Shown piece after piece: positions 1 to 64,000 of a stretch of 64,000 nt of DNA. A program made the position numbers and the translations under genes. The stretch comes from Pseudobutyrivibrio sp. YE44 (GTDB taxonomy: Bacteria > Bacillota > Clostridia > Lachnospirales > Lachnospiraceae), in NCBI RefSeq assembly GCF_900104335.1, contig NZ_FMXT01000001.1, positions 186,001 to 250,000 on the forward strand. The letters are read 5' to 3'. Numbering within the stretch: position 1 is the first letter of the stretch; the number at the start of each line of letters is the position of its first letter. Below the pieces are notes generated by a model. It saw only the letters and a program-made list of their open reading frames with translations. It ran no database searches and was not told where the DNA came from.

Positions 1-471
1 CAGATTAAGTCAATGAATCGTCCAGCTCAGATTGTTTACGAGAGAGCAGATGGCTCAATTGATGATTCTCCAGAGGAACTTCCTTTTGATATTAATGCAG
101 ATGTAATTGAGATTTCAGATGCAGATTATGCTCTTTGGTTCATGGATTGTATGGAAACACCAAAGAAGTATGATGGTAAAACAGTTCATTTCCTTGGTTT
201 GGTTTATAATCCTAACGATGGAAAGCTTCGCAAGGATGTGTTTGTTCCAGGTAGATTCGCAATGACTTGTTGCGTTGAGGATATTCAGTTCCTTGGTATG
301 AAGTGTAAATGGGACAAGGCTTCAACACTTGGACATCGTAGTTGGGTAGATATCACAGCAAAGATTAAGCTTGAATTCGCTAAAGAATATAAGGGCCGAG
401 GCCCAGTTCTTTATCCGGTTAGCGTAAACCCAGCAGAAAAACCAGAGGATGAACTCGTATATTTTAGTTAA
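1..471 (+). CDS. C-terminal part of a YcgQ-like (DUF1980/TIGR03943) membrane-associated protein
   Basis: The reading frame is open from base 1, so this is the 3' end of a gene that begins before the window; the first ATG, at 13, is probably internal. The visible part has the soluble C-terminal domain of the YcgQ/UPF0703 family. A YDGKTVHFLGLVYN strand is followed by a GRFAMTCCVEDIQFLG motif with paired cysteines, and then a WVDITAKI strand. Family members are usually 250-300 residues with an N-terminal membrane part and are often encoded beside a YcgR-type permease of the DUF318 family, which here would lie outside the window. The exact role is unknown; a link to metal or zinc handling has been suggested for relatives. 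The family call is fairly secure, the function is not. Confidence 0.75.
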   Translation, partial: QIKSMNRPAQIVYERADGSIDDSPEELPFDINADVIEISDADYALWFMDCMETPKKYDGKTVHFLGLVYNPNDGKLRKDVFVPGRFAMTCCVEDIQFLGMKCKWDKASTLGHRSWVDITAKIKLEFAKEYKGRGPVLYPVSVNPAEKPEDELVYFS

Positions 472-487
472 TAACGTAAATAAAAAA

Positions 488-511
488 GCTCCTCGTTAGC
501 TTGCGAGGAGC
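488..511 (+). terminator. Hairpin after the DUF1980 gene
   Basis: An 8-bp perfect stem GCTCCTCG/CGAGGAGC with an 8-base loop starts 17 bases after the stop codon. Six A residues precede it, but only a mixed ATATTTAT stretch follows, so the plus-strand T tract is poor. The A run would give a good U tract to a transcript from the other strand. Confidence 0.6.
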
Positions 512-521
512 ATATTTATAG

Positions 522-665
522 CTATTTGCAGCTACACAATGTTGGTGAGCGCGAGCAGGGAAGAATCATGCCAAGCATGGGAGGGACCTACACCGGCGGG
601 TGGGGCCCATGCTTGAGTATGAGGGGTGCCCTGCGGGAGCATGGAAGATATGGGGCTGTAAATAG
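522..665 (+). repeat. Dispersed GC-rich structured repeat, copy A
   Basis: This fills most of the 280-base gap before nfnA. The core (about 547-645) is roughly 65% GC in a 40% GC region and shares GCGCGAGCAGG, CATGGG, CCGGCGGG, CCCATG and CCTGCGGGAGC with the copies at 10884-11022 (inverted) and 22474-22608. Internal complements such as CATGGG/CCCATG and GCAGG/CCTGC fold it into one long hairpin. Outside the core, CTATTTGCAGC (522-532) pairs with GCTGTAAATAG (655-665) over 11 bp with a single G-U. The outer stem differs in sequence from the other copies. No coding potential is seen. Confidence 0.8.
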
Positions 666-751
666 GTTTTTTATGCACTTTAACACTTTACAAAACTAAA
701 GAAATGTTATAAATTATTAGAAATTGGTTTAAAAGGGAAGGAGTCTATTTT

Positions 752-1642
752 ATGTATCCAATCGTAAAGAAGGAAAAGCTTTCGGACAAGATTTTCCTTA
801 TGGTAGTAAAGGCACCACGCGTTGCAGCTGGTTGTCTGCCAGGACAGTTTATTATTGTAAAGATTGATGAGGAGGGTGAACGTATTCCTCTTACAATTTG
901 TGATTACGATAGAGCAGAAGGAACAATCACAATCGTGTTCCAGACTGTTGGCGCATCAACAGAGCGTATGGCTAATCTTAACGAGGGCGATGCTTTTGCA
1001 GATTTCGTAGGTCCACTTGGTCAGCCTTCAGAGCTTTGCCTTGAGGAAGACCTTGAAGAGACAAAGAAGAAGAGTATCGTATTCATCGCTGGTGGTGTAG
1101 GTACAGCACCTGTATATCCACAGGTTAAGTGGCTTAAGGAACACGGTGTTAAGACTACTGTTATTATTGGCGCACGTTCAAAGGATATCCTTTTCTATGA
1201 GGATGAGATGCGTGAAGTTGCAGATGAGCTTTATCTTGCAACAGATGATGGAAGCTACGGTTTCCACGGAAATGGTTGCCAGCAGCTTCAGGCACTTGTA
1301 GATTCTGGCAAGAAGTATGATCATTGCGTAGCAATTGGTCCTATGATTATGATGAAGTTTGTATGTCTCCTTACAAAGGAGCTTGGTATTCCTACAGTTG
1401 TTTCTATGAACCCAATCATGGTTGATGGAACTGGTATGTGTGGAGCTTGCCGTCTTGTAGTTGGCGACGAAGTTAAGTTTGCTTGTGTTGATGGCCCTGA
1501 GTTCGACGGACACCTTGTTGATTTTGATCAGGCTATGGCTAGAGCAAAGCAGTACAAGACAGAAGAAGGCAGAGCACTTCTTAAGCAGCAGGAAGGCGAT
1601 ACTCACCACGGCGGATGTGGAAATTGTGGAGGTGACAAGTAA
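752..1642 (+). CDS. nfnA: NfnA-type NADH-dependent ferredoxin:NADP oxidoreductase, FAD/[2Fe-2S] subunit
   Basis: A 296-residue protein of the dihydroorotate dehydrogenase electron-transfer/sulfide dehydrogenase subunit family. The N-terminal half is an FAD-binding barrel (LPGQFIIVKIDEEGERIPLT, about residues 28-48). An NAD-binding fold follows (VFIAGGVGTAPVYPQ, near residue 110). The C-terminal cysteine cluster GMCGACRLVVGDEVKFACVDG (residues about 229-250) should hold a [2Fe-2S] centre. With the next gene it forms the cytoplasmic NfnAB complex, which couples NADH and reduced ferredoxin to NADPH formation by electron bifurcation. GGAAGGAG lies before the ATG. The protein ends in an unusual Gly/Cys tail, HHGGCGNCGGDK. 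PyrK is the main alternative, but the neighbour argues for Nfn. Confidence 0.88.
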   Translation: MYPIVKKEKLSDKIFLMVVKAPRVAAGCLPGQFIIVKIDEEGERIPLTICDYDRAEGTITIVFQTVGASTERMANLNEGDAFADFVGPLGQPSELCLEEDLEETKKKSIVFIAGGVGTAPVYPQVKWLKEHGVKTTVIIGARSKDILFYEDEMREVADELYLATDDGSYGFHGNGCQQLQALVDSGKKYDHCVAIGPMIMMKFVCLLTKELGIPTVVSMNPIMVDGTGMCGACRLVVGDEVKFACVDGPEFDGHLVDFDQAMARAKQYKTEEGRALLKQQEGDTHHGGCGNCGGDK

Positions 1643-3030
1643 TGGGAGACGTATTAGTTAGAGTACCTATTTCAGAGCAGGATCCTAAGGTTCGTGCAAC
1701 AAACTTTGAAGAGGTTTGTCTTGGATATACAGAAGAAGAGGCAGTAGAAGAGGCAGGACGTTGCCTTAATTGTAAGAAGCCTATGTGTGTAGGCGGCTGT
1801 CCAGTTTCTATTAATATTCCTGCATTTATCGAGCAGGTTAAGAATCGTAACTTTGAGAGAGCTTATGAGATTATCTCTGAGTCTTCAGCTCTTCCAGCAG
1901 TTTGCGGTCGTGTTTGTCCACAGGAGTCACAGTGCGAAGGCAAGTGTATCCGTGGTATCAAGGGCGAGGCTGTTGCAATTGGAAAGCTTGAGCGTTTCGT
2001 TGCTGACTGGGCTCGCGAGAATGGAATTAAGCCAAAGAACACATCTACACCAAACGGACACAAGGTAGCTGTTATTGGTTCAGGCCCTTCAGGTCTTACA
2101 GCAGCTGGAGACCTTGCAAAGCTTGGTTATGATGTTACTGTATTTGAGGCCCTTCACGAGATGGGTGGTGTGCTTGTTTATGGTATCCCAGAATTCCGTC
2201 TTCCAAAGGACAAGGTAGTTAAGGCTGAGGTTGAGAACGTAAAGGCTCTCGGCGTTAAGTTCGAAAAGAACGTTATCATTGGTCGTTCAATTACAATTGA
2301 TGAGCTTATGGAGCAGGAAGGCTTCGAGGCTGTATTCATCGGTTCAGGTGCTGGTCTTCCTATGTTTATGCACATTCCTGGAGAGCAGGCTAACGGTGTA
2401 TTCTCAGCAAACGAATACCTTACACGTAACAACCTTATGAAGGCTTTCAAGGAAGGCTATGATACACCAATCGCACGCGGCAAGAAGGTCGTAGTTGTTG
2501 GTGGTGGTAACGTAGCTATGGATGCTGCTCGTACAGCACTTCGTCTTGGTGCAGAGGTACACGTTGTATACCGTCGTTCAGAGGCTGAGCTTCCTGCAAG
2601 AGCAGAAGAAGTTCATCACGCTAAGGAAGAGGGCGTTATCTTTGATCTCCTTCAGAATCCTGTTGAAATCCTTGTTAACGAGGAAGGTTCAGTTCGTGGA
2701 TGTAAGGTTATCAAGATGGAGCTTGGTGAGCCTGATGCTTCAGGACGTCGTCGTCCAGTTGAAATACCAGGTTCAGAGTACGAAATCGAGTGTGACACAG
2801 TTATCATGTCTCTTGGTACATCTCCAAACCCACTTATTTCAAGCACAACAGTTGGACTTGATACAAACAAGAAGGGTTGCCTCATTGCTACAGAGCAGGG
2901 CGCAACAACAAAAGATGCCGTATTTGCCGGCGGTGATGCCGTAACAGGTGCCGCAACAGTTATCCTCGCCATGGGCGCAGGAAAGACTGCCGCAGCAGCC
3001 ATCGACGAATACTTCAAGTCTAAAAACTAA
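1642..3030 (+). CDS. nfnB: NfnB-type NADPH-binding subunit (glutamate synthase small-subunit family, GltA)
   Basis: A 462-residue flavoprotein of the GltD-like family. The N-terminus has two cysteine clusters for [4Fe-4S] centres (CLNCKKPMCVGGCP, residues about 42-55, and CGRVCPQESQCEGKC, about 88-102). These precede an FAD-binding dinucleotide fold (VAVIGSGPSGLTAAGDLAKLG) and a second NADPH-binding fold (VVVVGGGNVAMDAARTALRLG, about residue 283). Its start codon shares one base with the stop of nfnA, which indicates translational coupling and a two-gene operon. Databases often name such genes NADPH-dependent glutamate synthase, but no large glutamate synthase subunit is adjacent, so the Nfn assignment is preferred. 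A strong terminator follows. Confidence 0.9.
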   Translation: MGDVLVRVPISEQDPKVRATNFEEVCLGYTEEEAVEEAGRCLNCKKPMCVGGCPVSINIPAFIEQVKNRNFERAYEIISESSALPAVCGRVCPQESQCEGKCIRGIKGEAVAIGKLERFVADWARENGIKPKNTSTPNGHKVAVIGSGPSGLTAAGDLAKLGYDVTVFEALHEMGGVLVYGIPEFRLPKDKVVKAEVENVKALGVKFEKNVIIGRSITIDELMEQEGFEAVFIGSGAGLPMFMHIPGEQANGVFSANEYLTRNNLMKAFKEGYDTPIARGKKVVVVGGGNVAMDAARTALRLGAEVHVVYRRSEAELPARAEEVHHAKEEGVIFDLLQNPVEILVNEEGSVRGCKVIKMELGEPDASGRRRPVEIPGSEYEIECDTVIMSLGTSPNPLISSTTVGLDTNKKGCLIATEQGATTKDAVFAGGDAVTGAATVILAMGAGKTAAAAIDEYFKSKN

Positions 3031-3044
3031 TTTCAAACATTCAT

Positions 3045-3069
3045 GGCCCCGTTTACCGGGGCCTTTTTT
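3045..3069 (+). terminator. Intrinsic terminator of nfnAB
   Basis: The stem GGCCCC/GGGGCC closes a short loop and is followed immediately by six T residues. It lies 15 bases after the nfnB stop and within the left end of the long inverted repeat. Confidence 0.9.
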
Positions 3070-3606
3070 GCGCCCTTAAATTTATTCTTACAGTGGCCAC
3101 ACCTCTATATTTTCTGCTTGTTAGCCCCTCCCTACAGTATCCACTAGCTACACCTCCCTCTATGACATTTGAGCGAAATTATAGATTTTCTTAATACTGC
3201 AGGTGGAGCTTTTATAAGTGTCTTTTCATTGGTTTTGCACTTCGAAGCTACTGTATGTATGGCTCAGACACCGGTAAGTTTTTATAATGCGCTCTATTAG
3301 AGGATATACCTATCAGTTGTTTCCATACTCCATTTACTAAGCGCATTCCAAATTCCAACAACTGATAGGTATATCCTCTGATAGAGCGCATTTCTAATAA
3401 TAGAGTGTGTCTGAGCCATACAAACAGTAGCGATAGAAGTGCAAAGAATTGAAAAGACACTTATCAATAAGAAAGTGACACGCAGTATTTAGAAAATCAT
3501 AATTTCGTGATTGCATAGAGGGAGGTGTAGCTAGTGGATACTGTAGGGAGGGGCTAATATAGATTACATAGAGGTGTGGCCACTGATGTAGTAACTGAAA
3601 GGGCGC

Positions 3607-3633
3607 AAAAAACGACCACCAAATGGGTGGCCG
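3607..3633 (-). terminator. Terminator for the minus-strand small gene
   Basis: Read on the minus strand, CGGCCACCC pairs with GGTGGTCG around an ATTT loop (one G-T pair) and is followed by six T residues. It lies 20 bases downstream of the stop of the 41-residue gene. Confidence 0.8.
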
Positions 3634-3652
3634 TGAATGTTTGGGTTAATTT

Positions 3653-3778
3653 TTAGTACTGTCCAAATGCGTATTTGAAGAAGGATACTGGCTCCTTACC
3701 TTCGTTTTTCATCTTTTGGCAATACTTCTCATAATCGGAATAAATTGTGTACATTGTGAATGATACTTCTTCGAACAT
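3653..3778 (-). CDS. 41-residue small protein, unknown function
   Basis: A short reading frame begins MFEEVSFTMYTIYSDYEKYC and ends FFKYAFGQY. Support for it being real is a GGAGG site seven bases before the ATG, a minus-strand promoter (TTGACA, 17 bases, TAAGAT), and a terminator right after the stop. The peptide is rich in tyrosine, lysine and glutamate, with no signal peptide or membrane segment. It is transcribed divergently from the TetR gene of the galactoside operon and converges on nfnB across the long inverted repeat. I do not recognise a family. A small regulatory or binding protein is possible. Confidence 0.65.
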   Translation of the reverse strand: MFEEVSFTMYTIYSDYEKYCQKMKNEGKEPVSFFKYAFGQY

Positions 3779-3820
3779 TCTTTTTCCTCCTTTATCTTTC
3801 TTCTTCTTCTCTACCTGCAT

Positions 3821-3849
3821 ATCTTAACAGCGGATTTGTGATTTGTCAA
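3821..3849 (-). promoter_or_regulatory. Promoter of the 41-residue gene
   Basis: On the minus strand TTGACA (complement of 3844-3849) is 17 bases from TAAGAT (complement of 3821-3826), close to the sigma-A consensus. The -35 box lies inside a perfect dyad at 3841-3869. Confidence 0.7.
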
Positions 3850-3869
3850 CAAAACGAATGTTGACAAAT
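3841..3869. promoter_or_regulatory. Perfect dyad, probable operator
   Basis: ATTTGTCAAC (3841-3850) and GTTGACAAAT (3860-3869) are perfect inverted 10-mers nine bases apart. They cover the -35 box of the minus promoter. The adjacent TetR-type regulator is the natural candidate to bind, but this is inference. Confidence 0.55.
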
Positions 3870-3896
3870 TGTGAAAAATCAACAAACCTATTTATA

Positions 3897-3942
3897 TTGA
3901 GTTAGTTTCCATTGTTGTGTTAAAATGAGTAACAGGAAACTA
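3897..3942 (+). promoter_or_regulatory. Promoter and operator of the TetR/galactoside operon
   Basis: TTGAGT (3897-3902) and TAAAAT (3921-3926) are 18 bases apart. An inverted repeat TAGTTTCC (3903-3910) / GGAAACTA (3935-3942) spans the spacer and the start region, as expected for repression by a TetR dimer. Confidence 0.55.
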
Positions 3943-3977
3943 GATGCATATCTTGGAGTTTTTTAGGAGAGATAAAT

Positions 3978-4538
3978 ATGAACGAAAGAATATTAGAGGG
4001 AGCCTTAAGCGTTTTCAAGAAAAAAGGCCCAAAATTTACGATGGATGACATTGCTGCTGAATTGAAGATGAGCAAGAAAACCATTTATACAGTCTTTAAT
4101 GACAAGAACGAATTGATGTGTGAAATGGTTGATTATGCTTTTGATTTGATTAAGGCTGCTGAGGATAAAATATATCAGGATAATTCCTTGTCGACAGTAG
4201 ATAAAATCAGAGGTATTCTTGCGGTGTTGCCTGAGAATTATTACGGCTTTGACTTTAGTGCGATGCAACAGCTTGGTGAGAAGTATCCTATGGCATACGA
4301 AAAGCTTACCAGTCGTATCGAAAGTGGATGGGAGAAGACTTACGAGCTTATCAAAATTGGCTCTGAGGATGGAAATGTTAAGGTTGTTAATTACGAAATC
4401 TTCAAGCTTATATATGAATCAAGCGTTGAGCGTTTATTAATGGGAGATTTCTTAAAGAAAAATAAGATTGATTATCCTACTGCATTGAAACTCGTTGTTG
4501 ATGTTATGGTTGATGGCATTATTATAAAGGGAAAATAA
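3978..4538 (+). CDS. TetR/AcrR-family transcriptional regulator
   Basis: A 186-residue protein with a typical TetR N-terminus. Residues about 3-50 (ILEGALSVFKKKGPKFTMDD, then AAELKMSKKTIYTVFNDKNEL) form the helix-turn-helix. The C-terminal helical domain should bind a ligand and dimerise. AGGAG lies eight bases before the ATG. Its stop codon abuts the start of the GH2 gene, so the regulator is the first gene of the galactoside operon and probably controls it and itself through the inverted repeats upstream. A sugar or glycoside inducer is inferred from context only; many TetR proteins sense other small molecules. Confidence 0.88.
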   Translation: MNERILEGALSVFKKKGPKFTMDDIAAELKMSKKTIYTVFNDKNELMCEMVDYAFDLIKAAEDKIYQDNSLSTVDKIRGILAVLPENYYGFDFSAMQQLGEKYPMAYEKLTSRIESGWEKTYELIKIGSEDGNVKVVNYEIFKLIYESSVERLLMGDFLKKNKIDYPTALKLVVDVMVDGIIIKGK

Positions 4539-6998
4539 ATGGCTCAAAGAATATACTTAGACAGAAAATGGCGTTTTAATAAAGAATTTAGTGAGGATAT
4601 GATAAATTCACCAATGGAAAAATCTACCTTGGTGAATCTTCCTCATTCAGTTGTAGAAACTCTACTTTCGTATTTTGATGAAAGCATTTATCAGATGGTA
4701 AGTGGATATCAAAAAAGTATCTTTGCTCCTACCCAGTGGGAGAATCAGCTGGTTTCATTGGTGTTTGAGGGTGTGGGGCATTCTTGTGATGTTTATGTAA
4801 ATGGCAAACATCTTAAGCATCACGACTGTGGTTATACGGCCTTTTCTATGGATATTACTAAGGTTTTAAAGTACGGAGAGGAAAACCTTATCACTGTAAA
4901 GGTGGATTCTAGAGAGACCTTGAACCAGCCGCCTTTTGGTTATGTTATTGATTACATGACCTATGGTGGTATTTATAGAGATGTGTATTTTGAGGTGAAA
5001 GAGAAGATTCACTTCAAAGATGTTCATATCCAGCCTTCATTATTGGAGCGTGTTAGCACTAGCAAGCGCACTCCTAAGCAAATAAAGATGATGAACGTTC
5101 AGGGTATTATCAAGACCGAGTGCTCTATGCCAAAGCGAATCTATAAGCTGGTGGCAGCTGAGCGTGTGTTCATTAGACAATACCTTGATGATAGCTTGCT
5201 TATTTCGCAGCCGGTGGGTGGTCTTGAAGAGAGAGAGGACGGATATTATCTCAGCCTTACAAGTGCTCCATCCACGGTAAAGCTTTGGGATGTGGAAAGT
5301 CCATCCCTTTACACGGTTAAGACTCAGCTTTTGGTGGATGATAAGGTTATCGATGAGGATACTGTTACAGTTGGTTTCAGAAGCTCTGAGTTCAGGAAAA
5401 ACGGCTATTTCCTTAATGGACGACGATTAAAGCTTCGTGGCTTGAACAGACATCAGTCTTATCCTTATGTGGGATATGCTATGCCAGAGTCTATGCAGAG
5501 ATTGGATGCCAAGATTCTCAAGGAAGAATTGGCGTTGAATGCGGTCAGAACCTCCCATTATCCTCAGTCTCATTATTTCTTGGATGAGTGTGATAAGCTT
5601 GGCCTTTTAGTGTTTACCGAGATTCCTGGCTGGCAGCATATAGGTGATGAAAGCTGGCAGGATATTGCGGTTAAAAACACTGAAGAAATGGTGATTCAGT
5701 ATCGCAATCATCCTTCAGTAATTCTTTGGGGAGTTCGTATAAACGAATCTCCTGATAATGATAAGTTCTATGCCAGAACTAACGAGGTGGCGCATAAGTT
5801 TGATCCTACCAGACCTACAGGTGGTGTACGGTGCATCGCTAAGAGTTCTTTGTTGGAGGATGTTTATACCTACAACGACTTTGTTCATTCGGGAAAGAAT
5901 AAGGGCTGCGCAAAGAAGGCAGACATTACTTCTGATGAAGAAAAGCCATATTTGATTAGCGAATACAATGGACATATGTATCCAACAAAGCCTTTTGACG
6001 ATGAGGAGCAGCGTCAGGAGCACGCAATAAGACATGCCAATGTACTTGATGCAATTGCTGCGGAGCCTGATATTTCCGGTGGCTTCGGTTGGTGCATGTT
6101 TGATTACAACACTCACAAGGATTTTGGTTCTGGAGATAGAATTTGCTATCACGGTGTGATGGATATGTTTAGAAATCCAAAGCTTGCAGCATCAGTGTAC
6201 GCAGCATTTTCAGATACTGAAACGGTGCTAGATGTTACCACAAGCTTTGATATTGGCGAGCATCCTGCTTGCAACCGTGGAAAGTCATACATTATTAGCA
6301 ATGCAGATTCTGTGAAGATGTACAAGAACGATGTTCTTATAAAGGAATATTTCCCTACAGACAGTAGCTTTGAGAATCTGAAGCATGGTCCTATTCTTAT
6401 AAATGATTTTGTGGGGGATGCAGTTGAAACAGACGGTGAATTTACAAAGGGCCAGGCGAAGCTTATAAAAAGAGCCTTGAATGAGGTTACTCTCAAGGGC
6501 TTTAGACCAACACCTACCTTGGCATGGCTGGCCTTTAGACTTGTGGTACTTCATAGGGTAAATCCTAAAAAGGCTGTTTCCATCTACAACAAATTTATAG
6601 GTGATTGGGGTGGAGAGTCTAGAGAATACAAGTTTGAAGCTATCAAAAATGGTGAGGTAGTGAAGACTGTGACAAAGGCGGCGGTTACCAGTGCTCATAT
6701 AGAGGTAAAGCCTAGTCACACATTGCTTACAGAACTTCATACCTACGATGTAGCAAATATTAGAATTAGAATAGTTGATCAAAATGATAATCAGCTTTTC
6801 TATTTCACAAGACCAGTATCCTTTGCGGTTGAGGGGCCGTTCGAGATTGTTGGTCCAAAGGTGGTAACTCCAGCTGGTGGAGCCACAGGTGTTTATATCA
6901 AATCAATAGGAGAGGACGGAGACGGAAAGCTTACTATCAGCTGCGAAGGTCTTGAAACAGTGACAATAAGCCTTTCTGTGGAATGTCTTACAAAATAA
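4539..6998 (+). CDS. GH2-family glycoside hydrolase (beta-galactosidase/beta-glucuronidase type)
   Basis: An 819-residue protein with GH2 architecture. It has an N-terminal sugar-binding jelly roll (VFEGVGHSCDVYVNGKHLKHH, residues about 78-98), an Ig-like domain, and a TIM barrel containing GLNRHQSYP and RTSHYPQSHYFLDECDKLGL. The acid/base glutamate is in WGVRINESPDN (about residue 407), and the nucleophile glutamate in LISEYNGH (about residue 474). A beta-sandwich C-terminus follows. There is no signal peptide, so it acts in the cytoplasm on imported beta-galactosides or related glycosides. It starts on the base after the TetR stop, with AAAGGGA as a weak ribosome site, so coupling is likely. 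Substrate specificity cannot be decided from motifs; the GH36 gene downstream favours galactosides. Confidence 0.9.
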   Translation: MAQRIYLDRKWRFNKEFSEDMINSPMEKSTLVNLPHSVVETLLSYFDESIYQMVSGYQKSIFAPTQWENQLVSLVFEGVGHSCDVYVNGKHLKHHDCGYTAFSMDITKVLKYGEENLITVKVDSRETLNQPPFGYVIDYMTYGGIYRDVYFEVKEKIHFKDVHIQPSLLERVSTSKRTPKQIKMMNVQGIIKTECSMPKRIYKLVAAERVFIRQYLDDSLLISQPVGGLEEREDGYYLSLTSAPSTVKLWDVESPSLYTVKTQLLVDDKVIDEDTVTVGFRSSEFRKNGYFLNGRRLKLRGLNRHQSYPYVGYAMPESMQRLDAKILKEELALNAVRTSHYPQSHYFLDECDKLGLLVFTEIPGWQHIGDESWQDIAVKNTEEMVIQYRNHPSVILWGVRINESPDNDKFYARTNEVAHKFDPTRPTGGVRCIAKSSLLEDVYTYNDFVHSGKNKGCAKKADITSDEEKPYLISEYNGHMYPTKPFDDEEQRQEHAIRHANVLDAIAAEPDISGGFGWCMFDYNTHKDFGSGDRICYHGVMDMFRNPKLAASVYAAFSDTETVLDVTTSFDIGEHPACNRGKSYIISNADSVKMYKNDVLIKEYFPTDSSFENLKHGPILINDFVGDAVETDGEFTKGQAKLIKRALNEVTLKGFRPTPTLAWLAFRLVVLHRVNPKKAVSIYNKFIGDWGGESREYKFEAIKNGEVVKTVTKAAVTSAHIEVKPSHTLLTELHTYDVANIRIRIVDQNDNQLFYFTRPVSFAVEGPFEIVGPKVVTPAGGATGVYIKSIGEDGDGKLTISCEGLETVTISLSVECLTK

Positions 6999-7019
6999 TT
7001 ATTAAAGGGTGAAATATCA

Positions 7020-8480
7020 ATGGATAGAAGTAAAGTTATATTTGGAAACAAGATTTCAGACAGAGATTACAAAAAAGCTTGTAAGGCAAAGGACAAGTTT
7101 ATTAAGAAATATGGGGATGATTCCAATGTGGATTACAATATGGTCATCGAAAAGAATAGCCATATTGGTGATTCTCTAGGCGTTTATGATGTGCTTTTGA
7201 AGGACGGAGAATCAAAGGAGCAGTTCGACCTTGAAAAGGGAATCATTGTTGGCAATATCCGTATGGGATTTGGCCACTACCGTATTTCTATGGCTATGGC
7301 ATCTGCAGCAAAGGCGATGGGATATACTCCATACTGGATGGATTTAAATGGATATCCACAGACCACTTGCACAAAGATTATTAGCTATCAGAATTATTTG
7401 TATTCTCTTGGTTCTAGACTTTCTAAGAACAAGCTTTTTAATAAGCTTGTGTGGGAACCTACAAACTACGAAACCTTTAGACAGCTTACCTACAATGCCA
7501 ACGACCAGAAGGCAGCTGAGCTTATGGCTAACGTATACAAAAAGGTACCAAAGGAGATTCCTGTTATTGGTACACACGTATGGCCTGCTCAGGCAGCAAT
7601 TCATGCAGGAATGAAGCATGTTGTAAACGCAATTCCTGACAACTGGCCAATGGCTCTTCATTTCGCTGAAGGTTCTGTTCACACTATTCAGTGTAAAAAT
7701 GCCTATATGGGCTATCGAATCTGTAACGGAATGAATAAAAAGGCTGTCTGCAATCCAATGCCAAATGATGATTTGGTATATACAGGTCACTATATTGATC
7801 ACGAGTTGGTTAGCAACATAGAGGCAGATTGTGCTGCTCGTCTTGCCAGAAAAGAAAATGGTAAGCCAATGCGTTTTCTTCTTACTATCGGTGGAGCAGG
7901 TGCTCAGAAAGAGATTTTTGCAGCTATAATCAAGTATCTTCTTCCTGCAATTAAGGCTGAGAAGGCTGCTTTATATGTAAACGTAGGTGATTATAAAAAT
8001 GTTTGGGATGAGCTTTGCAACGAGCTTCCAGAAATGAAGAGCGTTTCCGCAGAGCACTTCGACAATTTTGATGAAACTACAAAGTTTGCAGAGGATGCAC
8101 TTACAGGTGATGTAGCAGGTATTCATGGATTTTATCATGCAAACATTTTCGAGGCTGTATACTGCACAAACCTTCTTATGAGAAGCTGTGATGTGCTTGT
8201 TACAAAGCCTTCAGAGTTGGCTTTTTATCCAGTTCCAAAGCTTTTTATTAAGCGTGTAGGCAAGCACGAGATGTGGGGTGCTATTCACGCGGCAGAAATG
8301 GGAGATGGCACCTTGGAGTGCAGAGATATTCCTCATACACTTCAAATGATAGACTTGTTTATGCAGGATGATAGACTTCTCATAGATATGTGCGAAAGCA
8401 TCCTTCAAAACAAAAAGGTTGGCCTTTATGATGGAGCATATAAGGTTGTTGAGCTTGCAATGGGGCTCAAAACAATATAA
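7020..8480 (+). CDS. GT-B-fold protein resembling MurG/MGDG-synthase glycosyltransferases, unknown specificity
   Basis: A 486-residue soluble protein. VGNIRMGFGHYRISMAMASA (about residue 77) matches the glycine-rich N-terminal loop that opens GT-B folds of the MurG/MGDG-synthase type. LLTIGGAGAQKEIFAA (about residue 284) matches the start of the second Rossmann domain. SCDVLVTKPSELAFYPVPKL (about residue 390) matches the nucleotide-sugar-binding segment of that family. A preceding region of about 75 residues is not recognised. It lies between GH2 and GH36 genes in one orientation, 21 bases after the first. The glycosyltransferase role is inference from motifs. A phosphorylase-like or binding role inside a galactoside pathway is also possible. 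Confidence 0.6.
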   Translation: MDRSKVIFGNKISDRDYKKACKAKDKFIKKYGDDSNVDYNMVIEKNSHIGDSLGVYDVLLKDGESKEQFDLEKGIIVGNIRMGFGHYRISMAMASAAKAMGYTPYWMDLNGYPQTTCTKIISYQNYLYSLGSRLSKNKLFNKLVWEPTNYETFRQLTYNANDQKAAELMANVYKKVPKEIPVIGTHVWPAQAAIHAGMKHVVNAIPDNWPMALHFAEGSVHTIQCKNAYMGYRICNGMNKKAVCNPMPNDDLVYTGHYIDHELVSNIEADCAARLARKENGKPMRFLLTIGGAGAQKEIFAAIIKYLLPAIKAEKAALYVNVGDYKNVWDELCNELPEMKSVSAEHFDNFDETTKFAEDALTGDVAGIHGFYHANIFEAVYCTNLLMRSCDVLVTKPSELAFYPVPKLFIKRVGKHEMWGAIHAAEMGDGTLECRDIPHTLQMIDLFMQDDRLLIDMCESILQNKKVGLYDGAYKVVELAMGLKTI

Positions 8481-8547
8481 TAGAGTTTGAAAATATAATG
8501 TATTAGACTTTTTATACTACTAGCAATAACTACTTGGAGGTTTTTTC

Positions 8548-10887
8548 ATGATTCGAACTTTTGAAAATAAAGTTTTTTTACTTAATACAAACAACACATC
8601 CTATGCCTTTAAGGTAATGGAGACAGGACAGCTTGAGCATCTTTATTATGGCTCTCTTATAAACGAGGAGGAGCCATGGAATCTTGCGGAGAAAAGAGCT
8701 TTTGCGCCAGGCAATACTGTTACCTACAATCCTGAGCATCCTGAGCTTACATTGGAGGATGTTAGGCTTGAAATGTCGGCCCTTGGAAAGGGAGATTACA
8801 GAGAGCCTATGGTAGAGGTGGTTTGCCAAGACGGCAGCTCTACTTTGGATTTTGTATATGATAGCTATGAGATAATTGCAGGAAAGCCAGAGCTTAAGAC
8901 ATTACCAAGTTCATATTATGAAATTGGTAATGTTGAGACTTTAAATATCACCTTAAAAGACAAGAACCACGGTTTTACACTTGTGCTTTCTTATTCAGTA
9001 TTTGCAGACTGCGACGTTATTACAAGAACTGCCAAGTTTATTAATACTAGCGATGCCACTGTAAAGCTTACTCGTATGATGTCACTTCTTATGGATTTTG
9101 ATCAGGCAGGTATGAAGATTACCTCCTTCCACGGTAGCTGGACACGAGAGATGAACAAATCAGATATGATTCTTCCTGCTGGAAAGTATGTAAATTCATC
9201 CTTTACAGGCACTAGCTCCAATAGAACAAATCCTTTGTTTATTATCTCAGAGGCAGATTCCAGCGAGACTGCAGGCGAGGTGTTTGGTTTCAATCTTTTA
9301 TATTCTGGAAATCATTATTCAGCAACTGAGGTTAGCCCTTGGAACAAGACAAGAGTTGTTTACGGAATAAATCCTCAAAACTTCTCTTGGACCTTGGAAC
9401 CATCTGATGAGTTTGAGGCTCCAGAGGCTGTAATGACTTTCTCAGGCCAGGGCTTTAGACAGATGAGTTTAAACATGCACGATTTCGTTCGTGAGCATAT
9501 TACCCGTGGCAGCTGGAAGGATAAGGAACGTCCTATTCTTATTAACAGCTGGGAGGCTTCTTATTTTGATTTCACAGAAAGCTCTCTTGTGAAGCTTGCA
9601 AAGACAGCAAAGAACACTGGCGTTGAGCTTTTTGTTATGGATGATGGTTGGTTTGGCCAGCGTAATGATGACAAACATGCTCTTGGAGATTGGGATATTG
9701 TAAACACCAAGAAGCTTCCAGGAGGCTTGGCTGGCTTATCTAAAAAGATTAATGATCTTGGGCTTATGTTTGGCCTTTGGGTGGAGCCTGAGATGATTAA
9801 TGTGGATAGTGAGCTTTATAAAAAGCATCCAGAGTGGGCAATTGATATTCCAGGTATGGACCATGCTGAAGGTCGTAATCAGCGCTTGCTTGACCTTTGT
9901 AATCCAGAGGTTGTTGACTACATGATTGAGCGTATGAGTGAGGTGTTCTCTACACCGGGCTTATCCTATATTAAATGGGATATGAATCGTACCTTCTCAG
10001 ATTACTATTCAAAATATCTTCCTGCAGAAAAACAGCAGGAGGTAGGTCATAGATATGTTCTTGGTTTCTACAGGATGCTCAAGACTTTGGCAGAACGATT
10101 CCCAGAGATTCTCATGGAGGGATGTGCTGCTGGTGGAAACCGTTTTGATCTTGGCGCACTATGTTACTTCCCACAGATTTGGGGTAGTGACAATACAGAT
10201 GCTGCTAGCAGACTTGTAATTCAAAATGGATACTCTTATGGATATCCACAGAGCACCTACACTGCTCATGTATCTGCATGTCCAAACCATCAGACTCTTA
10301 GAGTCACACCTCTTGAGAGCCGCTTTGCAGTAGCAAGCTTTGGTGTTCTTGGCTACGAGCTTAATCTTAATGATGCAAAGTCTGAGGATATAGCAGCTGT
10401 AAAGGCTCAGATTGAGCTTTATAAGGAATACAGAAGAGCGCTTCAGTTTGGAGATTTCTATCGTCATATGGATGGAAATATTTATGAATGGAGCATTGTT
10501 TCAAAGGATAAAGCTACAGCTGTAACAATGCTTATGCAAAAAGAGATTAAGGCTGGAGAACAGTACTTAAGAATAAAACAAGCTGGCCTTGATGAAGCCA
10601 GCAAGTATCATTTCTTTGGACGAAAGCTTGAGTACAATCTCAAAGGCTTTGGAGATTTGGTAAATACAGTGGCACCAGTGCATGTAAAGCAGGATGGCTT
10701 GCTTCACAACGTAATTGCCAAGTTTGTAAAGATGCCTGGAGAGTGCGAAGACTTCGTAGCTAGCGGGTCAACACTAAACAATGCAGGTGTGAAGCTTGCA
10801 CAGTCCTTCGTAGGTACCGGCTACAACGAAAACGTGCGCTACTTCCCAGACTTCGGAGCTCGACTATATTTTACAGAAAAGCTATAG
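8548..10887 (+). CDS. GH36 alpha-galactosidase
   Basis: A 779-residue protein with GH36 layout. An N-terminal beta-supersandwich is followed by the TIM barrel with ELFVMDDGWFGQRNDD (about residue 371) and GLWVEPEMIN. The catalytic nucleophile aspartate is in YIKWDMNR (about residue 480), and the acid/base aspartate in IWGSDNTDA (about residue 550). A short C-terminal beta domain ends the chain. Length and motifs match cytoplasmic AgaA/RafA-type enzymes that release galactose from melibiose and raffinose. TTGGAGG precedes the ATG. It is the last gene of the TetR-GH2-GT operon, so the operon appears to process both beta- and alpha-linked galactosides. No dedicated transporter is present in the window. 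Confidence 0.95.
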   Translation: MIRTFENKVFLLNTNNTSYAFKVMETGQLEHLYYGSLINEEEPWNLAEKRAFAPGNTVTYNPEHPELTLEDVRLEMSALGKGDYREPMVEVVCQDGSSTLDFVYDSYEIIAGKPELKTLPSSYYEIGNVETLNITLKDKNHGFTLVLSYSVFADCDVITRTAKFINTSDATVKLTRMMSLLMDFDQAGMKITSFHGSWTREMNKSDMILPAGKYVNSSFTGTSSNRTNPLFIISEADSSETAGEVFGFNLLYSGNHYSATEVSPWNKTRVVYGINPQNFSWTLEPSDEFEAPEAVMTFSGQGFRQMSLNMHDFVREHITRGSWKDKERPILINSWEASYFDFTESSLVKLAKTAKNTGVELFVMDDGWFGQRNDDKHALGDWDIVNTKKLPGGLAGLSKKINDLGLMFGLWVEPEMINVDSELYKKHPEWAIDIPGMDHAEGRNQRLLDLCNPEVVDYMIERMSEVFSTPGLSYIKWDMNRTFSDYYSKYLPAEKQQEVGHRYVLGFYRMLKTLAERFPEILMEGCAAGGNRFDLGALCYFPQIWGSDNTDAASRLVIQNGYSYGYPQSTYTAHVSACPNHQTLRVTPLESRFAVASFGVLGYELNLNDAKSEDIAAVKAQIELYKEYRRALQFGDFYRHMDGNIYEWSIVSKDKATAVTMLMQKEIKAGEQYLRIKQAGLDEASKYHFFGRKLEYNLKGFGDLVNTVAPVHVKQDGLLHNVIAKFVKMPGECEDFVASGSTLNNAGVKLAQSFVGTGYNENVRYFPDFGARLYFTEKL

Positions 10888-11022
10888 GCAACATTTATAG
10901 TAATACTAAGCTCCCGCAGGCCACCTTCCATATCCTCATGGGCCCTCCCGCCGGCGTGGGACCCACCCATGAGGTATGGAGCCTTCCTGCTCGCGCTTAA
11001 GTAGACTGTGAGTGTTGCCTAT
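10884..11022. repeat. Dispersed GC-rich structured repeat, copy B (inverted)
   Basis: The core (10909-10999) is the reverse complement of the element at 547-645 and 22494-22588, including GCTCCCGCAGG, CCCGCCGGCG and CCTGCTCGCGC. Its outer stem is ATAGGCAACA (10884-10893) with TGTTGCCTAT (11013-11022), ten perfect pairs unlike the outer stems of the other copies. It starts inside the last codon of the GH36 gene and overlaps the stop of the convergent ClC gene, so it probably acts as the shared 3' end of both transcripts. Confidence 0.8.
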
Positions 11023-12320
11023 TGAACCTTCTTGTCAATGTAGTTACTTTTATATTTACTGTAAACTATTTTCTGGGCGCGGTAGAGTCCGGAGTATCCG
11101 GATACCCAGTATGCGAAGGCTACTGCCAAAAGGAAGTAAGGCATTGCGTCGTACCCGAAGAGCTCGAAGCAGATTAGTAGGCTGGAGATTGGGCAGTTGG
11201 TGACGCCACAGAAAAGAGCACCCATACCTACTGCAGCCATCAGTGGTGCTGGAAGTCCAAGGGTTGGACCCATGGCAGCGCCAAAGGTTGCACCTATAAA
11301 TAAAGTTGGAACGATTTCGCCACCCTTATATCCGCAGGATAGTGTGAGGGTGGTGAATATTATTTTAAGCAAAAATACCTGTAAGCCGATGGTGGCGCCA
11401 GTAAAGCAGGATTCAATGATTGCTGTACCTGTGCTGTTGTAGTTTTGAGAGCCTACAATAAGAGTCAAAAGTAACACTGATGAACCACCTACTAAAGCTT
11501 TAATATAAGGGTTTGTTAATTTTCCGCTTAAGAATTCTTCGTATTTGTGTAGGCAAGTGCAGAAAACAATAGAAACAAATCCGCATAAAACTGCAAAGAT
11601 ACAAATTAAGACTGCATTCTTAATGTTGAAAGCTGGGATAACAGATATAAGGTAATCCTCAGCTTCAAGACCTAAGTAGCTAGCCACTGAACGAGCAACC
11701 AAAGAGGAGATAACACAAGGAACTAGTGCTGCGTAGTGCATGATACCTACAGAGATAACCTCCATGGAAAAAATGGCTGCAGCCATTGGAGTGCCAAAAA
11801 GAGCAGAAAAGGCTGCGCTCATGCCGCACATAATCATTGTTTTCTTATCGGTTTCGTTTAGACGAAGGCCTCGTCCAATACCATTTCCGATGGCACCACC
11901 CATCTGAAGAGCTGCTCCTTCTCGGCCAGCGGAACCACCCACAAGGTGTGTGATAAGAGTTGCAATAAAGATAAGTGGAGCAAGTCTAAAAGGAAGTTTT
12001 GTGCTAGATTGGATTGCAGCGATAACAGTGTTTGTTCCGCTGTCTTTTTCCTTTAGGACGTGCTTGTATATAAAGGTGATTAAAATAGCGCCTACTGGAA
12101 GAAAATATATAAGCCAAGGATTGGTGGTACGTGTTTTAATAACAAATCTCATGGCTAGTCCAAAAGCAGAGGCAAAAGCTCCAACTGCCAGGCCAACAAT
12201 AATAGCAGCTAAAGTCCAAGAAACTACAGAAAGGGCTCGTTGGCTGTTGTGATCTAATTTGTGTACTGCTTTTTTCTTAAAATCTTCGTTAATATAATTT
12301 CTGTTATTCTCGTTAAACAT
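11019..12320 (-). CDS. ClC-family chloride channel or H+/Cl- antiporter
   Basis: A 433-residue polytopic membrane protein. The ClC hallmark GSAGREGAALQMGGAIGNGIGR (about residues 128-150) contains the gating glutamate. Other family positions are DSGTNTVIAA in place of the GSGIP selectivity motif, MCGMSAAFSALFGTPMAAAIFSMEV, and GGEIVPTLFIGATFGAAMG. A short soluble N-terminus precedes the membrane part, and no CBS domains follow. The diverged selectivity motif makes the ion uncertain; the typical CLC-F fluoride motif is not obvious. AAAGG lies upstream of the ATG. It converges on the GH36 gene, and its stop codon lies in the stem of structured repeat B. Confidence 0.85.
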   Translation of the reverse strand: MFNENNRNYINEDFKKKAVHKLDHNSQRALSVVSWTLAAIIVGLAVGAFASAFGLAMRFVIKTRTTNPWLIYFLPVGAILITFIYKHVLKEKDSGTNTVIAAIQSSTKLPFRLAPLIFIATLITHLVGGSAGREGAALQMGGAIGNGIGRGLRLNETDKKTMIMCGMSAAFSALFGTPMAAAIFSMEVISVGIMHYAALVPCVISSLVARSVASYLGLEAEDYLISVIPAFNIKNAVLICIFAVLCGFVSIVFCTCLHKYEEFLSGKLTNPYIKALVGGSSVLLLTLIVGSQNYNSTGTAIIESCFTGATIGLQVFLLKIIFTTLTLSCGYKGGEIVPTLFIGATFGAAMGPTLGLPAPLMAAVGMGALFCGVTNCPISSLLICFELFGYDAMPYFLLAVAFAYWVSGYSGLYRAQKIVYSKYKSNYIDKKVQ

Positions 12321-12393
12321 ATATTGGACCTTTCTTCAACAAAGTTACCTATTATGCTATCATTTAACTATATTATAGAAAAGGATTTTCGTT

Positions 12394-13320
12394 ATGAAAA
12401 ATGTTTTTATTGTAAACAAAGCATCTCGTACGGGAAAGGCTGCTGAGATTTGGCAGGAGCTTGAGGATTACCTGAAATCAAATCACATAGAATATCAAGC
12501 TTTTGTTACAAAAGGGGCAGGCCATGCCACAGAAATTGCAAGGGAGGCTACCTCGAAAGGGGAGAAGGTAGCTTTATTTGTAATGGGTGGCGATGGCACT
12601 CTTAATGAAGCTTTAAATGGAATAATGGATTTTGAAAACACCTTTTATACTCCGCTTCCATCAGGCTCAGCAAATGATTTTGTTTTAGGAATCGGTCTAG
12701 AGGGTTCACCTCTTGATATATTAAAGAGAGCTCTTGATAGCGAAGAATATAAGGCTTACGACGTTGGAAAAGCTATATTTGAAGGAGGAGAGAGGCTTTT
12801 TGGGGTTAGCTCTGGAATAGGTGTGGATGCCTATGTTTGTCTTCAGGCTTTGGATAGCAAACTTAAGAGATTCCTTAATAAGTTTGGACTAGGCTCAGCC
12901 ACCTATAGCCTTCTTACTGTGGGAGATATTTTTACCATGCCTTTTTCCGATGCTCATATAACATCCTGGTTTCAGGGACAAAAGAGTGAGTTTGATGTGA
13001 AGGGAACCATCTTCGCGGCTGCTATGAATTGTAGAGCGGAGGGGGGCGGAGTGCCAATGGCACCAAAGGCCACTCCTGATTCTGGATATCTTACAGCTTT
13101 TTATGCCCACGATATCAGTCGACTGAAATGTTTTGCCTTACTGCCGTTTCTTGTTGCAGGTAAGCATGAGGGTAAGGGCGGTTTTGATTTATTGAATTTT
13201 GACAAAATTCACATCAAAATGAAAAAGAGTATGTGCGTCCATGCAGACGGCGAACATCTGGGATTCTTTGATGAAATAACCTTTGAATGTATGCCTAAGG
13301 TGTTGAAAATCAGGGGATGA
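12394..13320 (+). CDS. Diacylglycerol/lipid kinase family protein (DagK/YegS type)
   Basis: A 308-residue soluble protein. Residues 1-12 (MKNVFIVNKASR) and the nucleotide-binding motif FVMGGDGTLNEALNGIMDF (about residues 62-80) are diagnostic of the DAGK catalytic domain. The later PLPSGSANDFVLGI segment fits the phosphate-binding region, and the C-terminal VHADGEH strand completes the family fold. It would phosphorylate diacylglycerol or a related lipid at the membrane face. AAAGGA precedes the ATG. It is divergent from the ClC gene, and a new promoter follows it, so it appears monocistronic. The lipid substrate cannot be read from sequence. Confidence 0.88.
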   Translation: MKNVFIVNKASRTGKAAEIWQELEDYLKSNHIEYQAFVTKGAGHATEIAREATSKGEKVALFVMGGDGTLNEALNGIMDFENTFYTPLPSGSANDFVLGIGLEGSPLDILKRALDSEEYKAYDVGKAIFEGGERLFGVSSGIGVDAYVCLQALDSKLKRFLNKFGLGSATYSLLTVGDIFTMPFSDAHITSWFQGQKSEFDVKGTIFAAAMNCRAEGGGVPMAPKATPDSGYLTAFYAHDISRLKCFALLPFLVAGKHEGKGGFDLLNFDKIHIKMKKSMCVHADGEHLGFFDEITFECMPKVLKIRG

Positions 13321-13369
13321 TATAAATACAACTCAATCAGATACTCAAAAAAGTTTCACAATTGGTTCA

Positions 13370-13398
13370 TTGTTATTTATTAGGCAAATGTTTATAAT
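13370..13398 (+). promoter_or_regulatory. Promoter of the membrane protein gene at 13458
   Basis: TTGTTA (13370-13375) and TATAAT (13393-13398) are separated by 17 bases, about 60 bases before a GGAGGAG-led ATG. Confidence 0.6.
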
Positions 13399-13457
13399 AA
13401 AAACTGGAGTAAAGAGAAATAGTTTCTCTAAAATAAATAATTAATAAGGAGGAGATT

Positions 13458-14570
13458 ATGATTTTCCAAATTTCTAATCTTTGGCAGATTTTAGGCTGGT
13501 GCCTTGTATTTGCTGGATTAATTATCATGAATGAAATTGGTCGTCGTACAAAGACTGGCGGAATGATTATCTTCGTTATCATACCAGCTATTCTCACCGT
13601 ATATTTCATTCTTGCTCATGTTGGAATGTTTGGCGGTGCTGACAACCCAACAGTGGCTTACATGGATGGATGGTTCCATTACTTCAAGCTTTATGCAGCT
13701 GATATCGGATGCGTAGGTTTCATGATGATCAAGTACAAGGAAGGACTTGGCAAGCAGAAATGGTTTGCTTGGTGGCCTTGGTTCATCGTATCAGCAAACA
13801 TCCTTATCGCAGTTGTTTCTGATTTAGAGTCTGCAGTTGCAGCATACGGCATCACAGGCGACCTTACAGGTGCTTGGTGGGCATCAAACGAAGGTGTATT
13901 CATTTATGGTGGATGGTGGAACGTGGTTAATGCCATCGCTGGTGTTATCAACATCTTCTGTATGACAGGTTGTGTACATCTTTACACATCAAACGACAAG
14001 AACAAGTCAGATATGCTTTGGCCAGATATGACAGTTTGGTTCATTATCGCATATGACCTTTGGAACTTTGAGTATACATATCTTAACCTTCCAACACATA
14101 CATGGTACTGTGGTTTTGCACTTCTTCTTGCTCCTACATTTGCTAACGCACTTTGGAACAAGGGTGCATGGATTCAGAACCGTGCAAACACACTTGCAAT
14201 TTGGTGTATGTGGGCTCAGGTAGTGCCTCTTTTCCAGCTTAAGGGTAGATTCGCAGCTGTTCTTCCAACAGTTTACGGCGGCGCAACATCAGCTGGTATC
14301 ACTACAATGGATCTTTACTCACAGGCTATTTCAATTTATCATGCTGGTCAGGGTAAGACAGCAGCAGCTAACGAGGCAATTGCAGCTATGGGTATCACAG
14401 CTGATCCTAGAATGCAGGGCTTTGTAGCTATGGTAGCACTTCTTTTCAACATCCTTTGCATCTCTGTTATTATTAAGAGAGCAATCAAGATGGGCAAGAG
14501 CCCATACTCTAACGAAGTATTCGTTGGAACAAAGGATTATGAGGAAGCACTTGCTCGTGCAGCTAAGTAA
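13458..14570 (+). CDS. Polytopic membrane protein, probably DUF5692 family
   Basis: A 370-residue, strongly hydrophobic and tryptophan-rich protein with about eight or nine membrane segments. It starts with a segment around WQILGWCLVFAGLIIMNEIG and continues IFVIIPAILTVYFILAHVG. Conserved-looking loops include WFHYFKLYAADIGCVGFMMI, NLPTHTWYCGFALLLAP and a cytoplasmic C-terminus ending KDYEEALARAAK. It resembles the DUF5692 family as I remember it, whose function is not established. AAGGAGGAG gives a strong ribosome site, and its codon use resembles the highly expressed genes in the window. It has its own promoter and terminator, so it is a single-gene unit. Confidence 0.65.
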   Translation: MIFQISNLWQILGWCLVFAGLIIMNEIGRRTKTGGMIIFVIIPAILTVYFILAHVGMFGGADNPTVAYMDGWFHYFKLYAADIGCVGFMMIKYKEGLGKQKWFAWWPWFIVSANILIAVVSDLESAVAAYGITGDLTGAWWASNEGVFIYGGWWNVVNAIAGVINIFCMTGCVHLYTSNDKNKSDMLWPDMTVWFIIAYDLWNFEYTYLNLPTHTWYCGFALLLAPTFANALWNKGAWIQNRANTLAIWCMWAQVVPLFQLKGRFAAVLPTVYGGATSAGITTMDLYSQAISIYHAGQGKTAAANEAIAAMGITADPRMQGFVAMVALLFNILCISVIIKRAIKMGKSPYSNEVFVGTKDYEEALARAAK

Positions 14571-14627
14571 TTGCATCCAATTTAATCATATTTTGGACAA
14601 TTAAATTTAAGACAATGTTCACTATTT

Positions 14628-14660
14628 ATAGGCTCAAACAGATTTTCTGTTTGGGCCTAT
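14628..14660 (+). terminator. Hairpin after the DUF5692-like gene
   Basis: ATAGGCTCAAACAGA pairs with TCTGTTTGGGCCTAT around a TTT loop, with one G-T pair and long complementarity. A weak T tract (TGTG) follows. TGTTATAAT at 14663-14671 downstream looks like an extended -10 promoter for the next gene. Confidence 0.7.
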
Positions 14661-14751
14661 TGTGTTATAATGTACTCTAGTAAGTTGCGTAAATAAATGG
14701 TTCAATAATTTTACGTTACAGTTTGGGGAGACTGTGGGTGGAGGTATTCAC

Positions 14752-16503
14752 ATGAACATAGTCCGAGGTTATGGAACAAGGTCAAAATCTAAAAAGATGC
14801 TGGTATTCTTTATCCTTATTTTTGTGGGTACCGGTATTAATTTTACTGGAGCGGACCTTGTAAACCAGCTTTCATTACCTTTATACCTTGACAGTATCGG
14901 AACCATTATTGCAGCTATGTTTGGCGGTTATGTGCCAGGTATTCTTGTTGGTTTGGTTAGTTCGTTTATTAACGGATTTCTTACAGATCCAAAAGCAACC
15001 TCCTACGGTATGCTCAATACCTTTATTGCCCTTTTTGCAACCTGGGCAAATGAGAGGGGCTGGTTCAAAAAAATCCCAACAATCCTCTTATCAATACCAT
15101 GCCTTGCATTTATTGGTGGTACCATAGGTGCTTTGGTTACTATTGGTCTTTATGGTGTTGGCGGTGGAGAACAGACAAAAGAAATTGTTAAGTATCTCAT
15201 TGCAGAACAACATTTCAATGAATTCTCTGCTCAAATTGTTGGTGATACTCTTGTGGATTTGGCGGATAAGGCCATATCTGTTGGAATTGCTGTTGGTGTT
15301 TATAATCTTGTTCCTCAAAGTGTGAGAGGCCAGTTTAGAATTCATGCCTGGAAGCAGGCACCTCTTACAAGGGATGCTGTTAAAACCTTGATAAACAACA
15401 AAACCAGGACACATTCACTTCGTGTGAAAATTATGGTTTTATTGGGCTTGGGCGCAGCTCTTGTTTCTATTGCATCCGTTGCCATTAGCTACTTGCTTTT
15501 CAAGGAATCTATAGTTGAGTTTGCTGTTTATTCTGGTGACTATATTTCCCAGGAAGAGATTGAGTTCAGGTCTTTGAATTACCTTTTGAACCAAGTTACT
15601 CTTTTTGTGGGTGTATTTGTTTTTATTGTTGCAGTAGTTTTGTATTTAGCTAGATATCACGTGATTCTTCCGCTGAACACAATGGCTTATGCTGCATCAA
15701 AATTTACAGAGCGCGATTTGCACTCTTTAGAGGAGATGGCAAATCTCTTTGGTCAGATTCAGATTGATACAGGTGATGAGACGGAGAATTTGTACAAAAT
15801 CATCACAGAGATGACCCAGGAGAATTCCGAATTCCTAAACGCTATTCAAAAAAAGAACGCCACAATTTCTGACATGCAAAATGCACTGATTGTTGTGCTT
15901 GCAGATTTGGTAGAAAGTCGTGACAACAACACTGGCGACCATATTAAATCTACCGCAGAATATGTAGAGCTTATTATGGATGAAATGCTCAGTGAAGGTA
16001 TTTACAAAGAGCAGATGACTCCAAAGTTTATTTCAGATGTTTATCAGTCTGCACCACTTCACGACATTGGTAAAATCAGTGTTAGTGATGTGATTCTTAA
16101 TAAGCCAGGCAAACTTACCGATGAAGAGTTTGCAATTATGAAGGGTCACTCAGTGGCTGGTGCAGAAATCATTGATAGAGTTATTGATACACTTCCTGAA
16201 TCTGAGGGAGGATACTTGTACGAGGCAAGAAATCTTGCTCTTTACCATCATGAAAAATGGAATGGCACTGGCTATCCATATGGCTTGAAGGGAGAGGCGA
16301 TTCCTTTGTCAGCTAGAATAATGGCGGTGGCAGATGTGTTTGACGCCCTTGTATCCAGACGAAGCTACAAGGAGCCATTCACCTTTGAAAAGGCAATTAG
16401 CATAATCGAAGAGAGTGCTGGTTCCCACTTTGATCCATTGGTAGCAAAGGCTTTCCTTAATGCAAAAGATAGAATAAGATTTGTGGCAGAAGAAAAGGAC
16501 TAG
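14752..16503 (+). CDS. Membrane-anchored HD-GYP domain protein (probable c-di-GMP phosphodiesterase)
   Basis: Start chosen at the ATG seven bases after GGAGG (14740-14744); an in-frame GTG at 14734 is unlikely. About 583 residues. The N-terminal 190 residues carry five or six membrane segments with AMFGGYVPGILVGLVSSFINGFL, resembling ECF-transporter S-component or sensor-type domains. A further membrane pair (about 230-305) flanks a short extracellular loop. The C-terminus is a complete HD-GYP domain: HDIGKISVSD (about residue 439), HHEKWNGTGYPYGLKGEAIP (about 500), ARIMAVADVFDAL. Such domains hydrolyse c-di-GMP. No linked GGDEF gene is seen here. The ligand of the membrane sensor is unknown. 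Confidence 0.88.
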   Translation: MNIVRGYGTRSKSKKMLVFFILIFVGTGINFTGADLVNQLSLPLYLDSIGTIIAAMFGGYVPGILVGLVSSFINGFLTDPKATSYGMLNTFIALFATWANERGWFKKIPTILLSIPCLAFIGGTIGALVTIGLYGVGGGEQTKEIVKYLIAEQHFNEFSAQIVGDTLVDLADKAISVGIAVGVYNLVPQSVRGQFRIHAWKQAPLTRDAVKTLINNKTRTHSLRVKIMVLLGLGAALVSIASVAISYLLFKESIVEFAVYSGDYISQEEIEFRSLNYLLNQVTLFVGVFVFIVAVVLYLARYHVILPLNTMAYAASKFTERDLHSLEEMANLFGQIQIDTGDETENLYKIITEMTQENSEFLNAIQKKNATISDMQNALIVVLADLVESRDNNTGDHIKSTAEYVELIMDEMLSEGIYKEQMTPKFISDVYQSAPLHDIGKISVSDVILNKPGKLTDEEFAIMKGHSVAGAEIIDRVIDTLPESEGGYLYEARNLALYHHEKWNGTGYPYGLKGEAIPLSARIMAVADVFDALVSRRSYKEPFTFEKAISIIEESAGSHFDPLVAKAFLNAKDRIRFVAEEKD

Positions 16504-16507
16504 AATA

Positions 16508-17266
16508 ATGCTTAAAGTTTATTACATAATGCACAGTTGTTTTTTAGTTGAAATGGAGGATAGATATCTCTTGTTTGACTACTTTGACAAAGAGGTAGTC
16601 AGAGATATGGTAGAGTTTAAGGGGTGTTTGCCTGAGCTTAATCCAGACAAATACCTATATGTATTTGCCAGCCATAGTCATAAGGACCACTGGTGGTTGG
16701 AAAATCTCAGATGGGCAGATAGCCGCGAAAATATTCACTACATCCTTTCCAAGGATATTAGGCTTGGTCGAAATTATCTCATTAGAAATGGTTTTGATCT
16801 TTCCATAAAAAACAAAATCACCTTTGTTGGAGCTATGAAGAAATACAAGGTGGATGACATGGTGATTGAGACCTTGCGTTCCACTGATGCAGGTGTTGCT
16901 TTTGTAATAAGTGTCAAGGATATAAATATTTATCACGCCGGAGATTTGAACTGGTGGAACGCTGAAGGCAGAGGTGAGCTGTATGGCGAGGTTTATGGTC
17001 GTGAATACAAGCGTGCCCTCAGACCTATTGCTAATCGCCATTTTGATTTAGGCTTTGTGGTGCTTGATTCAAGAATGGGTGAGGATGGATATTTCCTTGG
17101 AATGGAGCATTTTGTTAAAAATATAGAGTGCGACTATATTTTCCCTATGCATATGTGGGGAGATTACAAATGGATTGAACGCTTCAAGAATCGCCCAGGC
17201 ATGGCCAACCTCAAAGAACGAATCGTAGACATAGACCGAGAAAATATAATATATGAAATTTACTAA
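16508..17266 (+). CDS. MBL-fold metallo-hydrolase
   Basis: Start chosen at the ATG at 16508, just past the HD-GYP stop; an in-frame ATG at 16481 lies inside that gene. About 252 residues. FASHSHKDHWW (about residue 54) is the metal-binding HxHxDH-like motif. NIYHAGDLNWWN (about 143) and IFPMHMWGDYKW (about 212) supply the further histidine and aspartate ligands. It resembles UlaG-like or YycJ-like small beta-lactamase-fold hydrolases; substrate unknown. Its end overlaps the OGG-type glycosylase gene by 14 bases, so the two are co-translated. Confidence 0.82.
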   Translation: MLKVYYIMHSCFLVEMEDRYLLFDYFDKEVVRDMVEFKGCLPELNPDKYLYVFASHSHKDHWWLENLRWADSRENIHYILSKDIRLGRNYLIRNGFDLSIKNKITFVGAMKKYKVDDMVIETLRSTDAGVAFVISVKDINIYHAGDLNWWNAEGRGELYGEVYGREYKRALRPIANRHFDLGFVVLDSRMGEDGYFLGMEHFVKNIECDYIFPMHMWGDYKWIERFKNRPGMANLKERIVDIDRENIIYEIY

Positions 17267-18089
17267 AAAATTAACCCCTGAAGATTTTAATCCAGAAGTT
17301 ATTATGAACTCCGGCCAAGTCTTTCGAATGAGAAAAGAGACTGCTGGTGCCCATGGCACCCCGGATACCTATAGTGCTTGCTCAGGTGACAACGACGTAT
17401 ATTTTTATCTTAATAAAGAAACAGATATGTGGGATTTTGTCTGTCAGGAAAACCAGTGGGATTTCTGGCAGAATTATTTTGATTTTTCCACAGATTACAC
17501 ATCCTTTAATGAAGCTATCAGAAATAGCAATGACAAATTCTTGAAGGATGCCCTGAAGGATTCCTTTGGAATGAGAATCCTTAGACAGGATTTGTGGGAG
17601 GTTTTCATTTCCTATGTTATCTCACAAAACAACAACATTCCAAAGATAAAGAAATCTATTCAGGTTTTAAGCGATAGATATTCCGATGGAATTCATTTTC
17701 CAAAGCCAGAGGTTTTGGCTTACATTCCAGAGGAAGAGCTTTCCCAGGGCACAGCCCTAGGATATCGAGCAGACTATATTATCGGAATTTCAAAGTCCGT
17801 TTGTAATGGCCAGTTAGATATTGAGTCTATAAGTAAGCAGGAGTATCAGCAGGCTTATGATAGCCTTATTAGCATAAAGGGCATTGGCCCAAAGGTGGCT
17901 AATTGCATTATGCTCTATGGCTTCCATTTTATGGAAAGCTATCCTATAGATACTTGGATGAAAAAGATTATTTCTGAGGACTACAAGGATTACAACAAGG
18001 AAGCGTATCTTGAATATATCAATGAAACATACAGCGGTTTTCAGGGATATGTTCAGCAGCTTCAGTTCTATCACAAAAGAAAGAAATAA
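17253..18089 (+). CDS. 8-oxoguanine DNA glycosylase of the OGG1 type
   Basis: A 278-residue HhH-GPD protein. The N-terminal domain begins LTPEDFNPEVIMNSGQVFRM, as in OGG1-like enzymes, where the NSGQ-type segment contacts the base. The helix-hairpin-helix ISIKGIGPKVANCIMLYGF (about residue 205) contains the lysine corresponding to the human OGG1 nucleophile, and SYPIDTWMKK (about 228) has the catalytic aspartate. Lyase activity that excises oxidised guanine is expected. It overlaps the MBL gene by 14 bases. A 3-methyladenine glycosylase is the alternative, but the lysine favours OGG. Confidence 0.88.
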   Translation: MKFTKKLTPEDFNPEVIMNSGQVFRMRKETAGAHGTPDTYSACSGDNDVYFYLNKETDMWDFVCQENQWDFWQNYFDFSTDYTSFNEAIRNSNDKFLKDALKDSFGMRILRQDLWEVFISYVISQNNNIPKIKKSIQVLSDRYSDGIHFPKPEVLAYIPEEELSQGTALGYRADYIIGISKSVCNGQLDIESISKQEYQQAYDSLISIKGIGPKVANCIMLYGFHFMESYPIDTWMKKIISEDYKDYNKEAYLEYINETYSGFQGYVQQLQFYHKRKK

Positions 18090-18106
18090 GAATTTGGGGA
18101 TGAATA

Positions 18107-19042
18107 ATGTTTAAGTATCATGTTTTTGCTCTATTATTGGGTACAATTTTAGAGTTCTTCTTTGGACGGATTTACAGTATCTGGAATCCTATGGAGACAA
18201 TTGACCGGTTTGTAAAATATTTAGACAGGGCTTTACTGGGAGATGAGATTATCTTAGTGGAGCCGGAAAAGCAAAAAAGCCTTGGCTGGTGGCTTATAGC
18301 CCTTGTGGTTATACCGGTATTCTTGGGAATTTTGTTTTTTACCCTGCTTTGCTATGAAATTGCCCCTTGGCTGGGTGTGATTTTCGAGGCAGTTGCTTCA
18401 TATTTCTGTCTTGATTATCGCCGCCTTTATTATGGAGGCATAGAAACTATGGAAGATTTCTATAGCGACGGCATATCTTCCATGAAGCATTCAGCAGGAA
18501 TCCTTATGGGACAGGAGGATACATCTTCATCTGAAGAGGAACTTACAGGGGATGTTATTCGATACATAGCAAACGAGGCTTCCGATAGCGTGATGTCTCC
18601 TATATTTGTGATGTTTCTCTTTGGCCCTGTTGGCGGTTTCCTTTACAAGACTTTAGATATAATCGAAGGTAGGATTGGAAACTATAAGTGCGGCAACTGG
18701 CAAAAGGAGTATCAGCGATATCGATACTTTGGTGAGCCAATAGTTGCGATAAATAAGGTGGTAGATTGGCTTCCATCTCGTTTTAGTGGGGCACTGACTG
18801 TGTTTGCTGCCAAGTATACCTTCGGTGATTTCAATGGAAAGAATGCCAGATACATCCATCTGAGAGATAGATACAAGGCGGTTTCGGCTTTTGCCGGAGC
18901 TTTGGAAATTGGATTTAAGGGCCTGATTGGAGAGGCTGACAAGCAGCCAGAACCAAAGGATATTAGAAGGGCTGTAACGTTACTTAGAAACTGTTTTATG
19001 CTTAATCAATTTATTTTAGTGTTTTTATTGTTATTTTTCTGA
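18107..19042 (+). CDS. cobD: CobD/CbiB adenosylcobinamide-phosphate synthase-like membrane protein
   Basis: A 311-residue membrane protein of the CobD/CbiB family, which attaches aminopropanol phosphate to cobyric acid. Membrane segments lie near residues 5-20, 60-85 and 165-185. Characteristic stretches are SDSVMSPIFVMFLFGPVGGFLYKTLDIIEGRIG and DWLPSRFSGALTVFAAKY. It stands alone, with no other cobalamin gene within 35 kb of chromosome here, so it may serve salvage or belong to a scattered pathway. A GGGGATG site precedes the ATG, 18 bases after the glycosylase gene. Confidence 0.85.
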   Translation: MFKYHVFALLLGTILEFFFGRIYSIWNPMETIDRFVKYLDRALLGDEIILVEPEKQKSLGWWLIALVVIPVFLGILFFTLLCYEIAPWLGVIFEAVASYFCLDYRRLYYGGIETMEDFYSDGISSMKHSAGILMGQEDTSSSEEELTGDVIRYIANEASDSVMSPIFVMFLFGPVGGFLYKTLDIIEGRIGNYKCGNWQKEYQRYRYFGEPIVAINKVVDWLPSRFSGALTVFAAKYTFGDFNGKNARYIHLRDRYKAVSAFAGALEIGFKGLIGEADKQPEPKDIRRAVTLLRNCFMLNQFILVFLLLFF

Positions 19043-19140
19043 AATACTGGTGGAATTTGAAAATACTTTGATTTATAATTTGATTAAGTATGTAATAAAG
19101 GTTTAATCTGTAAAAATATTGTAATTTAGGAGGAATTGCC

Positions 19141-19299
19141 ATGTCTGCATTTTTATCTACTTTTGCAAGTTATCTGATTAAAATGATCATACTTGTTGCT
19201 TTAGGAATTTGTGGAGGCTTCATTGGAATTAAGCTTCGCAAGTCCAGCGATAGGAAGAAGGGTATCGATCCATTGGCTGATACTTCTTCAAATGAATAA
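19141..19299 (+). CDS. 52-residue single-pass membrane peptide
   Basis: The reading frame begins MSAFLSTFASYLIKMIILVA and ends DPLADTSSNE. One membrane helix (residues about 10-32, with GICGGFIGIKL) is followed by a basic stretch RKSSDRKKG and an acidic tail, giving a cytoplasmic C-terminus by the positive-inside rule. AGGAGG lies six bases before the ATG. It ends 18 bases before alaS and is probably in its operon. Small conserved peptides of this form occur next to alaS in related Lachnospiraceae in my recollection, which I cannot check here. Confidence 0.75.
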   Translation: MSAFLSTFASYLIKMIILVALGICGGFIGIKLRKSSDRKKGIDPLADTSSNE

Positions 19300-19317
19300 T
19301 ATTTGGAGGACTTTGTT

Positions 19318-21972
19318 TTGAATAACGGTGTTAATGATTTACGACGCGCCTACTTGGAGTTCTTTGAGAGCAAAGATCATCTTTGCCTCAATAGCTTTTC
19401 TCTTGTACCACAGAATGACAACTCATTGTTGCTCATCAACGCTGGTATGGCACCACTTAAGCCATACTTCACAGGTCAGGAGATTCCACCAAGAAAGCGC
19501 GTTACTACATGTCAAAAATGTGTTAGAACAGGCGATATCGATAATGTAGGAAAGACAGCTCGTCACCTTACATTCTTCGAGATGCTTGGTAACTTCTCAT
19601 TCGGAGACTATTTCAAGCACGAGGCTATTGCTTGGTCTTGGGAATTTTTAACAGAGGTTCTTAAGCTTGATCCAAATCGTCTCTATCCATCAATCTACGG
19701 TGAGGATGAGGAAGCTTTTGAAATCTGGACAAAGGAAGTTGGTGTTGCTCCGGAGCGCATTACACGTTTCTATCGCGATCCTGAAACAGGCGAGTGTGAC
19801 AACTTCTGGGAGCACGGCGCTGGTCCTTGTGGTCCTTGCTCAGAGATTTACTACGACCGTGGTGAGAAATATGGTTGTGGCTCTCCAGATTGTAAGGTAG
19901 GTTGCGAGTGCGACCGCTTTATGGAGGTTTGGAACAACGTATTTACTCAGTTCAATGGCGATGGCCATGGCGGTTATGAAGAGCTTTCTCAGAAGAATAT
20001 CGATACAGGTATGGGTCTTGAGCGTCTTGCTGTTGTTATGCAGGATGTAGATTCAGTATTCGACATCGACACAATGAAAGCTATTCGTGACAAGATTTGC
20101 GAGATGTCAGGCAAGCAGTATCAGGTGGATGCTCTTGATGATGTTTCAATCCGTCTTATCACTGACCATATTCGTTCATCTACATTCCTTATTTCTGATG
20201 GTGTTACACCTTCAAACGAGGGACGTGGATATGTTCTTCGTCGTTTGATTCGTCGTGCTGCAAAGCATGGTCGTGCACTTGGTATCAAGGGTACCTTTAT
20301 GGCTAAGCTTTCAGAGACAGTTATTAACGAATGTAAGGACGGCTACCCAGAGCTTTGGGAGAAGAGAGAATTCATCTTCAAGACTCTCACAGCTGAGGAA
20401 GAGCAGTTCAACAAGACTATCGACAAGGGTCTTGAAATCCTTGCAGGTATGGAAGAGAAGCTTGTTGCTTCAGGCTCAAAGGAGCTTTCAGGCGAGGATA
20501 CCTTCAAGCTTTACGATACTTACGGATTCCCTGTAGATCTTACAGCAGAAATCCTTGAGGAAAAGGGCTTTGGCTATGATGCTAAGGGCTTTGAGGCTTG
20601 CATGGAAGAGCAGAGACAGAAGGCTCGTGCTGCTCGTAAAGAGACAAACTACATGGGTGCTGATGCATCTGTTTACGATGATATTGATCTTTCTGTTACA
20701 TCTGAGTTCGTTGGCTATGACAAGACTACATCAGAGTCTACAGTTACAGTCCTCACTACAGAAACAGAGATCGTTGATACTCTTGCAGAGGGCATGATTG
20801 GTACAATCATTGTTCCACAGACTCCATTCTACGCTACAATGGGTGGTCAGATTGGCGATACAGGTATCATCTCTACACCAAACGGTCAGTTCACAGTTAA
20901 AGACACAATCAAGCTTAAGGGCGGAAAGATTGGTCACGTTGGTGAAATGACTACAGGTATGATTAAGACAGGAGAGAAGGTTACTCTTACTGTTGATGCT
21001 GAGCGTAGAGCTCGTATTTGCAAGAATCACTCAGCTACTCACCTTATGCAGAAGGCACTTCGTGAGGTACTTGGTACACACGTAGAGCAGAAGGGTTCAT
21101 ATCAGGATGCTGACAGAACTCGTTTCGATTTCTCTCACTTCGAAGCTATGACTTCAGAGGAAATTGCAAAGGTTGAAAAGCTTGTTAATGACAAAATCGC
21201 TGAAGGCCTTGCTGTTGAGACAGCTATCATGTCAATCGACGAGGCAAAGAAGAGTGGCGCTATGGCTCTATTCGGTGAGAAGTACGGCGATACAGTTCGT
21301 GTTGTAAAGATGGGTGATTTCTCTGTTGAGCTTTGTGGTGGTACACACGTAGCAAACACATCAGAGATTTCAGCATTCAAGATTCTTTCAGAGTCTGGTG
21401 TTGCTGCTGGTACACGTCGTATCGAGGCAATCACAGGCTCAGCTGTTTTCGAATACTATGCTGACCTTGAGGCTAAGCTTAACGCTGCAGCTGCAGCTCT
21501 TAAGTGTAAGCCAGCTGAGGTTGAGGAAAAGATTGCTCACCTTCAGAAGCAGCTTAAGGAGACAAACTCAGAGCTTGAGTCTATGAAGGCTAAGGTTGCA
21601 CAGGCTGCTGTAGGTGATGTTATGGATTCTGTTGTTGAGGTTAAGGGAGTTAAGCTTCTTGCTACATCTGTTTCAGGTGTAGATATGAACGGACTTCGTG
21701 ATCTTGGCGACGACCTTAAGACAAAGCTTGGCGAGGGCGTTGTTGTTCTTGCATCAGACTGCGACGGCAAGGTAAACCTTGTGGTTATGGCTACAGATGC
21801 AGCTCAGGCAGCTGGCGCACACGCTGGAAACCTTATCAAGTCTATCGCACCAAAGGTAGGCGGTGGCGGCGGCGGTCGTCCAAACATGGCACAGGCCGGC
21901 GGCAAGAACCCAGCAGGCATCGCCGATGCGTTAACAGAAGCAAAATCAGTACTTGAGGGTATGTTGAACTAA
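19318..21972 (+). CDS. alaS: Alanyl-tRNA synthetase
   Basis: Start chosen at TTG 19318, seven bases after GGAGGA (19305-19310), giving 884 residues. The in-frame TTG at 19303 would place the ribosome site inside the gene. The class II aminoacylation core includes LINAGMAPLKPYF and TFFEMLGNFSFGDYF. Then come a helical tRNA-recognition region, the editing domain with the zinc ligands HSATHLMQKAL (about 574) and CGGTHV (about 677), a coiled coil (KIAHLQKQLKETNSELESMK), and the glycine-rich C-Ala domain (KVGGGGGGRPNMAQAGG). Length is normal for the family. Codon use is biased toward GCT, CTT and GGT, as in highly expressed genes. Confidence 0.98.
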   Translation: MNNGVNDLRRAYLEFFESKDHLCLNSFSLVPQNDNSLLLINAGMAPLKPYFTGQEIPPRKRVTTCQKCVRTGDIDNVGKTARHLTFFEMLGNFSFGDYFKHEAIAWSWEFLTEVLKLDPNRLYPSIYGEDEEAFEIWTKEVGVAPERITRFYRDPETGECDNFWEHGAGPCGPCSEIYYDRGEKYGCGSPDCKVGCECDRFMEVWNNVFTQFNGDGHGGYEELSQKNIDTGMGLERLAVVMQDVDSVFDIDTMKAIRDKICEMSGKQYQVDALDDVSIRLITDHIRSSTFLISDGVTPSNEGRGYVLRRLIRRAAKHGRALGIKGTFMAKLSETVINECKDGYPELWEKREFIFKTLTAEEEQFNKTIDKGLEILAGMEEKLVASGSKELSGEDTFKLYDTYGFPVDLTAEILEEKGFGYDAKGFEACMEEQRQKARAARKETNYMGADASVYDDIDLSVTSEFVGYDKTTSESTVTVLTTETEIVDTLAEGMIGTIIVPQTPFYATMGGQIGDTGIISTPNGQFTVKDTIKLKGGKIGHVGEMTTGMIKTGEKVTLTVDAERRARICKNHSATHLMQKALREVLGTHVEQKGSYQDADRTRFDFSHFEAMTSEEIAKVEKLVNDKIAEGLAVETAIMSIDEAKKSGAMALFGEKYGDTVRVVKMGDFSVELCGGTHVANTSEISAFKILSESGVAAGTRRIEAITGSAVFEYYADLEAKLNAAAAALKCKPAEVEEKIAHLQKQLKETNSELESMKAKVAQAAVGDVMDSVVEVKGVKLLATSVSGVDMNGLRDLGDDLKTKLGEGVVVLASDCDGKVNLVVMATDAAQAAGAHAGNLIKSIAPKVGGGGGGRPNMAQAGGKNPAGIADALTEAKSVLEGMLN

Positions 21973-21985
21973 GATATTGCAAAAT

Positions 21986-22081
21986 ACTAAGCAAGTAGGT
22001 GTCAAGCTCTTGTGTTACTCAAGCGAAGCTTTCTATAGCTGAGCGGAGTAATATCAGGCTTGATACCGTAACTTGCGTAGT
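21986..22081 (+). repeat. Long imperfect palindrome between alaS and rpsU
   Basis: Stems nest inward: ACTAAGCAAGT (21986-21996) with ACTTGCGTAGT (22071-22081), GGTGTCAAGC with GCTTGATACC, GTGTTACTC with GAGTAATAT, and AGCT with AGCT near the apex. Bulges interrupt the stems and no T tract follows. It resembles in style, but not in sequence, the other large intergenic palindromes of this window. It may mark the 3' end of the alaS transcript. Confidence 0.75.
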
Positions 22082-22097
22082 TTATAGAAAAATTGGG

Positions 22098-22125
22098 TTG
22101 ACAAAACTTGATTTTGTGTTAAAAT
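22098..22125 (+). promoter_or_regulatory. Promoter of rpsU
   Basis: TTGACA (22098-22103) and TAAAAT (22120-22125) are 16 bases apart, about 65 bases upstream of the rpsU ATG. Confidence 0.75.
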
Positions 22126-22189
22126 GCTTGTTAGTGCTTTTAGATTAATGAGTACAAGTCCCCAAATGGAGGGAGGTTAGGATTAGACT

Positions 22190-22363
22190 ATGTCATATGT
22201 TACAGTTAAAGAAAACGAGTCATTAGACAGCGCTCTTCGTAGATTTAAGAGAAACTGTGCTAAGGCTGGCATCCAGCAGGAGATTCGTAAGCGTGAGCAC
22301 TATGAGAAGCCTTCAGTAAAGCGTAAGAAGAAGTCTGAGGCTGCTAGAAAGCGTAAATACTAA
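22190..22363 (+). CDS. rpsU: 30S ribosomal protein S21
   Basis: A 57-residue basic protein that begins [20 protein letters not shown] and continues with the usual [20 protein letters not shown], ending in a lysine/arginine tail RKRKY. Length and sequence are typical of Firmicutes S21, which sits near the mRNA exit region of the small subunit. GGAGGGAGG lies upstream. It has its own promoter and terminator. Confidence 0.97.
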
Positions 22364-22389
22364 TTTGCGTTTAACGTTTAGAAATTATG

Positions 22390-22421
22390 GCCTGTACCAC
22401 AGTTGTGGTACGGGCTCATTT
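22390..22421 (+). terminator. Terminator of rpsU
   Basis: GCCTGTACCAC pairs with GTGGTACGGGC around AGTT (one T-G pair), followed by TCATTTTCTG. It lies 27 bases after the stop codon. Confidence 0.8.
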
Positions 22422-22473
22422 TCTGTTTGCGTAAATTTTTTATGCAACTATATATAAGGTAAATTTTTATAAA

Positions 22474-22608
22474 GCGGACACATAGTCTTGGCAAGCGCGA
22501 GCAGGAAGGCTCCATGCCGAGCATGGGAAGGACCTACACCGGCGGGAGGGTGCCCATGCGAAGGTATGGAAGATGGCCTGCGGGAGCATGATTATTTGTG
22601 GAGTCCGC
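22474..22608 (+). repeat. Dispersed GC-rich structured repeat, copy C
   Basis: The core (22494-22588) matches the elements at 547-645 and, inverted, 10909-10999, with GCGCGAGCAGGAAGGCTCCAT, CATGGG, CACCGGCGGGAGGG, CCCATG, TATGGAAG and GCCTGCGGGAGC. The outer stem is GCGGAC (22474-22479) with GTCCGC (22603-22608), again unlike the other copies. It ends seven bases before the GGAGG of prfC, so if transcribed it would be the 5' leader of that message. Confidence 0.8.
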
Positions 22609-22624
22609 AAGTATGGAGGTTCAG

Positions 22625-24214
22625 ATGGCTTATACAGTTGAACAAGAAATTAAAAGACGTCGTACGTTTGCAATTATTTCCCATCCTGATGCTGGTAAGA
22701 CAACTCTTACAGAGAAGTTCCTTCTTTATGGAGGTCAGATCAATTTGGCAGGTTCCGTAAAGGGAAAGGCTACAGCCAGACATGCAGTTTCTGACTGGAT
22801 GGAAATTGAGAAGGAGAGAGGTATTTCTGTTACTTCTTCAGTTCTTCAGTTCGAGTATGATGGCTATTGCATCAATATCCTTGATACACCTGGTCACCAG
22901 GATTTCTCGGAGGATACATACCGTACACTTATGGCTGCAGATTCGGCCGTAATGGTTATCGATGCTTCAAAGGGTGTTGAGGCCCAGACACGTAAGCTTT
23001 TCAAGGTCTGCGTCATGAGACATATCCCTATCTTTACATTCATCAACAAGATGGATAGAGATGCAAACGACACCTTCGAGCTTTTAGATGATATTGAAAA
23101 CGAGCTTGGAATCGCCACTGTTCCTGTAAATTGGCCTATCGGTTCAGGTAAGGAATTCAAGGGTGTTTACGATAGAAATGAGCGTACAGTCCGCATGTTC
23201 TCTGATACTCAGAAGGGTACAAAGCAGGGTGAGGAGCGTATCCTTTCAATTGACGACCCAGCTTTAAAGGAAGAAATCGGCGAGGATAAGTACGAGCAGC
23301 TTATGGAAGAGCTTGAGCTTTTAGATGGTGCTGGTGCTGAGTTTAATCAGGAGCAGGTTACAGCCGGTGAGCTTTCACCTGTATTCTTTGGTTCAGCCCT
23401 TACAAACTTTGGTGTTGAGACTTTCCTTGAGCATTTCCTTAAGATGACATACAGCCCACTCCCACGTAAGAGTGATGCTGGTGAAATCAGCCCATTTTCA
23501 GAGGATTTCTCGGCCTTTGTATTCAAGATTCAGGCAAACATGAACAAGGCTCATAGAGACCGTGTTGCCTTCCTTAGAATCTGTTCTGGTACTTTTGATG
23601 CCAGCAAGGATTATCTTCACGTTCAGGGAGGTCGTAAGGCAAAGCTTTCTGCACCACAGCAGATGATGGCAGATGAGCGTAAAATCGTAGATAAGGCTTA
23701 TGCTGGCGATATTATTGGTGTGTTCGATCCAGGTCTTTACAGCATTGGAGACACCTTTACATCAGCTAAGAAGCCATTTAAGTTCGAAGGAATCCCAACC
23801 TTCGCACCTGAGCATTTTGCCCGTGTTCGTCAGATTGATACCATGAAGCGTAAGCAGTTTATGAAGGGTATCACTCAGATTGCACAGGAAGGTGCTATCC
23901 AGATCTTCCAGGAGTTCAACACTGGTATGGAAGAGATTATCGTAGGTGTAGTTGGTGTTCTTCAGTTCGACGTTTTGAAATACAGACTTAACAACGAATA
24001 CAACGTAGAAATTGGTCTTGAGAATCTTCCATACGAACATATCAGATGGATTGAAGGAGATTACGATATCAACAAAATCTCTGGTACTTCTGACATGAAG
24101 AAGATTAAAGACCTTAAGGATAGACCACTTCTTCTGTTTGTAAACTCATGGTCAGTTGGCATGGTTCAGGACAGAAATGAAGGATTGGTGCTTTCTGAAT
24201 TCGGAACAAATTAG
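22625..24214 (+). CDS. prfC: Peptide chain release factor 3
   Basis: Start chosen at ATG 22625, five bases after GGAGG (22615-22619), giving 529 residues; an in-frame GTG at 22598 lies inside the upstream repeat. The GTPase domain shows ISHPDAGKTTLTEKF (G1), RGISVTSSV (G2), DTPGHQDFSEDTY (G3) and INKMDR (G4). C-terminal domains carry GVVGVLQFDVLKYRL, typical of RF3. It recycles RF1 and RF2 from the ribosome using GTP. The structured repeat directly upstream could affect its expression. An intrinsic terminator follows. Confidence 0.97.
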   Translation: MAYTVEQEIKRRRTFAIISHPDAGKTTLTEKFLLYGGQINLAGSVKGKATARHAVSDWMEIEKERGISVTSSVLQFEYDGYCINILDTPGHQDFSEDTYRTLMAADSAVMVIDASKGVEAQTRKLFKVCVMRHIPIFTFINKMDRDANDTFELLDDIENELGIATVPVNWPIGSGKEFKGVYDRNERTVRMFSDTQKGTKQGEERILSIDDPALKEEIGEDKYEQLMEELELLDGAGAEFNQEQVTAGELSPVFFGSALTNFGVETFLEHFLKMTYSPLPRKSDAGEISPFSEDFSAFVFKIQANMNKAHRDRVAFLRICSGTFDASKDYLHVQGGRKAKLSAPQQMMADERKIVDKAYAGDIIGVFDPGLYSIGDTFTSAKKPFKFEGIPTFAPEHFARVRQIDTMKRKQFMKGITQIAQEGAIQIFQEFNTGMEEIIVGVVGVLQFDVLKYRLNNEYNVEIGLENLPYEHIRWIEGDYDINKISGTSDMKKIKDLKDRPLLLFVNSWSVGMVQDRNEGLVLSEFGTN

Positions 24215-24251
24215 TTCTTGACTAATCAAATTTTAGATTGTATATTATTGG

Positions 24252-24280
24252 GCAGTGGCAGTCGCCACTGTCTTTTTTGT
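24252..24280 (+). terminator. Terminator of prfC
   Basis: GCAGTGGC and GCCACTGT form the stem, followed by CTTTTTTGTTTTTTT. Confidence 0.88.
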
Positions 24281-24316
24281 TTTTTTAGTTTCTTATTTTT
24301 TTATCCCATTTTGTTG

Positions 24317-24345
24317 TTGACAATTGGTATTGGTTTCACTATTAT
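24317..24345 (+). promoter_or_regulatory. recA: Promoter of recA
   Basis: TTGACA (24317-24322) and TATTAT (24340-24345) are 17 bases apart, just upstream of a LexA-type box. Confidence 0.75.
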
Positions 24346-24358
24346 TATATTTAGAAAG

Positions 24359-24372
24359 CGAACAGTTGTTCC
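24359..24372 (+). promoter_or_regulatory. LexA (SOS) box upstream of recA
   Basis: CGAACAGTTGTTCC matches the Gram-positive SOS box CGAACRNRYGTTYC at all but one position. It lies between the recA -10 box and the ribosome site, where LexA binding would block transcription until DNA damage. Confidence 0.8.
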
Positions 24373-24390
24373 GAACGGAGGTTTTATAAT

Positions 24391-25446
24391 ATGGCAAATG
24401 AAGATAAGTTAAGAGCGTTAGATGCTGCGATTTCGCAGATTGAAAAGCAATATGGTAAGGGTTCAGTTATGAAGCTGGGCGAGGGTGCGAACATTCAGGT
24501 TGAGACAGTTCCTACAGGTTCTATCAGTCTTGATATTGCCCTTGGTCAGGGTGGTTTCCCTAAGGGGCGTATCATCGAGATTTATGGTCCAGAATCATCT
24601 GGTAAGACAACACTTGCCCTTCACGCAGTTGCAGAGGTTCAGAAGGCAGGCGGTATCGCAGGTTTCATCGATGCTGAGCACGCACTTGATCCTAAATATG
24701 CTAAGGCAATCGGTGTTAATATCGACGATTTATACATTTCTCAGCCAGACAATGGTGAGCAGGCTCTCGAAATCACAGAGACAATGATTCGTTCAGGTGC
24801 TATGGACATCATCGTAGTGGATTCAGTTGCAGCTCTTGTTCCAAAGGCAGAAATCGATGGAGATATGGGTGATAGCCACGTTGGTCTTCACGCACGTCTT
24901 ATGTCACAGGCTATGAGAAAGCTCACTAGCATCGTTGCTAAGACAAACTGTGTTGTTATCTTTATCAACCAGCTTCGTGAGAAGGTTGGCGTTATGTTTG
25001 GAAATCCAGAGACAACCACTGGTGGTCGTGCTCTTAAGTTCTACGCTTCAGTACGTATCGATGTTCGTCGTATCGAGGCTCTCAAACAAAACGGAGAGGT
25101 TATTGGTAACAGAACACGTGCCAAAATCGTTAAGAATAAGGTAGCACCTCCATTTAGAGAGGCAGAGTTTGATATCATGTTTGGTGAGGGAATCTCTCGC
25201 GAGGGTGATATTCTCGATGTTGCTACAAATCTTGATATTGTACAGAAGTCTGGCGCTTGGTATGCATACCTTGGCGAAAAGATTGGTCAGGGTCGTGAAA
25301 ATGCTAAGACATACCTTAAGCAGAATCCAGAGGTTTGCGAGGAAATCGCAGAAGCTATTCGTGAGCACTATGCTGAGTCAGACGAAAGCGAAGTTGGCTT
25401 AGTTGGTGGTGAAAAGGAAGATATCCCAACAGAGGTTATTGAATAA
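24391..25446 (+). CDS. recA: Recombinase RecA
   Basis: A 351-residue RecA. Motifs are the Walker [15 protein letters not shown] (about residues 68-81), the MAW-type [11 protein letters not shown], the Walker [18 protein letters not shown], the L1/L2 DNA-binding loops ([33 protein letters not shown]) and the C-terminal domain with an acidic tail. No intein is present. It mediates homologous recombination and LexA self-cleavage. CGGAGG precedes the ATG. recX follows after two bases, and the LexA box upstream shows SOS control. Confidence 0.99.
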
Positions 25447-25448
25447 TT

Positions 25449-26042
25449 ATGGAAATTACATCTCTTGTTAAATTATCCAAGGGAAGAGCAAAAATCTGTC
25501 TCGACAACGGGGCAGATTTTGTTCTATATAAAAAGGAATACGAAAGCTATGGCATAGAAGAGGGTGCGCAGCTTTCCGAGGCCCAGTATCAGGAAATCTG
25601 TACAGAAATATTGATTCCACGCTGCAAAAAGCGTGCACTTCATCTTCTTGAAAAGCAAGACCGCTCTGAGAAAAATCTTAGAGATAAGCTTAGAGAGGGA
25701 GGCTATAGCTCAGAAATCATCGATATTGCCATCGACTACATTAATGACTATGGTTATCTTGATGATGCCAGAATGGCGGCCAGTCATGTTCGTTTTTACC
25801 AAGATTCCCGCAGTCGTATGCGCCTAAAGCAAGACTTAATGGGAAAGGGTATTTCTGCTGATGTCATCGAGCGTGTTTTGGAAGAAGAATATACAGCTGA
25901 CGAGGGAGCTCTCATTGAAAAGCTCCTTGATAAAAAGGGATATGACAAGGAAACTGCCACCTACGAAGACAGGGCTAAGATGTATCGCTTTTTGGCAGGC
26001 AGAGGCTTTAGTTCTGACTCAATTGGTCGTGCTTTGGGGTAA
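25449..26042 (+). CDS. recX: RecX-family regulator of RecA
   Basis: A 197-residue, charged, helical protein with the three tandem helical repeats of RecX. The clearest motifs are ALHLLEKQDRSEKNLRDKLRE (from about residue 62) and YINDYGYLDDARMAASHVRF (from about 97). The second and third repeats end in GKGISADVIERVL and GRGFSSDSIGRAL. RecX modulates RecA filaments. Its ATG is two bases after the recA stop, so the pair share the SOS-controlled message. Confidence 0.92.
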   Translation: MEITSLVKLSKGRAKICLDNGADFVLYKKEYESYGIEEGAQLSEAQYQEICTEILIPRCKKRALHLLEKQDRSEKNLRDKLREGGYSSEIIDIAIDYINDYGYLDDARMAASHVRFYQDSRSRMRLKQDLMGKGISADVIERVLEEEYTADEGALIEKLLDKKGYDKETATYEDRAKMYRFLAGRGFSSDSIGRALG

Positions 26043-26118
26043 TACTAAATGCCGTAAAATCAAGGTTTAAAAGCACATTATATTGTTGTCTAAGAATCTA
26101 TATATAGTAGAGATTATC

Positions 26119-26147
26119 TTGACAGACGCCGTGTATAAAGTTAAACT
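26119..26147 (+). promoter_or_regulatory. Promoter of rny
   Basis: TTGACA (26119-26124) and TAAACT (26142-26147) are separated by 17 bases. The message would have a leader of about 80 bases. Confidence 0.65.
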
Positions 26148-26232
26148 AAATGTGTTGATATGTATAAATGAGAGCATTTTAAACGGCTTTTATTTTATAT
26201 TCAATTTAGAAATTTAATAAGGAGGTGCTCCT

Positions 26233-27780
26233 GTGGGCGTAACGATTATTAGTTGTCTTATCGTTGCCGTTATCGCAGTTGTTGTTACTCTTGCCATCTC
26301 CAATAATTATCACAAGAATCAGGCCAAGAAAAAGGTTGGTTCTGCTGAGGAAAAGGCACGTGAGATTATTGATGAGGCTGTAAAGAGTGCGGAGGCCAAG
26401 AAGAGAGAAGCTATGCTTGAGGCAAAGGAAGATGCCATGAAGCAGAAGAATGATCTCGACAAGGAAATCCGTGAGCGCCGAGCAGAGATTCAGCGCAGCG
26501 AGCATAGAATTTCTCAGAAGGAAGATAACCTTGAGAAAAAGCTTGAAGCTGCAGAGAAGAGAGAAGCTGAATTTGCTCGTCAGGAACAGCAGCTTAATAA
26601 GCAGCGAGAAGAGGTTGCAAAGCTTAATCAGCAGCGTGTACAGGAACTAGAGAGAATCTCAGGACTTACCTCCGAACAAGCAAAAGAACAACTTTTAAAA
26701 TCTGTAGAAGAAGACGTCAAATTAGACGCAGCAAAACTAATTAAGGAAAGCCTTACACAGGCTAAGGATGAGGCTGATAAAAAGGCCCGTGATATTGTTG
26801 TTAGCGCAATTCAGAAGTGCTCAGCAGATCACGTTGCAGAGACAACAATCTCTGTAGTCCAGCTTCCAAACGATGAAATGAAGGGACGTATCATTGGTCG
26901 TGAGGGTAGAAATATCCGTACACTTGAGACAATGACTGGCGTTGAGCTTATTATCGATGATACTCCAGAAGCAGTTATCTTATCTGCCTTCGATCCAGTG
27001 AGACGTGAGATTGCACGTATCGCACTTGAGAAGCTCATTGTTGATGGACGTATTCATCCAGCTAGAATTGAAGAGACAGTTGAAAAAGCTAAGAAGGAAG
27101 TTGAACAGCAGATTCGTGAAGAAGGCGATGCAGCCGCTCTCGAGGTTGGTGTTCAGGGTATCCACCCAGAGCTTCTTAGATTACTTGGAAAGATGAAATT
27201 CAGAACTAGCTACGGTCAGAATGTTCTTAAGCATTCTATCGAGGTTGCTCAGTTATCAGGGCTCCTTGCTGCAGAGCTTGGTCTTGATGTTAGAGTAGCT
27301 AAGCGTGCTGGTTTACTCCATGATATTGGAAAGGCAGTAGATAGAGAGCAAGAGGGTACACACGTACAGCTCGGTGCAGATCTTTGTCGCAAGTACAAAG
27401 AGTCTCAGACAGTTGTTAATGCTGTTGAGGCACATCATGGCGATGTAGAGCCAGAAACACTCATAGCTTGTATTGTTCAGGCAGCTGATACAATCAGTGC
27501 AGCAAGACCTGGTGCAAGACGTGAGGCTATGGAGACTTACACAAACAGATTAAAAGAATTAGAAGAAATTTCAAACAGTTTTAAGGGTGTAGAAAAATCT
27601 TTTGCTATTCAAGCAGGTAGAGAGATTCGAATCATGGTGGTTCCTGAACAGGTTACAGATGCCGATATGGTCATCATGGCTAGGGATATTTCAAAGCAGA
27701 TTGAGAATCAGCTTGAGTATCCAGGACAGATTAAGGTAAATGTGATTCGTGAGTCACGAGTTACTGACTATGCTAAGTAA
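26233..27780 (+). CDS. rny: Ribonuclease Y
   Basis: A 515-residue endoribonuclease that starts at GTG with AAGGAGG upstream. It has an N-terminal membrane anchor (residues about 4-24, [18 protein letters not shown]), a long coiled coil to about 200 rich in E, K and R, and a KH domain ([17 protein letters not shown], about 217). The HD domain has [16 protein letters not shown] (about 362) and VEAHHGD. It initiates mRNA decay at the membrane. Length is standard for Firmicutes. Confidence 0.97.
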
Positions 27781-27787
27781 TTTAATG

Positions 27788-27815
27788 GCGGCTGGTTATT
27801 CCAGCCGCTTTTTGT
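27788..27815 (+). terminator. Terminator of rny
   Basis: GCGGCTGG and CCAGCCGC, eight perfect pairs around TTATT, followed by TTTTTG, seven bases after the stop codon. Confidence 0.9.
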
Positions 27816-27829
27816 TGTAGGAGAATAAT

Positions 27830-28372
27830 ATGAACGAAATAAAAAGAATAGAGCGTAAGCTTGTCCATAAAGGTTCTATCTTGGACATGTATGAAGACAC
27901 CATGCTTTTGCCTAACGGCAAAACAGAAAAGTGGGATTTTATCAGCCACAGAATGGGAGCGGCATGCGTTCTTGCTGTAAAGCCAGATGGTAAAATCCTT
28001 ATGGTTAGACAGTATCGTAATGCCTTAGAGCGTGAGACTTTAGAGGTGCCTGCAGGAAAGCGAGATTCCTTAAATGAGGATACCAGCATCTGCGCTGCAA
28101 GAGAGCTTGAAGAAGAGACAGGATATCGTGCAGGAAAATTAGAAAAGCTACTGTCTTTGAAATCAACAGTAGCTTTCTGTGATGAGTTGATAGATGTATA
28201 TCTTGCCACCGACTTAGAAAAAATTGGTGAGCAGAAGCTGGATGAATCCGAAGATATCAAAATCGAGTCTTGGGACTTAAAAGAACTTATGGATATGTGT
28301 TATGCTGGGAAGCTCCAAGATGCCAAAACAGTAGCAGCAATTATGGCTTACGCTGCCGCAAAGCATTCTTAG
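27830..28372 (+). CDS. nudF: Nudix hydrolase, probable ADP-ribose pyrophosphatase
   Basis: A 180-residue protein with a complete Nudix box: AGKRDSLNEDTS followed by CAARELEEETGYRAG (about residues 75-102), carrying the GX5EX7REUXEEXGU pattern with an insertion typical of ADP-ribose pyrophosphatases. The strand KILMVRQYRNALERETLEVPAG is characteristic of that subgroup. It would cleave ADP-ribose to AMP and ribose 5-phosphate in the cytoplasm. TAGGAG precedes the ATG. The stop codon overlaps a nine-pair hairpin at 28357-28380. Confidence 0.88.
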   Translation: MNEIKRIERKLVHKGSILDMYEDTMLLPNGKTEKWDFISHRMGAACVLAVKPDGKILMVRQYRNALERETLEVPAGKRDSLNEDTSICAARELEEETGYRAGKLEKLLSLKSTVAFCDELIDVYLATDLEKIGEQKLDESEDIKIESWDLKELMDMCYAGKLQDAKTVAAIMAYAAAKHS

Positions 28373-28380
28373 CTTTGCGG
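28357..28380 (+). terminator. Hairpin over the Nudix gene stop codon
   Basis: CCGCAAAGC and GCTTTGCGG form nine perfect pairs with a six-base loop containing the first bases of the stop. No T tract follows, so it may protect the 3' end or terminate weakly between the convergent genes. Confidence 0.5.
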
Positions 28381-28418
28381 AGATATCTGAGGCTTGTAGG
28401 TGTAACTAGGGGCTTATA

Positions 28419-29450
28419 TTAATTTCTCTCAGCGATTGTGTATAGTAGATGGCGTGTATCTTCCCATCCTAGGCATGCATCTGTGATTGACTGTCCGTAG
28501 GTTTGGTGGTCGGAGATTGGCTGGCAACCTTCCACAAGGTAGCTTTCAATCATGACACCTTTCACTAGCTTTTTAATATCATCTGAGTGTTTGCGGTTGT
28601 GCATCACTTCTTTGACGATTCTGATTTGTTCCTTAAATTGCTTGTTTGAGTTTGAGTGGTTTGCATCGATGATACAAGCAGGATTTACAAGGTCCATTTC
28701 CTCGTACATATTGTGAAGACGGATAAGATCTTCATAGTGGTAATTCTGTGTGCTGTTGCCATGCTTTGATACAGCGCCTCTAAGGATGGTGTGAGCAAGA
28801 GGATTTCCACTAGTCTTTACCTCGTAACCTGAGAAGGTGAAGTGGTGTGGATGCTGTGCTGCGTAAACGGAATTAAGCATAACTGAAAAATCACCTGAGG
28901 TTGGGTTCTTCATTCCTGATGCAACATCAAAGCCTGAAACTGTGAGACGATGATGCTGATCTTCTACAGAGCGGGCACCGATTGCTACATAAGAAAGAAG
29001 GTCGTCAACGTAGCCCCAGTTTTCAGGGTAGAGCATTTCGTCTGCGGCAGTAAGCTCTGATTCTTCCATGGCACGGATGTGCATCTTTCTCATGGCAATG
29101 AGACCAGCCAACATATCAGGAGCTTCATTTGGATCTGGCTGTGAAGCGATTCCCTTGTAGCCGCTGCCGGTGGTACGTGGCTTGTTGGTGTAGATACGAG
29201 GAACCACCAAAACCTTGTCCTTTATGTCATCTGCAACTCGAGAAAGCTTGTTGATGTATTCGCAAACTGCATCCTCGTTGTCAGCAGAGCAAGGTCCGAT
29301 GATACATAAGAAGCGGTCATCCTTGCCAGTGATGATATCGGCAACTTCTTGGTCACGCTTCTTCTTTAATTCCTGGACTTTCTCAGGAACTGGAAGCATT
29401 TCTTTAATTTCTTCAGGTGTTGGCATTTTCTTTAAGTAAGTGAAGCTCAT
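28419..29450 (-). CDS. aroF: 3-deoxy-7-phosphoheptulonate (DAHP) synthase, AroG/AroF class
   Basis: A 343-residue class I DAHP synthase of the AroG type. Motifs are FLCIIGPCSADN (about residue 48), VVPRIYTNKPRTTGSGYKG (about 81), IGARSVEDQHHR (about 157), and DANHSNSNKQ (about 265) with metal- and substrate-binding residues. It condenses phosphoenolpyruvate and erythrose 4-phosphate as the first step to aromatic amino acids. It lies 91 bases downstream of aroE on the same strand, so the two probably form a shikimate-pathway operon. GAGGAATT precedes the ATG. Which amino acid inhibits it cannot be seen. Confidence 0.95.
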   Translation of the reverse strand: MSFTYLKKMPTPEEIKEMLPVPEKVQELKKKRDQEVADIITGKDDRFLCIIGPCSADNEDAVCEYINKLSRVADDIKDKVLVVPRIYTNKPRTTGSGYKGIASQPDPNEAPDMLAGLIAMRKMHIRAMEESELTAADEMLYPENWGYVDDLLSYVAIGARSVEDQHHRLTVSGFDVASGMKNPTSGDFSVMLNSVYAAQHPHHFTFSGYEVKTSGNPLAHTILRGAVSKHGNSTQNYHYEDLIRLHNMYEEMDLVNPACIIDANHSNSNKQFKEQIRIVKEVMHNRKHSDDIKKLVKGVMIESYLVEGCQPISDHQTYGQSITDACLGWEDTRHLLYTIAERN

Positions 29451-29541
29451 TTTAATTCCTCGTTTCTATTTTGTATTTATTATTTTTGACATGGATTATC
29501 TTGCTACAAAAATTGTTGGAAGAGAATACCATGACAAATTG

Positions 29542-30396
29542 TTAACTAAAGTATTTTTCTTTAACTATATCAACCGGCATATCCTGACCAGTCCAAAGCT
29601 TGAAGGCAGCAGCGCCCTGATAGAGAAGCATAAACTTTCCATTCATAGTCTTGCAGCCCTTTGAGGCAGCGTCCTTAAGAAGACGAGTCTGTTCAGGATG
29701 ATAAATGGTGTCGCAAACAGTAAGAGAAGGATGCAAAAAATCCTTTGGGATGAGAGAAGTGTCGTCATCGCCCATACCTACATTTGTGCCATTAATAAGA
29801 ATGTCACTTTCCTGAAGGCTGAACTCCAAGATGTCGTTGTCAGCCATGTCATAGACGAAGCAGTCACATTCAGTGGCTTTGGAAATTCTGTCTGCAAAAT
29901 CAACGGTCTTTTCAAAGGTAGCATTCTTTCTTTTAAAGATATTGATTTTTGAAACGCCATCCTTGGCAGCCTGGGTAACAATAGAAGTGGCAACGCCGCC
30001 TGCCCCAAGAACTGTCATAGTGGTTCCTTTATAGGAGATTCCACATTCTTCCATAGATTTTAAAAATCCATAGCCGTCAGTGGTGTAACCCTTTAGCTTG
30101 CCATCCTCATTTACTACCGTATTTACGGAGTGAGCCAGTGAGGCAACGCTGTCGATTTCATCCAACAAAGGGATGATGGCGGTTTTGAAAGGCATGGTGA
30201 GATTGAAGCCAACGCAACCCATGGCCTTAAGTCCATCAACTGCAGCTTTAAAATTGTTTTCTTCAATATTGAATGCCATGTAAGAACAATCAAGATTAAG
30301 CTCATCGAAGCTTAAGTTGTGCATGGCAGGTGAAATGCTGTGGGAAACAGGATTGCCCAGCAGACACATAAGTTTTGTAGAACCAATAGGATTCAT
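29542..30396 (-). CDS. aroE: Shikimate dehydrogenase
   Basis: A 284-residue NADP-dependent enzyme. The substrate domain has LLGNPVSHSISPAMHN (about residue 12) and VGFNLTMPFKTAIIPL (about 62; catalytic lysine in MPFK). The nucleotide fold has VLGAGGVATSIV (about 130). The C-terminus MNGKFMLLYQGAAAFKLWTG has the expected shikimate-contacting glutamine. In the common NVTxP motif, Val and Thr appear as Leu and Thr. GGGAGG lies upstream, and a minus-strand promoter lies at 30429-30457. Confidence 0.95.
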   Translation of the reverse strand: MNPIGSTKLMCLLGNPVSHSISPAMHNLSFDELNLDCSYMAFNIEENNFKAAVDGLKAMGCVGFNLTMPFKTAIIPLLDEIDSVASLAHSVNTVVNEDGKLKGYTTDGYGFLKSMEECGISYKGTTMTVLGAGGVATSIVTQAAKDGVSKINIFKRKNATFEKTVDFADRISKATECDCFVYDMADNDILEFSLQESDILINGTNVGMGDDDTSLIPKDFLHPSLTVCDTIYHPEQTRLLKDAASKGCKTMNGKFMLLYQGAAAFKLWTGQDMPVDIVKEKYFS

Positions 30397-30428
30397 AAAA
30401 ATTACGACCTCCCTTAATGATTTACTAT

Positions 30429-30457
30429 AGTTTAGTGTATTATGACACTTTAATCAA
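30429..30457 (-). promoter_or_regulatory. Promoter of aroE-aroF
   Basis: On the minus strand TTGATT (complement of 30452-30457) and TAAACT (complement of 30429-30434) are 17 bases apart. No T-box or other riboswitch is visible in the short leader. Confidence 0.65.
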
Positions 30458-30491
30458 CTAAAGTTTCTTCAAATCCTTTATTTTTAAATAT

Positions 30492-30520
30492 TTGATGTGA
30501 ATACTAACTTGTGTTAAAAT
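30492..30520 (+). promoter_or_regulatory. Promoter of tRNA-Arg
   Basis: TTGATG (30492-30497) and TAAAAT (30515-30520) with a 17-base spacer end 18 bases before the tRNA. Confidence 0.7.
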
Positions 30521-30538
30521 AAATCGGCAGGCATTTTA

Positions 30539-30612
30539 GTAGGCGTAGCGTAGCTGGATAACGCATCGGACTCCGACTCCGAAGATCGCCGGTTCGAATC
30601 CGGCCGTCTACA
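30539..30612 (+). tRNA. tRNA-Arg (anticodon CCG)
   Basis: A full cloverleaf can be drawn: acceptor GTAGGCG/CGTCTAC (one G-T pair), D arm GCGT/ACGC, anticodon stem TCGGA/TCCGA with loop CTCCGAC, and T arm GCCGG/CCGGC with TTCGAAT. Discriminator base A; CCA is not encoded. The anticodon CCG reads CGG arginine codons. Confidence 0.95.
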
Positions 30613-30645
30613 GCACATAGCCTACTTAACTAACTGGAGGGGCAC

Positions 30646-31935
30646 ATGGATTTTCAAAAGCTTATAGAAAAAATTAAGGAAGTCGCAGGTATCTGCGGAG
30701 ATTTCGTTTTTAAAAATAAAAGGTACTTTTTGGCAGGTCTGGTTTTTGTATGTATGAACTTGGTTCTGTTCCTTGGAACTAAAGACAGCGGTACATCTAC
30801 AAAGTCCACCACAGGTGTTTATAAGGATTTCAAAGAAAACAAAAACGCCGAACTTACAAAGCTTATTACAGACTACTACAAGGCATACGCCGATGGCGAT
30901 ACAGATGCTATTCAAAAGCTGGCTGATCCTGTTTGTGATCAGGAGATTAGCTACATTCAGTTTTACAGCGCTTATATCGATAGCTTCAGCGACATCGTGG
31001 TTTACACAAAGGAAGGTCTTGAGAAAAACTCATACCTTGCATCAGTTAAGGTAAATCTTAAATACAAGGATGTTGATTCAGCTGCACCTGGTCTTGATTT
31101 CTTCTACATCGAGACAACAAAGGATGGAAAGCTTCAGATTAACAACATCTACGGTTCTTTCAACCAGAACAACAACGTTTACGAGATGGACACCGAGATT
31201 TCAGATTTGATTTCAGTTTATATTCGTCAGCAGGATCTTCTTGATAAGGAAGCAGAGGTTACTGAGGAATACAACGCAGCAATCGAAAAGGATTCAGCTC
31301 TTAAGACATTAATGGAAGAAACACTTCCAGCTGCTATTGTTCAGTGGAATGCTGATTACAACGCTCAGCTTGTTGCAAAGCAAGAGGAGGAGGCTAAGGC
31401 CGCTGAAGAAGCAGCGAAGGCAGAGGAAGAGGCTAAGGCAAAGGAAGAAGAGGAAGCAAAGGCAGCTGCTGAGGCAGAGGAAAAGGCTAACTCTTACGAA
31501 GGAAAGGTTAACTCTAGAGCCAACGTTCGTGAGCAGGCTGACAAAGACAGCAACAAACTTGGTTCTCTTGATAAAGGCAAGAAGATCACCATCTATGGTG
31601 AGGAGGGTGACTTCTACAAGTTTGATTACGACGGCACAACAGCTTACATCACAAAGGATGCTGTAACAGTCAGCACAGGTGATGCTGATGATACAGAGCA
31701 GCAGGCAGAGGAAGAGAATACAGAGAATAAGACAGCAGGTTCTTTCGAAAAGGGAACAAAGATTACCATCAAGAAGACCACAAATATCCGTTCAAAGATG
31801 GATACTTCATCTTCAAAGGTAGCAGTTGCATACTCCGGAGATACAGTTGAAGTTATTATGAGCTACGCTGAAGGATGGACAAAGGTTAAGTTTAAGTCGA
31901 AAGAAGGATACATCCGTACAGATCTTCTTCAATAA
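30646..31935 (+). CDS. Single-pass membrane protein with two SH3 (SH3b) domains
   Basis: A 429-residue protein. A short cytoplasmic N-terminus is followed by a membrane helix (residues about 26-43, FLAGLVFVCMNLVLFLG) and an NTF2-like region (about 60-190). A very charged Ala/Glu/Lys coiled coil (about 245-285) follows, then two SH3b domains, SRANVREQADKDSNKLGSLD (about 286-345) and TTNIRSKMDTSSSKVAVAYS (about 370-429), joined by an acidic linker. SH3b domains usually bind cell-wall peptides, so it is likely displayed outside the membrane and contacts peptidoglycan. GGAGGGG precedes the ATG. It follows the tRNA by 33 bases and may share its transcript. Confidence 0.82.
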   Translation: MDFQKLIEKIKEVAGICGDFVFKNKRYFLAGLVFVCMNLVLFLGTKDSGTSTKSTTGVYKDFKENKNAELTKLITDYYKAYADGDTDAIQKLADPVCDQEISYIQFYSAYIDSFSDIVVYTKEGLEKNSYLASVKVNLKYKDVDSAAPGLDFFYIETTKDGKLQINNIYGSFNQNNNVYEMDTEISDLISVYIRQQDLLDKEAEVTEEYNAAIEKDSALKTLMEETLPAAIVQWNADYNAQLVAKQEEEAKAAEEAAKAEEEAKAKEEEEAKAAAEAEEKANSYEGKVNSRANVREQADKDSNKLGSLDKGKKITIYGEEGDFYKFDYDGTTAYITKDAVTVSTGDADDTEQQAEEENTENKTAGSFEKGTKITIKKTTNIRSKMDTSSSKVAVAYSGDTVEVIMSYAEGWTKVKFKSKEGYIRTDLLQ

Positions 31936-31955
31936 ACTTAGAATATGAGATTTAG

Positions 31956-31986
31956 TGGAGACCATGAATTTGGTCTCCATTTGTTA
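31956..31986 (+). terminator. Terminator after the SH3 protein gene
   Basis: TGGAGACCA and TGGTCTCCA, nine perfect pairs with a six-base loop, followed by TTTGTT. Confidence 0.8.
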
Positions 31987-32009
31987 ATAAAAGGGACTAG
32001 GAGGACACA

Positions 32010-34738
<2,729 letters not shown>

Positions 34739-34821
34739 ATGGGGCTTGATTCCCTTAGTGATTTTAGAGGTTATTTTTGAGTTTTAAGCAAAAGTTTTTT
34801 ACTAGATAGGAGAATAGGGTT

Positions 34822-35745
34822 ATGCCAATTAGAACACAAAATGATTTGCCAGCTAAGGCCATACTTGAACACGAGAATATATTCGTAATGGATGAAAACA
34901 GGTCTACCCACCAGGATATTAGACCAATTTCCATTGGAATATTAAACCTGATGCCACTGAAGGAGGCAACAGAGCTTCAGCTTTTGCGCTCCCTTTCAAA
35001 CACACCACTTCAGGTTGATGTGACCTTCCTTACCATAGGAGGCCATGAAAGCACACATACTAGCAAGACACATCTTAACAATTTCTATGAGCACATTGAG
35101 GATGTGTATGACAGATATTTTGATGGTTTGATTATCACAGGTGCGCCGGTGGAGCAGATGCCTTTCGAGGAGGTAGATTACTGGGAGGAGCTCACTCACG
35201 TTTTCGAGTGGACAAAGACCCATGTTACATCTACACTTCATCTTTGCTGGGGCTGCCAGGCCGGTCTTTACTATCGTTATGGCATAAATAAATATGATTT
35301 GGATGAGAAGAAGTTTGGCGTGTTCCCACACAAGGTTCAGAATAGAAAGATTCCTCTTGTTCGAGGTTTTGATGATGTTTTCTATGCGCCACACAGCCGT
35401 CACACCGGCGTTCGCACAGAAGATATCGAGGCTTGCAAGGACCTTGTAGTCTGTGCCAAGGGCGAGGAAGCAGGCGTATTCCTTTGCATGTCAAATGATG
35501 GCAGCAACATCTTCGTCATGGGCCACCCAGAGTACGACCGTTTCACTTTGGACAGCGAGTACAAGCGCGACAAAAGCAAAGGCCTTGATATCGCCCTCCC
35601 TGTGAACTACTACCCAGACGACGACCCAGACCAGAAGCCACTGTTACAGTGGCGAAGCCATGGCAATATTATGTATTCTAATTGGTTGAATTATTACGTA
35701 TATCAGAACACCCCTTATGAGTGGAATAAGATTAGCGAAAAGTAG
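34822..35745 (+). CDS. metA: Homoserine O-acyltransferase, MetA family
   Basis: A 307-residue enzyme of the homoserine O-succinyltransferase/O-acetyltransferase (MetA) family. Motifs are IGILNLMPLKEATELQLLR (about residue 37), the acyl-nucleophile cysteine in STLHLCWGCQAGLYYRYG (about 142), and the C-terminal catalytic histidine and glutamate in FVMGHPEYDRFTLDSEY (about 235). It activates homoserine for methionine synthesis. The acetyl versus succinyl choice depends on an active-site position that I cannot assign safely, though Firmicutes enzymes are mostly acetyltransferases. AGGAG lies upstream. It is the last chromosomal gene before the mobile element. Confidence 0.93.
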   Translation: MPIRTQNDLPAKAILEHENIFVMDENRSTHQDIRPISIGILNLMPLKEATELQLLRSLSNTPLQVDVTFLTIGGHESTHTSKTHLNNFYEHIEDVYDRYFDGLIITGAPVEQMPFEEVDYWEELTHVFEWTKTHVTSTLHLCWGCQAGLYYRYGINKYDLDEKKFGVFPHKVQNRKIPLVRGFDDVFYAPHSRHTGVRTEDIEACKDLVVCAKGEEAGVFLCMSNDGSNIFVMGHPEYDRFTLDSEYKRDKSKGLDIALPVNYYPDDDPDQKPLLQWRSHGNIMYSNWLNYYVYQNTPYEWNKISEK

Positions 35746-35798
35746 CGGTTTTACAGGCTTTTTAAGAGTTTTTATTACTTGTTAAATTCTGTCATATC

Positions 35799-35909
35799 TT
35801 ATCGTAAGTTATCGTAACTTGTGGTGTCAAAATGGCGTAAAATAAGGATTCTTTAAATGGGTCCCGTGAGAAAATGGTGTCAAAATGGTGTCAATTTTTG
35901 CTGACACCA
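35799..35909. other. Repeat cluster at the probable left end of the ICE
   Basis: This intergenic stretch holds two direct TTATCGTAA repeats (35799-35807, 35809-35817), TGGTGTCAAAATGG twice (35822-35835, 35875-35888), and TGGTGTCA (35886-35893) facing TGACACCA (35902-35909). It lies between metA and the first ICE gene. Such clusters fit integrase/excisionase arm sites or the element end. No duplicate of a tRNA or gene end is recognised, and the right end is outside the window. Confidence 0.5.
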
Positions 35910-35942
35910 TTTCGTTCTAAAAACCTTATAAAATCAGTACAT

Positions 35943-35977
35943 AGAGCAGATTTCATTTTGAGATTCTGCTCTATTTT
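35943..35977 (+). terminator. Terminator-like hairpin at the element end
   Basis: AGAGCAGA and TCTGCTCT with a 14-base loop, followed by ATTTTTG. It would stop transcription entering the element. Confidence 0.65.
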
Positions 35978-36029
35978 TGTGCCCATTTTTTCGGGAAAAA
36001 TATTTTTTATAAGGAGGTTGTACACCATT

Positions 36030-37094
36030 ATGATGAACTACGAACAATTTAAAGAGCAGTTCAAAGATGACCTTAAGAAGAGTCTTGAGGCCGAAGGGTA
36101 TAAGATTGAGCGAATCGATGTTATACCAAATACAAAACTACAGCATGGCGAGTACGATGCCATTACTGTAAGACTTGAGGATTCAATGGTAGGGCCTAGT
36201 GGAAACCTTGAAAACTTCTTTGATATCTACGAGAAGAGCAATGGTAACTATGATACGGTTTTAGGCCATGTTACCGAGAAGTTTGCTGACGCCATTGAAA
36301 ATGTCCCAGGTTACGATGTTAATCAGCTTAAGGATTATGAGTTTATCAAGGATAAGCTGGTGCTTGATGTGGTAAACGCAGAGAAGAATGAGGCTATTTT
36401 AAATGAGATTCCTCATAAAAAGCTTGCAGATCTTGCTGTAGTCTATAGAGCTCAGCTTGGTCGTGATGGTGATGGTATAGCCACAGTATTAATTAATAAC
36501 ATGATGCTTGAGGCTATGGGGGTTACACCAGAGCAGCTTCATAAGGATGCTGTAGCTATAGCTCCAGAAATCAGACCAGTTGAGGTTAACACTCTTATGG
36601 GTGAAATTATTGAGCTTACTGGTGCAGAGATTCCAGGTTTTGAAGTTGGAGGTCCAGAGGACCAGATCTTGGTTGGTACAGTTAAGGATAAGATGCATGG
36701 TGCATGTGTACTTGCTTATCCTGAGTTCCTTGATAATATGGCAGCTCAGAACGGTGGAAGCTTCTATATTATCCCATCATCTATCCATGAAGTTTTGATG
36801 GTTCCAGAGAGTCTTGGTACTGATCCAAAGGCATTGCAGGAGATGATTGAGACTGTTAATGCTACAGAGCTTCGTCCAGAGGATATCTTGTCGGATAAGC
36901 TTTATCACTATGATGCTAAGGAACGATTATTTGAGCTGGCTGAGGACTATCAGCAGAGAACAGCTGAAAAGGAGCTTAAGCCAGAAAGAGAATCGGCTGT
37001 AAAGAAACTTAAGGATAAGGAAATCCAGGTATCAAAGGAGCCTAAAAGAGAGATTAAGCCTAAGGTAAAAGATAGAGGCGAGCAGGCAATTTAG
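36030..37094 (+). CDS. DUF5688 family ICE protein
   Basis: Start chosen at ATG 36030 (MMNYEQFKEQFK), downstream of AAGGAGG at 36011-36017. The frame extends upstream, but that part crosses the repeat cluster and terminator. About 354 residues, soluble and acidic, with a lysine-rich C-terminal tail (from about residue 315). The DUF5688 family is common in Lachnospiraceae and Clostridia genomes, often near integrated elements; its function is not known. It is the first gene of the element and leads into repA after 36 bases. Confidence 0.75.
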   Translation: MMNYEQFKEQFKDDLKKSLEAEGYKIERIDVIPNTKLQHGEYDAITVRLEDSMVGPSGNLENFFDIYEKSNGNYDTVLGHVTEKFADAIENVPGYDVNQLKDYEFIKDKLVLDVVNAEKNEAILNEIPHKKLADLAVVYRAQLGRDGDGIATVLINNMMLEAMGVTPEQLHKDAVAIAPEIRPVEVNTLMGEIIELTGAEIPGFEVGGPEDQILVGTVKDKMHGACVLAYPEFLDNMAAQNGGSFYIIPSSIHEVLMVPESLGTDPKALQEMIETVNATELRPEDILSDKLYHYDAKERLFELAEDYQQRTAEKELKPERESAVKKLKDKEIQVSKEPKREIKPKVKDRGEQAI

Positions 37095-37130
37095 CCCACG
37101 TGACAAACTAAATATGAAAGGTGAGATTTT

Positions 37131-38060
37131 ATGTCTAAAAAGTATTTTTATGGTCGGCGGCAAGCTGACCTTTTTTCATTTGTAAGATTACCCAAGCTTT
37201 TATTTTCAGAAGAAAGATACGACAAGCTTTCTGTTGAAGCCAAGGTTTTGTATGGTTTTCTTTTGGATAGGATGAGCTTATCTGCAGTAAATGGATGGTT
37301 GGATGATGAAGGTAGAGTGTTTGTTTATTACACCATTGAAGAGGTCCAGAAAGACTTCAAATGCGGTAATAAAAAAGCCTGCAGTTTTCTTCAGGAGCTT
37401 GAGGATTTCGAGCTTATTGAAAAAAGGAGACAGGGTTTAAATAAGCCAAATCTCATCTATGTATTGGACTTTTCAGAGGAAGTGTCGAGTGGACACTTCC
37501 GGAAATGTCCAAATGACACTTCTGGAAATGTCGTAAGGAAAATTCAAGAAATGTCAGGTGAACACACTAATAATACTAAGTTTAATAAAACTGATATTAG
37601 TAATACTGAGTCTAGTCTAGTCTTGTCTAGAAGTGAAGGTTTGAAAGATGAAGGAAGACAGGACGGGACAGGACTTGATAACACCTATTCTGCAATTAGA
37701 AGTTATGTTGCAAATCAGATTTCCCTTGATGCATTGAAAGTAGATTATCCAGATAACCCCCTTGTAGATGATCTATATGAGTTGATTGTTGATGTTGTCA
37801 GCTCTAACAGGAAAGACATAGTAATCATTGGAGAAACGAAGCCTATGAGTGTAGTGAAATCACAGTTTATGAAGCTAAACATGTTCAATATTGCTTTTGT
37901 TTTAGATAGGCTGGAGGATTCTAAGCCTGATATAAAAAACATTAAACAGTATTTGTTAGCAGCTTTGTATAATTCAATCTTTACGACTGATTCTTACAAC
38001 ACCACCAGGTGCAATCATAACATGTATAAAGCATATGAAGGAGGATTTAAAAATGAGTAA
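37131..38060 (+). CDS. repA: Replication initiator protein A (RepA_N family)
   Basis: A 309-residue protein. The N-terminal RepA_N domain begins YFYGRRQADLFSFVRLPKLL and includes SVEAKVLYGFLLDRMSLSAV and YTIEEVQKDFKCGNKKACSF, a winged-helix arrangement. A polar linker (about 130-185) and a C-terminal helical domain follow. RepA_N proteins initiate replication of Firmicutes plasmids and of ICE circles after excision. The last bases overlap the parA start by eight, so repA-parA-parB form one replication/partition operon. Confidence 0.88.
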   Translation: MSKKYFYGRRQADLFSFVRLPKLLFSEERYDKLSVEAKVLYGFLLDRMSLSAVNGWLDDEGRVFVYYTIEEVQKDFKCGNKKACSFLQELEDFELIEKRRQGLNKPNLIYVLDFSEEVSSGHFRKCPNDTSGNVVRKIQEMSGEHTNNTKFNKTDISNTESSLVLSRSEGLKDEGRQDGTGLDNTYSAIRSYVANQISLDALKVDYPDNPLVDDLYELIVDVVSSNRKDIVIIGETKPMSVVKSQFMKLNMFNIAFVLDRLEDSKPDIKNIKQYLLAALYNSIFTTDSYNTTRCNHNMYKAYEGGFKNE

Positions 38061-38871
38061 ACCTGTTGTAATGGCATTAGTTAATCAGAAAGGAGGAACC
38101 GGCAAAACCCAAAGTACAGAAAACCTTGGGATTGGGTTGGCTAACGAGGGAAAGAAGGTTCTTCTTGTTGATTTGGACCCACAGGGTTCACTTACCATCA
38201 GCCTTGGGTATCCAAGAACTGATGAGATACCGGTGACAGTCAAGGATATAATGGCAAAGGTTCTTAACGAAGAGCGGATAGCAGAAGGTGAAGGTATTCT
38301 TCACCACAAGGAAGGTGTTGATTTGCTTCCGGCAAACATTGAACTTTCTGGAATGGAGCTATCGCTTGTTAACTATATGAGTCGTGAGCGAGTTTTGAAG
38401 GAATACATTGATTCCGTAAAAACGAATTATGATTACGTGTTAATTGACTGTATGCCTTCACTTGGAATGCTTACCGTAAATGCGTTAGCAGCCGCAGATC
38501 AGCTTGTTATTCCAGTTCAGGCTCAGTATTTATCAGCTAAGGGCTTAGAACAGCTTTTACAGACTGTAAACAAGGTAAGACGCCAGATTAATCCAAAGCT
38601 AAAGATTAATGGAATTCTCCTTACAATGGTGGATAACAGAACAAACTACGCTAAGGACATAAGCAGTCTTATTCGTGAGACTTATGGTAGCAAGTTAAAG
38701 GTATATAAGACAGAGATTCCACATTCTGTAAGAGCAGCTGAAATCTCAGCTGAAGGAAAGAGTATTTTTGCTCATGACCCAAAAGGAAAGGTAGCTGAGG
38801 CATATAAGAATTTGACTAAGGAGGTATTGAAGAATGAAGAGAGAAAACATTCAATTGAGCAGTTACGATGA
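38053..38871 (+). CDS. parA: ParA-family partition ATPase
   Basis: Start chosen at ATG 38053, preceded by AAGGAGG within repA; an in-frame ATG at 38035 is less likely. 272 residues. The deviant Walker A is VNQKGGTGKTQSTENLGIGL (about residues 11-30), and other ATPase motifs are VLLVDLDPQGSLTISLG and YVLIDCMPSLGMLTVNAL. It would segregate or stabilise the element together with ParB. The gene overlaps both neighbours. Confidence 0.93.
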   Translation: MSKPVVMALVNQKGGTGKTQSTENLGIGLANEGKKVLLVDLDPQGSLTISLGYPRTDEIPVTVKDIMAKVLNEERIAEGEGILHHKEGVDLLPANIELSGMELSLVNYMSRERVLKEYIDSVKTNYDYVLIDCMPSLGMLTVNALAAADQLVIPVQAQYLSAKGLEQLLQTVNKVRRQINPKLKINGILLTMVDNRTNYAKDISSLIRETYGSKLKVYKTEIPHSVRAAEISAEGKSIFAHDPKGKVAEAYKNLTKEVLKNEERKHSIEQLR

Positions 38872-39757
38872 TATTTTTGGAGGGAATGATTCAGAAGTAT
38901 CAGGTACTCCAAATGGTGACGTAGTTGTTCAGATACCCCTTGGAGAACTCCATGCATTTGAAGGACATCCTTTTAAGGTTAAGGATGATGAAGATATGGA
39001 AAAGACTGTAGAGTCAATCCAGGAGTTTGGAGTGCTACAGCCTGCAATTGTAAGACCTGATGGAGATGGTTACGAAATTCTTTCAGGTCATAGAAGACAT
39101 CATGCTTGTGAAATCGCAGGGCTAGAAACTATTCCTTGTATAGTTAGAGATTTGGATGATGATGCCGCTACAATTTTAATGGTCGATTCGAATCTTCAAA
39201 GAGAAGAGATTCTACCTAGTGAAAGAGCCTGGGCGTTTAAGATGAAGTTGGATGCAATGAAACACCAAGGTGAAAGGGCAGATTTAACTTCGTCCCAAGT
39301 TGGGACAAAGTTAAGAAGTGATCAGCTTATGGCTGAGGAGACTGGTGTTAGTAGAAATCAGATAGCTAGATATATTCGTCTGACAAACCTTAAGCCAGAG
39401 CTTCTTGAAATGGTTGATGACAAACGTATTGCATTTAATCCAGCTGTAGAGCTTTCATTCTTAAATGAAACTCAGCAGCAGGATTTACTTGATGCAATGG
39501 ACTATGCACAGGCTACTCCATCATTATCCCAGGCACAGCGAATTAAAAAGCTTGCTCAGGAGAATAAGATTACAGCTGAGGGAATGGGAATTATTTTATC
39601 TGAGGAAAAGAAACAGGATCTCGATAGAGTGACTTTAAAGCATGATACTTTAAAGAAATACTTTCCAAAGAGCTACACTCCAAAGATGATGGAAGACCAG
39701 ATAATTAAGCTGCTACAACAGTGGCAGAAGAAACGTGACAGAGATATGAGTTTATAG
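38834..39757 (+). CDS. parB: ParB-family partition protein
   Basis: A 307-residue protein. The N-terminal ParB/Srx domain has LSGHRRHHACEIAGLETIPC (about residues 75-95) with the CTP-binding GHRR box, and SNLQREEILPSERAWAFKMK follows. The helix-turn-helix VSRNQIARYIRLTNLKPELL (about 167) binds parS-like sites. It begins 38 bases inside parA with TAAGGAGG upstream. No parS site was identified by eye. The IS110-type element lies directly downstream. Confidence 0.92.
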   Translation: MKRENIQLSSYDDIFGGNDSEVSGTPNGDVVVQIPLGELHAFEGHPFKVKDDEDMEKTVESIQEFGVLQPAIVRPDGDGYEILSGHRRHHACEIAGLETIPCIVRDLDDDAATILMVDSNLQREEILPSERAWAFKMKLDAMKHQGERADLTSSQVGTKLRSDQLMAEETGVSRNQIARYIRLTNLKPELLEMVDDKRIAFNPAVELSFLNETQQQDLLDAMDYAQATPSLSQAQRIKKLAQENKITAEGMGIILSEEKKQDLDRVTLKHDTLKKYFPKSYTPKMMEDQIIKLLQQWQKKRDRDMSL

Positions 39758-39801
39758 GAGCATTCCTGTTAGGTAACAAATAACGGGTTTGTAAAAAATG
39801 A

Positions 39802-39868
39802 GTGTCTTCCATAGAATAATGATTGTTAACTTGCCGGTTAATAAAAATCATTATCCAAGGAGAGACAC
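39802..39868 (+). promoter_or_regulatory. Hairpin that buries the transposase ribosome site
   Basis: GTGTCTTCC and AATAATGATT on the left pair with AATCATTAT and GGAGAGACAC on the right, with an inner TTAAC/GTTAA stem. The AAGGAGA site of the transposase lies in the right arm, so translation should be low when the region is read from outside the insertion sequence. Confidence 0.6.
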
Positions 39869-39874
39869 CCACAA

Positions 39875-41152
39875 ATGAATTGTAAGCAGAATGAGAGAAT
39901 CAATCAAGTAAAAGAATCAACTTTGGTAGTTGGAATTGACATTGGAAGTACTACACAGTATGCCAGAGCATTTGACTGGCGAGGCATCGAGCTTGGTAAA
40001 GTCTTTAAATTTAGCAACAGCAGAGAAGGTTTTGACTCCTTCAAACGTTGGATGCAGTGGTTACAGGACAAATATAAGAAGTCAGATGTAATTGTAGGAA
40101 TTGAGCCAACTGGTCATTACTGGTTTGACCTTGGCGCTTATCTTGAGGATGGAGGCATCCTACTGGTTATGGTTAACCCTTATGCGGTAAAGCAGACCAA
40201 GGAACTAGATGATAACAGCCAAAGTAAGAATGATTGTAAGGACCCAAAGGTAATAGCGAAGCTAGTTATTGAGGGACGCTATTCTGCACCATATACGCCA
40301 GACGGTGTGTATGCAGATTTAAGAGTGTTGACAAACAATCGAAAGCGAATAATTAGGGAACTTACCCAGATCAAGAATCGCTTTGCAAGATGGTTTGCGA
40401 TATATTTTCCTGAATTCAGAGATGTATTCAAGGATTATGAAAAAGAAGGTAGCATGATTGTTTTGAGAAACGCATGCACCCCTGAGGCAATAGTAAAGCT
40501 TGGTCCTGATGGAATTAACCAGCTTTGGAGAAATGCAAAGTTAAGAGCTGTAGGATTAAAACGAGCAACGACTCTGTGTGAGACAGCAAAACGAAGCATT
40601 GGACTAAAGAAGGGAATGACAGCAGCTGAGTTTGAAATGAAAATGTTGCTTCAGGATTATGATTACAAGATGGCGCAGCTTGAAATTATCATGGAAGAGA
40701 TTGAAAGCTTGTGTAAAAAGATACCTGAAAGCGAGCAACTGCTTGCCATTAAAGGTATAGGTTTAATCACTGTTGCTGGATTTTTGGCAGAGGTTGGTGA
40801 TGTAAGACGTTTTGAATCACCAAGACAGATACAGAAGTTAGCAGGATTATCATTAAGAGAAAACAGTTCTGGGAAGCATAAGGGTCAAACGACCATAAGT
40901 AAACGAGGTCGAAGTAAGCTACGAGCTGTGCTGTTTAATGCGGCAATCCCTCTAATAGCAACTAATCCAGAATTTAGAGCTTTGCATGATTATTATACTA
41001 ACAGAGCTAATAATCCACTAAAAAAGAAGCAGTCAGTGATTGCTATCAGCTGTAAGCTGATAAGAGTTTTCTTCGCAATACTAACCAAAGGAGTATCTTA
41101 TGATCCGAATAAAATGATGTCGGATATTCATAGACAACCATTAGTAGCGTAA
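39875..41152 (+). CDS. IS110-family DEDD transposase (IS1111-like)
   Basis: A 425-residue recombinase. The N-terminal RuvC-like domain has VVGIDIGSTTQYARAFDW (first Asp at residue 22), VIVGIEPTGHYWFDLGAYL (Glu about 84) and QSKNDCKDPKVIAKLV (acidic residues about 120-125). The C-terminal Transposase_20 domain has IKGIGLITVAGFLAEVGDVR, then KLAGLSLRENSSGKHKGQ with the serine nucleophile region, and SKRGRSKLRAVLFNAA. Recent work shows that such enzymes use a structured bridge or seek RNA from the flanking noncoding part. The gene is intact. Confidence 0.93.
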   Translation: MNCKQNERINQVKESTLVVGIDIGSTTQYARAFDWRGIELGKVFKFSNSREGFDSFKRWMQWLQDKYKKSDVIVGIEPTGHYWFDLGAYLEDGGILLVMVNPYAVKQTKELDDNSQSKNDCKDPKVIAKLVIEGRYSAPYTPDGVYADLRVLTNNRKRIIRELTQIKNRFARWFAIYFPEFRDVFKDYEKEGSMIVLRNACTPEAIVKLGPDGINQLWRNAKLRAVGLKRATTLCETAKRSIGLKKGMTAAEFEMKMLLQDYDYKMAQLEIIMEEIESLCKKIPESEQLLAIKGIGLITVAGFLAEVGDVRRFESPRQIQKLAGLSLRENSSGKHKGQTTISKRGRSKLRAVLFNAAIPLIATNPEFRALHDYYTNRANNPLKKKQSVIAISCKLIRVFFAILTKGVSYDPNKMMSDIHRQPLVA

Positions 41153-41515
41153 GAAAAACTGTAAATTTCAGGTAGACGTCCACCGAAAGGTGCTGGAACG
41201 AGCAGATACTTTTACTTTAACAAAACATAGAGAGCCGAAGTCAGATTTTTACCCATTAGAGTAATGACTCAGTTTAGGAGCATAATGACGCCCCTTTATG
41301 GATAAGCAGAACGAAGGAATTAAGGACCCTGGAATCAGGTGATCCCGTATGATATGGGAGGTTAGGCTGCCGTAAGGACTTGGGGATAAGAAGGGCCAAT
41401 CATAGCAAAATAAGACGACGTCTTATTAAGTGCACCCCAAATACCTGTATATCCGTTGTTTTGGCCATGGGGAATGGCATGGACTTAGATAGCTTCATCT
41501 ATGTGATTATGAAAA
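41153..41515 (+). ncRNA. Putative bridge/seek RNA region of the IS110-type element
   Basis: A 360-base noncoding stretch after the transposase, with no convincing reading frame, several self-complementary segments and G-rich loops (for example around 41330-41400 and 41440-41490). IS1111-type elements carry their guide RNA downstream of the transposase, and the 5' gap here is only about 118 bases, so the 3' region is the better candidate. The boundaries and fold are not established. Confidence 0.5.
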
Positions 41516-41573
41516 AGTGAGAAAAAGTGAGTTAACAAGAGAAAAACAAAGATTAATATGGGAGGAAAACACT

Positions 41574-41729
41574 ATGAGTTCTTATGAAGTAAGTCCTAGT
41601 TTTGATGATATTGAAGATCAGGATAAAAAGGAGAAAGCTAAAAGGCTGGTTGCGTACCAGTCTTTAATCTCCAAAGCAACAGAAGAAGATGATAAGAAGT
41701 CAGCTACGAGGAAAACACCTCTAATGTAG
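41574..41729 (+). CDS. 51-residue ICE protein, unknown
   Basis: Start chosen at ATG 41574 after GGAGG (41561-41565); a longer in-frame start at 41517 lies in the insertion-sequence end. The peptide starts MSSYEVSPSFDDIEDQDKKE and ends KKSATRKTPLM. It is highly charged, without membrane segments. Its 3' end forms part of a terminator. It stands before pcfB at the head of the transfer operon, possibly with its original promoter displaced by the insertion sequence. No family recognised. Confidence 0.6.
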   Translation: MSSYEVSPSFDDIEDQDKKEKAKRLVAYQSLISKATEEDDKKSATRKTPLM

Positions 41730-41740
41730 CTGATTTTTTT
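41700..41740 (+). terminator. Terminator overlapping the end of the 51-residue gene
   Basis: TCAGCTAC (41700-41707) and GTAGCTGA (41726-41733) pair, followed by seven T residues. The stop codon TAG lies in the right arm. It may act as an attenuator before the transfer genes. Confidence 0.7.
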
Positions 41741-41760
41741 ATTGGAAGGGAGGTGAGATT

Positions 41761-42240
41761 TTGCAGGAAGAAATTGAAGAAAGAACAGTCCGGCTTGCCA
41801 TTACAGGAACCAAGCTTACAGCAAGAGGATTGCTTAATGCACTTAGGCTATATCTAAGGCATAGGGCAAATAAGAAGCTAAATAACATTGATGATCATAT
41901 CCAGGGCAAGCAATCTATTGATGAACTTATTAAGCAAAACCAAGGCGTTAGCAGTATGGTTGTAGGCGATAAGGGGATCAGGCAGTTTGAAAAGATTGCT
42001 AAGAAATATGGAGTAGATTTTGCTGTAGTAAAAGACAAGTCAAAAGATACTCCAGTTTACACAGCTTTCTTTAAGGCCAGAGATACAGATGCTTTAGAAG
42101 CTGTCATGAATGACTATGGTAAGAAGATGATGAAAATCGAACAAAGACCAAGTGTCAGACAGAGGCTTAAGAAGTTAATTGAAAAAGCAAAAGCTCAGCC
42201 TAAGAAAACCAGAACAAAGAAGAAGGAGCAGGTAAGATGA
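41761..42240 (+). CDS. PcfB family (DUF3801) conjugation protein
   Basis: A 159-residue protein starting at TTG with GGGAGG upstream. LAITGTKLTARGLLNALRLY (about residues 12-31) and DKGIRQFEKIAKKYGVDFAV (about 69-88) are typical of PcfB/DUF3801, followed by a basic tail RTKKKEQVR. PcfB relatives link relaxase and coupling protein in Gram-positive transfer systems. Its stop overlaps the virD4 start by four bases. Confidence 0.85.
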   Translation: MQEEIEERTVRLAITGTKLTARGLLNALRLYLRHRANKKLNNIDDHIQGKQSIDELIKQNQGVSSMVVGDKGIRQFEKIAKKYGVDFAVVKDKSKDTPVYTAFFKARDTDALEAVMNDYGKKMMKIEQRPSVRQRLKKLIEKAKAQPKKTRTKKKEQVR

Positions 42241-43982
42241 CAAAACAGCAGAAGCGTATGATTCTGCTAAATGTTCCTTACGTGTTGCTGGGACTCTTTG
42301 CTACAAATCTAGGTGAAGCCTGGAGAATTGCGGAAGGGGCAAATGTATCGGAAAAGATGGATGGATTATTCCAGTCGATTCCGATAGCTCTTTCCAATTT
42401 TATGCCAAGCTTAAATCCCTTTGATTTGATGTTCGGTATTGTTATTGGTGTTGTGATGAAGGTTGTAGTTTATGTTAAGGGTAAAAATGCTAAGAAGTAT
42501 CGTCATGGTGCAGAGTATGGAACAGCACGATGGGGGACATCGCAGGACATAGAGCCTTTTATGGCACCAAAATTTGAGGATAATATTATTCTCACTGAAA
42601 CTGAGCGATTGATGATGAGCAATCGCCCTAAACTTCCTAAATATGCAAGAAATAAGAATGTTCTTGTGACAGGTGGATCTGGTTCAGGTAAGACCAGATT
42701 CTTTTTGATTCCAAACCTTTTACAGATGCATTCAAGTTATGTAGTCACTGATCCAAAAGGAGATGTGGTAGTAAAAACTGGAAAGACTCTTTTTAAACAT
42801 GGCTACAGGTTAAAGATTTTTAATACCATCAATTTTGCTAAAAGCATGCACTACAATCCCTTTGAGTATATTCACTCAGAAAAGGATATTTTAAAGCTGG
42901 TAAATGCTCTTATTACAAACACAAAAGGTGATGGAAAGGAAGGCGATGCCTTCTGGACAAAAGCTGAAACTCTTCTTTATACAGCACTCATTGGATACAT
43001 TCATTATGAGGCTCCTGAGGAAGAGCAAAATTTCAGTACACTTTTAGATTTTCTTAATGCTTGTGAGGTCCGAGAAGATGATGAGGATTATGAAAATCCA
43101 GTTGATATCATGTTCAAAGAACTTGAAGAAAAGAATCCAGATCACTTTGCAGTAAGACAATATGCCAAATTTAAATTGGCAGCTGGTAAAACATTGAAAA
43201 GTATTTTGATTTCATGTGGTGCAAGACTAGCTCCTTTTGATATTAAGGAACTTAGAGACATTACAGAATATGATGAGCTGGAGCTTGATACTCTTGGAGA
43301 TAAGAAGACAGCATTGTTCCTTATCATGAGTGATACAGATGCTACATTCAACTTCTTAATCTCTTTGATTTACACTCAGCTTTTTAATTTGCTATGTGAA
43401 AAAGCTGATGATGTTTATGGTGGAAGACTTCCAGTTCATGTACGCTGCCTTATTGATGAGACAGCAAACATTGGTCAGATTCCTAATTTGGAAAAGCTAG
43501 TAGCTACAATACGAAGCCGTGAGATTAGTGCATGTCTATTCCTACAGGCTAAATCACAGCTGAAAGCCATCTACAAAGATCATTGTGACACAATCATAGG
43601 TAATATGGATTCACAACTGTTTTTAGGTGGTTCTGAGCCTTCTACATTGAAAGACTTAAGCCAGGCATTAGGTAAAGAAACTATTGATATGTACAACACA
43701 GGAGAAAGCCGAGGAAACAATCCATCGTTTTCTACTAACTATCAAAAGACAGGTAAAGAACTTATGACTATTGATGAACTGGCTGTTATGGATGGTGATA
43801 AATGTATCTTGCAGCTTAGAGGCGTAAGACCATTTTTGTCGGACAAATATGATGTTACTAAGCATCCATTTTATCAAGAGACTGGAGAGTATGATGATAG
43901 AAATAAGTTGGATATTGAGATGTTTCTTAAGCAAGGAATGAAGTTTAAAAAGGGAGAGCTCTTTGATGTGTTGAAAATTTAA
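42237..43982 (+). CDS. VirD4/TraG-type coupling protein
   Basis: A 581-residue ATPase. Two N-terminal membrane segments (residues about 8-25 and 60-82) precede Walker A VTGGSGSGKTRFFLIPN (about 143-160) and SYVVTDPKGDVVVKTG. Walker B and later motifs include VRCLIDETANIGQIPNLEKL (about 400) and TIIGNMDSQLFLGGSEPSTL. It delivers the relaxase-DNA complex to the mating channel. A hairpin lies just after its stop. Confidence 0.94.
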   Translation: MTKQQKRMILLNVPYVLLGLFATNLGEAWRIAEGANVSEKMDGLFQSIPIALSNFMPSLNPFDLMFGIVIGVVMKVVVYVKGKNAKKYRHGAEYGTARWGTSQDIEPFMAPKFEDNIILTETERLMMSNRPKLPKYARNKNVLVTGGSGSGKTRFFLIPNLLQMHSSYVVTDPKGDVVVKTGKTLFKHGYRLKIFNTINFAKSMHYNPFEYIHSEKDILKLVNALITNTKGDGKEGDAFWTKAETLLYTALIGYIHYEAPEEEQNFSTLLDFLNACEVREDDEDYENPVDIMFKELEEKNPDHFAVRQYAKFKLAAGKTLKSILISCGARLAPFDIKELRDITEYDELELDTLGDKKTALFLIMSDTDATFNFLISLIYTQLFNLLCEKADDVYGGRLPVHVRCLIDETANIGQIPNLEKLVATIRSREISACLFLQAKSQLKAIYKDHCDTIIGNMDSQLFLGGSEPSTLKDLSQALGKETIDMYNTGESRGNNPSFSTNYQKTGKELMTIDELAVMDGDKCILQLRGVRPFLSDKYDVTKHPFYQETGEYDDRNKLDIEMFLKQGMKFKKGELFDVLKI

Positions 43983-43989
43983 AAAATAT

Positions 43990-44028
43990 CACCTTTTCTA
44001 TTGAGGTAGTTATATAATAGAAAAGGTG
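43990..44028 (+). terminator. Hairpin after virD4
   Basis: ACCTTTTCTA (43991-44000) pairs with TAGAAAAGGT (44018-44027). No T tract follows, so it is more likely a processing or attenuation site at the junction with the inserted cargo genes. Confidence 0.5.
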
Positions 44029-44058
44029 ATAAATGAATTGCGTAGGTTTGGAGGTTTT

Positions 44059-44484
44059 ATGGGATTATCAAGAGACAAAATCATTAGCTACATCTCCGAT
44101 GGAGCTATTGAATTAAGAAATGGAATTAGAGATAGATATGATGCAGATATGGAAGATGCTTATTATGAAGGACTTGAGGAGGGAATCAGTAAAACATTAT
44201 CTGCATTATATGAAGCGGATGTAAAAGATGATGAAATAATTAGAGTGATGAATAAGATTTGGGCAATTCCCGAGCAAGATGTGGAGAAAATGTTATTAAA
44301 AGAAAAAATACATGCAACAACCTCAGCATTGAGGCGTTATTTAAGAAGAAATGGTAAGACTGAGGAAGATATTCGTTCTTTTATGTCAGAGTATAGCGTT
44401 ATGAATAAAATAAGAACTGACAGTAATTTATGGAAATTAAGAAAACAACCTGAAAAACTGATAAAGGCATTAAAAGATAATTGA
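44059..44484 (+). CDS. Unknown 141-residue helical protein in the transfer operon
   Basis: Start taken as ATG 44059 after GGAGG at 44050-44054; a GTG at 44026 in the same frame lies inside the hairpin. The protein is charged and mostly helical, with MGLSRDKIISYISDGAIELR at the N-terminus, an internal acidic stretch, and a basic RRYLRRNGKTEEDIRSFMSE segment. No family is recognised. It lies with the EVE-HNH gene between virD4 and the pilin-like gene, a place normally without cargo, so it may be a partner, an inhibitor or an independent passenger. Confidence 0.6.
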   Translation: MGLSRDKIISYISDGAIELRNGIRDRYDADMEDAYYEGLEEGISKTLSALYEADVKDDEIIRVMNKIWAIPEQDVEKMLLKEKIHATTSALRRYLRRNGKTEEDIRSFMSEYSVMNKIRTDSNLWKLRKQPEKLIKALKDN

Positions 44485-44518
44485 TTAAATAATCATTTAT
44501 AAGTGAGGAGTATTAATA

Positions 44519-45373
44519 ATGAAATGGTTACGTGTTGCAAATATTGAGAAATATGATGTTGTTGGTGCTTTTAATGAGTTTGACTCATTGTATTGGAAAA
44601 AATCAAATTTTTCTATAAAAGTTGGAGATATAGTTTATCTATATGTTGGTAGACCAATATCAAAAGTAATGTATAAAACATTATGCACTAAAGACAACTG
44701 TAAGAGTTCTGAGCCTGAAGGTCAAAAAGATATAAAATATTGGTTAGAGAATAATTCGTCTGGTGAGTATGACTGCGTAGAATTAAAACTTTTACAAAAA
44801 TATGATGGTGAAGGATTATCTTTAAATGATCTGCAGCAAAGAAGTTTAATAAATGGAAACATTCAGGGTGCTTTTAAAGAACAGAATTATGAAGAGTTAT
44901 TTGAATACATAACAGATAAATTTGATTCTGCAGCTATAAATGTGGACCAATTAATTGAGGAGTATGAGATTGGTACCGATGAATTTAAAAGTGGTTATGA
45001 AAAAGAGTTATTAATCAAGGCGAGGGTCAATCAAGGCTATTTTCGCGATTTATTAAAATCAAAGTACAAACAATGTTGTTTGTGTGGGGTAGATGATAGC
45101 GGTTTATTAATTGCTAGTCATATAAAGCCTTGGAGTGTAAGTGATAAAAATGAGAAGGTGGATATAAACAACGGACTTTTGTTATGTCCAAATCATGATA
45201 AATTATTTGATGGCGGTTATATTTCATTTGATGAATTTGGCAATATTCTTGTATCAAAAAAATTAAGTGAACGTAATAAGATGTTTATGAATATAAATAG
45301 AGATATGAGAGTTGATATAAATAATCAAAATAGAGACTATTTTGAATATCATAGAAAGCATATTTTTAAATAA
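44519..45373 (+). CDS. EVE-like domain fused to HNH endonuclease
   Basis: A 284-residue protein. The N-terminal part (WLRVANIEKYDVVGAF and KVGDIVYLYVGRPISKVMYK, residues about 3-65) resembles the EVE/PUA fold that reads modified bases. The C-terminal HNH domain is complete: QCCLCGVDDSGLLIASHIKP (about 182-201), NNGLLLCPNHDKLFDGGYIS (about 214-233). EVE-HNH fusions are modification-dependent restriction enzymes that cut foreign methylated DNA. The HNH call is secure; the EVE call is by pattern only. It sits in the conjugation operon as cargo. Confidence 0.75.
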   Translation: MKWLRVANIEKYDVVGAFNEFDSLYWKKSNFSIKVGDIVYLYVGRPISKVMYKTLCTKDNCKSSEPEGQKDIKYWLENNSSGEYDCVELKLLQKYDGEGLSLNDLQQRSLINGNIQGAFKEQNYEELFEYITDKFDSAAINVDQLIEEYEIGTDEFKSGYEKELLIKARVNQGYFRDLLKSKYKQCCLCGVDDSGLLIASHIKPWSVSDKNEKVDINNGLLLCPNHDKLFDGGYISFDEFGNILVSKKLSERNKMFMNINRDMRVDINNQNRDYFEYHRKHIFK

Positions 45374-45600
45374 CTAAAAGTGTACATAGGCCAGAACTCT
45401 GGGGACGCCCAGAAGCTTCTGGTCTATTATTATGCCCAAAATCAGGCGCAGGTTTAAGGCATGAGAAGAAACTATAAACTATATTTTTTAAGAAAGGAAA
45501 ATTCGGAAGCTCGCTGCTTCCGAATGAAGGTACGAGGATGATGGTGAGATTCCGGATGAAGGAAAGAGAATGATGGTGAGGTTCCGAACCAGGTATCAAA
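45374..45600 (+). other. Leader region of the pilin-like gene with tandem repeat and hairpins
   Basis: No gene is seen. CCAGAA/TTCTGG segments at about 45392-45424 form a hairpin. TTCGGAAGC/GCTTCCGAA (45502-45524) is a perfect nine-pair stem with a five-base loop. Two 32-base tandem units follow (45521-45552, 45553-45584), each with ATGATGGTGAG and TTCCG. The ribosome site before 45601 is weak. It may be a regulatory leader or a transfer-related site. Confidence 0.6.
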
Positions 45601-45813
45601 ATGGCATATTTTAATTCAGGTGTACAGGTAATGCAGACATTAGTAACAGCAATTGGAGCAGGCTTAGGAGTATGGGGAGCTATAAACCTTCTTGAAGGTT
45701 ATGGTAATGATAACCCAGGTGCTAAGTCACAGGGCATGAAGCAGTTCATGGCTGGCGGTGGTGTTATTCTTATTGGTATTAAGATGATTCCACTTCTCTC
45801 AGGTTTGTTCTAA
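45601..45813 (+). CDS. Maff2-family small membrane protein (pilin-like)
   Basis: A 70-residue protein, MAYFNSGVQVMQTLVTAIGA then a membrane helix, a polar loop EGYGNDNPGAKSQGMKQF and a second helix (about 50-68). This is the Maff2 family found in Tn1549-like elements, probably a VirB2-like subunit. Its position just before the VirB6-like gene agrees. Confidence 0.87.
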   Translation: MAYFNSGVQVMQTLVTAIGAGLGVWGAINLLEGYGNDNPGAKSQGMKQFMAGGGVILIGIKMIPLLSGLF

Positions 45814-45900
45814 GAGGTGTTTCTAAAAACTGAATACTGAAACTGAAATTGGGCTGGGGCAATTGCTTCCAGCCTTTGTTTTTGTAAAGGAGACTACTTT

Positions 45901-46767
45901 ATGGAAGATTTATTTAATGCGGTTTCTGATTATGCGAAAGATAAACTAATAGATGGAATCGTATATCTTTTGGAAGGTCTCTTTGGTGATGTAAATACGA
46001 TGGTAGGAAGTGTTTCGGCTAAAGTATCAATTGGGCCAGCAGAGTTCTTGCCTAACGTATATCCGATGATAAAACAAACGTCAGAAGATGTACTTATGCC
46101 AATAGCAGGAATAATACTAACGTTTATAGCATGCTACGAGATGATTCAGTTAGTAATATCCCATAATAATCTGGCTAACTTTGAAACATGGATCTTTTTC
46201 AAATGGTTTATTAAGACTGTTATAGCTGTAGAGCTTATTACACATTGCTTTGATATCACGATGGCAGTCTTTGATCTGACCTGTGAGGTTGCGGCAAATG
46301 CTGGAAGCTTTATTCAGGGTTCTACTGAGATTACTGGTCTTGAGATGGCGCATTTAAAGTTTAATCTTGGACAGATGGGGTATGGTGAGCTGCTTGCTAT
46401 CTATGGTGAAATAGCGATGCTATCAACAGGATTCAAGATAATATCCCTAGTGATATTTGTTATTATCTACGGACGTATGATTGAAATCTATTTATTGATT
46501 TCAATGGCTCCAATTCCATTCGCAACATTTGGAAATAGAGAGCAGAGTCATATTGGGCAAAACTATTTTAGAAGTCTGTTGGCTATAGGATTCCAGGGAT
46601 TCTTAATAATAATCGTTGTAGGTATATATGCCATGTTAATTCAAAACATAACGTACTCAGATGATGTGGTTGCGACTATGTGGGGATTGTTTGGATATAA
46701 CATACTTTTGGCATTCAGTTTGTTTAAGACTGGAACATTATCAAAGAGAATATTCTCAGCACAGTAA
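45901..46767 (+). CDS. VirB6/TrbL-like conjugation membrane protein
   Basis: A 288-residue polytopic protein with about six membrane segments (near residues 57-75, 95-115, 165-190, 195-215, 225-250, 258-275). The N-terminus MEDLFNAVSDYAKDKLIDGI and the segment GRMIEIYLLISMAPIPFATF fit the CD1112/TrbL-type family. It would form part of the inner-membrane channel. AAAGGAGA precedes the ATG. Confidence 0.85.
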   Translation: MEDLFNAVSDYAKDKLIDGIVYLLEGLFGDVNTMVGSVSAKVSIGPAEFLPNVYPMIKQTSEDVLMPIAGIILTFIACYEMIQLVISHNNLANFETWIFFKWFIKTVIAVELITHCFDITMAVFDLTCEVAANAGSFIQGSTEITGLEMAHLKFNLGQMGYGELLAIYGEIAMLSTGFKIISLVIFVIIYGRMIEIYLLISMAPIPFATFGNREQSHIGQNYFRSLLAIGFQGFLIIIVVGIYAMLIQNITYSDDVVATMWGLFGYNILLAFSLFKTGTLSKRIFSAQ

Positions 46768-46781
46768 ATGAAAGGGAATGT

Positions 46782-49307
46782 ATGGCAGTAAATGTAAACG
46801 TCCCAAGTGATTTATCCAAGGTAAAGGAAAAGATTGCCTTTGGTCTGACTAAAAGGCAGGTAATCTGTTTTTCTCTAGCTGCACTTATTGGAATACCAAT
46901 ATTTTATTTGGTAAAGAAGCTTAATGTAGATATCAGTATTCCAACTCTTGCTATGATGGCGGTTATGATGCCGCTATTTTTTGTGGCTATGTATGAGAAG
47001 AATGGCGAAAATCTGGAGAAAATCATACAAAGGGCGATAGAGTTTAAGTTTAAAAAGAATCAGGAAACTGAGCTTTATGACAGGATGTATGCTGACGGTA
47101 TTTGTCTAACGGATGGAGATTTCTATTCTAAGACAATTGAGTTTAAAGACATCAATTATAAGCTGGCTTCTGAGGAGAATCAGCAGATGATATTTGAAGC
47201 GTGGAAGACATTTCTAAACTTTTTTGATACATCTGTTGAGTTTGAAATAACCTTTGCAAACGTATATGCGAAGGAAAATGAGTTGAGAGACAGACTAACA
47301 ATCAAAAGGCAGGGGGATGCATTTGATGAACTTAGGGATGAGTATTCTAAGATGCTGCTTCAAAATAAGGGCAGTCTTACAGATTCATTAACTAAGACAA
47401 AGTATCTCACTTTTGGTATTCATGCTTCATCACTTAGAGAAGCAAAAGGTCGTCTTAATAAGATTCAGGATAAAGTGATTGAAAACTTTGAGCAGATGGG
47501 TGTTGACTCCAGGACATTAGATGGCATGGAACGTCTTCAGATATTTAGAAGGCTGGGATTTAATACCAGAGAGTTTGCCAGTGAGACATCTTATCCAACA
47601 AAGAGCACTTTTAAGAAGAGTAATTACTTTGGTCAGGTATCTTGCTTTTCCTATGATTCACCAGAAATATCAGATCAGTTTATTGAGAACCTCTTAAGCT
47701 TTGATTCAGAGCAACTTGTAACTATTCACTTACAGTCTGTTAATCAGAATGAAGCTATCAGAGGTGTTAAGAGAAAGATAACTGATATCGATTCAAATAA
47801 GATTGATGAGCAGAAGAAAGCGGTTAAGGCTGGCTATGACATGGATTTGATTCCAAATGATTTGAACCTATATGGTAAAGATGCCAGCTCGATTCTTTCT
47901 AATCTGCAGAGTCAGAATGAGAGAATGTTTAAGATGACATTTCTTGTTATGTCTAAAGGTGAAACAAAGGAATCACTTAAGAATAATGTGAAGCAGACGA
48001 AGAGTATAGCTCAGCAGTTTAGCTGTGAAATATATCCGCTTGAATACAGGCAGGATAAGGCTATTAAGTCAGTACTTCCTTTAGGAGTGAATCTGATTAA
48101 GAAGGATAGAAATGTAACCACATCAGCGGTAGCTGTGTTTGTTCCGTTTCTTATTCCAGAACTTGATAAGACGGATGAGAATGATTTGTACTATGGAAAG
48201 AATGCTCTTACAGGAGAGTTAATCTTTGCCGACAGAAAAAAGAACAATAATCCAAATGGAATGTTCTTTGGAAAGCCAGGTTCAGGTAAATCTCTGGCAG
48301 CTAAGCGAGAAATCGCCAATGTAGTTTTATCAAGTGATGATGACATCATTATCAGCGATCCAGAGCGTGAGTACACACCATTGGTAGAACTATTTAATGG
48401 TCAGGTAATCCATATCAGCCAGAAGTCCACTCAGTATATTAATCCTATGGATATTAATGATAACTATTCTGATGGCGAGGATGCAGTTTCACTTAAGGCG
48501 GAGTTTCTTCTGTCATTATGTGAGTTGATTCTAAATCAAAGGGATGGTTTATCTGGTATTCAAAAGACCATTATTGATAGGTGTATTCGCAATGTATATG
48601 AGGAATATTATAAGAATCCTATTCCAGAGCGAATGCCACTTTTAGAAGACCTCTATAAGGAGCTTATGGCTCAAAATGAGCCAGAGGCAAAGGAGGTTGC
48701 AACTTCTCTTGAGCTATATGTAAAAGGCTCTCTAAATGTCTTTAATCATCGCACAAACGTAAACATTAACAACAGAATAGTTTGCTATGACATCAAAGAC
48801 CTAGGCAAGCAGCTTAAGAAGGTTGGAATGCTTATTGTTCATGATCAGGTGTGGGGCAGAGTCACTCTTAATAGAGATTTAGGAAAGACTACTCGCTACT
48901 ACATGGATGAGTTTCATCTACTTTTAAAGGATGAGCAGACAGCGGCTTATAGCGTTGAAATCTATAAGAGATTCAGAAAATGGGGCGGTATTCCAACAGC
49001 TCTTACACAGAATGTAAAGGACGTTTTATGTAGCCCAGAGATTAGCAATATCTTTGAGAACTGTGAGTTTGTTTACATGCTTAATCAAGGATCAGAAGAT
49101 AAGCAGATTTTGGCAGAGAGTCTTGGCATTAGTGAAGCTCAGCTTAAGTATGTGACGAATGCTCCTTCTGGCAGAGGATTAATGTTCTGTGGAAGTGTGG
49201 TTATTCCATTCAAGGATAACTTCCCTAAGGACAATATCCTTTATCAGTATCTGACTACAAAGCCAGAGGAACTGGCTCAGATTAAACAGAGGAAGGGAGG
49301 CTTGTAG
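46782..49307 (+). CDS. PrgI domain fused to VirB4-type conjugation ATPase
   Basis: An 841-residue protein. Residues about 1-95 match PrgI (VNVPSDLSKVKEKIAFGLTK, two membrane helices at about 28-45 and 52-70). The rest is VirB4/CD1110: ATPase Walker A GMFFGKPGSGKSLAAKREI (about residues 488-506), Walker B-type TTRYYMDEFHLLLKDEQTAA (about 705) and FRKWGGIPTALTQNVKDVL. In many related elements PrgI and VirB4 are separate genes, so this looks like a fusion. It drives assembly of the mating channel. The next start codon overlaps its stop. Confidence 0.92.
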   Translation: MAVNVNVPSDLSKVKEKIAFGLTKRQVICFSLAALIGIPIFYLVKKLNVDISIPTLAMMAVMMPLFFVAMYEKNGENLEKIIQRAIEFKFKKNQETELYDRMYADGICLTDGDFYSKTIEFKDINYKLASEENQQMIFEAWKTFLNFFDTSVEFEITFANVYAKENELRDRLTIKRQGDAFDELRDEYSKMLLQNKGSLTDSLTKTKYLTFGIHASSLREAKGRLNKIQDKVIENFEQMGVDSRTLDGMERLQIFRRLGFNTREFASETSYPTKSTFKKSNYFGQVSCFSYDSPEISDQFIENLLSFDSEQLVTIHLQSVNQNEAIRGVKRKITDIDSNKIDEQKKAVKAGYDMDLIPNDLNLYGKDASSILSNLQSQNERMFKMTFLVMSKGETKESLKNNVKQTKSIAQQFSCEIYPLEYRQDKAIKSVLPLGVNLIKKDRNVTTSAVAVFVPFLIPELDKTDENDLYYGKNALTGELIFADRKKNNNPNGMFFGKPGSGKSLAAKREIANVVLSSDDDIIISDPEREYTPLVELFNGQVIHISQKSTQYINPMDINDNYSDGEDAVSLKAEFLLSLCELILNQRDGLSGIQKTIIDRCIRNVYEEYYKNPIPERMPLLEDLYKELMAQNEPEAKEVATSLELYVKGSLNVFNHRTNVNINNRIVCYDIKDLGKQLKKVGMLIVHDQVWGRVTLNRDLGKTTRYYMDEFHLLLKDEQTAAYSVEIYKRFRKWGGIPTALTQNVKDVLCSPEISNIFENCEFVYMLNQGSEDKQILAESLGISEAQLKYVTNAPSGRGLMFCGSVVIPFKDNFPKDNILYQYLTTKPEELAQIKQRKGGL

Positions 49308-50638
49308 TGTATGACTATAACAAGGATGAGAACGTAGGTGGTGAAGCCTTAGATTTAGGTGTTGATACTGGTAGATTACTTCATGATGAGTCTAAGAGAA
49401 TCATAAAGAAGAGAATTAAACGAGCTCAGATTAGAAAGGCACAAGAAGAGTCGGCTAAGGCTGCAGCAAAATCAGCTAGAGCCAGTGCAGAGGCGTCAAA
49501 GAAGCTTGCAGAAGAATCAGCTAAGCTTGTAAAGCTTTTGTTTGGGGCAACTAAAAAAGTCATAACGTCTATTATTGCCTTTATAGTAGATAATCCAGTT
49601 GTGTTGATTGTCATTGCAGTTATATTAGCGTTGTTTTTGCTTTATAAGGCTTTTTCTAGTGCAATCACGAGTTATATGTCAGGTATGGGTGAAGGTGTTC
49701 TTATGGGAACCTATACAGCTTATGACGATGATATCATCGGTGTTAATTCAGATTACTCAAAGCTTGAAAAGGAGCTTCAAAAGACGATTAACAACACCGA
49801 AAGGGATTTTCCTGGATATGATGAGTATGAATATAGGTTAGAGGAAATTGGACATAACCCATATGAACTTATTTCATATCTGACTGTTATGTATGAAAAC
49901 TTTACCCGTGCTGAAATGAAGCAGGTAGTAAAGGATTTGTTTAATGAGCAATATGATTTGAGGTATTCTCAGCGAACAGAGACGAGAACCAGAACTGTTA
50001 CCAAGTATAAGATGGAAAACGGTTCATTAGTACCATATGAAGATACTGAGACTTATACAGTAACAATCCTTAGAGTAACTTTAAGTAATAGAGGCTTGGG
50101 AAATGTAATAGCATCTAAACCTTTAACTAATGTTCAAAAGGCAAGATATGATTTGCTCATGGAGACACAGGGGAATAAGCCAGATCTTCTAGATGACCTA
50201 TACACTGATGTAGAGATTCCAGATGAGTATGAAGTGCCACCAGAGTCTCTTACAGATCAGACTTTTGCATCTATGATTTCAGAGGCAGAGAAGTATCTGG
50301 GACGAGCTTATGTGTGGGGAGGCAGTAGCCCTAGTTCAGGCTTTGACTGTAGCGGATTTGTATGTTGGGTACTCAATCACAGTGGATGGAGTGTGGGAAG
50401 AACAGATTGTAATGGGCTTAAATCCAAGTGCACTATTGTTTCACCTGAGGAGGCAAAGCCCGGTGATTTGATTTTCTTTAAAGGTACTCAAAAGAGTAAA
50501 AGAGGTGCAACTCATGTTGGAATCTACTGCGGGAATGGAATCATGATACATTGCGGTAATCCAATTCAGTACACATCTATTAATACTAAATACTATCAGA
50601 ATCACTTTTTATGCTATGGCAGATTGCCTGAGAATTAG
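49307..50638 (+). CDS. CD1108-type cell-wall hydrolase with NlpC/P60 domain
   Basis: A 443-residue protein starting at GTG just after GGGAGG. A basic/alanine-rich cytoplasmic N-terminus (KAQEESAKAAAKSARASAEA) and a membrane helix (about 87-112) precede an extracellular stalk. The C-terminal NlpC/P60 domain has SPSSGFDCSGFVCWVLNHSG (catalytic Cys about 347), RGATHVGIYCGNGIMIHCGN (His about 405) and PGDLIFF. It opens peptidoglycan locally for DNA transfer. The lysozyme domain that many relatives carry is not evident. Confidence 0.9.
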   Translation: MYDYNKDENVGGEALDLGVDTGRLLHDESKRIIKKRIKRAQIRKAQEESAKAAAKSARASAEASKKLAEESAKLVKLLFGATKKVITSIIAFIVDNPVVLIVIAVILALFLLYKAFSSAITSYMSGMGEGVLMGTYTAYDDDIIGVNSDYSKLEKELQKTINNTERDFPGYDEYEYRLEEIGHNPYELISYLTVMYENFTRAEMKQVVKDLFNEQYDLRYSQRTETRTRTVTKYKMENGSLVPYEDTETYTVTILRVTLSNRGLGNVIASKPLTNVQKARYDLLMETQGNKPDLLDDLYTDVEIPDEYEVPPESLTDQTFASMISEAEKYLGRAYVWGGSSPSSGFDCSGFVCWVLNHSGWSVGRTDCNGLKSKCTIVSPEEAKPGDLIFFKGTQKSKRGATHVGIYCGNGIMIHCGNPIQYTSINTKYYQNHFLCYGRLPEN

Positions 50639-50647
50639 GAGGGCATT

Positions 50648-50917
50648 ATGTTTGAAAAATTAGATAAGGCGTATGCAGAGTTAAAGAGAATCAGAGCCAA
50701 AAGAATTGAATGGGAAAACAAGGAAAAGGCTCAGGAAAAGAGATGTGCAGAGTTAGAAAAGACCTGCATTCATGAAATCATGGTTTCAGAAGAACTGACT
50801 CCTAAACAGTTAGCAGAGCTTATAGTTTATGCAAAAAACAATCTGCCTGGGGATAAGCCAGTGAATGAAATCGTAAATACAGAAAAGGAGGATGAGAACA
50901 ATGAAACTGAAGAGTAA
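50648..50917 (+). CDS. DUF4315 family ICE protein
   Basis: An 89-residue coiled-coil protein (KLDKAYAELKRIRAKRIEWE from about residue 4; LTPKQLAELIVYAKNN about 57-72). DUF4315 members always lie next to DUF4366 genes in Tn1549-type transfer operons; function unknown. AGGAGG precedes the ATG, and its end overlaps the next gene. Confidence 0.85.
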   Translation: MFEKLDKAYAELKRIRAKRIEWENKEKAQEKRCAELEKTCIHEIMVSEELTPKQLAELIVYAKNNLPGDKPVNEIVNTEKEDENNETEE

Positions 50918-51569
50918 GCTTTTAATGATGGCGCTTATTGGTGTGCTTAGTATAGGAGCATTTCCTATTACAGTAAAAGCACAGGTGCCTGATAATGTGG
51001 ACACCTCAGTTATCGATGAGGATGAATCGGAGGAAGATATTGAAGAGGCAACTGGTCCACTTACACCTGATGGTAATCTTACTATCGTAGATGATTATGG
51101 TAAGAAGAATGAGGCAGGTAAACAGTTCATCACAGTTACTACAAAGGATGGAAACATCTTTTATATCATTATCGATAGAGATGATACTGGAGAGAACACA
51201 GTGCACTTTCTTAATCTTGTGGATGAGCAGGACCTGATGTCTCTTCTTGATGATGACGAAAAGGAAGAGCTTGAAAAGCAAAAGGAAGCTGTAGCAACGC
51301 CAGCACCTACAACTGAAAATACAGAATCTGAGGATACAGATACGCCAGATGATTCAAAGAAAAAGACCACTAAAGACAGCGGTAAAGGTAACATTGCAGT
51401 GATTTGTATATTACTTGGAATGGCTGCAGTAGGTGGTCTTTATTTTTACAGTAATAAGGGTAGCTTCATCAAGAAAAAGAAGGGGCCTATCATCGATGAT
51501 GGTGAAGAGTATATAGAGATTCCAGTGGAGAGCGATAATAAAGATTCAGCTGATTCAACAGATGAGTAG
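50901..51569 (+). CDS. DUF4366 family surface-anchored ICE protein
   Basis: Start chosen at ATG 50901, nine bases after AAGGAGG (50885-50891); an in-frame ATG at 50892 is too close to that site. About 222 residues. Signal peptide (residues 1-25, MALIGVLSIGAFPITVKAQ), acidic extracellular domain with GKQFITVTTKDGNIFYIIID, a Thr/Pro/Asp-rich spacer, one membrane helix (about 167-184, IAVICILLGMAAVGGLYF) and a charged cytoplasmic tail. Part of the conjugation operon; exact role unknown. Confidence 0.85.
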   Translation: MKLKSKLLMMALIGVLSIGAFPITVKAQVPDNVDTSVIDEDESEEDIEEATGPLTPDGNLTIVDDYGKKNEAGKQFITVTTKDGNIFYIIIDRDDTGENTVHFLNLVDEQDLMSLLDDDEKEELEKQKEAVATPAPTTENTESEDTDTPDDSKKKTTKDSGKGNIAVICILLGMAAVGGLYFYSNKGSFIKKKKGPIIDDGEEYIEIPVESDNKDSADSTDE

Positions 51570-51580
51570 GAGGTGAGCTT

Positions 51581-51883
51581 ATGGATGGATTAGACATTGC
51601 AAATGATAGACTTTCTAAGGAAGAGGAGCTTTCTGATATTGAGGAAAACATCATGGAGCAGCATACGATTTTTTCTAAAAAGAATCATTTGAAGAATGCT
51701 GAGGATGCTATCGAAGGTAATGATAATAACTTCGATGGAATAATAAACAATCTTCCTGATGATAGTCCAGCAGAGCAGAGTTATAAGAAGTCCAAGGAGT
51801 TTCAAGAGAAAATGCAGAGAGCGTGGGAGGCTGATAGAATTGCAAAAACGCACAAACCGCATCACAGTGAGATTGTCCGATGA
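51581..51883 (+). CDS. 100-residue charged ICE protein, unknown
   Basis: AGGAGG lies eight bases before the ATG. The protein is acidic and hydrophilic (MDGLDIANDRLSKEEELSDI to AKTHKPHHSEIVR), without membrane segments. It lies between DUF4366 and mobC and overlaps mobC by 44 bases. Its place suggests a relaxosome or transfer accessory role, but no family is recognised. Confidence 0.7.
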   Translation: MDGLDIANDRLSKEEELSDIEENIMEQHTIFSKKNHLKNAEDAIEGNDNNFDGIINNLPDDSPAEQSYKKSKEFQEKMQRAWEADRIAKTHKPHHSEIVR

Positions 51884-52178
51884 TGAGCTTGCAAGAATGA
51901 AATTCAAGATGGATGAAGTTGGTGTCAGCTGCATGAGCGCTTACATGAGGAAGATGCTTTTAGACGGATATTGTGTAAAGGTGGATTACAGTGATATTAG
52001 AGAAGTTTGTAGGTTGGTTAGGATATGTTCTAACAATCTTAATCAATATGCAAAGAAAGCAAATGGACTTGGTGTAGTTAATCAGGCAGATATAAATGAC
52101 CTGAAGATGAGGTTTACAGATCTAAGTAAAAACACCAATGAACTAAAAAACATTTTTGCATCCTTAAAATGTAATTGA
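51840..52178 (+). CDS. mobC: MobC-type relaxosome protein
   Basis: Start chosen at TTG 51840, with GGGAGG about 11 bases upstream; a much longer frame from 51759 would run through the previous gene. 112 residues. The N-terminal ribbon-helix-helix TNRITVRLSDDELARMKFKM and the family core REVCRLVRICSNNLNQYAKK (about residues 60-80) identify MobC, which bends oriT DNA to help the relaxase. The relaxase gene lies downstream. Confidence 0.82.
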   Translation: MQKRTNRITVRLSDDELARMKFKMDEVGVSCMSAYMRKMLLDGYCVKVDYSDIREVCRLVRICSNNLNQYAKKANGLGVVNQADINDLKMRFTDLSKNTNELKNIFASLKCN

Positions 52179-52245
52179 CATCCTTGCATTTATTTTTAAT
52201 TTGAAATATTCTCAAGAAAAAGTATTGAAGCAGGAGGTTTTTGAT

Positions 52246-52530
52246 ATGACATTCTTAAGAGTATTGGCAAAAGTAGCAGTGTTTCCACTTATCCTTTTAC
52301 TTGGATTAGCATCAGCTTTTACTAAGGTATCTGTTCGCCTTGGATGTTATGTAGGTGGATTTATCATTAATCTATTTATCATATGTGCAGTCATAAACCT
52401 ACTGGCTCACAACATTCCAATTGCAGCAGTATGCGGCGTATTTATCCTTGGAATATTTGGAATTTTATTCTTTGCAACAAACATAGAATTGCTTTGTAAT
52501 GATCTTCGGGATGTATTAAAGCAAATCTAA
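52246..52530 (+). CDS. Small polytopic membrane protein of the ICE
   Basis: Start chosen at ATG 52246 after AGGAGG; the upstream frame lacks a ribosome site. 94 residues with three hydrophobic segments (about 8-28, 33-52, 56-78), ending ATNIELLCNDLRDVLKQI. Similar small membrane proteins (DUF3852/CD1845-like) occur at this place in Tn1549-type elements, but I cannot assign it firmly. Confidence 0.65.
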   Translation: MTFLRVLAKVAVFPLILLLGLASAFTKVSVRLGCYVGGFIINLFIICAVINLLAHNIPIAAVCGVFILGIFGILFFATNIELLCNDLRDVLKQI

Positions 52531-52546
52531 ATTTATTGATTAGAGA

Positions 52547-52581
52547 AGCGGTCTTTCTAGAAATAGAGAGGCTGCTTTTTT
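52547..52581 (+). terminator. Hairpin between the membrane protein and relaxase genes
   Basis: AGCGGTCTTTCT pairs with AGAGAGGCTGCT over 12 positions with three G-T pairs, followed by six T residues. It may attenuate transcription into the relaxase gene. Confidence 0.65.
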
Positions 52582-52599
52582 GATGGAAAGGAGAATCTG

Positions 52600-53763
52600 A
52601 TGGCAACAACAAGACTCATGCCTATACATGTATCAGCAGGAAAAAGTGTCTTGCATAGCTTAAAGGCCAGAATGGATTATTATCGAAATGGTGATAAGAC
52701 AGAAGAGGGAAAATTGCTAAGTGGATACGAGTGCGACCCAGAAACAGCAGAGGAAGAGTTCATGCTTTCTAAACAAGAATACCACAATTCAAAATGGTCC
52801 ATTCGTAAAAACGAAGTAATTGCTTACCAGATCAGACAGTCATTTAAGCCTGGAGAGATAACACCTGAAAAAGCAAATGAGATAGGTTATGAGCTTGCTA
52901 TGAGATTCACGAAAGGCAAATATGCTTTTATAGTAGCGACACATGATGATACTAAGCACATTCACAATCACATAGCTTTTAACTCTGTCAGTGTTGATGG
53001 AAAGAGCAAATTTAAGAACTTCTTTAATTCATCTTTTACGCTACAGCATCTATCAGATTTAATCTGTTTAGAGAATGGTTTATCTGTCGTTGAGGAAAGA
53101 AAAAACAGGTATAAGGGTAAGGCTAAATCTAAAAAGAAGGCGCTAAACATAAAAGATGGAAAGCTAGAGTTTGTAAAAGATCTAGAGAATAAAATTCTTG
53201 AAGGTAAAGGAAAAGGCTATGTTAATTGGGCCAAACGTTTCAATGCAAAGCAGCTTTCTAAGACGATTCTATTCCTTCAGGACAAAGGGATTTCTTCATT
53301 TGAAGAGCTGAAAGCTCTCACTGATGAGAAGAATTTAAAAATGAATGAGCTCAAAGAAGTGATGAAATCTAAAGAAAAACAGCTTGGAGAAAATAAGAAA
53401 TTGCAAAATGCCATAATTGATTTTGCTAAAACAAAGCCGGTTTATGATGAGTACAAGAAACGAAAATTTTCTAAAAGCTTTTATGAGGAACATGAAGGAG
53501 AATTGCTTGTGTATAAAAAGGCAGTGGCTGTTTTTGATGAAAGTGGATATAAGAAGATTCCAAAGTTGAATCAGCTAAGACAAGACTATGGTGTTATCCT
53601 GCAGGAGAAGAAGGATGCTTTTAGTGAGTATCAGCAGCTACAAAAGGATTTTAAAGATTATCTAATTGCCAGAAAGAATCTGGAGATAATCTACGAAAAG
53701 GAAGAGCAGCAAAAAGAGAAAAGTTCGAAGTCGAAGACTTCGTTGCTAGACCAGAATTTGTAA
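52600..53763 (+). CDS. Relaxase/mobilisation nuclease
   Basis: A 387-residue MobP/MobA-VirD2-type relaxase. The HUH-type metal site is AFIVATHDDTKHIHNHIAFN (about residues 108-127). The upstream part includes NEVIAYQIRQSFKPGEITPE and GYELAMRFTKGKY. The second half (about 190-387) is basic and coiled. It nicks oriT and leads the strand into the recipient. At 387 residues it is on the short side for the group, so the C-terminus may be reduced. The tyrosine nucleophile is probably in the first 40 residues (MDYYRNG). Confidence 0.88.
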   Translation: MATTRLMPIHVSAGKSVLHSLKARMDYYRNGDKTEEGKLLSGYECDPETAEEEFMLSKQEYHNSKWSIRKNEVIAYQIRQSFKPGEITPEKANEIGYELAMRFTKGKYAFIVATHDDTKHIHNHIAFNSVSVDGKSKFKNFFNSSFTLQHLSDLICLENGLSVVEERKNRYKGKAKSKKKALNIKDGKLEFVKDLENKILEGKGKGYVNWAKRFNAKQLSKTILFLQDKGISSFEELKALTDEKNLKMNELKEVMKSKEKQLGENKKLQNAIIDFAKTKPVYDEYKKRKFSKSFYEEHEGELLVYKKAVAVFDESGYKKIPKLNQLRQDYGVILQEKKDAFSEYQQLQKDFKDYLIARKNLEIIYEKEEQQKEKSSKSKTSLLDQNL

Positions 53764-53793
53764 TTCTAAAGATTACAAAACTGGTCTTTTTTC
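53748..53793 (+). terminator. Terminator of the transfer operon after the relaxase
   Basis: AGACCAG (53748-53754) and CTGGTCT (53781-53787) with inner TTGTAAT/ATTACAA pairing, followed by a T tract. The relaxase stop lies within the hairpin. Confidence 0.8.
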
Positions 53794-53916
53794 GTTTTTG
53801 TCGGACAAAAACATTGCTTGCAAGGAACCCTGACGGACCCAATCAGACCCTAGATACTTGCTTAAACTGTTTTTGTTCTTTAAAAGAATTTTGAAAAAGT
53901 AAAGGAGATGAAAGTC

Positions 53917-54210
53917 ATGAAAATTGAAATTAAGACAACCAGATTAGAAAAACCAACAGGACATGTTAAAGGTCTTTCGACTGTGACTTTTGATGAAAAG
54001 TATGCAGTGAGAAATATCTCAATTGTAGAAAGCAAGAAGGGCGGCTTATTCGTATCTATGCCTAACTACAAGATGAAAGAGCCAGATGAAAATGGAAATG
54101 CCCAGTTCAAGGATATCGCATATCCGGTTACAAAGGAGTTCAGAGAAATGCTTTACGGCAAGATCCTTGATAGCTTTAAGAATGATGAGAAGGTGGAGTT
54201 TACGGTTTAA
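53917..54210 (+). CDS. SpoVG-family protein
   Basis: Start chosen at ATG 53917, nine bases after AAAGGAG; ATG 53908 is directly against that site. 97 residues with ASVTF-like TVTFDEKYAVRNISIVESKK and LFVSMPNYKMKEPDENG, plus YPVTKEFREMLYGKILDSF. SpoVG proteins bind DNA or RNA; ICE copies probably act as regulators of the element. It begins a new unit after the relaxase terminator. Confidence 0.88.
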   Translation: MKIEIKTTRLEKPTGHVKGLSTVTFDEKYAVRNISIVESKKGGLFVSMPNYKMKEPDENGNAQFKDIAYPVTKEFREMLYGKILDSFKNDEKVEFTV

Positions 54211-54223
54211 GGGGAGGATGACT

Positions 54224-54715
54224 TTGAAGGAGAAGATGTTTTCAAAAACGGAAATGAAGAGAATAATGGTTCAGCAGAAGCGTGTATTCATCAGAGATGT
54301 ATTTAAAGAATTTATGATTGCTTACACTGAGGCACTAAGTTGTGCTAGAGATTCAATGACGATGACAGTGACAGTTAAGAATGATAATCATTACATTACC
54401 TTTGAAGAGTTTGGAAAGCATTTCAAGCTCTGTATTTTTACAAATGGAAATGTGGTTCTTCGCATGAAAGAGCACAATGAGGATGAATACGAATATTATT
54501 TCTTTGAATTTGTTTCTGATGTAAAAAAGCAGCATGAGTTTGTTGAACATTTAAGACATGGTTTAGCTCGTAAAGTAATGAATGTAGCATTGCAGACGGA
54601 TTTTTCTTATAAGCTTTTTATGGAATGTACCTGGTGTGAGTATGAATTTGAAAAAGCATACGAGGATGCATTGCTAGATTTAAGCTGGAATGGGAAATTA
54701 GTACATGGCAGCTGA
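54224..54715 (+). CDS. Unknown 163-residue ICE protein
   Basis: Start most likely TTG 54224 after GGGGAGG, or ATG 54236; upstream codons overlap the SpoVG gene. A soluble protein with an acidic, aromatic middle (EEFGKHFKLCIFTNGNVVLR, EYEYYFFEFVSDVKKQHEF) and ECTWCEYEFEKAYEDALLDL near the end. No family is recognised. It follows the SpoVG gene closely and is probably cotranscribed. Its stop lies in a nine-pair CATGGCAGC/GCTGCCATG hairpin. Confidence 0.65.
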   Translation: MKEKMFSKTEMKRIMVQQKRVFIRDVFKEFMIAYTEALSCARDSMTMTVTVKNDNHYITFEEFGKHFKLCIFTNGNVVLRMKEHNEDEYEYYFFEFVSDVKKQHEFVEHLRHGLARKVMNVALQTDFSYKLFMECTWCEYEFEKAYEDALLDLSWNGKLVHGS

Positions 54716-54850
54716 GGCTGCCATGGTACATAAGAAAGTGATAATTATTAAACGTACATTATGATATTTCTGGTAACGGTTTAATCACATTTTGGTGTTA
54801 TCTTTCTAGATAGTTAAAGAAATCGTTTTCTAATAGAAAGGACATAATTC

Positions 54851-55384
54851 ATGAATAAAATTAGAGTCTTTGATGTAATAATTCTTATATTAATTTGCAT
54901 TAGTTTGGGTTTGAATCTAATGGTTTTAAAGAAATTGGATGTTGAATCTGACGCTTCTAATACTGAAATTAGTACAGACATTGATAAAAAATCTGCTGAT
55001 TTTGATTATAACAATATAACGACTATATGCCTTTATAAAGACTTTGATGGTGAGAGACGTATTGGTGAACATAATTATACTTTTGAGTTAAGAGAAAATA
55101 GAAATAAAGCAGAATTTCATTATCAAGGCTCAGAAGATGATTATGATTATCATGCTGGCGATTTTTCTATGTCTGCATTTGAAGGTTTATTGGCAAAAGT
55201 AACAGAAGAAGAATTGTCTATTTATGAACCGCAATCAGATGCTAATGGTAAGCTTATATACACTACAGAAGATTATGTAATATCATTAAGACATCCAGGA
55301 GATAATGAGCCTACATATTTTAGTGCACCTTCAAATATAGATGAAATTGTAAGTATTTTTGACGGAATGAAGGATTCTTTATAA
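54851..55384 (+). CDS. Membrane-anchored extracellular protein, unknown
   Basis: A 177-residue protein. One N-terminal hydrophobic segment (residues about 8-27, VIILILICISLGLNLMVL) without a lipobox cysteine is followed by a hydrophilic, aspartate-rich domain with YTFELRENRNKAEFHYQGSE and DDYDYHAGDFSM. GAAAGGA precedes the ATG. Probably exported and anchored. It faces the minus-strand gene across a shared terminator. Function unknown. Confidence 0.65.
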   Translation: MNKIRVFDVIILILICISLGLNLMVLKKLDVESDASNTEISTDIDKKSADFDYNNITTICLYKDFDGERRIGEHNYTFELRENRNKAEFHYQGSEDDYDYHAGDFSMSAFEGLLAKVTEEELSIYEPQSDANGKLIYTTEDYVISLRHPGDNEPTYFSAPSNIDEIVSIFDGMKDSL

Positions 55385-55399
55385 TGGTTCCTATATAGT

Positions 55400-55432
55400 A
55401 AAGGTTAGGCTGAGGTGAAGCCTAACCTTTAT
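55400..55432. terminator. Bidirectional terminator between convergent genes
   Basis: AAAGGTTAGGCT and AGCCTAACCTTT are perfect complements around a short loop, with TATT on one side and TATAGTA on the other. It overlaps the last codons of the minus-strand gene. Confidence 0.75.
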
Positions 55433-56102
55433 TGTATGGATTTGGAATAGGTGGTTTATCTGTAAAATACCAAAGACCTGTATATTTTTTGCACCATCGA
55501 ATATAAGTGGATAGCATTTGCGGGATTTGGCTAGGACTTTTTGCACCTATTTGTTTTGCAATTTCACAGTTTCTTTTTCCAGATAGTGCTGCATTAATTA
55601 CAATAATGTATTTTGGATTTGAAGTAACTTTGTCAGCCATATCTATTAGATTGTTAAAGCTTATAATTTGTTTTAATCGTTCTGTTGTTTTTAAGTTTTT
55701 TCCATCATCATTAAGTAGTGCATCAATTTGTTTTCTAATACGTTTAGATTCAGTGCTTTCTGTATTAGAGAATATATATTGCTTTGAAAGCATTTTTGAT
55801 TTAACTAAAAATTGTTGAAAATTTGCAATATGAGTTATTTGGATACTATTTAAATTTAAAATTTGTCGTTTCATGTCTGTGAGACCTAAAAGGTCGATAT
55901 CTTTTGGTGTTATGCCATTTATTATTTTATGCATTATAAGATATAAATTAGTGTAGTAATGATATAGTGAGTCAATAATTTTTCCTAATTCCTCTGGAGA
56001 GTTTGAATCTTTAATTTCTTCAATATAATCGGTCACATAGATTGGTAAATTAAAAAGAGTTTCTTTTGATTTTTTAGTCAGTTCCTTTTCTATCGTTTTC
56101 AT
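55422..56102 (-). CDS. Unknown 226-residue protein, divergent from the methylase gene
   Basis: A lysine-rich, mostly helical protein (MKTIEKELTKKSKETLFNLP at the N-terminus). The C-terminal segment GKRNCEIAKQIGAKSPSQIPQMLSTYIRWCKK (residues about 175-206; split by eye into a helix, a turn and a helix) has a helix-turn-helix look. It lies at the left edge of the AT-rich defence island and is transcribed away from the Dam-type methylase. A controller or an accessory subunit is possible. No family recognised. Confidence 0.6.
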   Translation of the reverse strand: MKTIEKELTKKSKETLFNLPIYVTDYIEEIKDSNSPEELGKIIDSLYHYYTNLYLIMHKIINGITPKDIDLLGLTDMKRQILNLNSIQITHIANFQQFLVKSKMLSKQYIFSNTESTESKRIRKQIDALLNDDGKNLKTTERLKQIISFNNLIDMADKVTSNPKYIIVINAALSGKRNCEIAKQIGAKSPSQIPQMLSTYIRWCKKYTGLWYFTDKPPIPNPYNKG

Positions 56103-56168
56103 ATTTTGAGCACCTCATAAAAAAATCTATTATTATTATGGTACAAGACAAATGTGTTGATTTTGTTT

Positions 56169-56197
56169 TTGAGAAAACATAGGCTGTTTTTTATAAT
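56169..56197 (+). promoter_or_regulatory. Promoter of the methylase operon
   Basis: TTGAGA (56169-56174) and TATAAT (56192-56197) with a 17-base spacer, leaving a leader of about 130 bases before the methylase ATG. Confidence 0.6.
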
Positions 56198-56333
56198 ATA
56201 CAAGTAACGAAATTAATCGTACATATAAGCTTGTCTGATTGAAAACGATAATATGTTCGATTTTTTTGATTTACGGTAAGAGTATTTTTTGATAGAATGT
56301 AGGGGAATATGAAGGTAGTTTAGGAGTGAAAAA

Positions 56334-57170
56334 ATGGCAAAAAATCTATTGTTAAGCCCGATGTTGAAATGGGTCGGAGGAAAAAGGCAGTTATTGTCAG
56401 ATATAGTACCTATGATTGATGATAAATGCTCTACTTATGTAGAACCATTTGTTGGGGGTGGCGCAGTTTTGTTTAGCATGCAGCCTAGGAAAGCCATTAT
56501 TAACGATTACAATGAAGAATTAATCAATGTTTATACAACTGTTAGAGATAACTTAGAAGAATTATTAGATAAATTAAAGGAGCATGAATCTAAAAATTCA
56601 GCTGAATATTTTTATGAAATAAGAGCTTTAGACCGTGAAGAAGCTTTTGCTAATATGTCTGCTGTTGATAGAGCGGCAAGAATTATTTATCTAAATAAGA
56701 CTTGTTACAATGGATTATATAGAGTTAATTCTGCTGGACAGTTTAACTCTCCATATGGAAAGTATAAAAATCCGAATATTGTTAATGAACCTGTGATTAG
56801 AGCAATTTCTAAGTATTTTACTACAAATGATATTAAAATTCTTAATGGAGATTACAAGGATGCGTTAAAAAACATAAATAAGGATTCATTTGTTTACCTT
56901 GATCCTCCATATATGCCGATATCATCGTCATCATCTTTTACAGGATATACTGAAGGTGGTTTTGGATATAGCAAGCAAGTTGAATTAAAGGAAGAGTGTG
57001 ATAAATTAGCAAAAAAAGGGATACATTTTGTTCAATCTAATTCTGATTGTGAAGAGATTAGAGAATTGTATAAAGATTATAAGATAAAGACTGTTAAAGC
57101 CAAAAGAAGTATTAATAGTGTAGGTAATAAACGAGGAGAGATTAACGAAGTAATTATCTATAATTTTTAG
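56334..57170 (+). CDS. Dam-type (D12 class) DNA adenine methyltransferase
   Basis: A 278-residue N6-adenine methyltransferase. The SAM-binding start is LKWVGGKRQLLSDIVP (about 11-26) and EPFVGGGAVLFS (37-48). NKTCYNGLYRVNSAGQFNSP (121-140) is the family signature, and the catalytic DPPY is at residues 190-193 (SFVYLDPPYMP). It resembles DpnM/Dam enzymes, so GATC is a reasonable but unproven target. It would protect host DNA from the adjacent restriction enzyme. The next gene begins 11 bases later. Confidence 0.93.
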   Translation: MAKNLLLSPMLKWVGGKRQLLSDIVPMIDDKCSTYVEPFVGGGAVLFSMQPRKAIINDYNEELINVYTTVRDNLEELLDKLKEHESKNSAEYFYEIRALDREEAFANMSAVDRAARIIYLNKTCYNGLYRVNSAGQFNSPYGKYKNPNIVNEPVIRAISKYFTTNDIKILNGDYKDALKNINKDSFVYLDPPYMPISSSSSFTGYTEGGFGYSKQVELKEECDKLAKKGIHFVQSNSDCEEIRELYKDYKIKTVKAKRSINSVGNKRGEINEVIIYNF

Positions 57171-57181
57171 GGGGACTACAA

Positions 57182-58471
57182 ATGAATGCTAATGAGGCTT
57201 GGCAAAAGCTTATAGATAAATATAATATTTTAAAACATGTTGATGATAATGGCATTTTTCATATAAAAGCGAATGAAATCAAAGAGTTTAAGGAACCTAG
57301 GCTGATGGCAAAGTGGGACTGTAAAGCTGCTTTGCCATCTGTTTTTAAAGCTAATAATTTGAATATATTACCCGATAGTAGAACTTCGTATGTATTGGGG
57401 AGATTTCTTCTTTATAAAGAAATTCCAGAGTTAACAGAATCGGTTAATAAAATGGATTACGTTGAACTCCCAGATTATGAAACAATAGATGTTAATAATA
57501 TTTCTTCTGAAGCTAATGCAATCAATGTACTTATTCTATCTGGAATTTTAGACGATTTCCTTGAAGACGAGGGTACTGTTGAGACGTTCAATGGAAGAAT
57601 GGGGACTGGGGAATTTGATTTTGTTGTTGATACTGTAGATGGTAATAAACAATTTATAAGTGTCAGAAATGCTCAATGTGAAATTGATGGTGGTTTTGAA
57701 AATGATAGTGATGTAATTATTATGGAAGCCAAGAATGTTTTGAATGAAGACTTTCATATCAGGCAGTTATATTATCCGTATAGGTTGTGGAAAAAGAAAG
57801 TAACTAAACCAATTAGGTTAGTTTTTTCAATATATTCAAATATGATATTTCGATTGTTTGAATATAGATTTGTTGATGAAAATGATTATTCATCAATTGA
57901 ACTGGTTAAGACAAAGAATTATTCGCTACAAGATACTACAATCGAAATAGAAGATTTGATAGATGTGCGAAAGAAAACAGATGTAAAGTATCAGGATAAT
58001 CAAAATGTTGATCTAAAGGTTCCATTCATTCAGGCAAATTCTTTTGAACGAGTTATTTCATTACTCGAAAACATGAAGGATAATCCTATGACTACAGAGC
58101 AAATTGCTCAACTTATGGAATTTGATGAGAGACAGTCGGATTATTATTATAATGCAGGTGCTTACTTAGGATTGTTTGTTAAAGTTAGGGAAGATAAACA
58201 AACAAAAATTATCTTAACTAAATTGGGTGAAGAAGTACTATCCTTAAATTATAAGCAACGTCAGTTAAAGTTCGTTGAGTTAATGCTGCAACATAAAATA
58301 TTTGCCGTTTGTTTTGACATGATTCTTGAAAATGATGGTGAAATGCCAGATAAAGAAACTATCGCTGATTTAATGAGAAATTATAATGTATGTAACGAAG
58401 GACAGATTATTCGAAGAGCAAGTTCTGTTCAAGGATGGTTGAAATGGATTTTTAACCTTAGAAATTTATAG
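57182..58471 (+). CDS. Probable type II restriction endonuclease (PD-(D/E)XK)
   Basis: A 429-residue protein. CEIDGGFENDSDVIIMEAKN (residues about 166-185) has an aspartate, then E182 and K184, the arrangement of a PD-(D/E)XK active site, and is followed by HIRQLYYPYRLWKK. An earlier TGEFDFVVD strand fits the fold. The C-terminal third (about 275-430) looks like winged-helix modules (MTTEQIAQLMEFDERQSDYY). It follows a Dam-type methylase with 11 bases between, as in type II restriction-modification pairs. The cleavage site is unknown. Confidence 0.78.
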   Translation: MNANEAWQKLIDKYNILKHVDDNGIFHIKANEIKEFKEPRLMAKWDCKAALPSVFKANNLNILPDSRTSYVLGRFLLYKEIPELTESVNKMDYVELPDYETIDVNNISSEANAINVLILSGILDDFLEDEGTVETFNGRMGTGEFDFVVDTVDGNKQFISVRNAQCEIDGGFENDSDVIIMEAKNVLNEDFHIRQLYYPYRLWKKKVTKPIRLVFSIYSNMIFRLFEYRFVDENDYSSIELVKTKNYSLQDTTIEIEDLIDVRKKTDVKYQDNQNVDLKVPFIQANSFERVISLLENMKDNPMTTEQIAQLMEFDERQSDYYYNAGAYLGLFVKVREDKQTKIILTKLGEEVLSLNYKQRQLKFVELMLQHKIFAVCFDMILENDGEMPDKETIADLMRNYNVCNEGQIIRRASSVQGWLKWIFNLRNL

Positions 58472-58532
58472 TGCAATTAAAATTTATAATAATTAAGAAT
58501 GTTATGAAATCAGAAAGGGGAAAAATGGTTTA

Positions 58533-60272
58533 ATGGAGGAGAAATATACATTTCTTAAGGAATTTTATGGAAGAAAAGAATTAGAGGAAGCATATGGTGA
58601 TAATGCTTTATTATTATACGCGTTGCAATTGAAATTTGATATCGAAGATATTGATTCGATCGCCGCAGATGCGTTGACTGATGGAGCTGATGATAAGAAA
58701 TGTGATTTAATCTTTGTAGATCGAGAATTAGGTGTTGCAATCGTTGCGCAAGCATATAATAGAACTAATCCTAAAGATACAGATTTAGCAAAAGAGAATA
58801 AAGCCAGTGATTTAAATACAGCTGCAGCTTGGGTTTTTTCTGATGATACTTCAGAGGTACCTAATACTATAAAAGATGCAGTACTTGATTTACAAGATGC
58901 GATAAAAGAGCAAGCTATATCATCTGTTTGTTTTTGGTATGTTCATAATTTGGATGAAAATAATAATCCTAAGATTGCTATCGAGATGGCTAAAATACAA
59001 GAACAAGTTCAAGCAGCTGTTGATAGCAAATATTCTGAGCAAGAACTTAAAATTAATACTCTTGAAGTAGGGTTAAATACAATCCAAAAATGGTTTGATA
59101 ATTCTACAAGAAGAATATCTGTTGAAAAAGATTATATTGTTGAATGTTATAAAGGATTTGAGTTAAGTGCTGAATCTTGGAGAGCATATGTTACTGCTGT
59201 TTCAGGAAAATGGCTCCGTAATTTATATTTAGAAAATAAAGACGACTTATTTTCTGGAAATCCTAGAAATTATTTAGGAAATGCCAAGAGAAAGCATAAT
59301 ATTAATAGTGGCATTATGGATTCTGTTCAAGATGAGCCTGAGAATTTTTGGGCATATAATAATGGTGTTACAGCCTTGGTTAATGATTTCTATTATGATA
59401 ATGATAAAGATGAGTTATCAATCAAGGGGATAACTATTATTAACGGAGCACAGACTACAGGAGCTATTAGTGCCCCAGAAAATCTAGAAAACGATTTTTA
59501 TATTCCATGCAGATTTATTGTTTGTAGTAAGAAATCTATCATAGAGTCGATAATTAATAATAACAACAAACAAAATGAAATATTACCATCAGATTTAAGA
59601 AGTAATGATAAACAACAAGAACGATTACGCAATGAGTTTAAAAAATATCCAGCATTATTCTACAATGGTGGAAGAAGAGATGATACCATTGTAAAAAATA
59701 AAGTTGTTTTCGAACCATATTTAGTGGCTCAGACGATTCTTACTTTTCATGGAGACAGTGTAACTGGTTATAATGGTAGAAAACGTATTTGGGATGAAGA
59801 TAAATTGTATTCACAGGTATTTGTAGACCAATTATCAGTTGAACATATTATTTTTGTATATTCTTTGTCAAAAGCAATCGATGAGTATAAAAATAATTTG
59901 CGAAAAAAGAAAGAATCTCGTAATGATACAGAACAGCAACAAATGGAGTTTTTATCAAAACGCGGTTCTAAGATGTTGCTAATTGCAACTATCTCAGAGT
60001 GTATAGAAGATATTATGGATGTTAAAATTAGCGATAAGTGGAAACTACAGTTTAAGGATAATAGTGATTTTGAAAAGCTTATTCAATTGTGGACTTCAGT
60101 TATAAGCTCAATAATTTCATTTAATAGTAATCTGGAACCTGCATTAGAAGGGGGATTGAAAAATAAGGAACTAGTTAATTCACAAATTAAAGTTGTTAAA
60201 AGTATTGTGGCTTCAGTTAAGGGATATCTGAATACACAGTTACAAAGTGTAATTGACGAAATTCAAAAGTGA
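58533..60272 (+). CDS. AIPR family protein (abortive infection phage resistance)
   Basis: A 579-residue protein of the AIPR (PF10592) family. The core is PENFWAYNNGVTALVNDFYY (from about residue 268), GITIINGAQTTGAIS and INNNNKQNEILPSDLRSND (about 348), followed by FEPYLVAQTILTFH. The N-terminal part (about 40-75, KKCDLIFVDRELGVAIVAQA) sits where other members have a PD-(D/E)XK-like nuclease segment, but the usual QSK is QAY here. It is 61 bases after the restriction gene and is followed by a terminator, so it closes that unit. Confidence 0.87.
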   Translation: MEEKYTFLKEFYGRKELEEAYGDNALLLYALQLKFDIEDIDSIAADALTDGADDKKCDLIFVDRELGVAIVAQAYNRTNPKDTDLAKENKASDLNTAAAWVFSDDTSEVPNTIKDAVLDLQDAIKEQAISSVCFWYVHNLDENNNPKIAIEMAKIQEQVQAAVDSKYSEQELKINTLEVGLNTIQKWFDNSTRRISVEKDYIVECYKGFELSAESWRAYVTAVSGKWLRNLYLENKDDLFSGNPRNYLGNAKRKHNINSGIMDSVQDEPENFWAYNNGVTALVNDFYYDNDKDELSIKGITIINGAQTTGAISAPENLENDFYIPCRFIVCSKKSIIESIINNNNKQNEILPSDLRSNDKQQERLRNEFKKYPALFYNGGRRDDTIVKNKVVFEPYLVAQTILTFHGDSVTGYNGRKRIWDEDKLYSQVFVDQLSVEHIIFVYSLSKAIDEYKNNLRKKKESRNDTEQQQMEFLSKRGSKMLLIATISECIEDIMDVKISDKWKLQFKDNSDFEKLIQLWTSVISSIISFNSNLEPALEGGLKNKELVNSQIKVVKSIVASVKGYLNTQLQSVIDEIQK

Positions 60273-60291
60273 TTATATAAGGATAAGTAGG

Positions 60292-60330
60292 AAAGCACAC
60301 GAGATGATAATTTCGTGTGCTTTATTTATT
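60292..60330 (+). terminator. Terminator after the AIPR gene
   Basis: AAAGCACACGA pairs with TCGTGTGCTTT, 11 perfect pairs, followed by ATTTATTTTA. It separates the two parts of the defence island. Confidence 0.85.
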
Positions 60331-60418
60331 TTATAAAATTATCATAGATATTTGATATAAATATATTCATCATAGTTAGAATTATTGGAAAACAGATATA
60401 CGATTGTTAATCGGTGAA

Positions 60419-60427
60419 TGTTATAAT
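60419..60427 (+). promoter_or_regulatory. Extended -10 promoter of the helicase operon
   Basis: TG-T-TATAAT is an extended -10 box 35 bases before the TTG start; no good -35 box is visible at the usual distance. Confidence 0.5.
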
Positions 60428-60461
60428 TATACTATTAAAGGGGTTGTGAGGGGGTATACAA

Positions 60462-62417
60462 TTGAGCATAACGCTTTGGCCACGTGAATATGAAAAGAAA
60501 TCTCATATTATTCCAGAAGAAAAGGCATTATTAAGAATTGCTACTAAAAATTTTAAAGAAGGACATTTTGTTGTAGGAATAGATCCGCTTGGTATGTGTA
60601 CCAATGAAAATCATATGGGATTATATATTTCGCCAGAAGAGGGGTTAATTACATTTTCTATTTATACAGGTGATTTTATTGAGAAGATGATCGACAGCTA
60701 CATCATGATGGTAAAGATGTATGAAGATAAAATCTACAATAGATTACTTGATTCTAAAGTATTAATTTCTAGAGTAGGAGAATCAAAAATCCTAAAATTT
60801 CCATATAAGCATATTATGGTGTTTTCTAATGAAGATAGATTGAAAATGGAATGTTCCATAGAAAATAGGAAATTAATTTCGGAATATGCAACAGCAAGAA
60901 ATTTTACTCCTATAGATAACACCGATTCAAAACTTAAACTAAAAGATTTACATCTATTTAGGGATATTAGAAAGCCATATGATGCAAATTTTATTGATTT
61001 GTCAGAAGTAGAAAATGCCGCAATATTTGAAAGACTTGCACCTGAGTATGCCGTAGTAATACCAGAAAAAGAACATATAACAATCTCAGATGGTAGAAAA
61101 ACTGGTGTTTCTGATGAGGACTTACTAATTACTGGAAATGAAAGTGAGTTCAAAACATTTTTCTTGGATGATGACCAAGTTAACATAGTTAATGATATGG
61201 GAAAAGGACACAGAGTACTATTAGCTAATCCCGGTGCAGGTAAAAGTGTACTTTTATTATCTAAAGCTTTTAAATACGCAAGTATGTATAAGGATTCAAA
61301 AGTATTGTTGACATGTTTTAATAATAATTTGGCTGATTCTTATGTTTTCAAGTACAGTTGCGCTAACTTTGGGGACAATAGAAATTTATATATATTGACA
61401 TTGCATAAATTAGTTAAAAAATTATTTAATGATTGCTTAGGTAGAGGTATTGAAGGTAATATTGCAACACCAGAGGAGATAGATGAATGTATAAGGCTGG
61501 TAAAAAATGGAAATATTAAACAACGTTTTAAAGCAATTTTTATAGATGAAGTTCAAATATTTGAACCTAAGTATTTGGAGTTATGCTATGCATTATTGGA
61601 ATCACCAGTAGAAGATAGTCTTTTTTTGATGGCTGGAGATTTGAATCAAACAGTACGCTCTCAAAGTAGACGCGGAGATGCTCCTTGGAAAAAGATTGAG
61701 GGAGTTAATTTAGATTTTAAGGGGAGAGTACGTTACGTTAAAAAAAATTATCGCAATACAAAAGAGATAGGCGAATATTTAAATGCTATGCTCAAATACA
61801 TGAATCAAAAAATGGAAAATTTAGGAATAATGATTCCATCGGAATATGATTATGATTCATTTGAAGTAAACGATAGGCCATCAATTGCGTTAAAAGTAAA
61901 AACTGGTGTGACTAGAAATAACATAGTAGATGAGGTGCTAAAATCACTTTTTGAAATTGTTAATAGCTATGACGTAGCGTATTCGGATATTGCGATCATA
62001 TTTCCGTACAGACAGATGAAAAATCTTAAGTACTATTTTATGTATTGGCTCGAAAGAGAATTTAACCAAATGGGTATACCGTACTGTACTATCATTTCTT
62101 CTGAAGGAGATAAGTATAGAAGATATAGTCAAACTAGCGGTGTGGTATTAACTACAATAGATTCATCTCTTGGATTAGATTTTAAAGCAGTAATAGTAGC
62201 GGGATTATATCCGTATAATTTTGTTTATTCTGAGTCTGGAGCAAAATCTCAAGTAAAGTCGTGGGAGCAAGTTGAAAAGTTTGGACCAGAAATGAAAGAA
62301 CGGTTTATGCTCGAAGTTAGAAAAACATATACAGCTGCATCTCGCGCTAGAGAAATTTTATATGTTATAAGTGACGTCGATGAAGGTACACCTTTAAATG
62401 ATGTTATACAGGAATAG
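60462..62417 (+). CDS. SF1 (UvrD-like) helicase with an N-terminal extra domain
   Basis: A 651-residue protein starting at TTG after GAGGGGG. Residues about 1-240 are an unassigned domain containing IDPLGMCTNENHMGLYISPE and EEGLITFSIYTGDF, possibly NERD-like. The helicase part has Walker A VLLANPGAGKSVLLLSKAF (about residue 256), Walker B AIFIDEVQIFEPKYLELC (about 358), GDLNQTV, KKNYRNTKEIGEYLNAML (about 427), and C-terminal VVLTTIDSSLGLDFKAVIV and TYTAASRAREILYVIS. It is ten bases upstream of the DrmA-like gene. Confidence 0.85.
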   Translation: MSITLWPREYEKKSHIIPEEKALLRIATKNFKEGHFVVGIDPLGMCTNENHMGLYISPEEGLITFSIYTGDFIEKMIDSYIMMVKMYEDKIYNRLLDSKVLISRVGESKILKFPYKHIMVFSNEDRLKMECSIENRKLISEYATARNFTPIDNTDSKLKLKDLHLFRDIRKPYDANFIDLSEVENAAIFERLAPEYAVVIPEKEHITISDGRKTGVSDEDLLITGNESEFKTFFLDDDQVNIVNDMGKGHRVLLANPGAGKSVLLLSKAFKYASMYKDSKVLLTCFNNNLADSYVFKYSCANFGDNRNLYILTLHKLVKKLFNDCLGRGIEGNIATPEEIDECIRLVKNGNIKQRFKAIFIDEVQIFEPKYLELCYALLESPVEDSLFLMAGDLNQTVRSQSRRGDAPWKKIEGVNLDFKGRVRYVKKNYRNTKEIGEYLNAMLKYMNQKMENLGIMIPSEYDYDSFEVNDRPSIALKVKTGVTRNNIVDEVLKSLFEIVNSYDVAYSDIAIIFPYRQMKNLKYYFMYWLEREFNQMGIPYCTIISSEGDKYRRYSQTSGVVLTTIDSSLGLDFKAVIVAGLYPYNFVYSESGAKSQVKSWEQVEKFGPEMKERFMLEVRKTYTAASRAREILYVISDVDEGTPLNDVIQE

Positions 62418-62427
62418 GGGGACAATA

Positions 62428-64000
62428 ATGGCTAATAATTATAATCTTTTAGCGGAATATATAGTTGAAAAATATATAGCTGACATATCAGGTACAAATC
62501 TTGGTGAGCGATTTGTTGGAGCTGAGCCAGAAAAAACTGTTATGGTAGGTATGTTAGCTGAAGGAAGAATGGAAAAATCTTTTGATGGAACATATTCTGA
62601 AAATCCTGAACGTAGATTTGAAAGTGTTCCATCAATTTCTCTTCATTTTAAGATTAAAAATGATACAAATGGAAAAATAAGAATAGTGCCAAAGGGATTA
62701 CTATTCTATACAGTTCTGCCTAAATATGAAGAGATAAGAGAATACATATTAAAGCGTTTTTCTGAAGAGGACAATTGTAAATACGAGAGTATTGAGGAAT
62801 TAACGGATCTATATGCAGATAAAAAGATTGAATTGCCAAAAGTATATAAAAAAATTGATTTAGAGAAGATTTTTGGTAAAGGAATTGAAGTTGAACTGAA
62901 CGCTCTTGCGTTAGGAAAAAGTGATTTTGATGAGGATATTGCAGCAATACTTTCTACAAGTCTAAGTGAACAAGTATATTCTGAGATTGCTATTGTAAAT
63001 GAAATGCAAATATCTATTTTTGATTTACTAACTAAGGATGCATTTAACAAGAAATGTTCTAAAAAAAATGAACAGGTTATTCCAGATTGGAAGATAGGAT
63101 TACAATCATATGTTAGTTTATCAAATGATGTATATGAAATATCGTTGCAACTGATTAATAATACTCGTTCAAATACCAGGGCTGATATAGGATATAGCCC
63201 AAGGATATTTAATGCCGGTATAGGGGTTTTTGCTGAAAATACAACATTTGAAGAAATAGAGATTGATTATTTCAAAAAAAGCTATAAAGATAGAGAACCT
63301 GTCTATGCCGTTGCAGAAAATTCTTCATCTAGATTTGACGCAACTGCGAATATGATAACTACAGAAAACGTTCCTATATACAGGCAAAAACGTTTGATTA
63401 CAAATGAAACTTATAAAGACTATTGTTGCTTTGATAAGTTAATAGATGATCCTATTTCAAATTTATCATACTTACTTGAGAAAATGCGAAAGGATTATGA
63501 TGGTAGAATTAACGAATATAATGCTAAAAAGCATTTATTAAGTGATATTGCTAATGATAAATATCTAAGAGATTTAGAAGACTACAAGATAGAAATCGAT
63601 CGTTTTGAGGCTGGAATAAAACAGATCGAATTGAAGGATTATGTAAAAAAGGCCTTCAAATACATGAATATGACATTTAAACAGGAGATGCCTGTAGGAA
63701 CTGAAAACAAAATCAAAGGGTGGAGATTATTCCAGTTAGTATTCATAGTTTCATTAATTCCTGAGATGATTAGAAGTGAATATCCTGATGATAGCTCGAT
63801 TAAAGAAGCGGATAATGAGGTAAGTAACCTTCTTTATTTTCCAACAGGTGGTGGTAAAACAGAGGCATTTTTAGGTGCAACTGTTTTTGATATGTTTTTT
63901 GATAGGTTACGTGGTAAGGATGAGGGTATAACCGCTATTCTAAAATATCCATTAAGGTTGTTAGCTGTTCAACAGTTGGATCGTGTCCTCACTGTTGTAA
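62428..64000 (+). CDS. DrmA-like helicase, N-terminal part (runs off the window)
   Basis: The frame is open from ATG 62428, with AGGGGG just upstream, to the window end, giving 524 residues of a longer protein. The start MANNYNLLAEYIVEKYIADI is followed by AEPEKTVMVGMLAEGRME, like the opening of DISARM DrmA proteins. The helicase begins at LLYFPTGGGKTEAFLGATVF (Walker A about residue 470) and ITAILKYPLRLLAVQQLDRV, a motif pair characteristic of DrmA and related DUF1998-linked helicases. Full members exceed 1000 residues. Whether DrmB and DrmC genes follow cannot be seen. Confidence 0.8.
   Translation, partial: MANNYNLLAEYIVEKYIADISGTNLGERFVGAEPEKTVMVGMLAEGRMEKSFDGTYSENPERRFESVPSISLHFKIKNDTNGKIRIVPKGLLFYTVLPKYEEIREYILKRFSEEDNCKYESIEELTDLYADKKIELPKVYKKIDLEKIFGKGIEVELNALALGKSDFDEDIAAILSTSLSEQVYSEIAIVNEMQISIFDLLTKDAFNKKCSKKNEQVIPDWKIGLQSYVSLSNDVYEISLQLINNTRSNTRADIGYSPRIFNAGIGVFAENTTFEEIEIDYFKKSYKDREPVYAVAENSSSRFDATANMITTENVPIYRQKRLITNETYKDYCCFDKLIDDPISNLSYLLEKMRKDYDGRINEYNAKKHLLSDIANDKYLRDLEDYKIEIDRFEAGIKQIELKDYVKKAFKYMNMTFKQEMPVGTENKIKGWRLFQLVFIVSLIPEMIRSEYPDDSSIKEADNEVSNLLYFPTGGGKTEAFLGATVFDMFFDRLRGKDEGITAILKYPLRLLAVQQLDRVLTVV

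Follow-up and report, generated by a model that had tools for sequence, protein, structure and literature searches.

Does an SF1 helicase that lies directly upstream of a DISARM-type drmA gene belong to an already named defence system, or to one that has so far gone unnamed? The pair that raises this question closes a 64,000-nucleotide stretch of Pseudobutyrivibrio sp. YE44 DNA (the window, whose numbering is continued here for genes beyond its end). An initial annotation of the window had described a 651-residue helicase with an unassigned N-terminal domain ten bases before a DrmA-type protein, and had proposed a relation to DISARM; its reader saw neither the NERD-helicase nor the 1375-aa protein of the same operon, since both lie past position 64000. 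The genes and signals of the locus are as follows.

52600-53763: relaxase, named by reading
56334-57170, plus strand: D12-class (Dam-like) adenine methylase, 278 aa, a possible part of the cassette
57182-58471, plus strand: type II restriction enzyme (DUF6996/6997/7226; PADLOC REase_II E 8e-93), a neighbour only
58533-60272, plus strand: AIPR/AbiU-like gene, 579 aa, a neighbour and no conserved part
60292-60323, plus strand: intrinsic-terminator-like hairpin, 14 pairs with a T-rich tail, separating the upstream genes from the SF1 operon
60404-60433, plus strand: weak promoter-like site 5' of SF1 (TTGTTA-18-TATACT, 9/12)
60462-62417, plus strand: SF1 (UvrD/GajB-like) helicase, 651 aa, TTG start
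62428-65838, plus strand, running past the window end (64000): drmA, SF2 (YprA-type) helicase, 1136 aa
65855-67753, beyond the window: drmB
67755-69347, beyond the window: NERD-SF1 nuclease-helicase
69350-73477, beyond the window: gene of a 1375-aa protein
L003:2576-3847: tyrosine integrase, named by reading

The gap of 10 nt between the SF1 stop and drmA holds with the conserved drmA start at 62428 (MANNYN...); the mechanical open reading frame start, 62398, would give a 20-nt overlap with SF1. The TTG start of SF1 is plausible, as 10/10 relatives have ATG at the aligned position. From drmA through drmB and the NERD-SF1 gene to the 1375-aa gene the spacing is 1-16 nt. Four terminator-like sites occur in 6.5 kb, where 1.3 were expected, and the hairpin ahead of the operon, with 14 pairs, surpasses the other three in stem length (5-7 pairs); the promoter-like site is little evidence by itself, since 48 such sites were found against 36.9 expected. 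The cassette lies between the relaxase and the tyrosine integrase, beside the type II restriction-modification genes, and these two genes, both named by reading, suggest that it is carried on an integrative conjugative element (ICE). The other cassettes described below have, by reading, different surroundings, and L024 also resembles a mobile element.

The assignment of drmA is borne out by the PADLOC DrmA model (E 2.2e-138), by comparison with the solved DISARM DrmA 7s9v_A (E 3.4e-57) and by the PTGGGKTEA motif, which the initial annotation had pointed to and which is present in 9/9 DrmA proteins; the NCBIfam DrmA equivalog score is 363 bits, below its cut-off of 950, and the structure model (pLDDT 42) was unusable. 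Of the two further genes that the initial annotation had suggested looking for past position 64000, drmB is there, as a separate gene after drmA, and drmC was not detected in the operon. DrmB matches its PADLOC model at 1.6e-44 and the solved DISARM DrmB 7s9v_B at E 1.9e-6, with an NCBIfam DrmB_fam score of 91 bits (cut-off 240) and no DUF1998/MZB domain listed by Pfam at 0.01. Both proteins thus match DISARM counterparts, and the proposed relation to DISARM stands.

The SF1 protein has its helicase core from about residue 235, with a Pfam UvrD_C match (E 9e-7) and the motifs ANPGAGKS and IDEVQ, which are kept in 11/11 proteins. Residues ~1-230 of the window protein match nothing in Pfam, NCBIfam or PADLOC, in agreement with their earlier description as unassigned; in the SF1 protein of L028 the PADLOC NERD+UvrD model reaches from residue 97. 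The predicted structure is of low confidence (pLDDT 62). Schlafen proteins, UvrD and AddAB lead its PDB fold matches, GajB coming at rank 49, and because query TM-scores are only 0.19-0.37 across the 50 listed folds, the fold search backs the SF1 class and nothing finer. The helix and strand order of this model, judged by eye, together with the reach of the PADLOC NERD+UvrD model in L028, had suggested a dead NERD nuclease in the N-terminal domain; this idea was dropped, as the hhalign score of residues 1-230 against 13 NERD-type domains (13.7) lay below that of 40 column-shuffled controls (mean 15.1, maximum 21.6). SF1 relatives were absent from the viral contigs searched. Distant matches occur in plasmid records, 13 for SF1 at 1e-10 (22.9-27% identity) and 84 for DrmA; among plasmid loci with SF1-like matches, those of Planktothrix and Fischerella show no drmA in the product names of their incomplete gene tables.

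A survey of co-occurrence shows that the helicase pair is conserved. SF1 is present at ten further Clostridia loci, with 54-60% identity to the window protein, and drmA follows it in 10/11 SF1-bearing loci, the eleventh (L031) ending inside SF1. The order SF1-drmA-drmB-NERD-helicase holds in 8/8 loci that read far enough, with gaps of 1-35 nt in the five loci measured. An SF1 helicase next to drmA is not unique to this family: nine drmA loci from elsewhere in the phylum were compared (upstream sequence readable in seven), of which three have a UvrD helicase directly 5' of drmA and three have a NERD-helicase, or a protein related to it, beside drmA or drmB, with one locus counted in both groups.

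The fourth gene encodes a NERD domain (Pfam 2.5e-11 in the window protein, 5.9e-10 in L024) fused to an SF1 helicase, and its motifs E[AS]DF and EVK are intact in 10/10 proteins, eight of them from cassettes. For the loci L091 and L092 the calls of NERD-like helicases rest on BLAST (E 2e-16 and 2e-15) and motifs, with Pfam NERD not listed at 0.01 and 0.001, respectively. Across 18 stretches from loci of the SF1-drmA family, six DrmC queries gave no tblastn match at 1e-3. Of the control pairs (query to other locus) 18/20 matched at ~1e-4 or better, but the test misses remote PLD domains such as those of the PLD-ResIII-DUF3427 proteins in L040 and L044. The PADLOC DrmC model matches in 7/7 genomes, inside a PLD-ResIII-DUF3427 protein in G605 and otherwise away from the cassette; this model is not specific, because 11/14 controls match as well. 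PLD-bearing ResIII-DUF3427 proteins come shortly after a DndB-like gene in two of five cassettes with readable downstream sequence (L024/L040 and L030/L044), two genes (L040) or one gene (L044) past the run of NERD-helicase, downstream methylase (dam2) and DndB-like gene; they also occur downstream in L092 and on the opposite strand in L091. These type IV enzymes could be a source of PLD nuclease near some loci. In G1298, a PLD gene follows drmB (Pfam PLDc_2 1.3e-15) and no NERD-helicase was seen. We suggest that the NERD-helicase may replace DrmC. Which protein cuts DNA in DISARM is in question, DrmC appearing non-essential in the sections available of the structure paper (PMC9142583), and a DrmAB and NERD-helicase cassette with no detected DrmC offers a natural test of the step after loading.

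Taken together, the conserved cassette probably acts against phages: it joins DrmA and DrmB, the core pair of DISARM, to a nuclease-helicase and one further helicase, and it would represent a so far unnamed variant among DrmAB-type systems. The reading toward which we lean, by a modest degree, is a DISARM-related restriction-type cassette carried on an ICE. The DNA of the host would carry the mark of the D12 adenine methylase. Unmarked DNA entering the cell with single-stranded ends free would be loaded by DrmA and DrmB together, an activity reported for DISARM DrmAB; unwinding would be carried further by the SF1 helicase and the NERD-SF1 protein, perhaps in complex with them. Cutting would fall to the NERD nuclease, of the PD-(D/E)xK type, which retains its motif residues and would take the place of DrmC. 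The 1375-aa protein, found among cassettes in the source genome only, might be an added sensor or scaffold.

How far the methylase belongs to this scheme depends on its neighbours. The initial annotation had drawn the adenine methylase and the AIPR gene into one island; the methylase part holds and the AIPR part does not, for a D12 adenine methylase is found near the cassette in 8/8 readable loci (the methylases scanned, from the window, L024 and L027, are of this type), and neither the AIPR gene nor the type II enzyme has a tblastn match at 1e-5 in 16 stretches around the other ten loci. The cassette might nevertheless consist of independent modules side by side, a helicase cassette next to a methylase/DndB-like or methylase/restriction pair, with the methylase outside the DrmAB system. 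The methylase lies upstream in two loci (the window and L023) and downstream in six; in the window it stands behind the terminator-like hairpin between AIPR and SF1, with its own restriction enzyme; and dam2 travels with the DndB-like gene in six of seven genomes searched and forms with it a pair that stands alone in contig C2 of G610, from which the methylase may belong to a separate R-M-like module. Against this separation stand its presence in every readable locus, the overlap of dam2 with the NERD-helicase gene by 1 or 13 nt in 6/6 dam2 loci, and L023, where a methylase 54% identical to the window's lies 20 nt 5' of SF1 and tblastn did not find the window's type II enzyme. Independent modules are a reading to which we give less than even weight.

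The 1375-aa protein occurs in 1/8 cassettes, and tblastn finds none around the others. Matches were obtained in 23/391 genomes, four of them long (the source genome G000, G1119, G680 and G1138); this count leaves out 19 genomes, namely G950 (residues 101-330 only) and 18 that match only within residues 3-121, mostly an alpha-CTD-like stretch where the match is probably rpoA itself, and also G444, which matches residues 101-441 only, fused to an HNH domain. Two relatives come from viral contigs that stop at the gene or within it and, as far as they extend, hold no cassette gene, and two plasmid matches to the N-terminal part are both annotated HNH. Where the flanks could be read, a long relative stands immediately ahead of a DruE helicase in 5/5 cases, and DruE has no match in the source genome at 1e-10; together with the restriction of the 1375-aa protein to one cassette, these facts would suit a stray partner of a lost Druantia-like system, unrelated to DrmAB. 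The gene, however, begins 2 nt after the NERD-helicase stop, and NERD-helicases follow DruE in G503 and G680 as well, making the two repeated neighbours; a stray partner is on the whole unlikely. A wider form of the favoured reading, offered tentatively, is that SF1, DrmA, DrmB, NERD-helicase and D12 methylase constitute a distinct unnamed Clostridia class of DrmAB system, with NERD replacing DrmC, and that in the source genome it also took up the protein that elsewhere partners a DruE-type helicase, DISARM and Druantia types exchanging sensor or effector parts.

Class 2 DISARM comprises DrmA, DrmB, DrmC, DrmE and DrmMII, and the cassette could be plain class 2, with drmE diverged into SF1, drmC lost or replaced, and no new kind involved. 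It has in common with class 2 separate adjacent drmA and drmB genes, a methylase nearby and a gene directly 5' of drmA, SF1 occupying the drmE position; in a tree of 12 rows the window DrmA joins, on a long stem (97/92), haloarchaeal DISARM-type DrmA, and 2/3 of those haloarchaeal loci carry a protein annotated DrmE. The distant locus L092 (C5 methylase, DrmE, NERD-like helicase, DrmA and DrmB, and no stand-alone DrmC) speaks for plain class 2 in combining DrmE with a NERD-like helicase, and against it in that DrmE and a helicase are both present there. No DrmE match was found on SF1 in Pfam or PADLOC, nor in a profile comparison with four references, a weak test in which L019 alone is annotated DrmE, and tblastn with four queries (two annotated DrmE, low sensitivity) gave nothing; SF1 as a diverged DrmE is thus unsupported, by tests that are themselves weak. 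Unlike class 2, the cassette operon has no detected DrmC or DrmE, carries an SF1 helicase before drmA and a NERD-nuclease helicase after drmB, and is accompanied by a D12 adenine rather than a C5 cytosine methylase (one C5 methylase query for DrmMII had no tblastn match in the SF1-drmA family's loci). Plain class 2 is improbable. Class 1 DISARM (DrmA, DrmB, DrmC, DrmD and DrmMI) shares DrmA, DrmB and an adenine methylase with the cassette, which differs in having no detected DrmD, DrmMI or DrmC and a small D12 enzyme; the tblastn search for DrmD and DrmMI (no match at 1e-3) used one methyltransferase and a partial DrmD from L093 and is weak, having no cross-species positive.

A role in repairing DNA or in processing the element during conjugation, suggested by two SF1 helicases and one YprA/MrfA-family SF2 helicase on a putative ICE and by repair in another branch of that family (PMC12458937, in the portion available), is highly improbable given that DrmA groups with DISARM-type DrmA, that the window neighbours are restriction and AIPR/AbiU genes, and that the surroundings of other cassettes differ by reading, though L024 resembles a mobile element.

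Literature and database searches returned no named system with the SF1-drmA-drmB-NERD-helicase gene set, as the suggestion of an undescribed system had supposed. ARMADA, BRIGADE and TALON, as outlined in the accessible part of PMC12458937, were rejected as its identity, their gene sets not fitting. ARMADA type II there comprises BrxHII-like, PglX-like, YprA and GajB-like proteins, the last with a RelE-like domain, and, like the cassette, combines a methylase with two helicases, an SF2 enzyme of the YprA family and an SF1 enzyme of GajB/UvrD type. In ARMADA, however, YprA has an OB-CON-DUF1998 module of its own as well as a Vsr nuclease, whereas DrmB is separate here, and scans of cassette proteins (Pfam, NCBIfam, PADLOC) gave no call for BrxHII or PglX. 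TALON, in the same account, combines YprA with a NERD nuclease, TPR-CSD and TBP; there too, a NERD nuclease and a helicase of the YprA family are found close together, but in the cassette NERD is fused to an SF1 helicase, DrmA is of the DISARM type, and TPR-CSD and TBP are absent from the general Pfam scan of the operon. Druantia type III consists of DruH-DruE in the excerpts available (PMC13192584, PMC13316683). Relatives of the 1375-aa protein hold the DruH place directly 5' of DruE-like helicases at 5/5 loci, yet the source genome has no DruE, and hmmsearch and hhalign show no similarity of the family to E. coli DruH (phmmer gave a single match at E 0.43), which leaves a DruH homologue unsupported by sequence; the PADLOC DruH model had no match in the source genome at E 10, and its silence across 299 genomes of the phylum is uninformative, the controls being silent too. 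If NERD-helicases and the 1375-aa family do serve both DrmAB and DruE, DISARM and Druantia would share one pool of parts.

The initial annotation had set the 651-residue UvrD/GajB-like helicase gene (SF1, with an unassigned N-terminal domain) ten bases before a drmA-like gene; that spacing is confirmed, and the drmB for which it proposed looking past position 64000 is present there, within a run of five genes separated in order by 10, 16, 1 and 2 nt:

60462-62417, SF1; PADLOC NERD+UvrD model (E 6.8e-22), match confined to the helicase part
62428-65838, drmA, running beyond the window; PADLOC DrmA (E 2.2e-138), 7s9v by profile (E 3.4e-57)
65855-67753, drmB, beyond the window; PADLOC DrmB (E 1.6e-44), 7s9v (E 1.9e-6)
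67755-69347, NERD nuclease fused to an SF1 helicase (NERD-helicase), beyond the window; PADLOC RTasNERD-Hel (E 2.7e-54)
69350-73477, gene for a 1375-aa protein, beyond the window; no PADLOC match

Both DrmA and DrmB match the solved DISARM pair 7s9v. Their scores against the NCBIfam models of named DISARM proteins fall well short of the cut-offs, so that by sequence both are divergent members. Two more genes follow the 1375-aa gene (L002:14611-17392), encoding a 221-aa and an acidic 707-aa protein; neither product has a PADLOC match, nor the former a Pfam or NCBIfam match.

SF1 was found at 1e-20 in two of 299 genomes of the family, the window's own included. A contig scan with two SF1 sequences, which relies on two short peptide patterns and so gives a lower bound, returned at least 10 loci, all Clostridia by title (one, L023, is genome G268), or 11 with the window. 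The suggested survey of helicase co-occurrence bears the pairing out: drmA lies downstream of SF1 in 10 of the 11, the eleventh (L031) breaking off inside SF1. drmB and the NERD-helicase come next in all eight loci that read far enough, a count that leaves aside L025 and L029, which end within or just past drmA. Gaps between the four genes are 1–35 nt (five loci measured); the SF1, DrmA and NERD-helicase motifs searched are intact in all members save the cut L031, and 10/10 proteins compared, eight of them from cassettes, retain both E[AS]DF and EVK as NERD patterns. The shared gene order, short gaps and intact motifs mark SF1-drmA-drmB-NERD-helicase as a conserved four-gene unit at the sequence level. 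In L026, L028, L030 and L032 the SF1 protein is extended at its C-terminus by ~200 aa ending WWTKSNK, and in L024 by a shorter stretch; the window protein has no such extension.

The window spans positions 186001-250000 of a contig of 891,515 bases in a 3.24 Mb genome (G000). It lies on an apparent integrative conjugative element, in keeping with the carriage first proposed, judged from three genes named by sequence reading rather than profile search:

46782-49307, VirB4-like ATPase
52600-53763, relaxase
L003:2576-3847, tyrosine integrase, beyond the window

Three genes upstream of SF1 code for a D12 adenine methylase, a restriction enzyme of type II (REase_II in PADLOC, 8e-93) and an AIPR/AbiU-like protein, the last followed by a 14-pair terminator-like hairpin (60292-60323), of a type seen four times in 6.5 kb against 1.3 expected. 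Past this hairpin, SF1 probably begins a unit of its own. The restriction enzyme, AIPR protein and 1375-aa protein were not found near the other ten SF1 loci (tblastn, 1e-5, 16 stretches); on this search the AIPR gene and the restriction enzyme are not part of a conserved unit with the helicases.

A D12 methylase, however placed, is nearby in 8/8 readable loci. Those of the window and L023 are related (54% identical) and upstream, the L023 copy 20 nt before SF1; the other six loci have a different type (dam2, 28–33% identical to the window's) downstream of the NERD-helicase gene, which it overlaps by 1 or 13 nt in 6/6. The methylase pattern DPPY is retained in all nine sequences (two of the upstream type, seven dam2), and a second pattern missed six dam2. 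After dam2 comes a DndB/DpdB-like protein, found in six of seven genomes searched, the seventh being that of L029, whose cassette is cut; in G610 a second dam2-type/DndB-like pair stands alone, its DndB-like protein 42% identical. This partner and the lone pair indicate that the methylase may belong to exchangeable restriction-modification-like modules. The lone D12 methylase and DndB/DpdB-like pair at L045:5078-8129, of the kind attached to six cassettes, is possibly a new restriction-modification-like pair.

DISARM DrmAB reportedly favours DNA with 5' overhangs, is restrained by a trigger loop of the DrmA subunit and shows lower activity when the DNA is methylated (PMC9142583). If these properties are retained, DrmAB would be loaded onto phage DNA that is free and unmarked, and unwinding and cutting would fall to the NERD nuclease-helicase, perhaps aided by SF1; by analogy with DISARM, we infer that the methylase marks self for DrmAB.

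The family DrmA matches 10 of 348 genomes of the phylum at 1e-30, G000 among them; one locus per genome was examined for the other nine:

G620, L092:717-11726, C5 methylase, DrmE_C protein (Pfam 2.9e-10), NERD-like helicase, drmA, drmB
G818, L091:5104-14707, protein 86% identical to the L092 DrmE, NERD-like helicase, drmA, drmB
G691, L086:790-14998, Hsp70-like gene, UvrD helicase, drmA, drmB, NERD-helicase (Pfam NERD 1.1e-13)
G644 and G1300, Hsp70-like, UvrD, drmA; drmB in G1300, the G644 contig stopping
G1298, drmB followed by a PLD gene that is DrmC-like in its position (Pfam PLDc_2 1.3e-15), UvrD genes on the opposite strand
G613, MzaA-like gene upstream of drmA
G1315 (drmA cut) and G763, sequence upstream of drmA unreadable

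The L091 and L092 helicases have no Pfam NERD listing, their NERD-like assignment resting on BLAST and motifs. In this small sample of nine loci, G1298 alone has a free-standing PLD gene behind drmB, and the sequence read there shows no NERD-helicase; 0/3 NERD-helicase loci have such a PLD gene. The NERD-type helicase and lack of a stand-alone DrmC, in the cassette and the DrmE-bearing L092 alike, suggest from gene content that the nuclease was replaced, a NERD-helicase standing in DrmC's stead. PLD-ResIII-DUF3427 proteins are, however, encoded downstream in L092 (L092:13892-16000), on the opposite strand in L091 (L091:2205-4595, PADLOC mREase_IV) and after the DndB-like gene in two of five family cassettes with readable downstream sequence (L040:5983-9144, L044:2532-5687); this PLD and restriction-type helicase is possibly a recurring DrmAB neighbour. 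The Hsp70-like gene and UvrD helicase directly before drmA in L086, L085 and L084 (drmB in L086 and L084) form another recurring DrmAB set, of which no description was recognised in the open-access literature searched. At L087:6380-13076 a 485-aa MzaA match (PADLOC 3.9e-60) directly precedes drmA and drmB.

In a DrmA tree of 28 rows (class labels of L020 and L022 being our own, from gene place) the window family forms a single clade (100/100) on a long stem of 1.97. It joins three haloarchaeal DrmA (97/92), and at two of their loci a protein is annotated DrmE; long branches and uneven composition in several rows make this placing provisional.

The 1375-aa protein occurs in one of eight complete cassettes. 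Its family's N-terminus (positions 8-62) resembles the RNA polymerase alpha-CTD (three-protein profile against PDB chains, E 7e-8), the window protein alone matching under the Pfam cut-off. Four of 344 genomes of the order match it, with long relatives and readable flanks in G503 and G514, and likewise, in a set of 391 genomes from the class, in G1119, G680 and G1138. A DruE-like helicase directly follows in 5/5 (PADLOC DruE E 8e-174 in G503, 1e-168 in G514; 81, 43 and 40% BLAST identity to the G503 DruE in G1119, G680 and G1138), with NERD-helicases downstream of DruE in G503 and G680. L013:3829-14976 and L066:569-10508, each with a 1375-aa-type protein, DruE-like helicase and NERD-helicase, are a possible Druantia III variant. 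At L014:46-4640 the N-terminal domain of the family is fused to an HNH nuclease, its neighbours being a C5 methylase and an enzyme of the MutH family, which suggests a recognition domain that the 1375-aa family has in common with restriction enzymes.

The relatives thus hold the place that DruH, assigned to the YjiT family (PMC13192584), has in Druantia III, but full-length E. coli YjiT/DruH (L071) has no credible similarity to the family by three methods; on sequence this is therefore a DruE-associated partner family, its identity with DruH unsupported. E. coli K-12 yjiT (505 aa) and pseudogene yjiV (L070:10415-14856), in the place of the 1096-aa YjiT and 2114-aa helicase of the L071 strain, are probably a remnant Druantia III.

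No description of the cassette gene set was recognised in the open-access literature searched, nor in the parts covered of the ARMADA paper (PMC12458937), whose tables may contain these loci; ShdA proteins within DISARM-like operons have been described (PMC10270631). PADLOC has two definitions of DISARM, both requiring DrmA, DrmB and DrmC, the one together with DrmD and DrmMI, the other with DrmE and DrmMII (PMC9252829). The drmC that was likewise to be looked for past position 64000 was not found in a search that was not exhaustive and whose control worked, and DrmD, DrmE, DrmMI and DrmMII were not found in the cassette by weaker tests. Of the DISARM variant first proposed, the relation stands and full membership is not supported: the cassette shares DrmA and DrmB with DISARM, the remaining required genes were not found in it by these tests, and on its gene content it is best called DISARM-related rather than DISARM.
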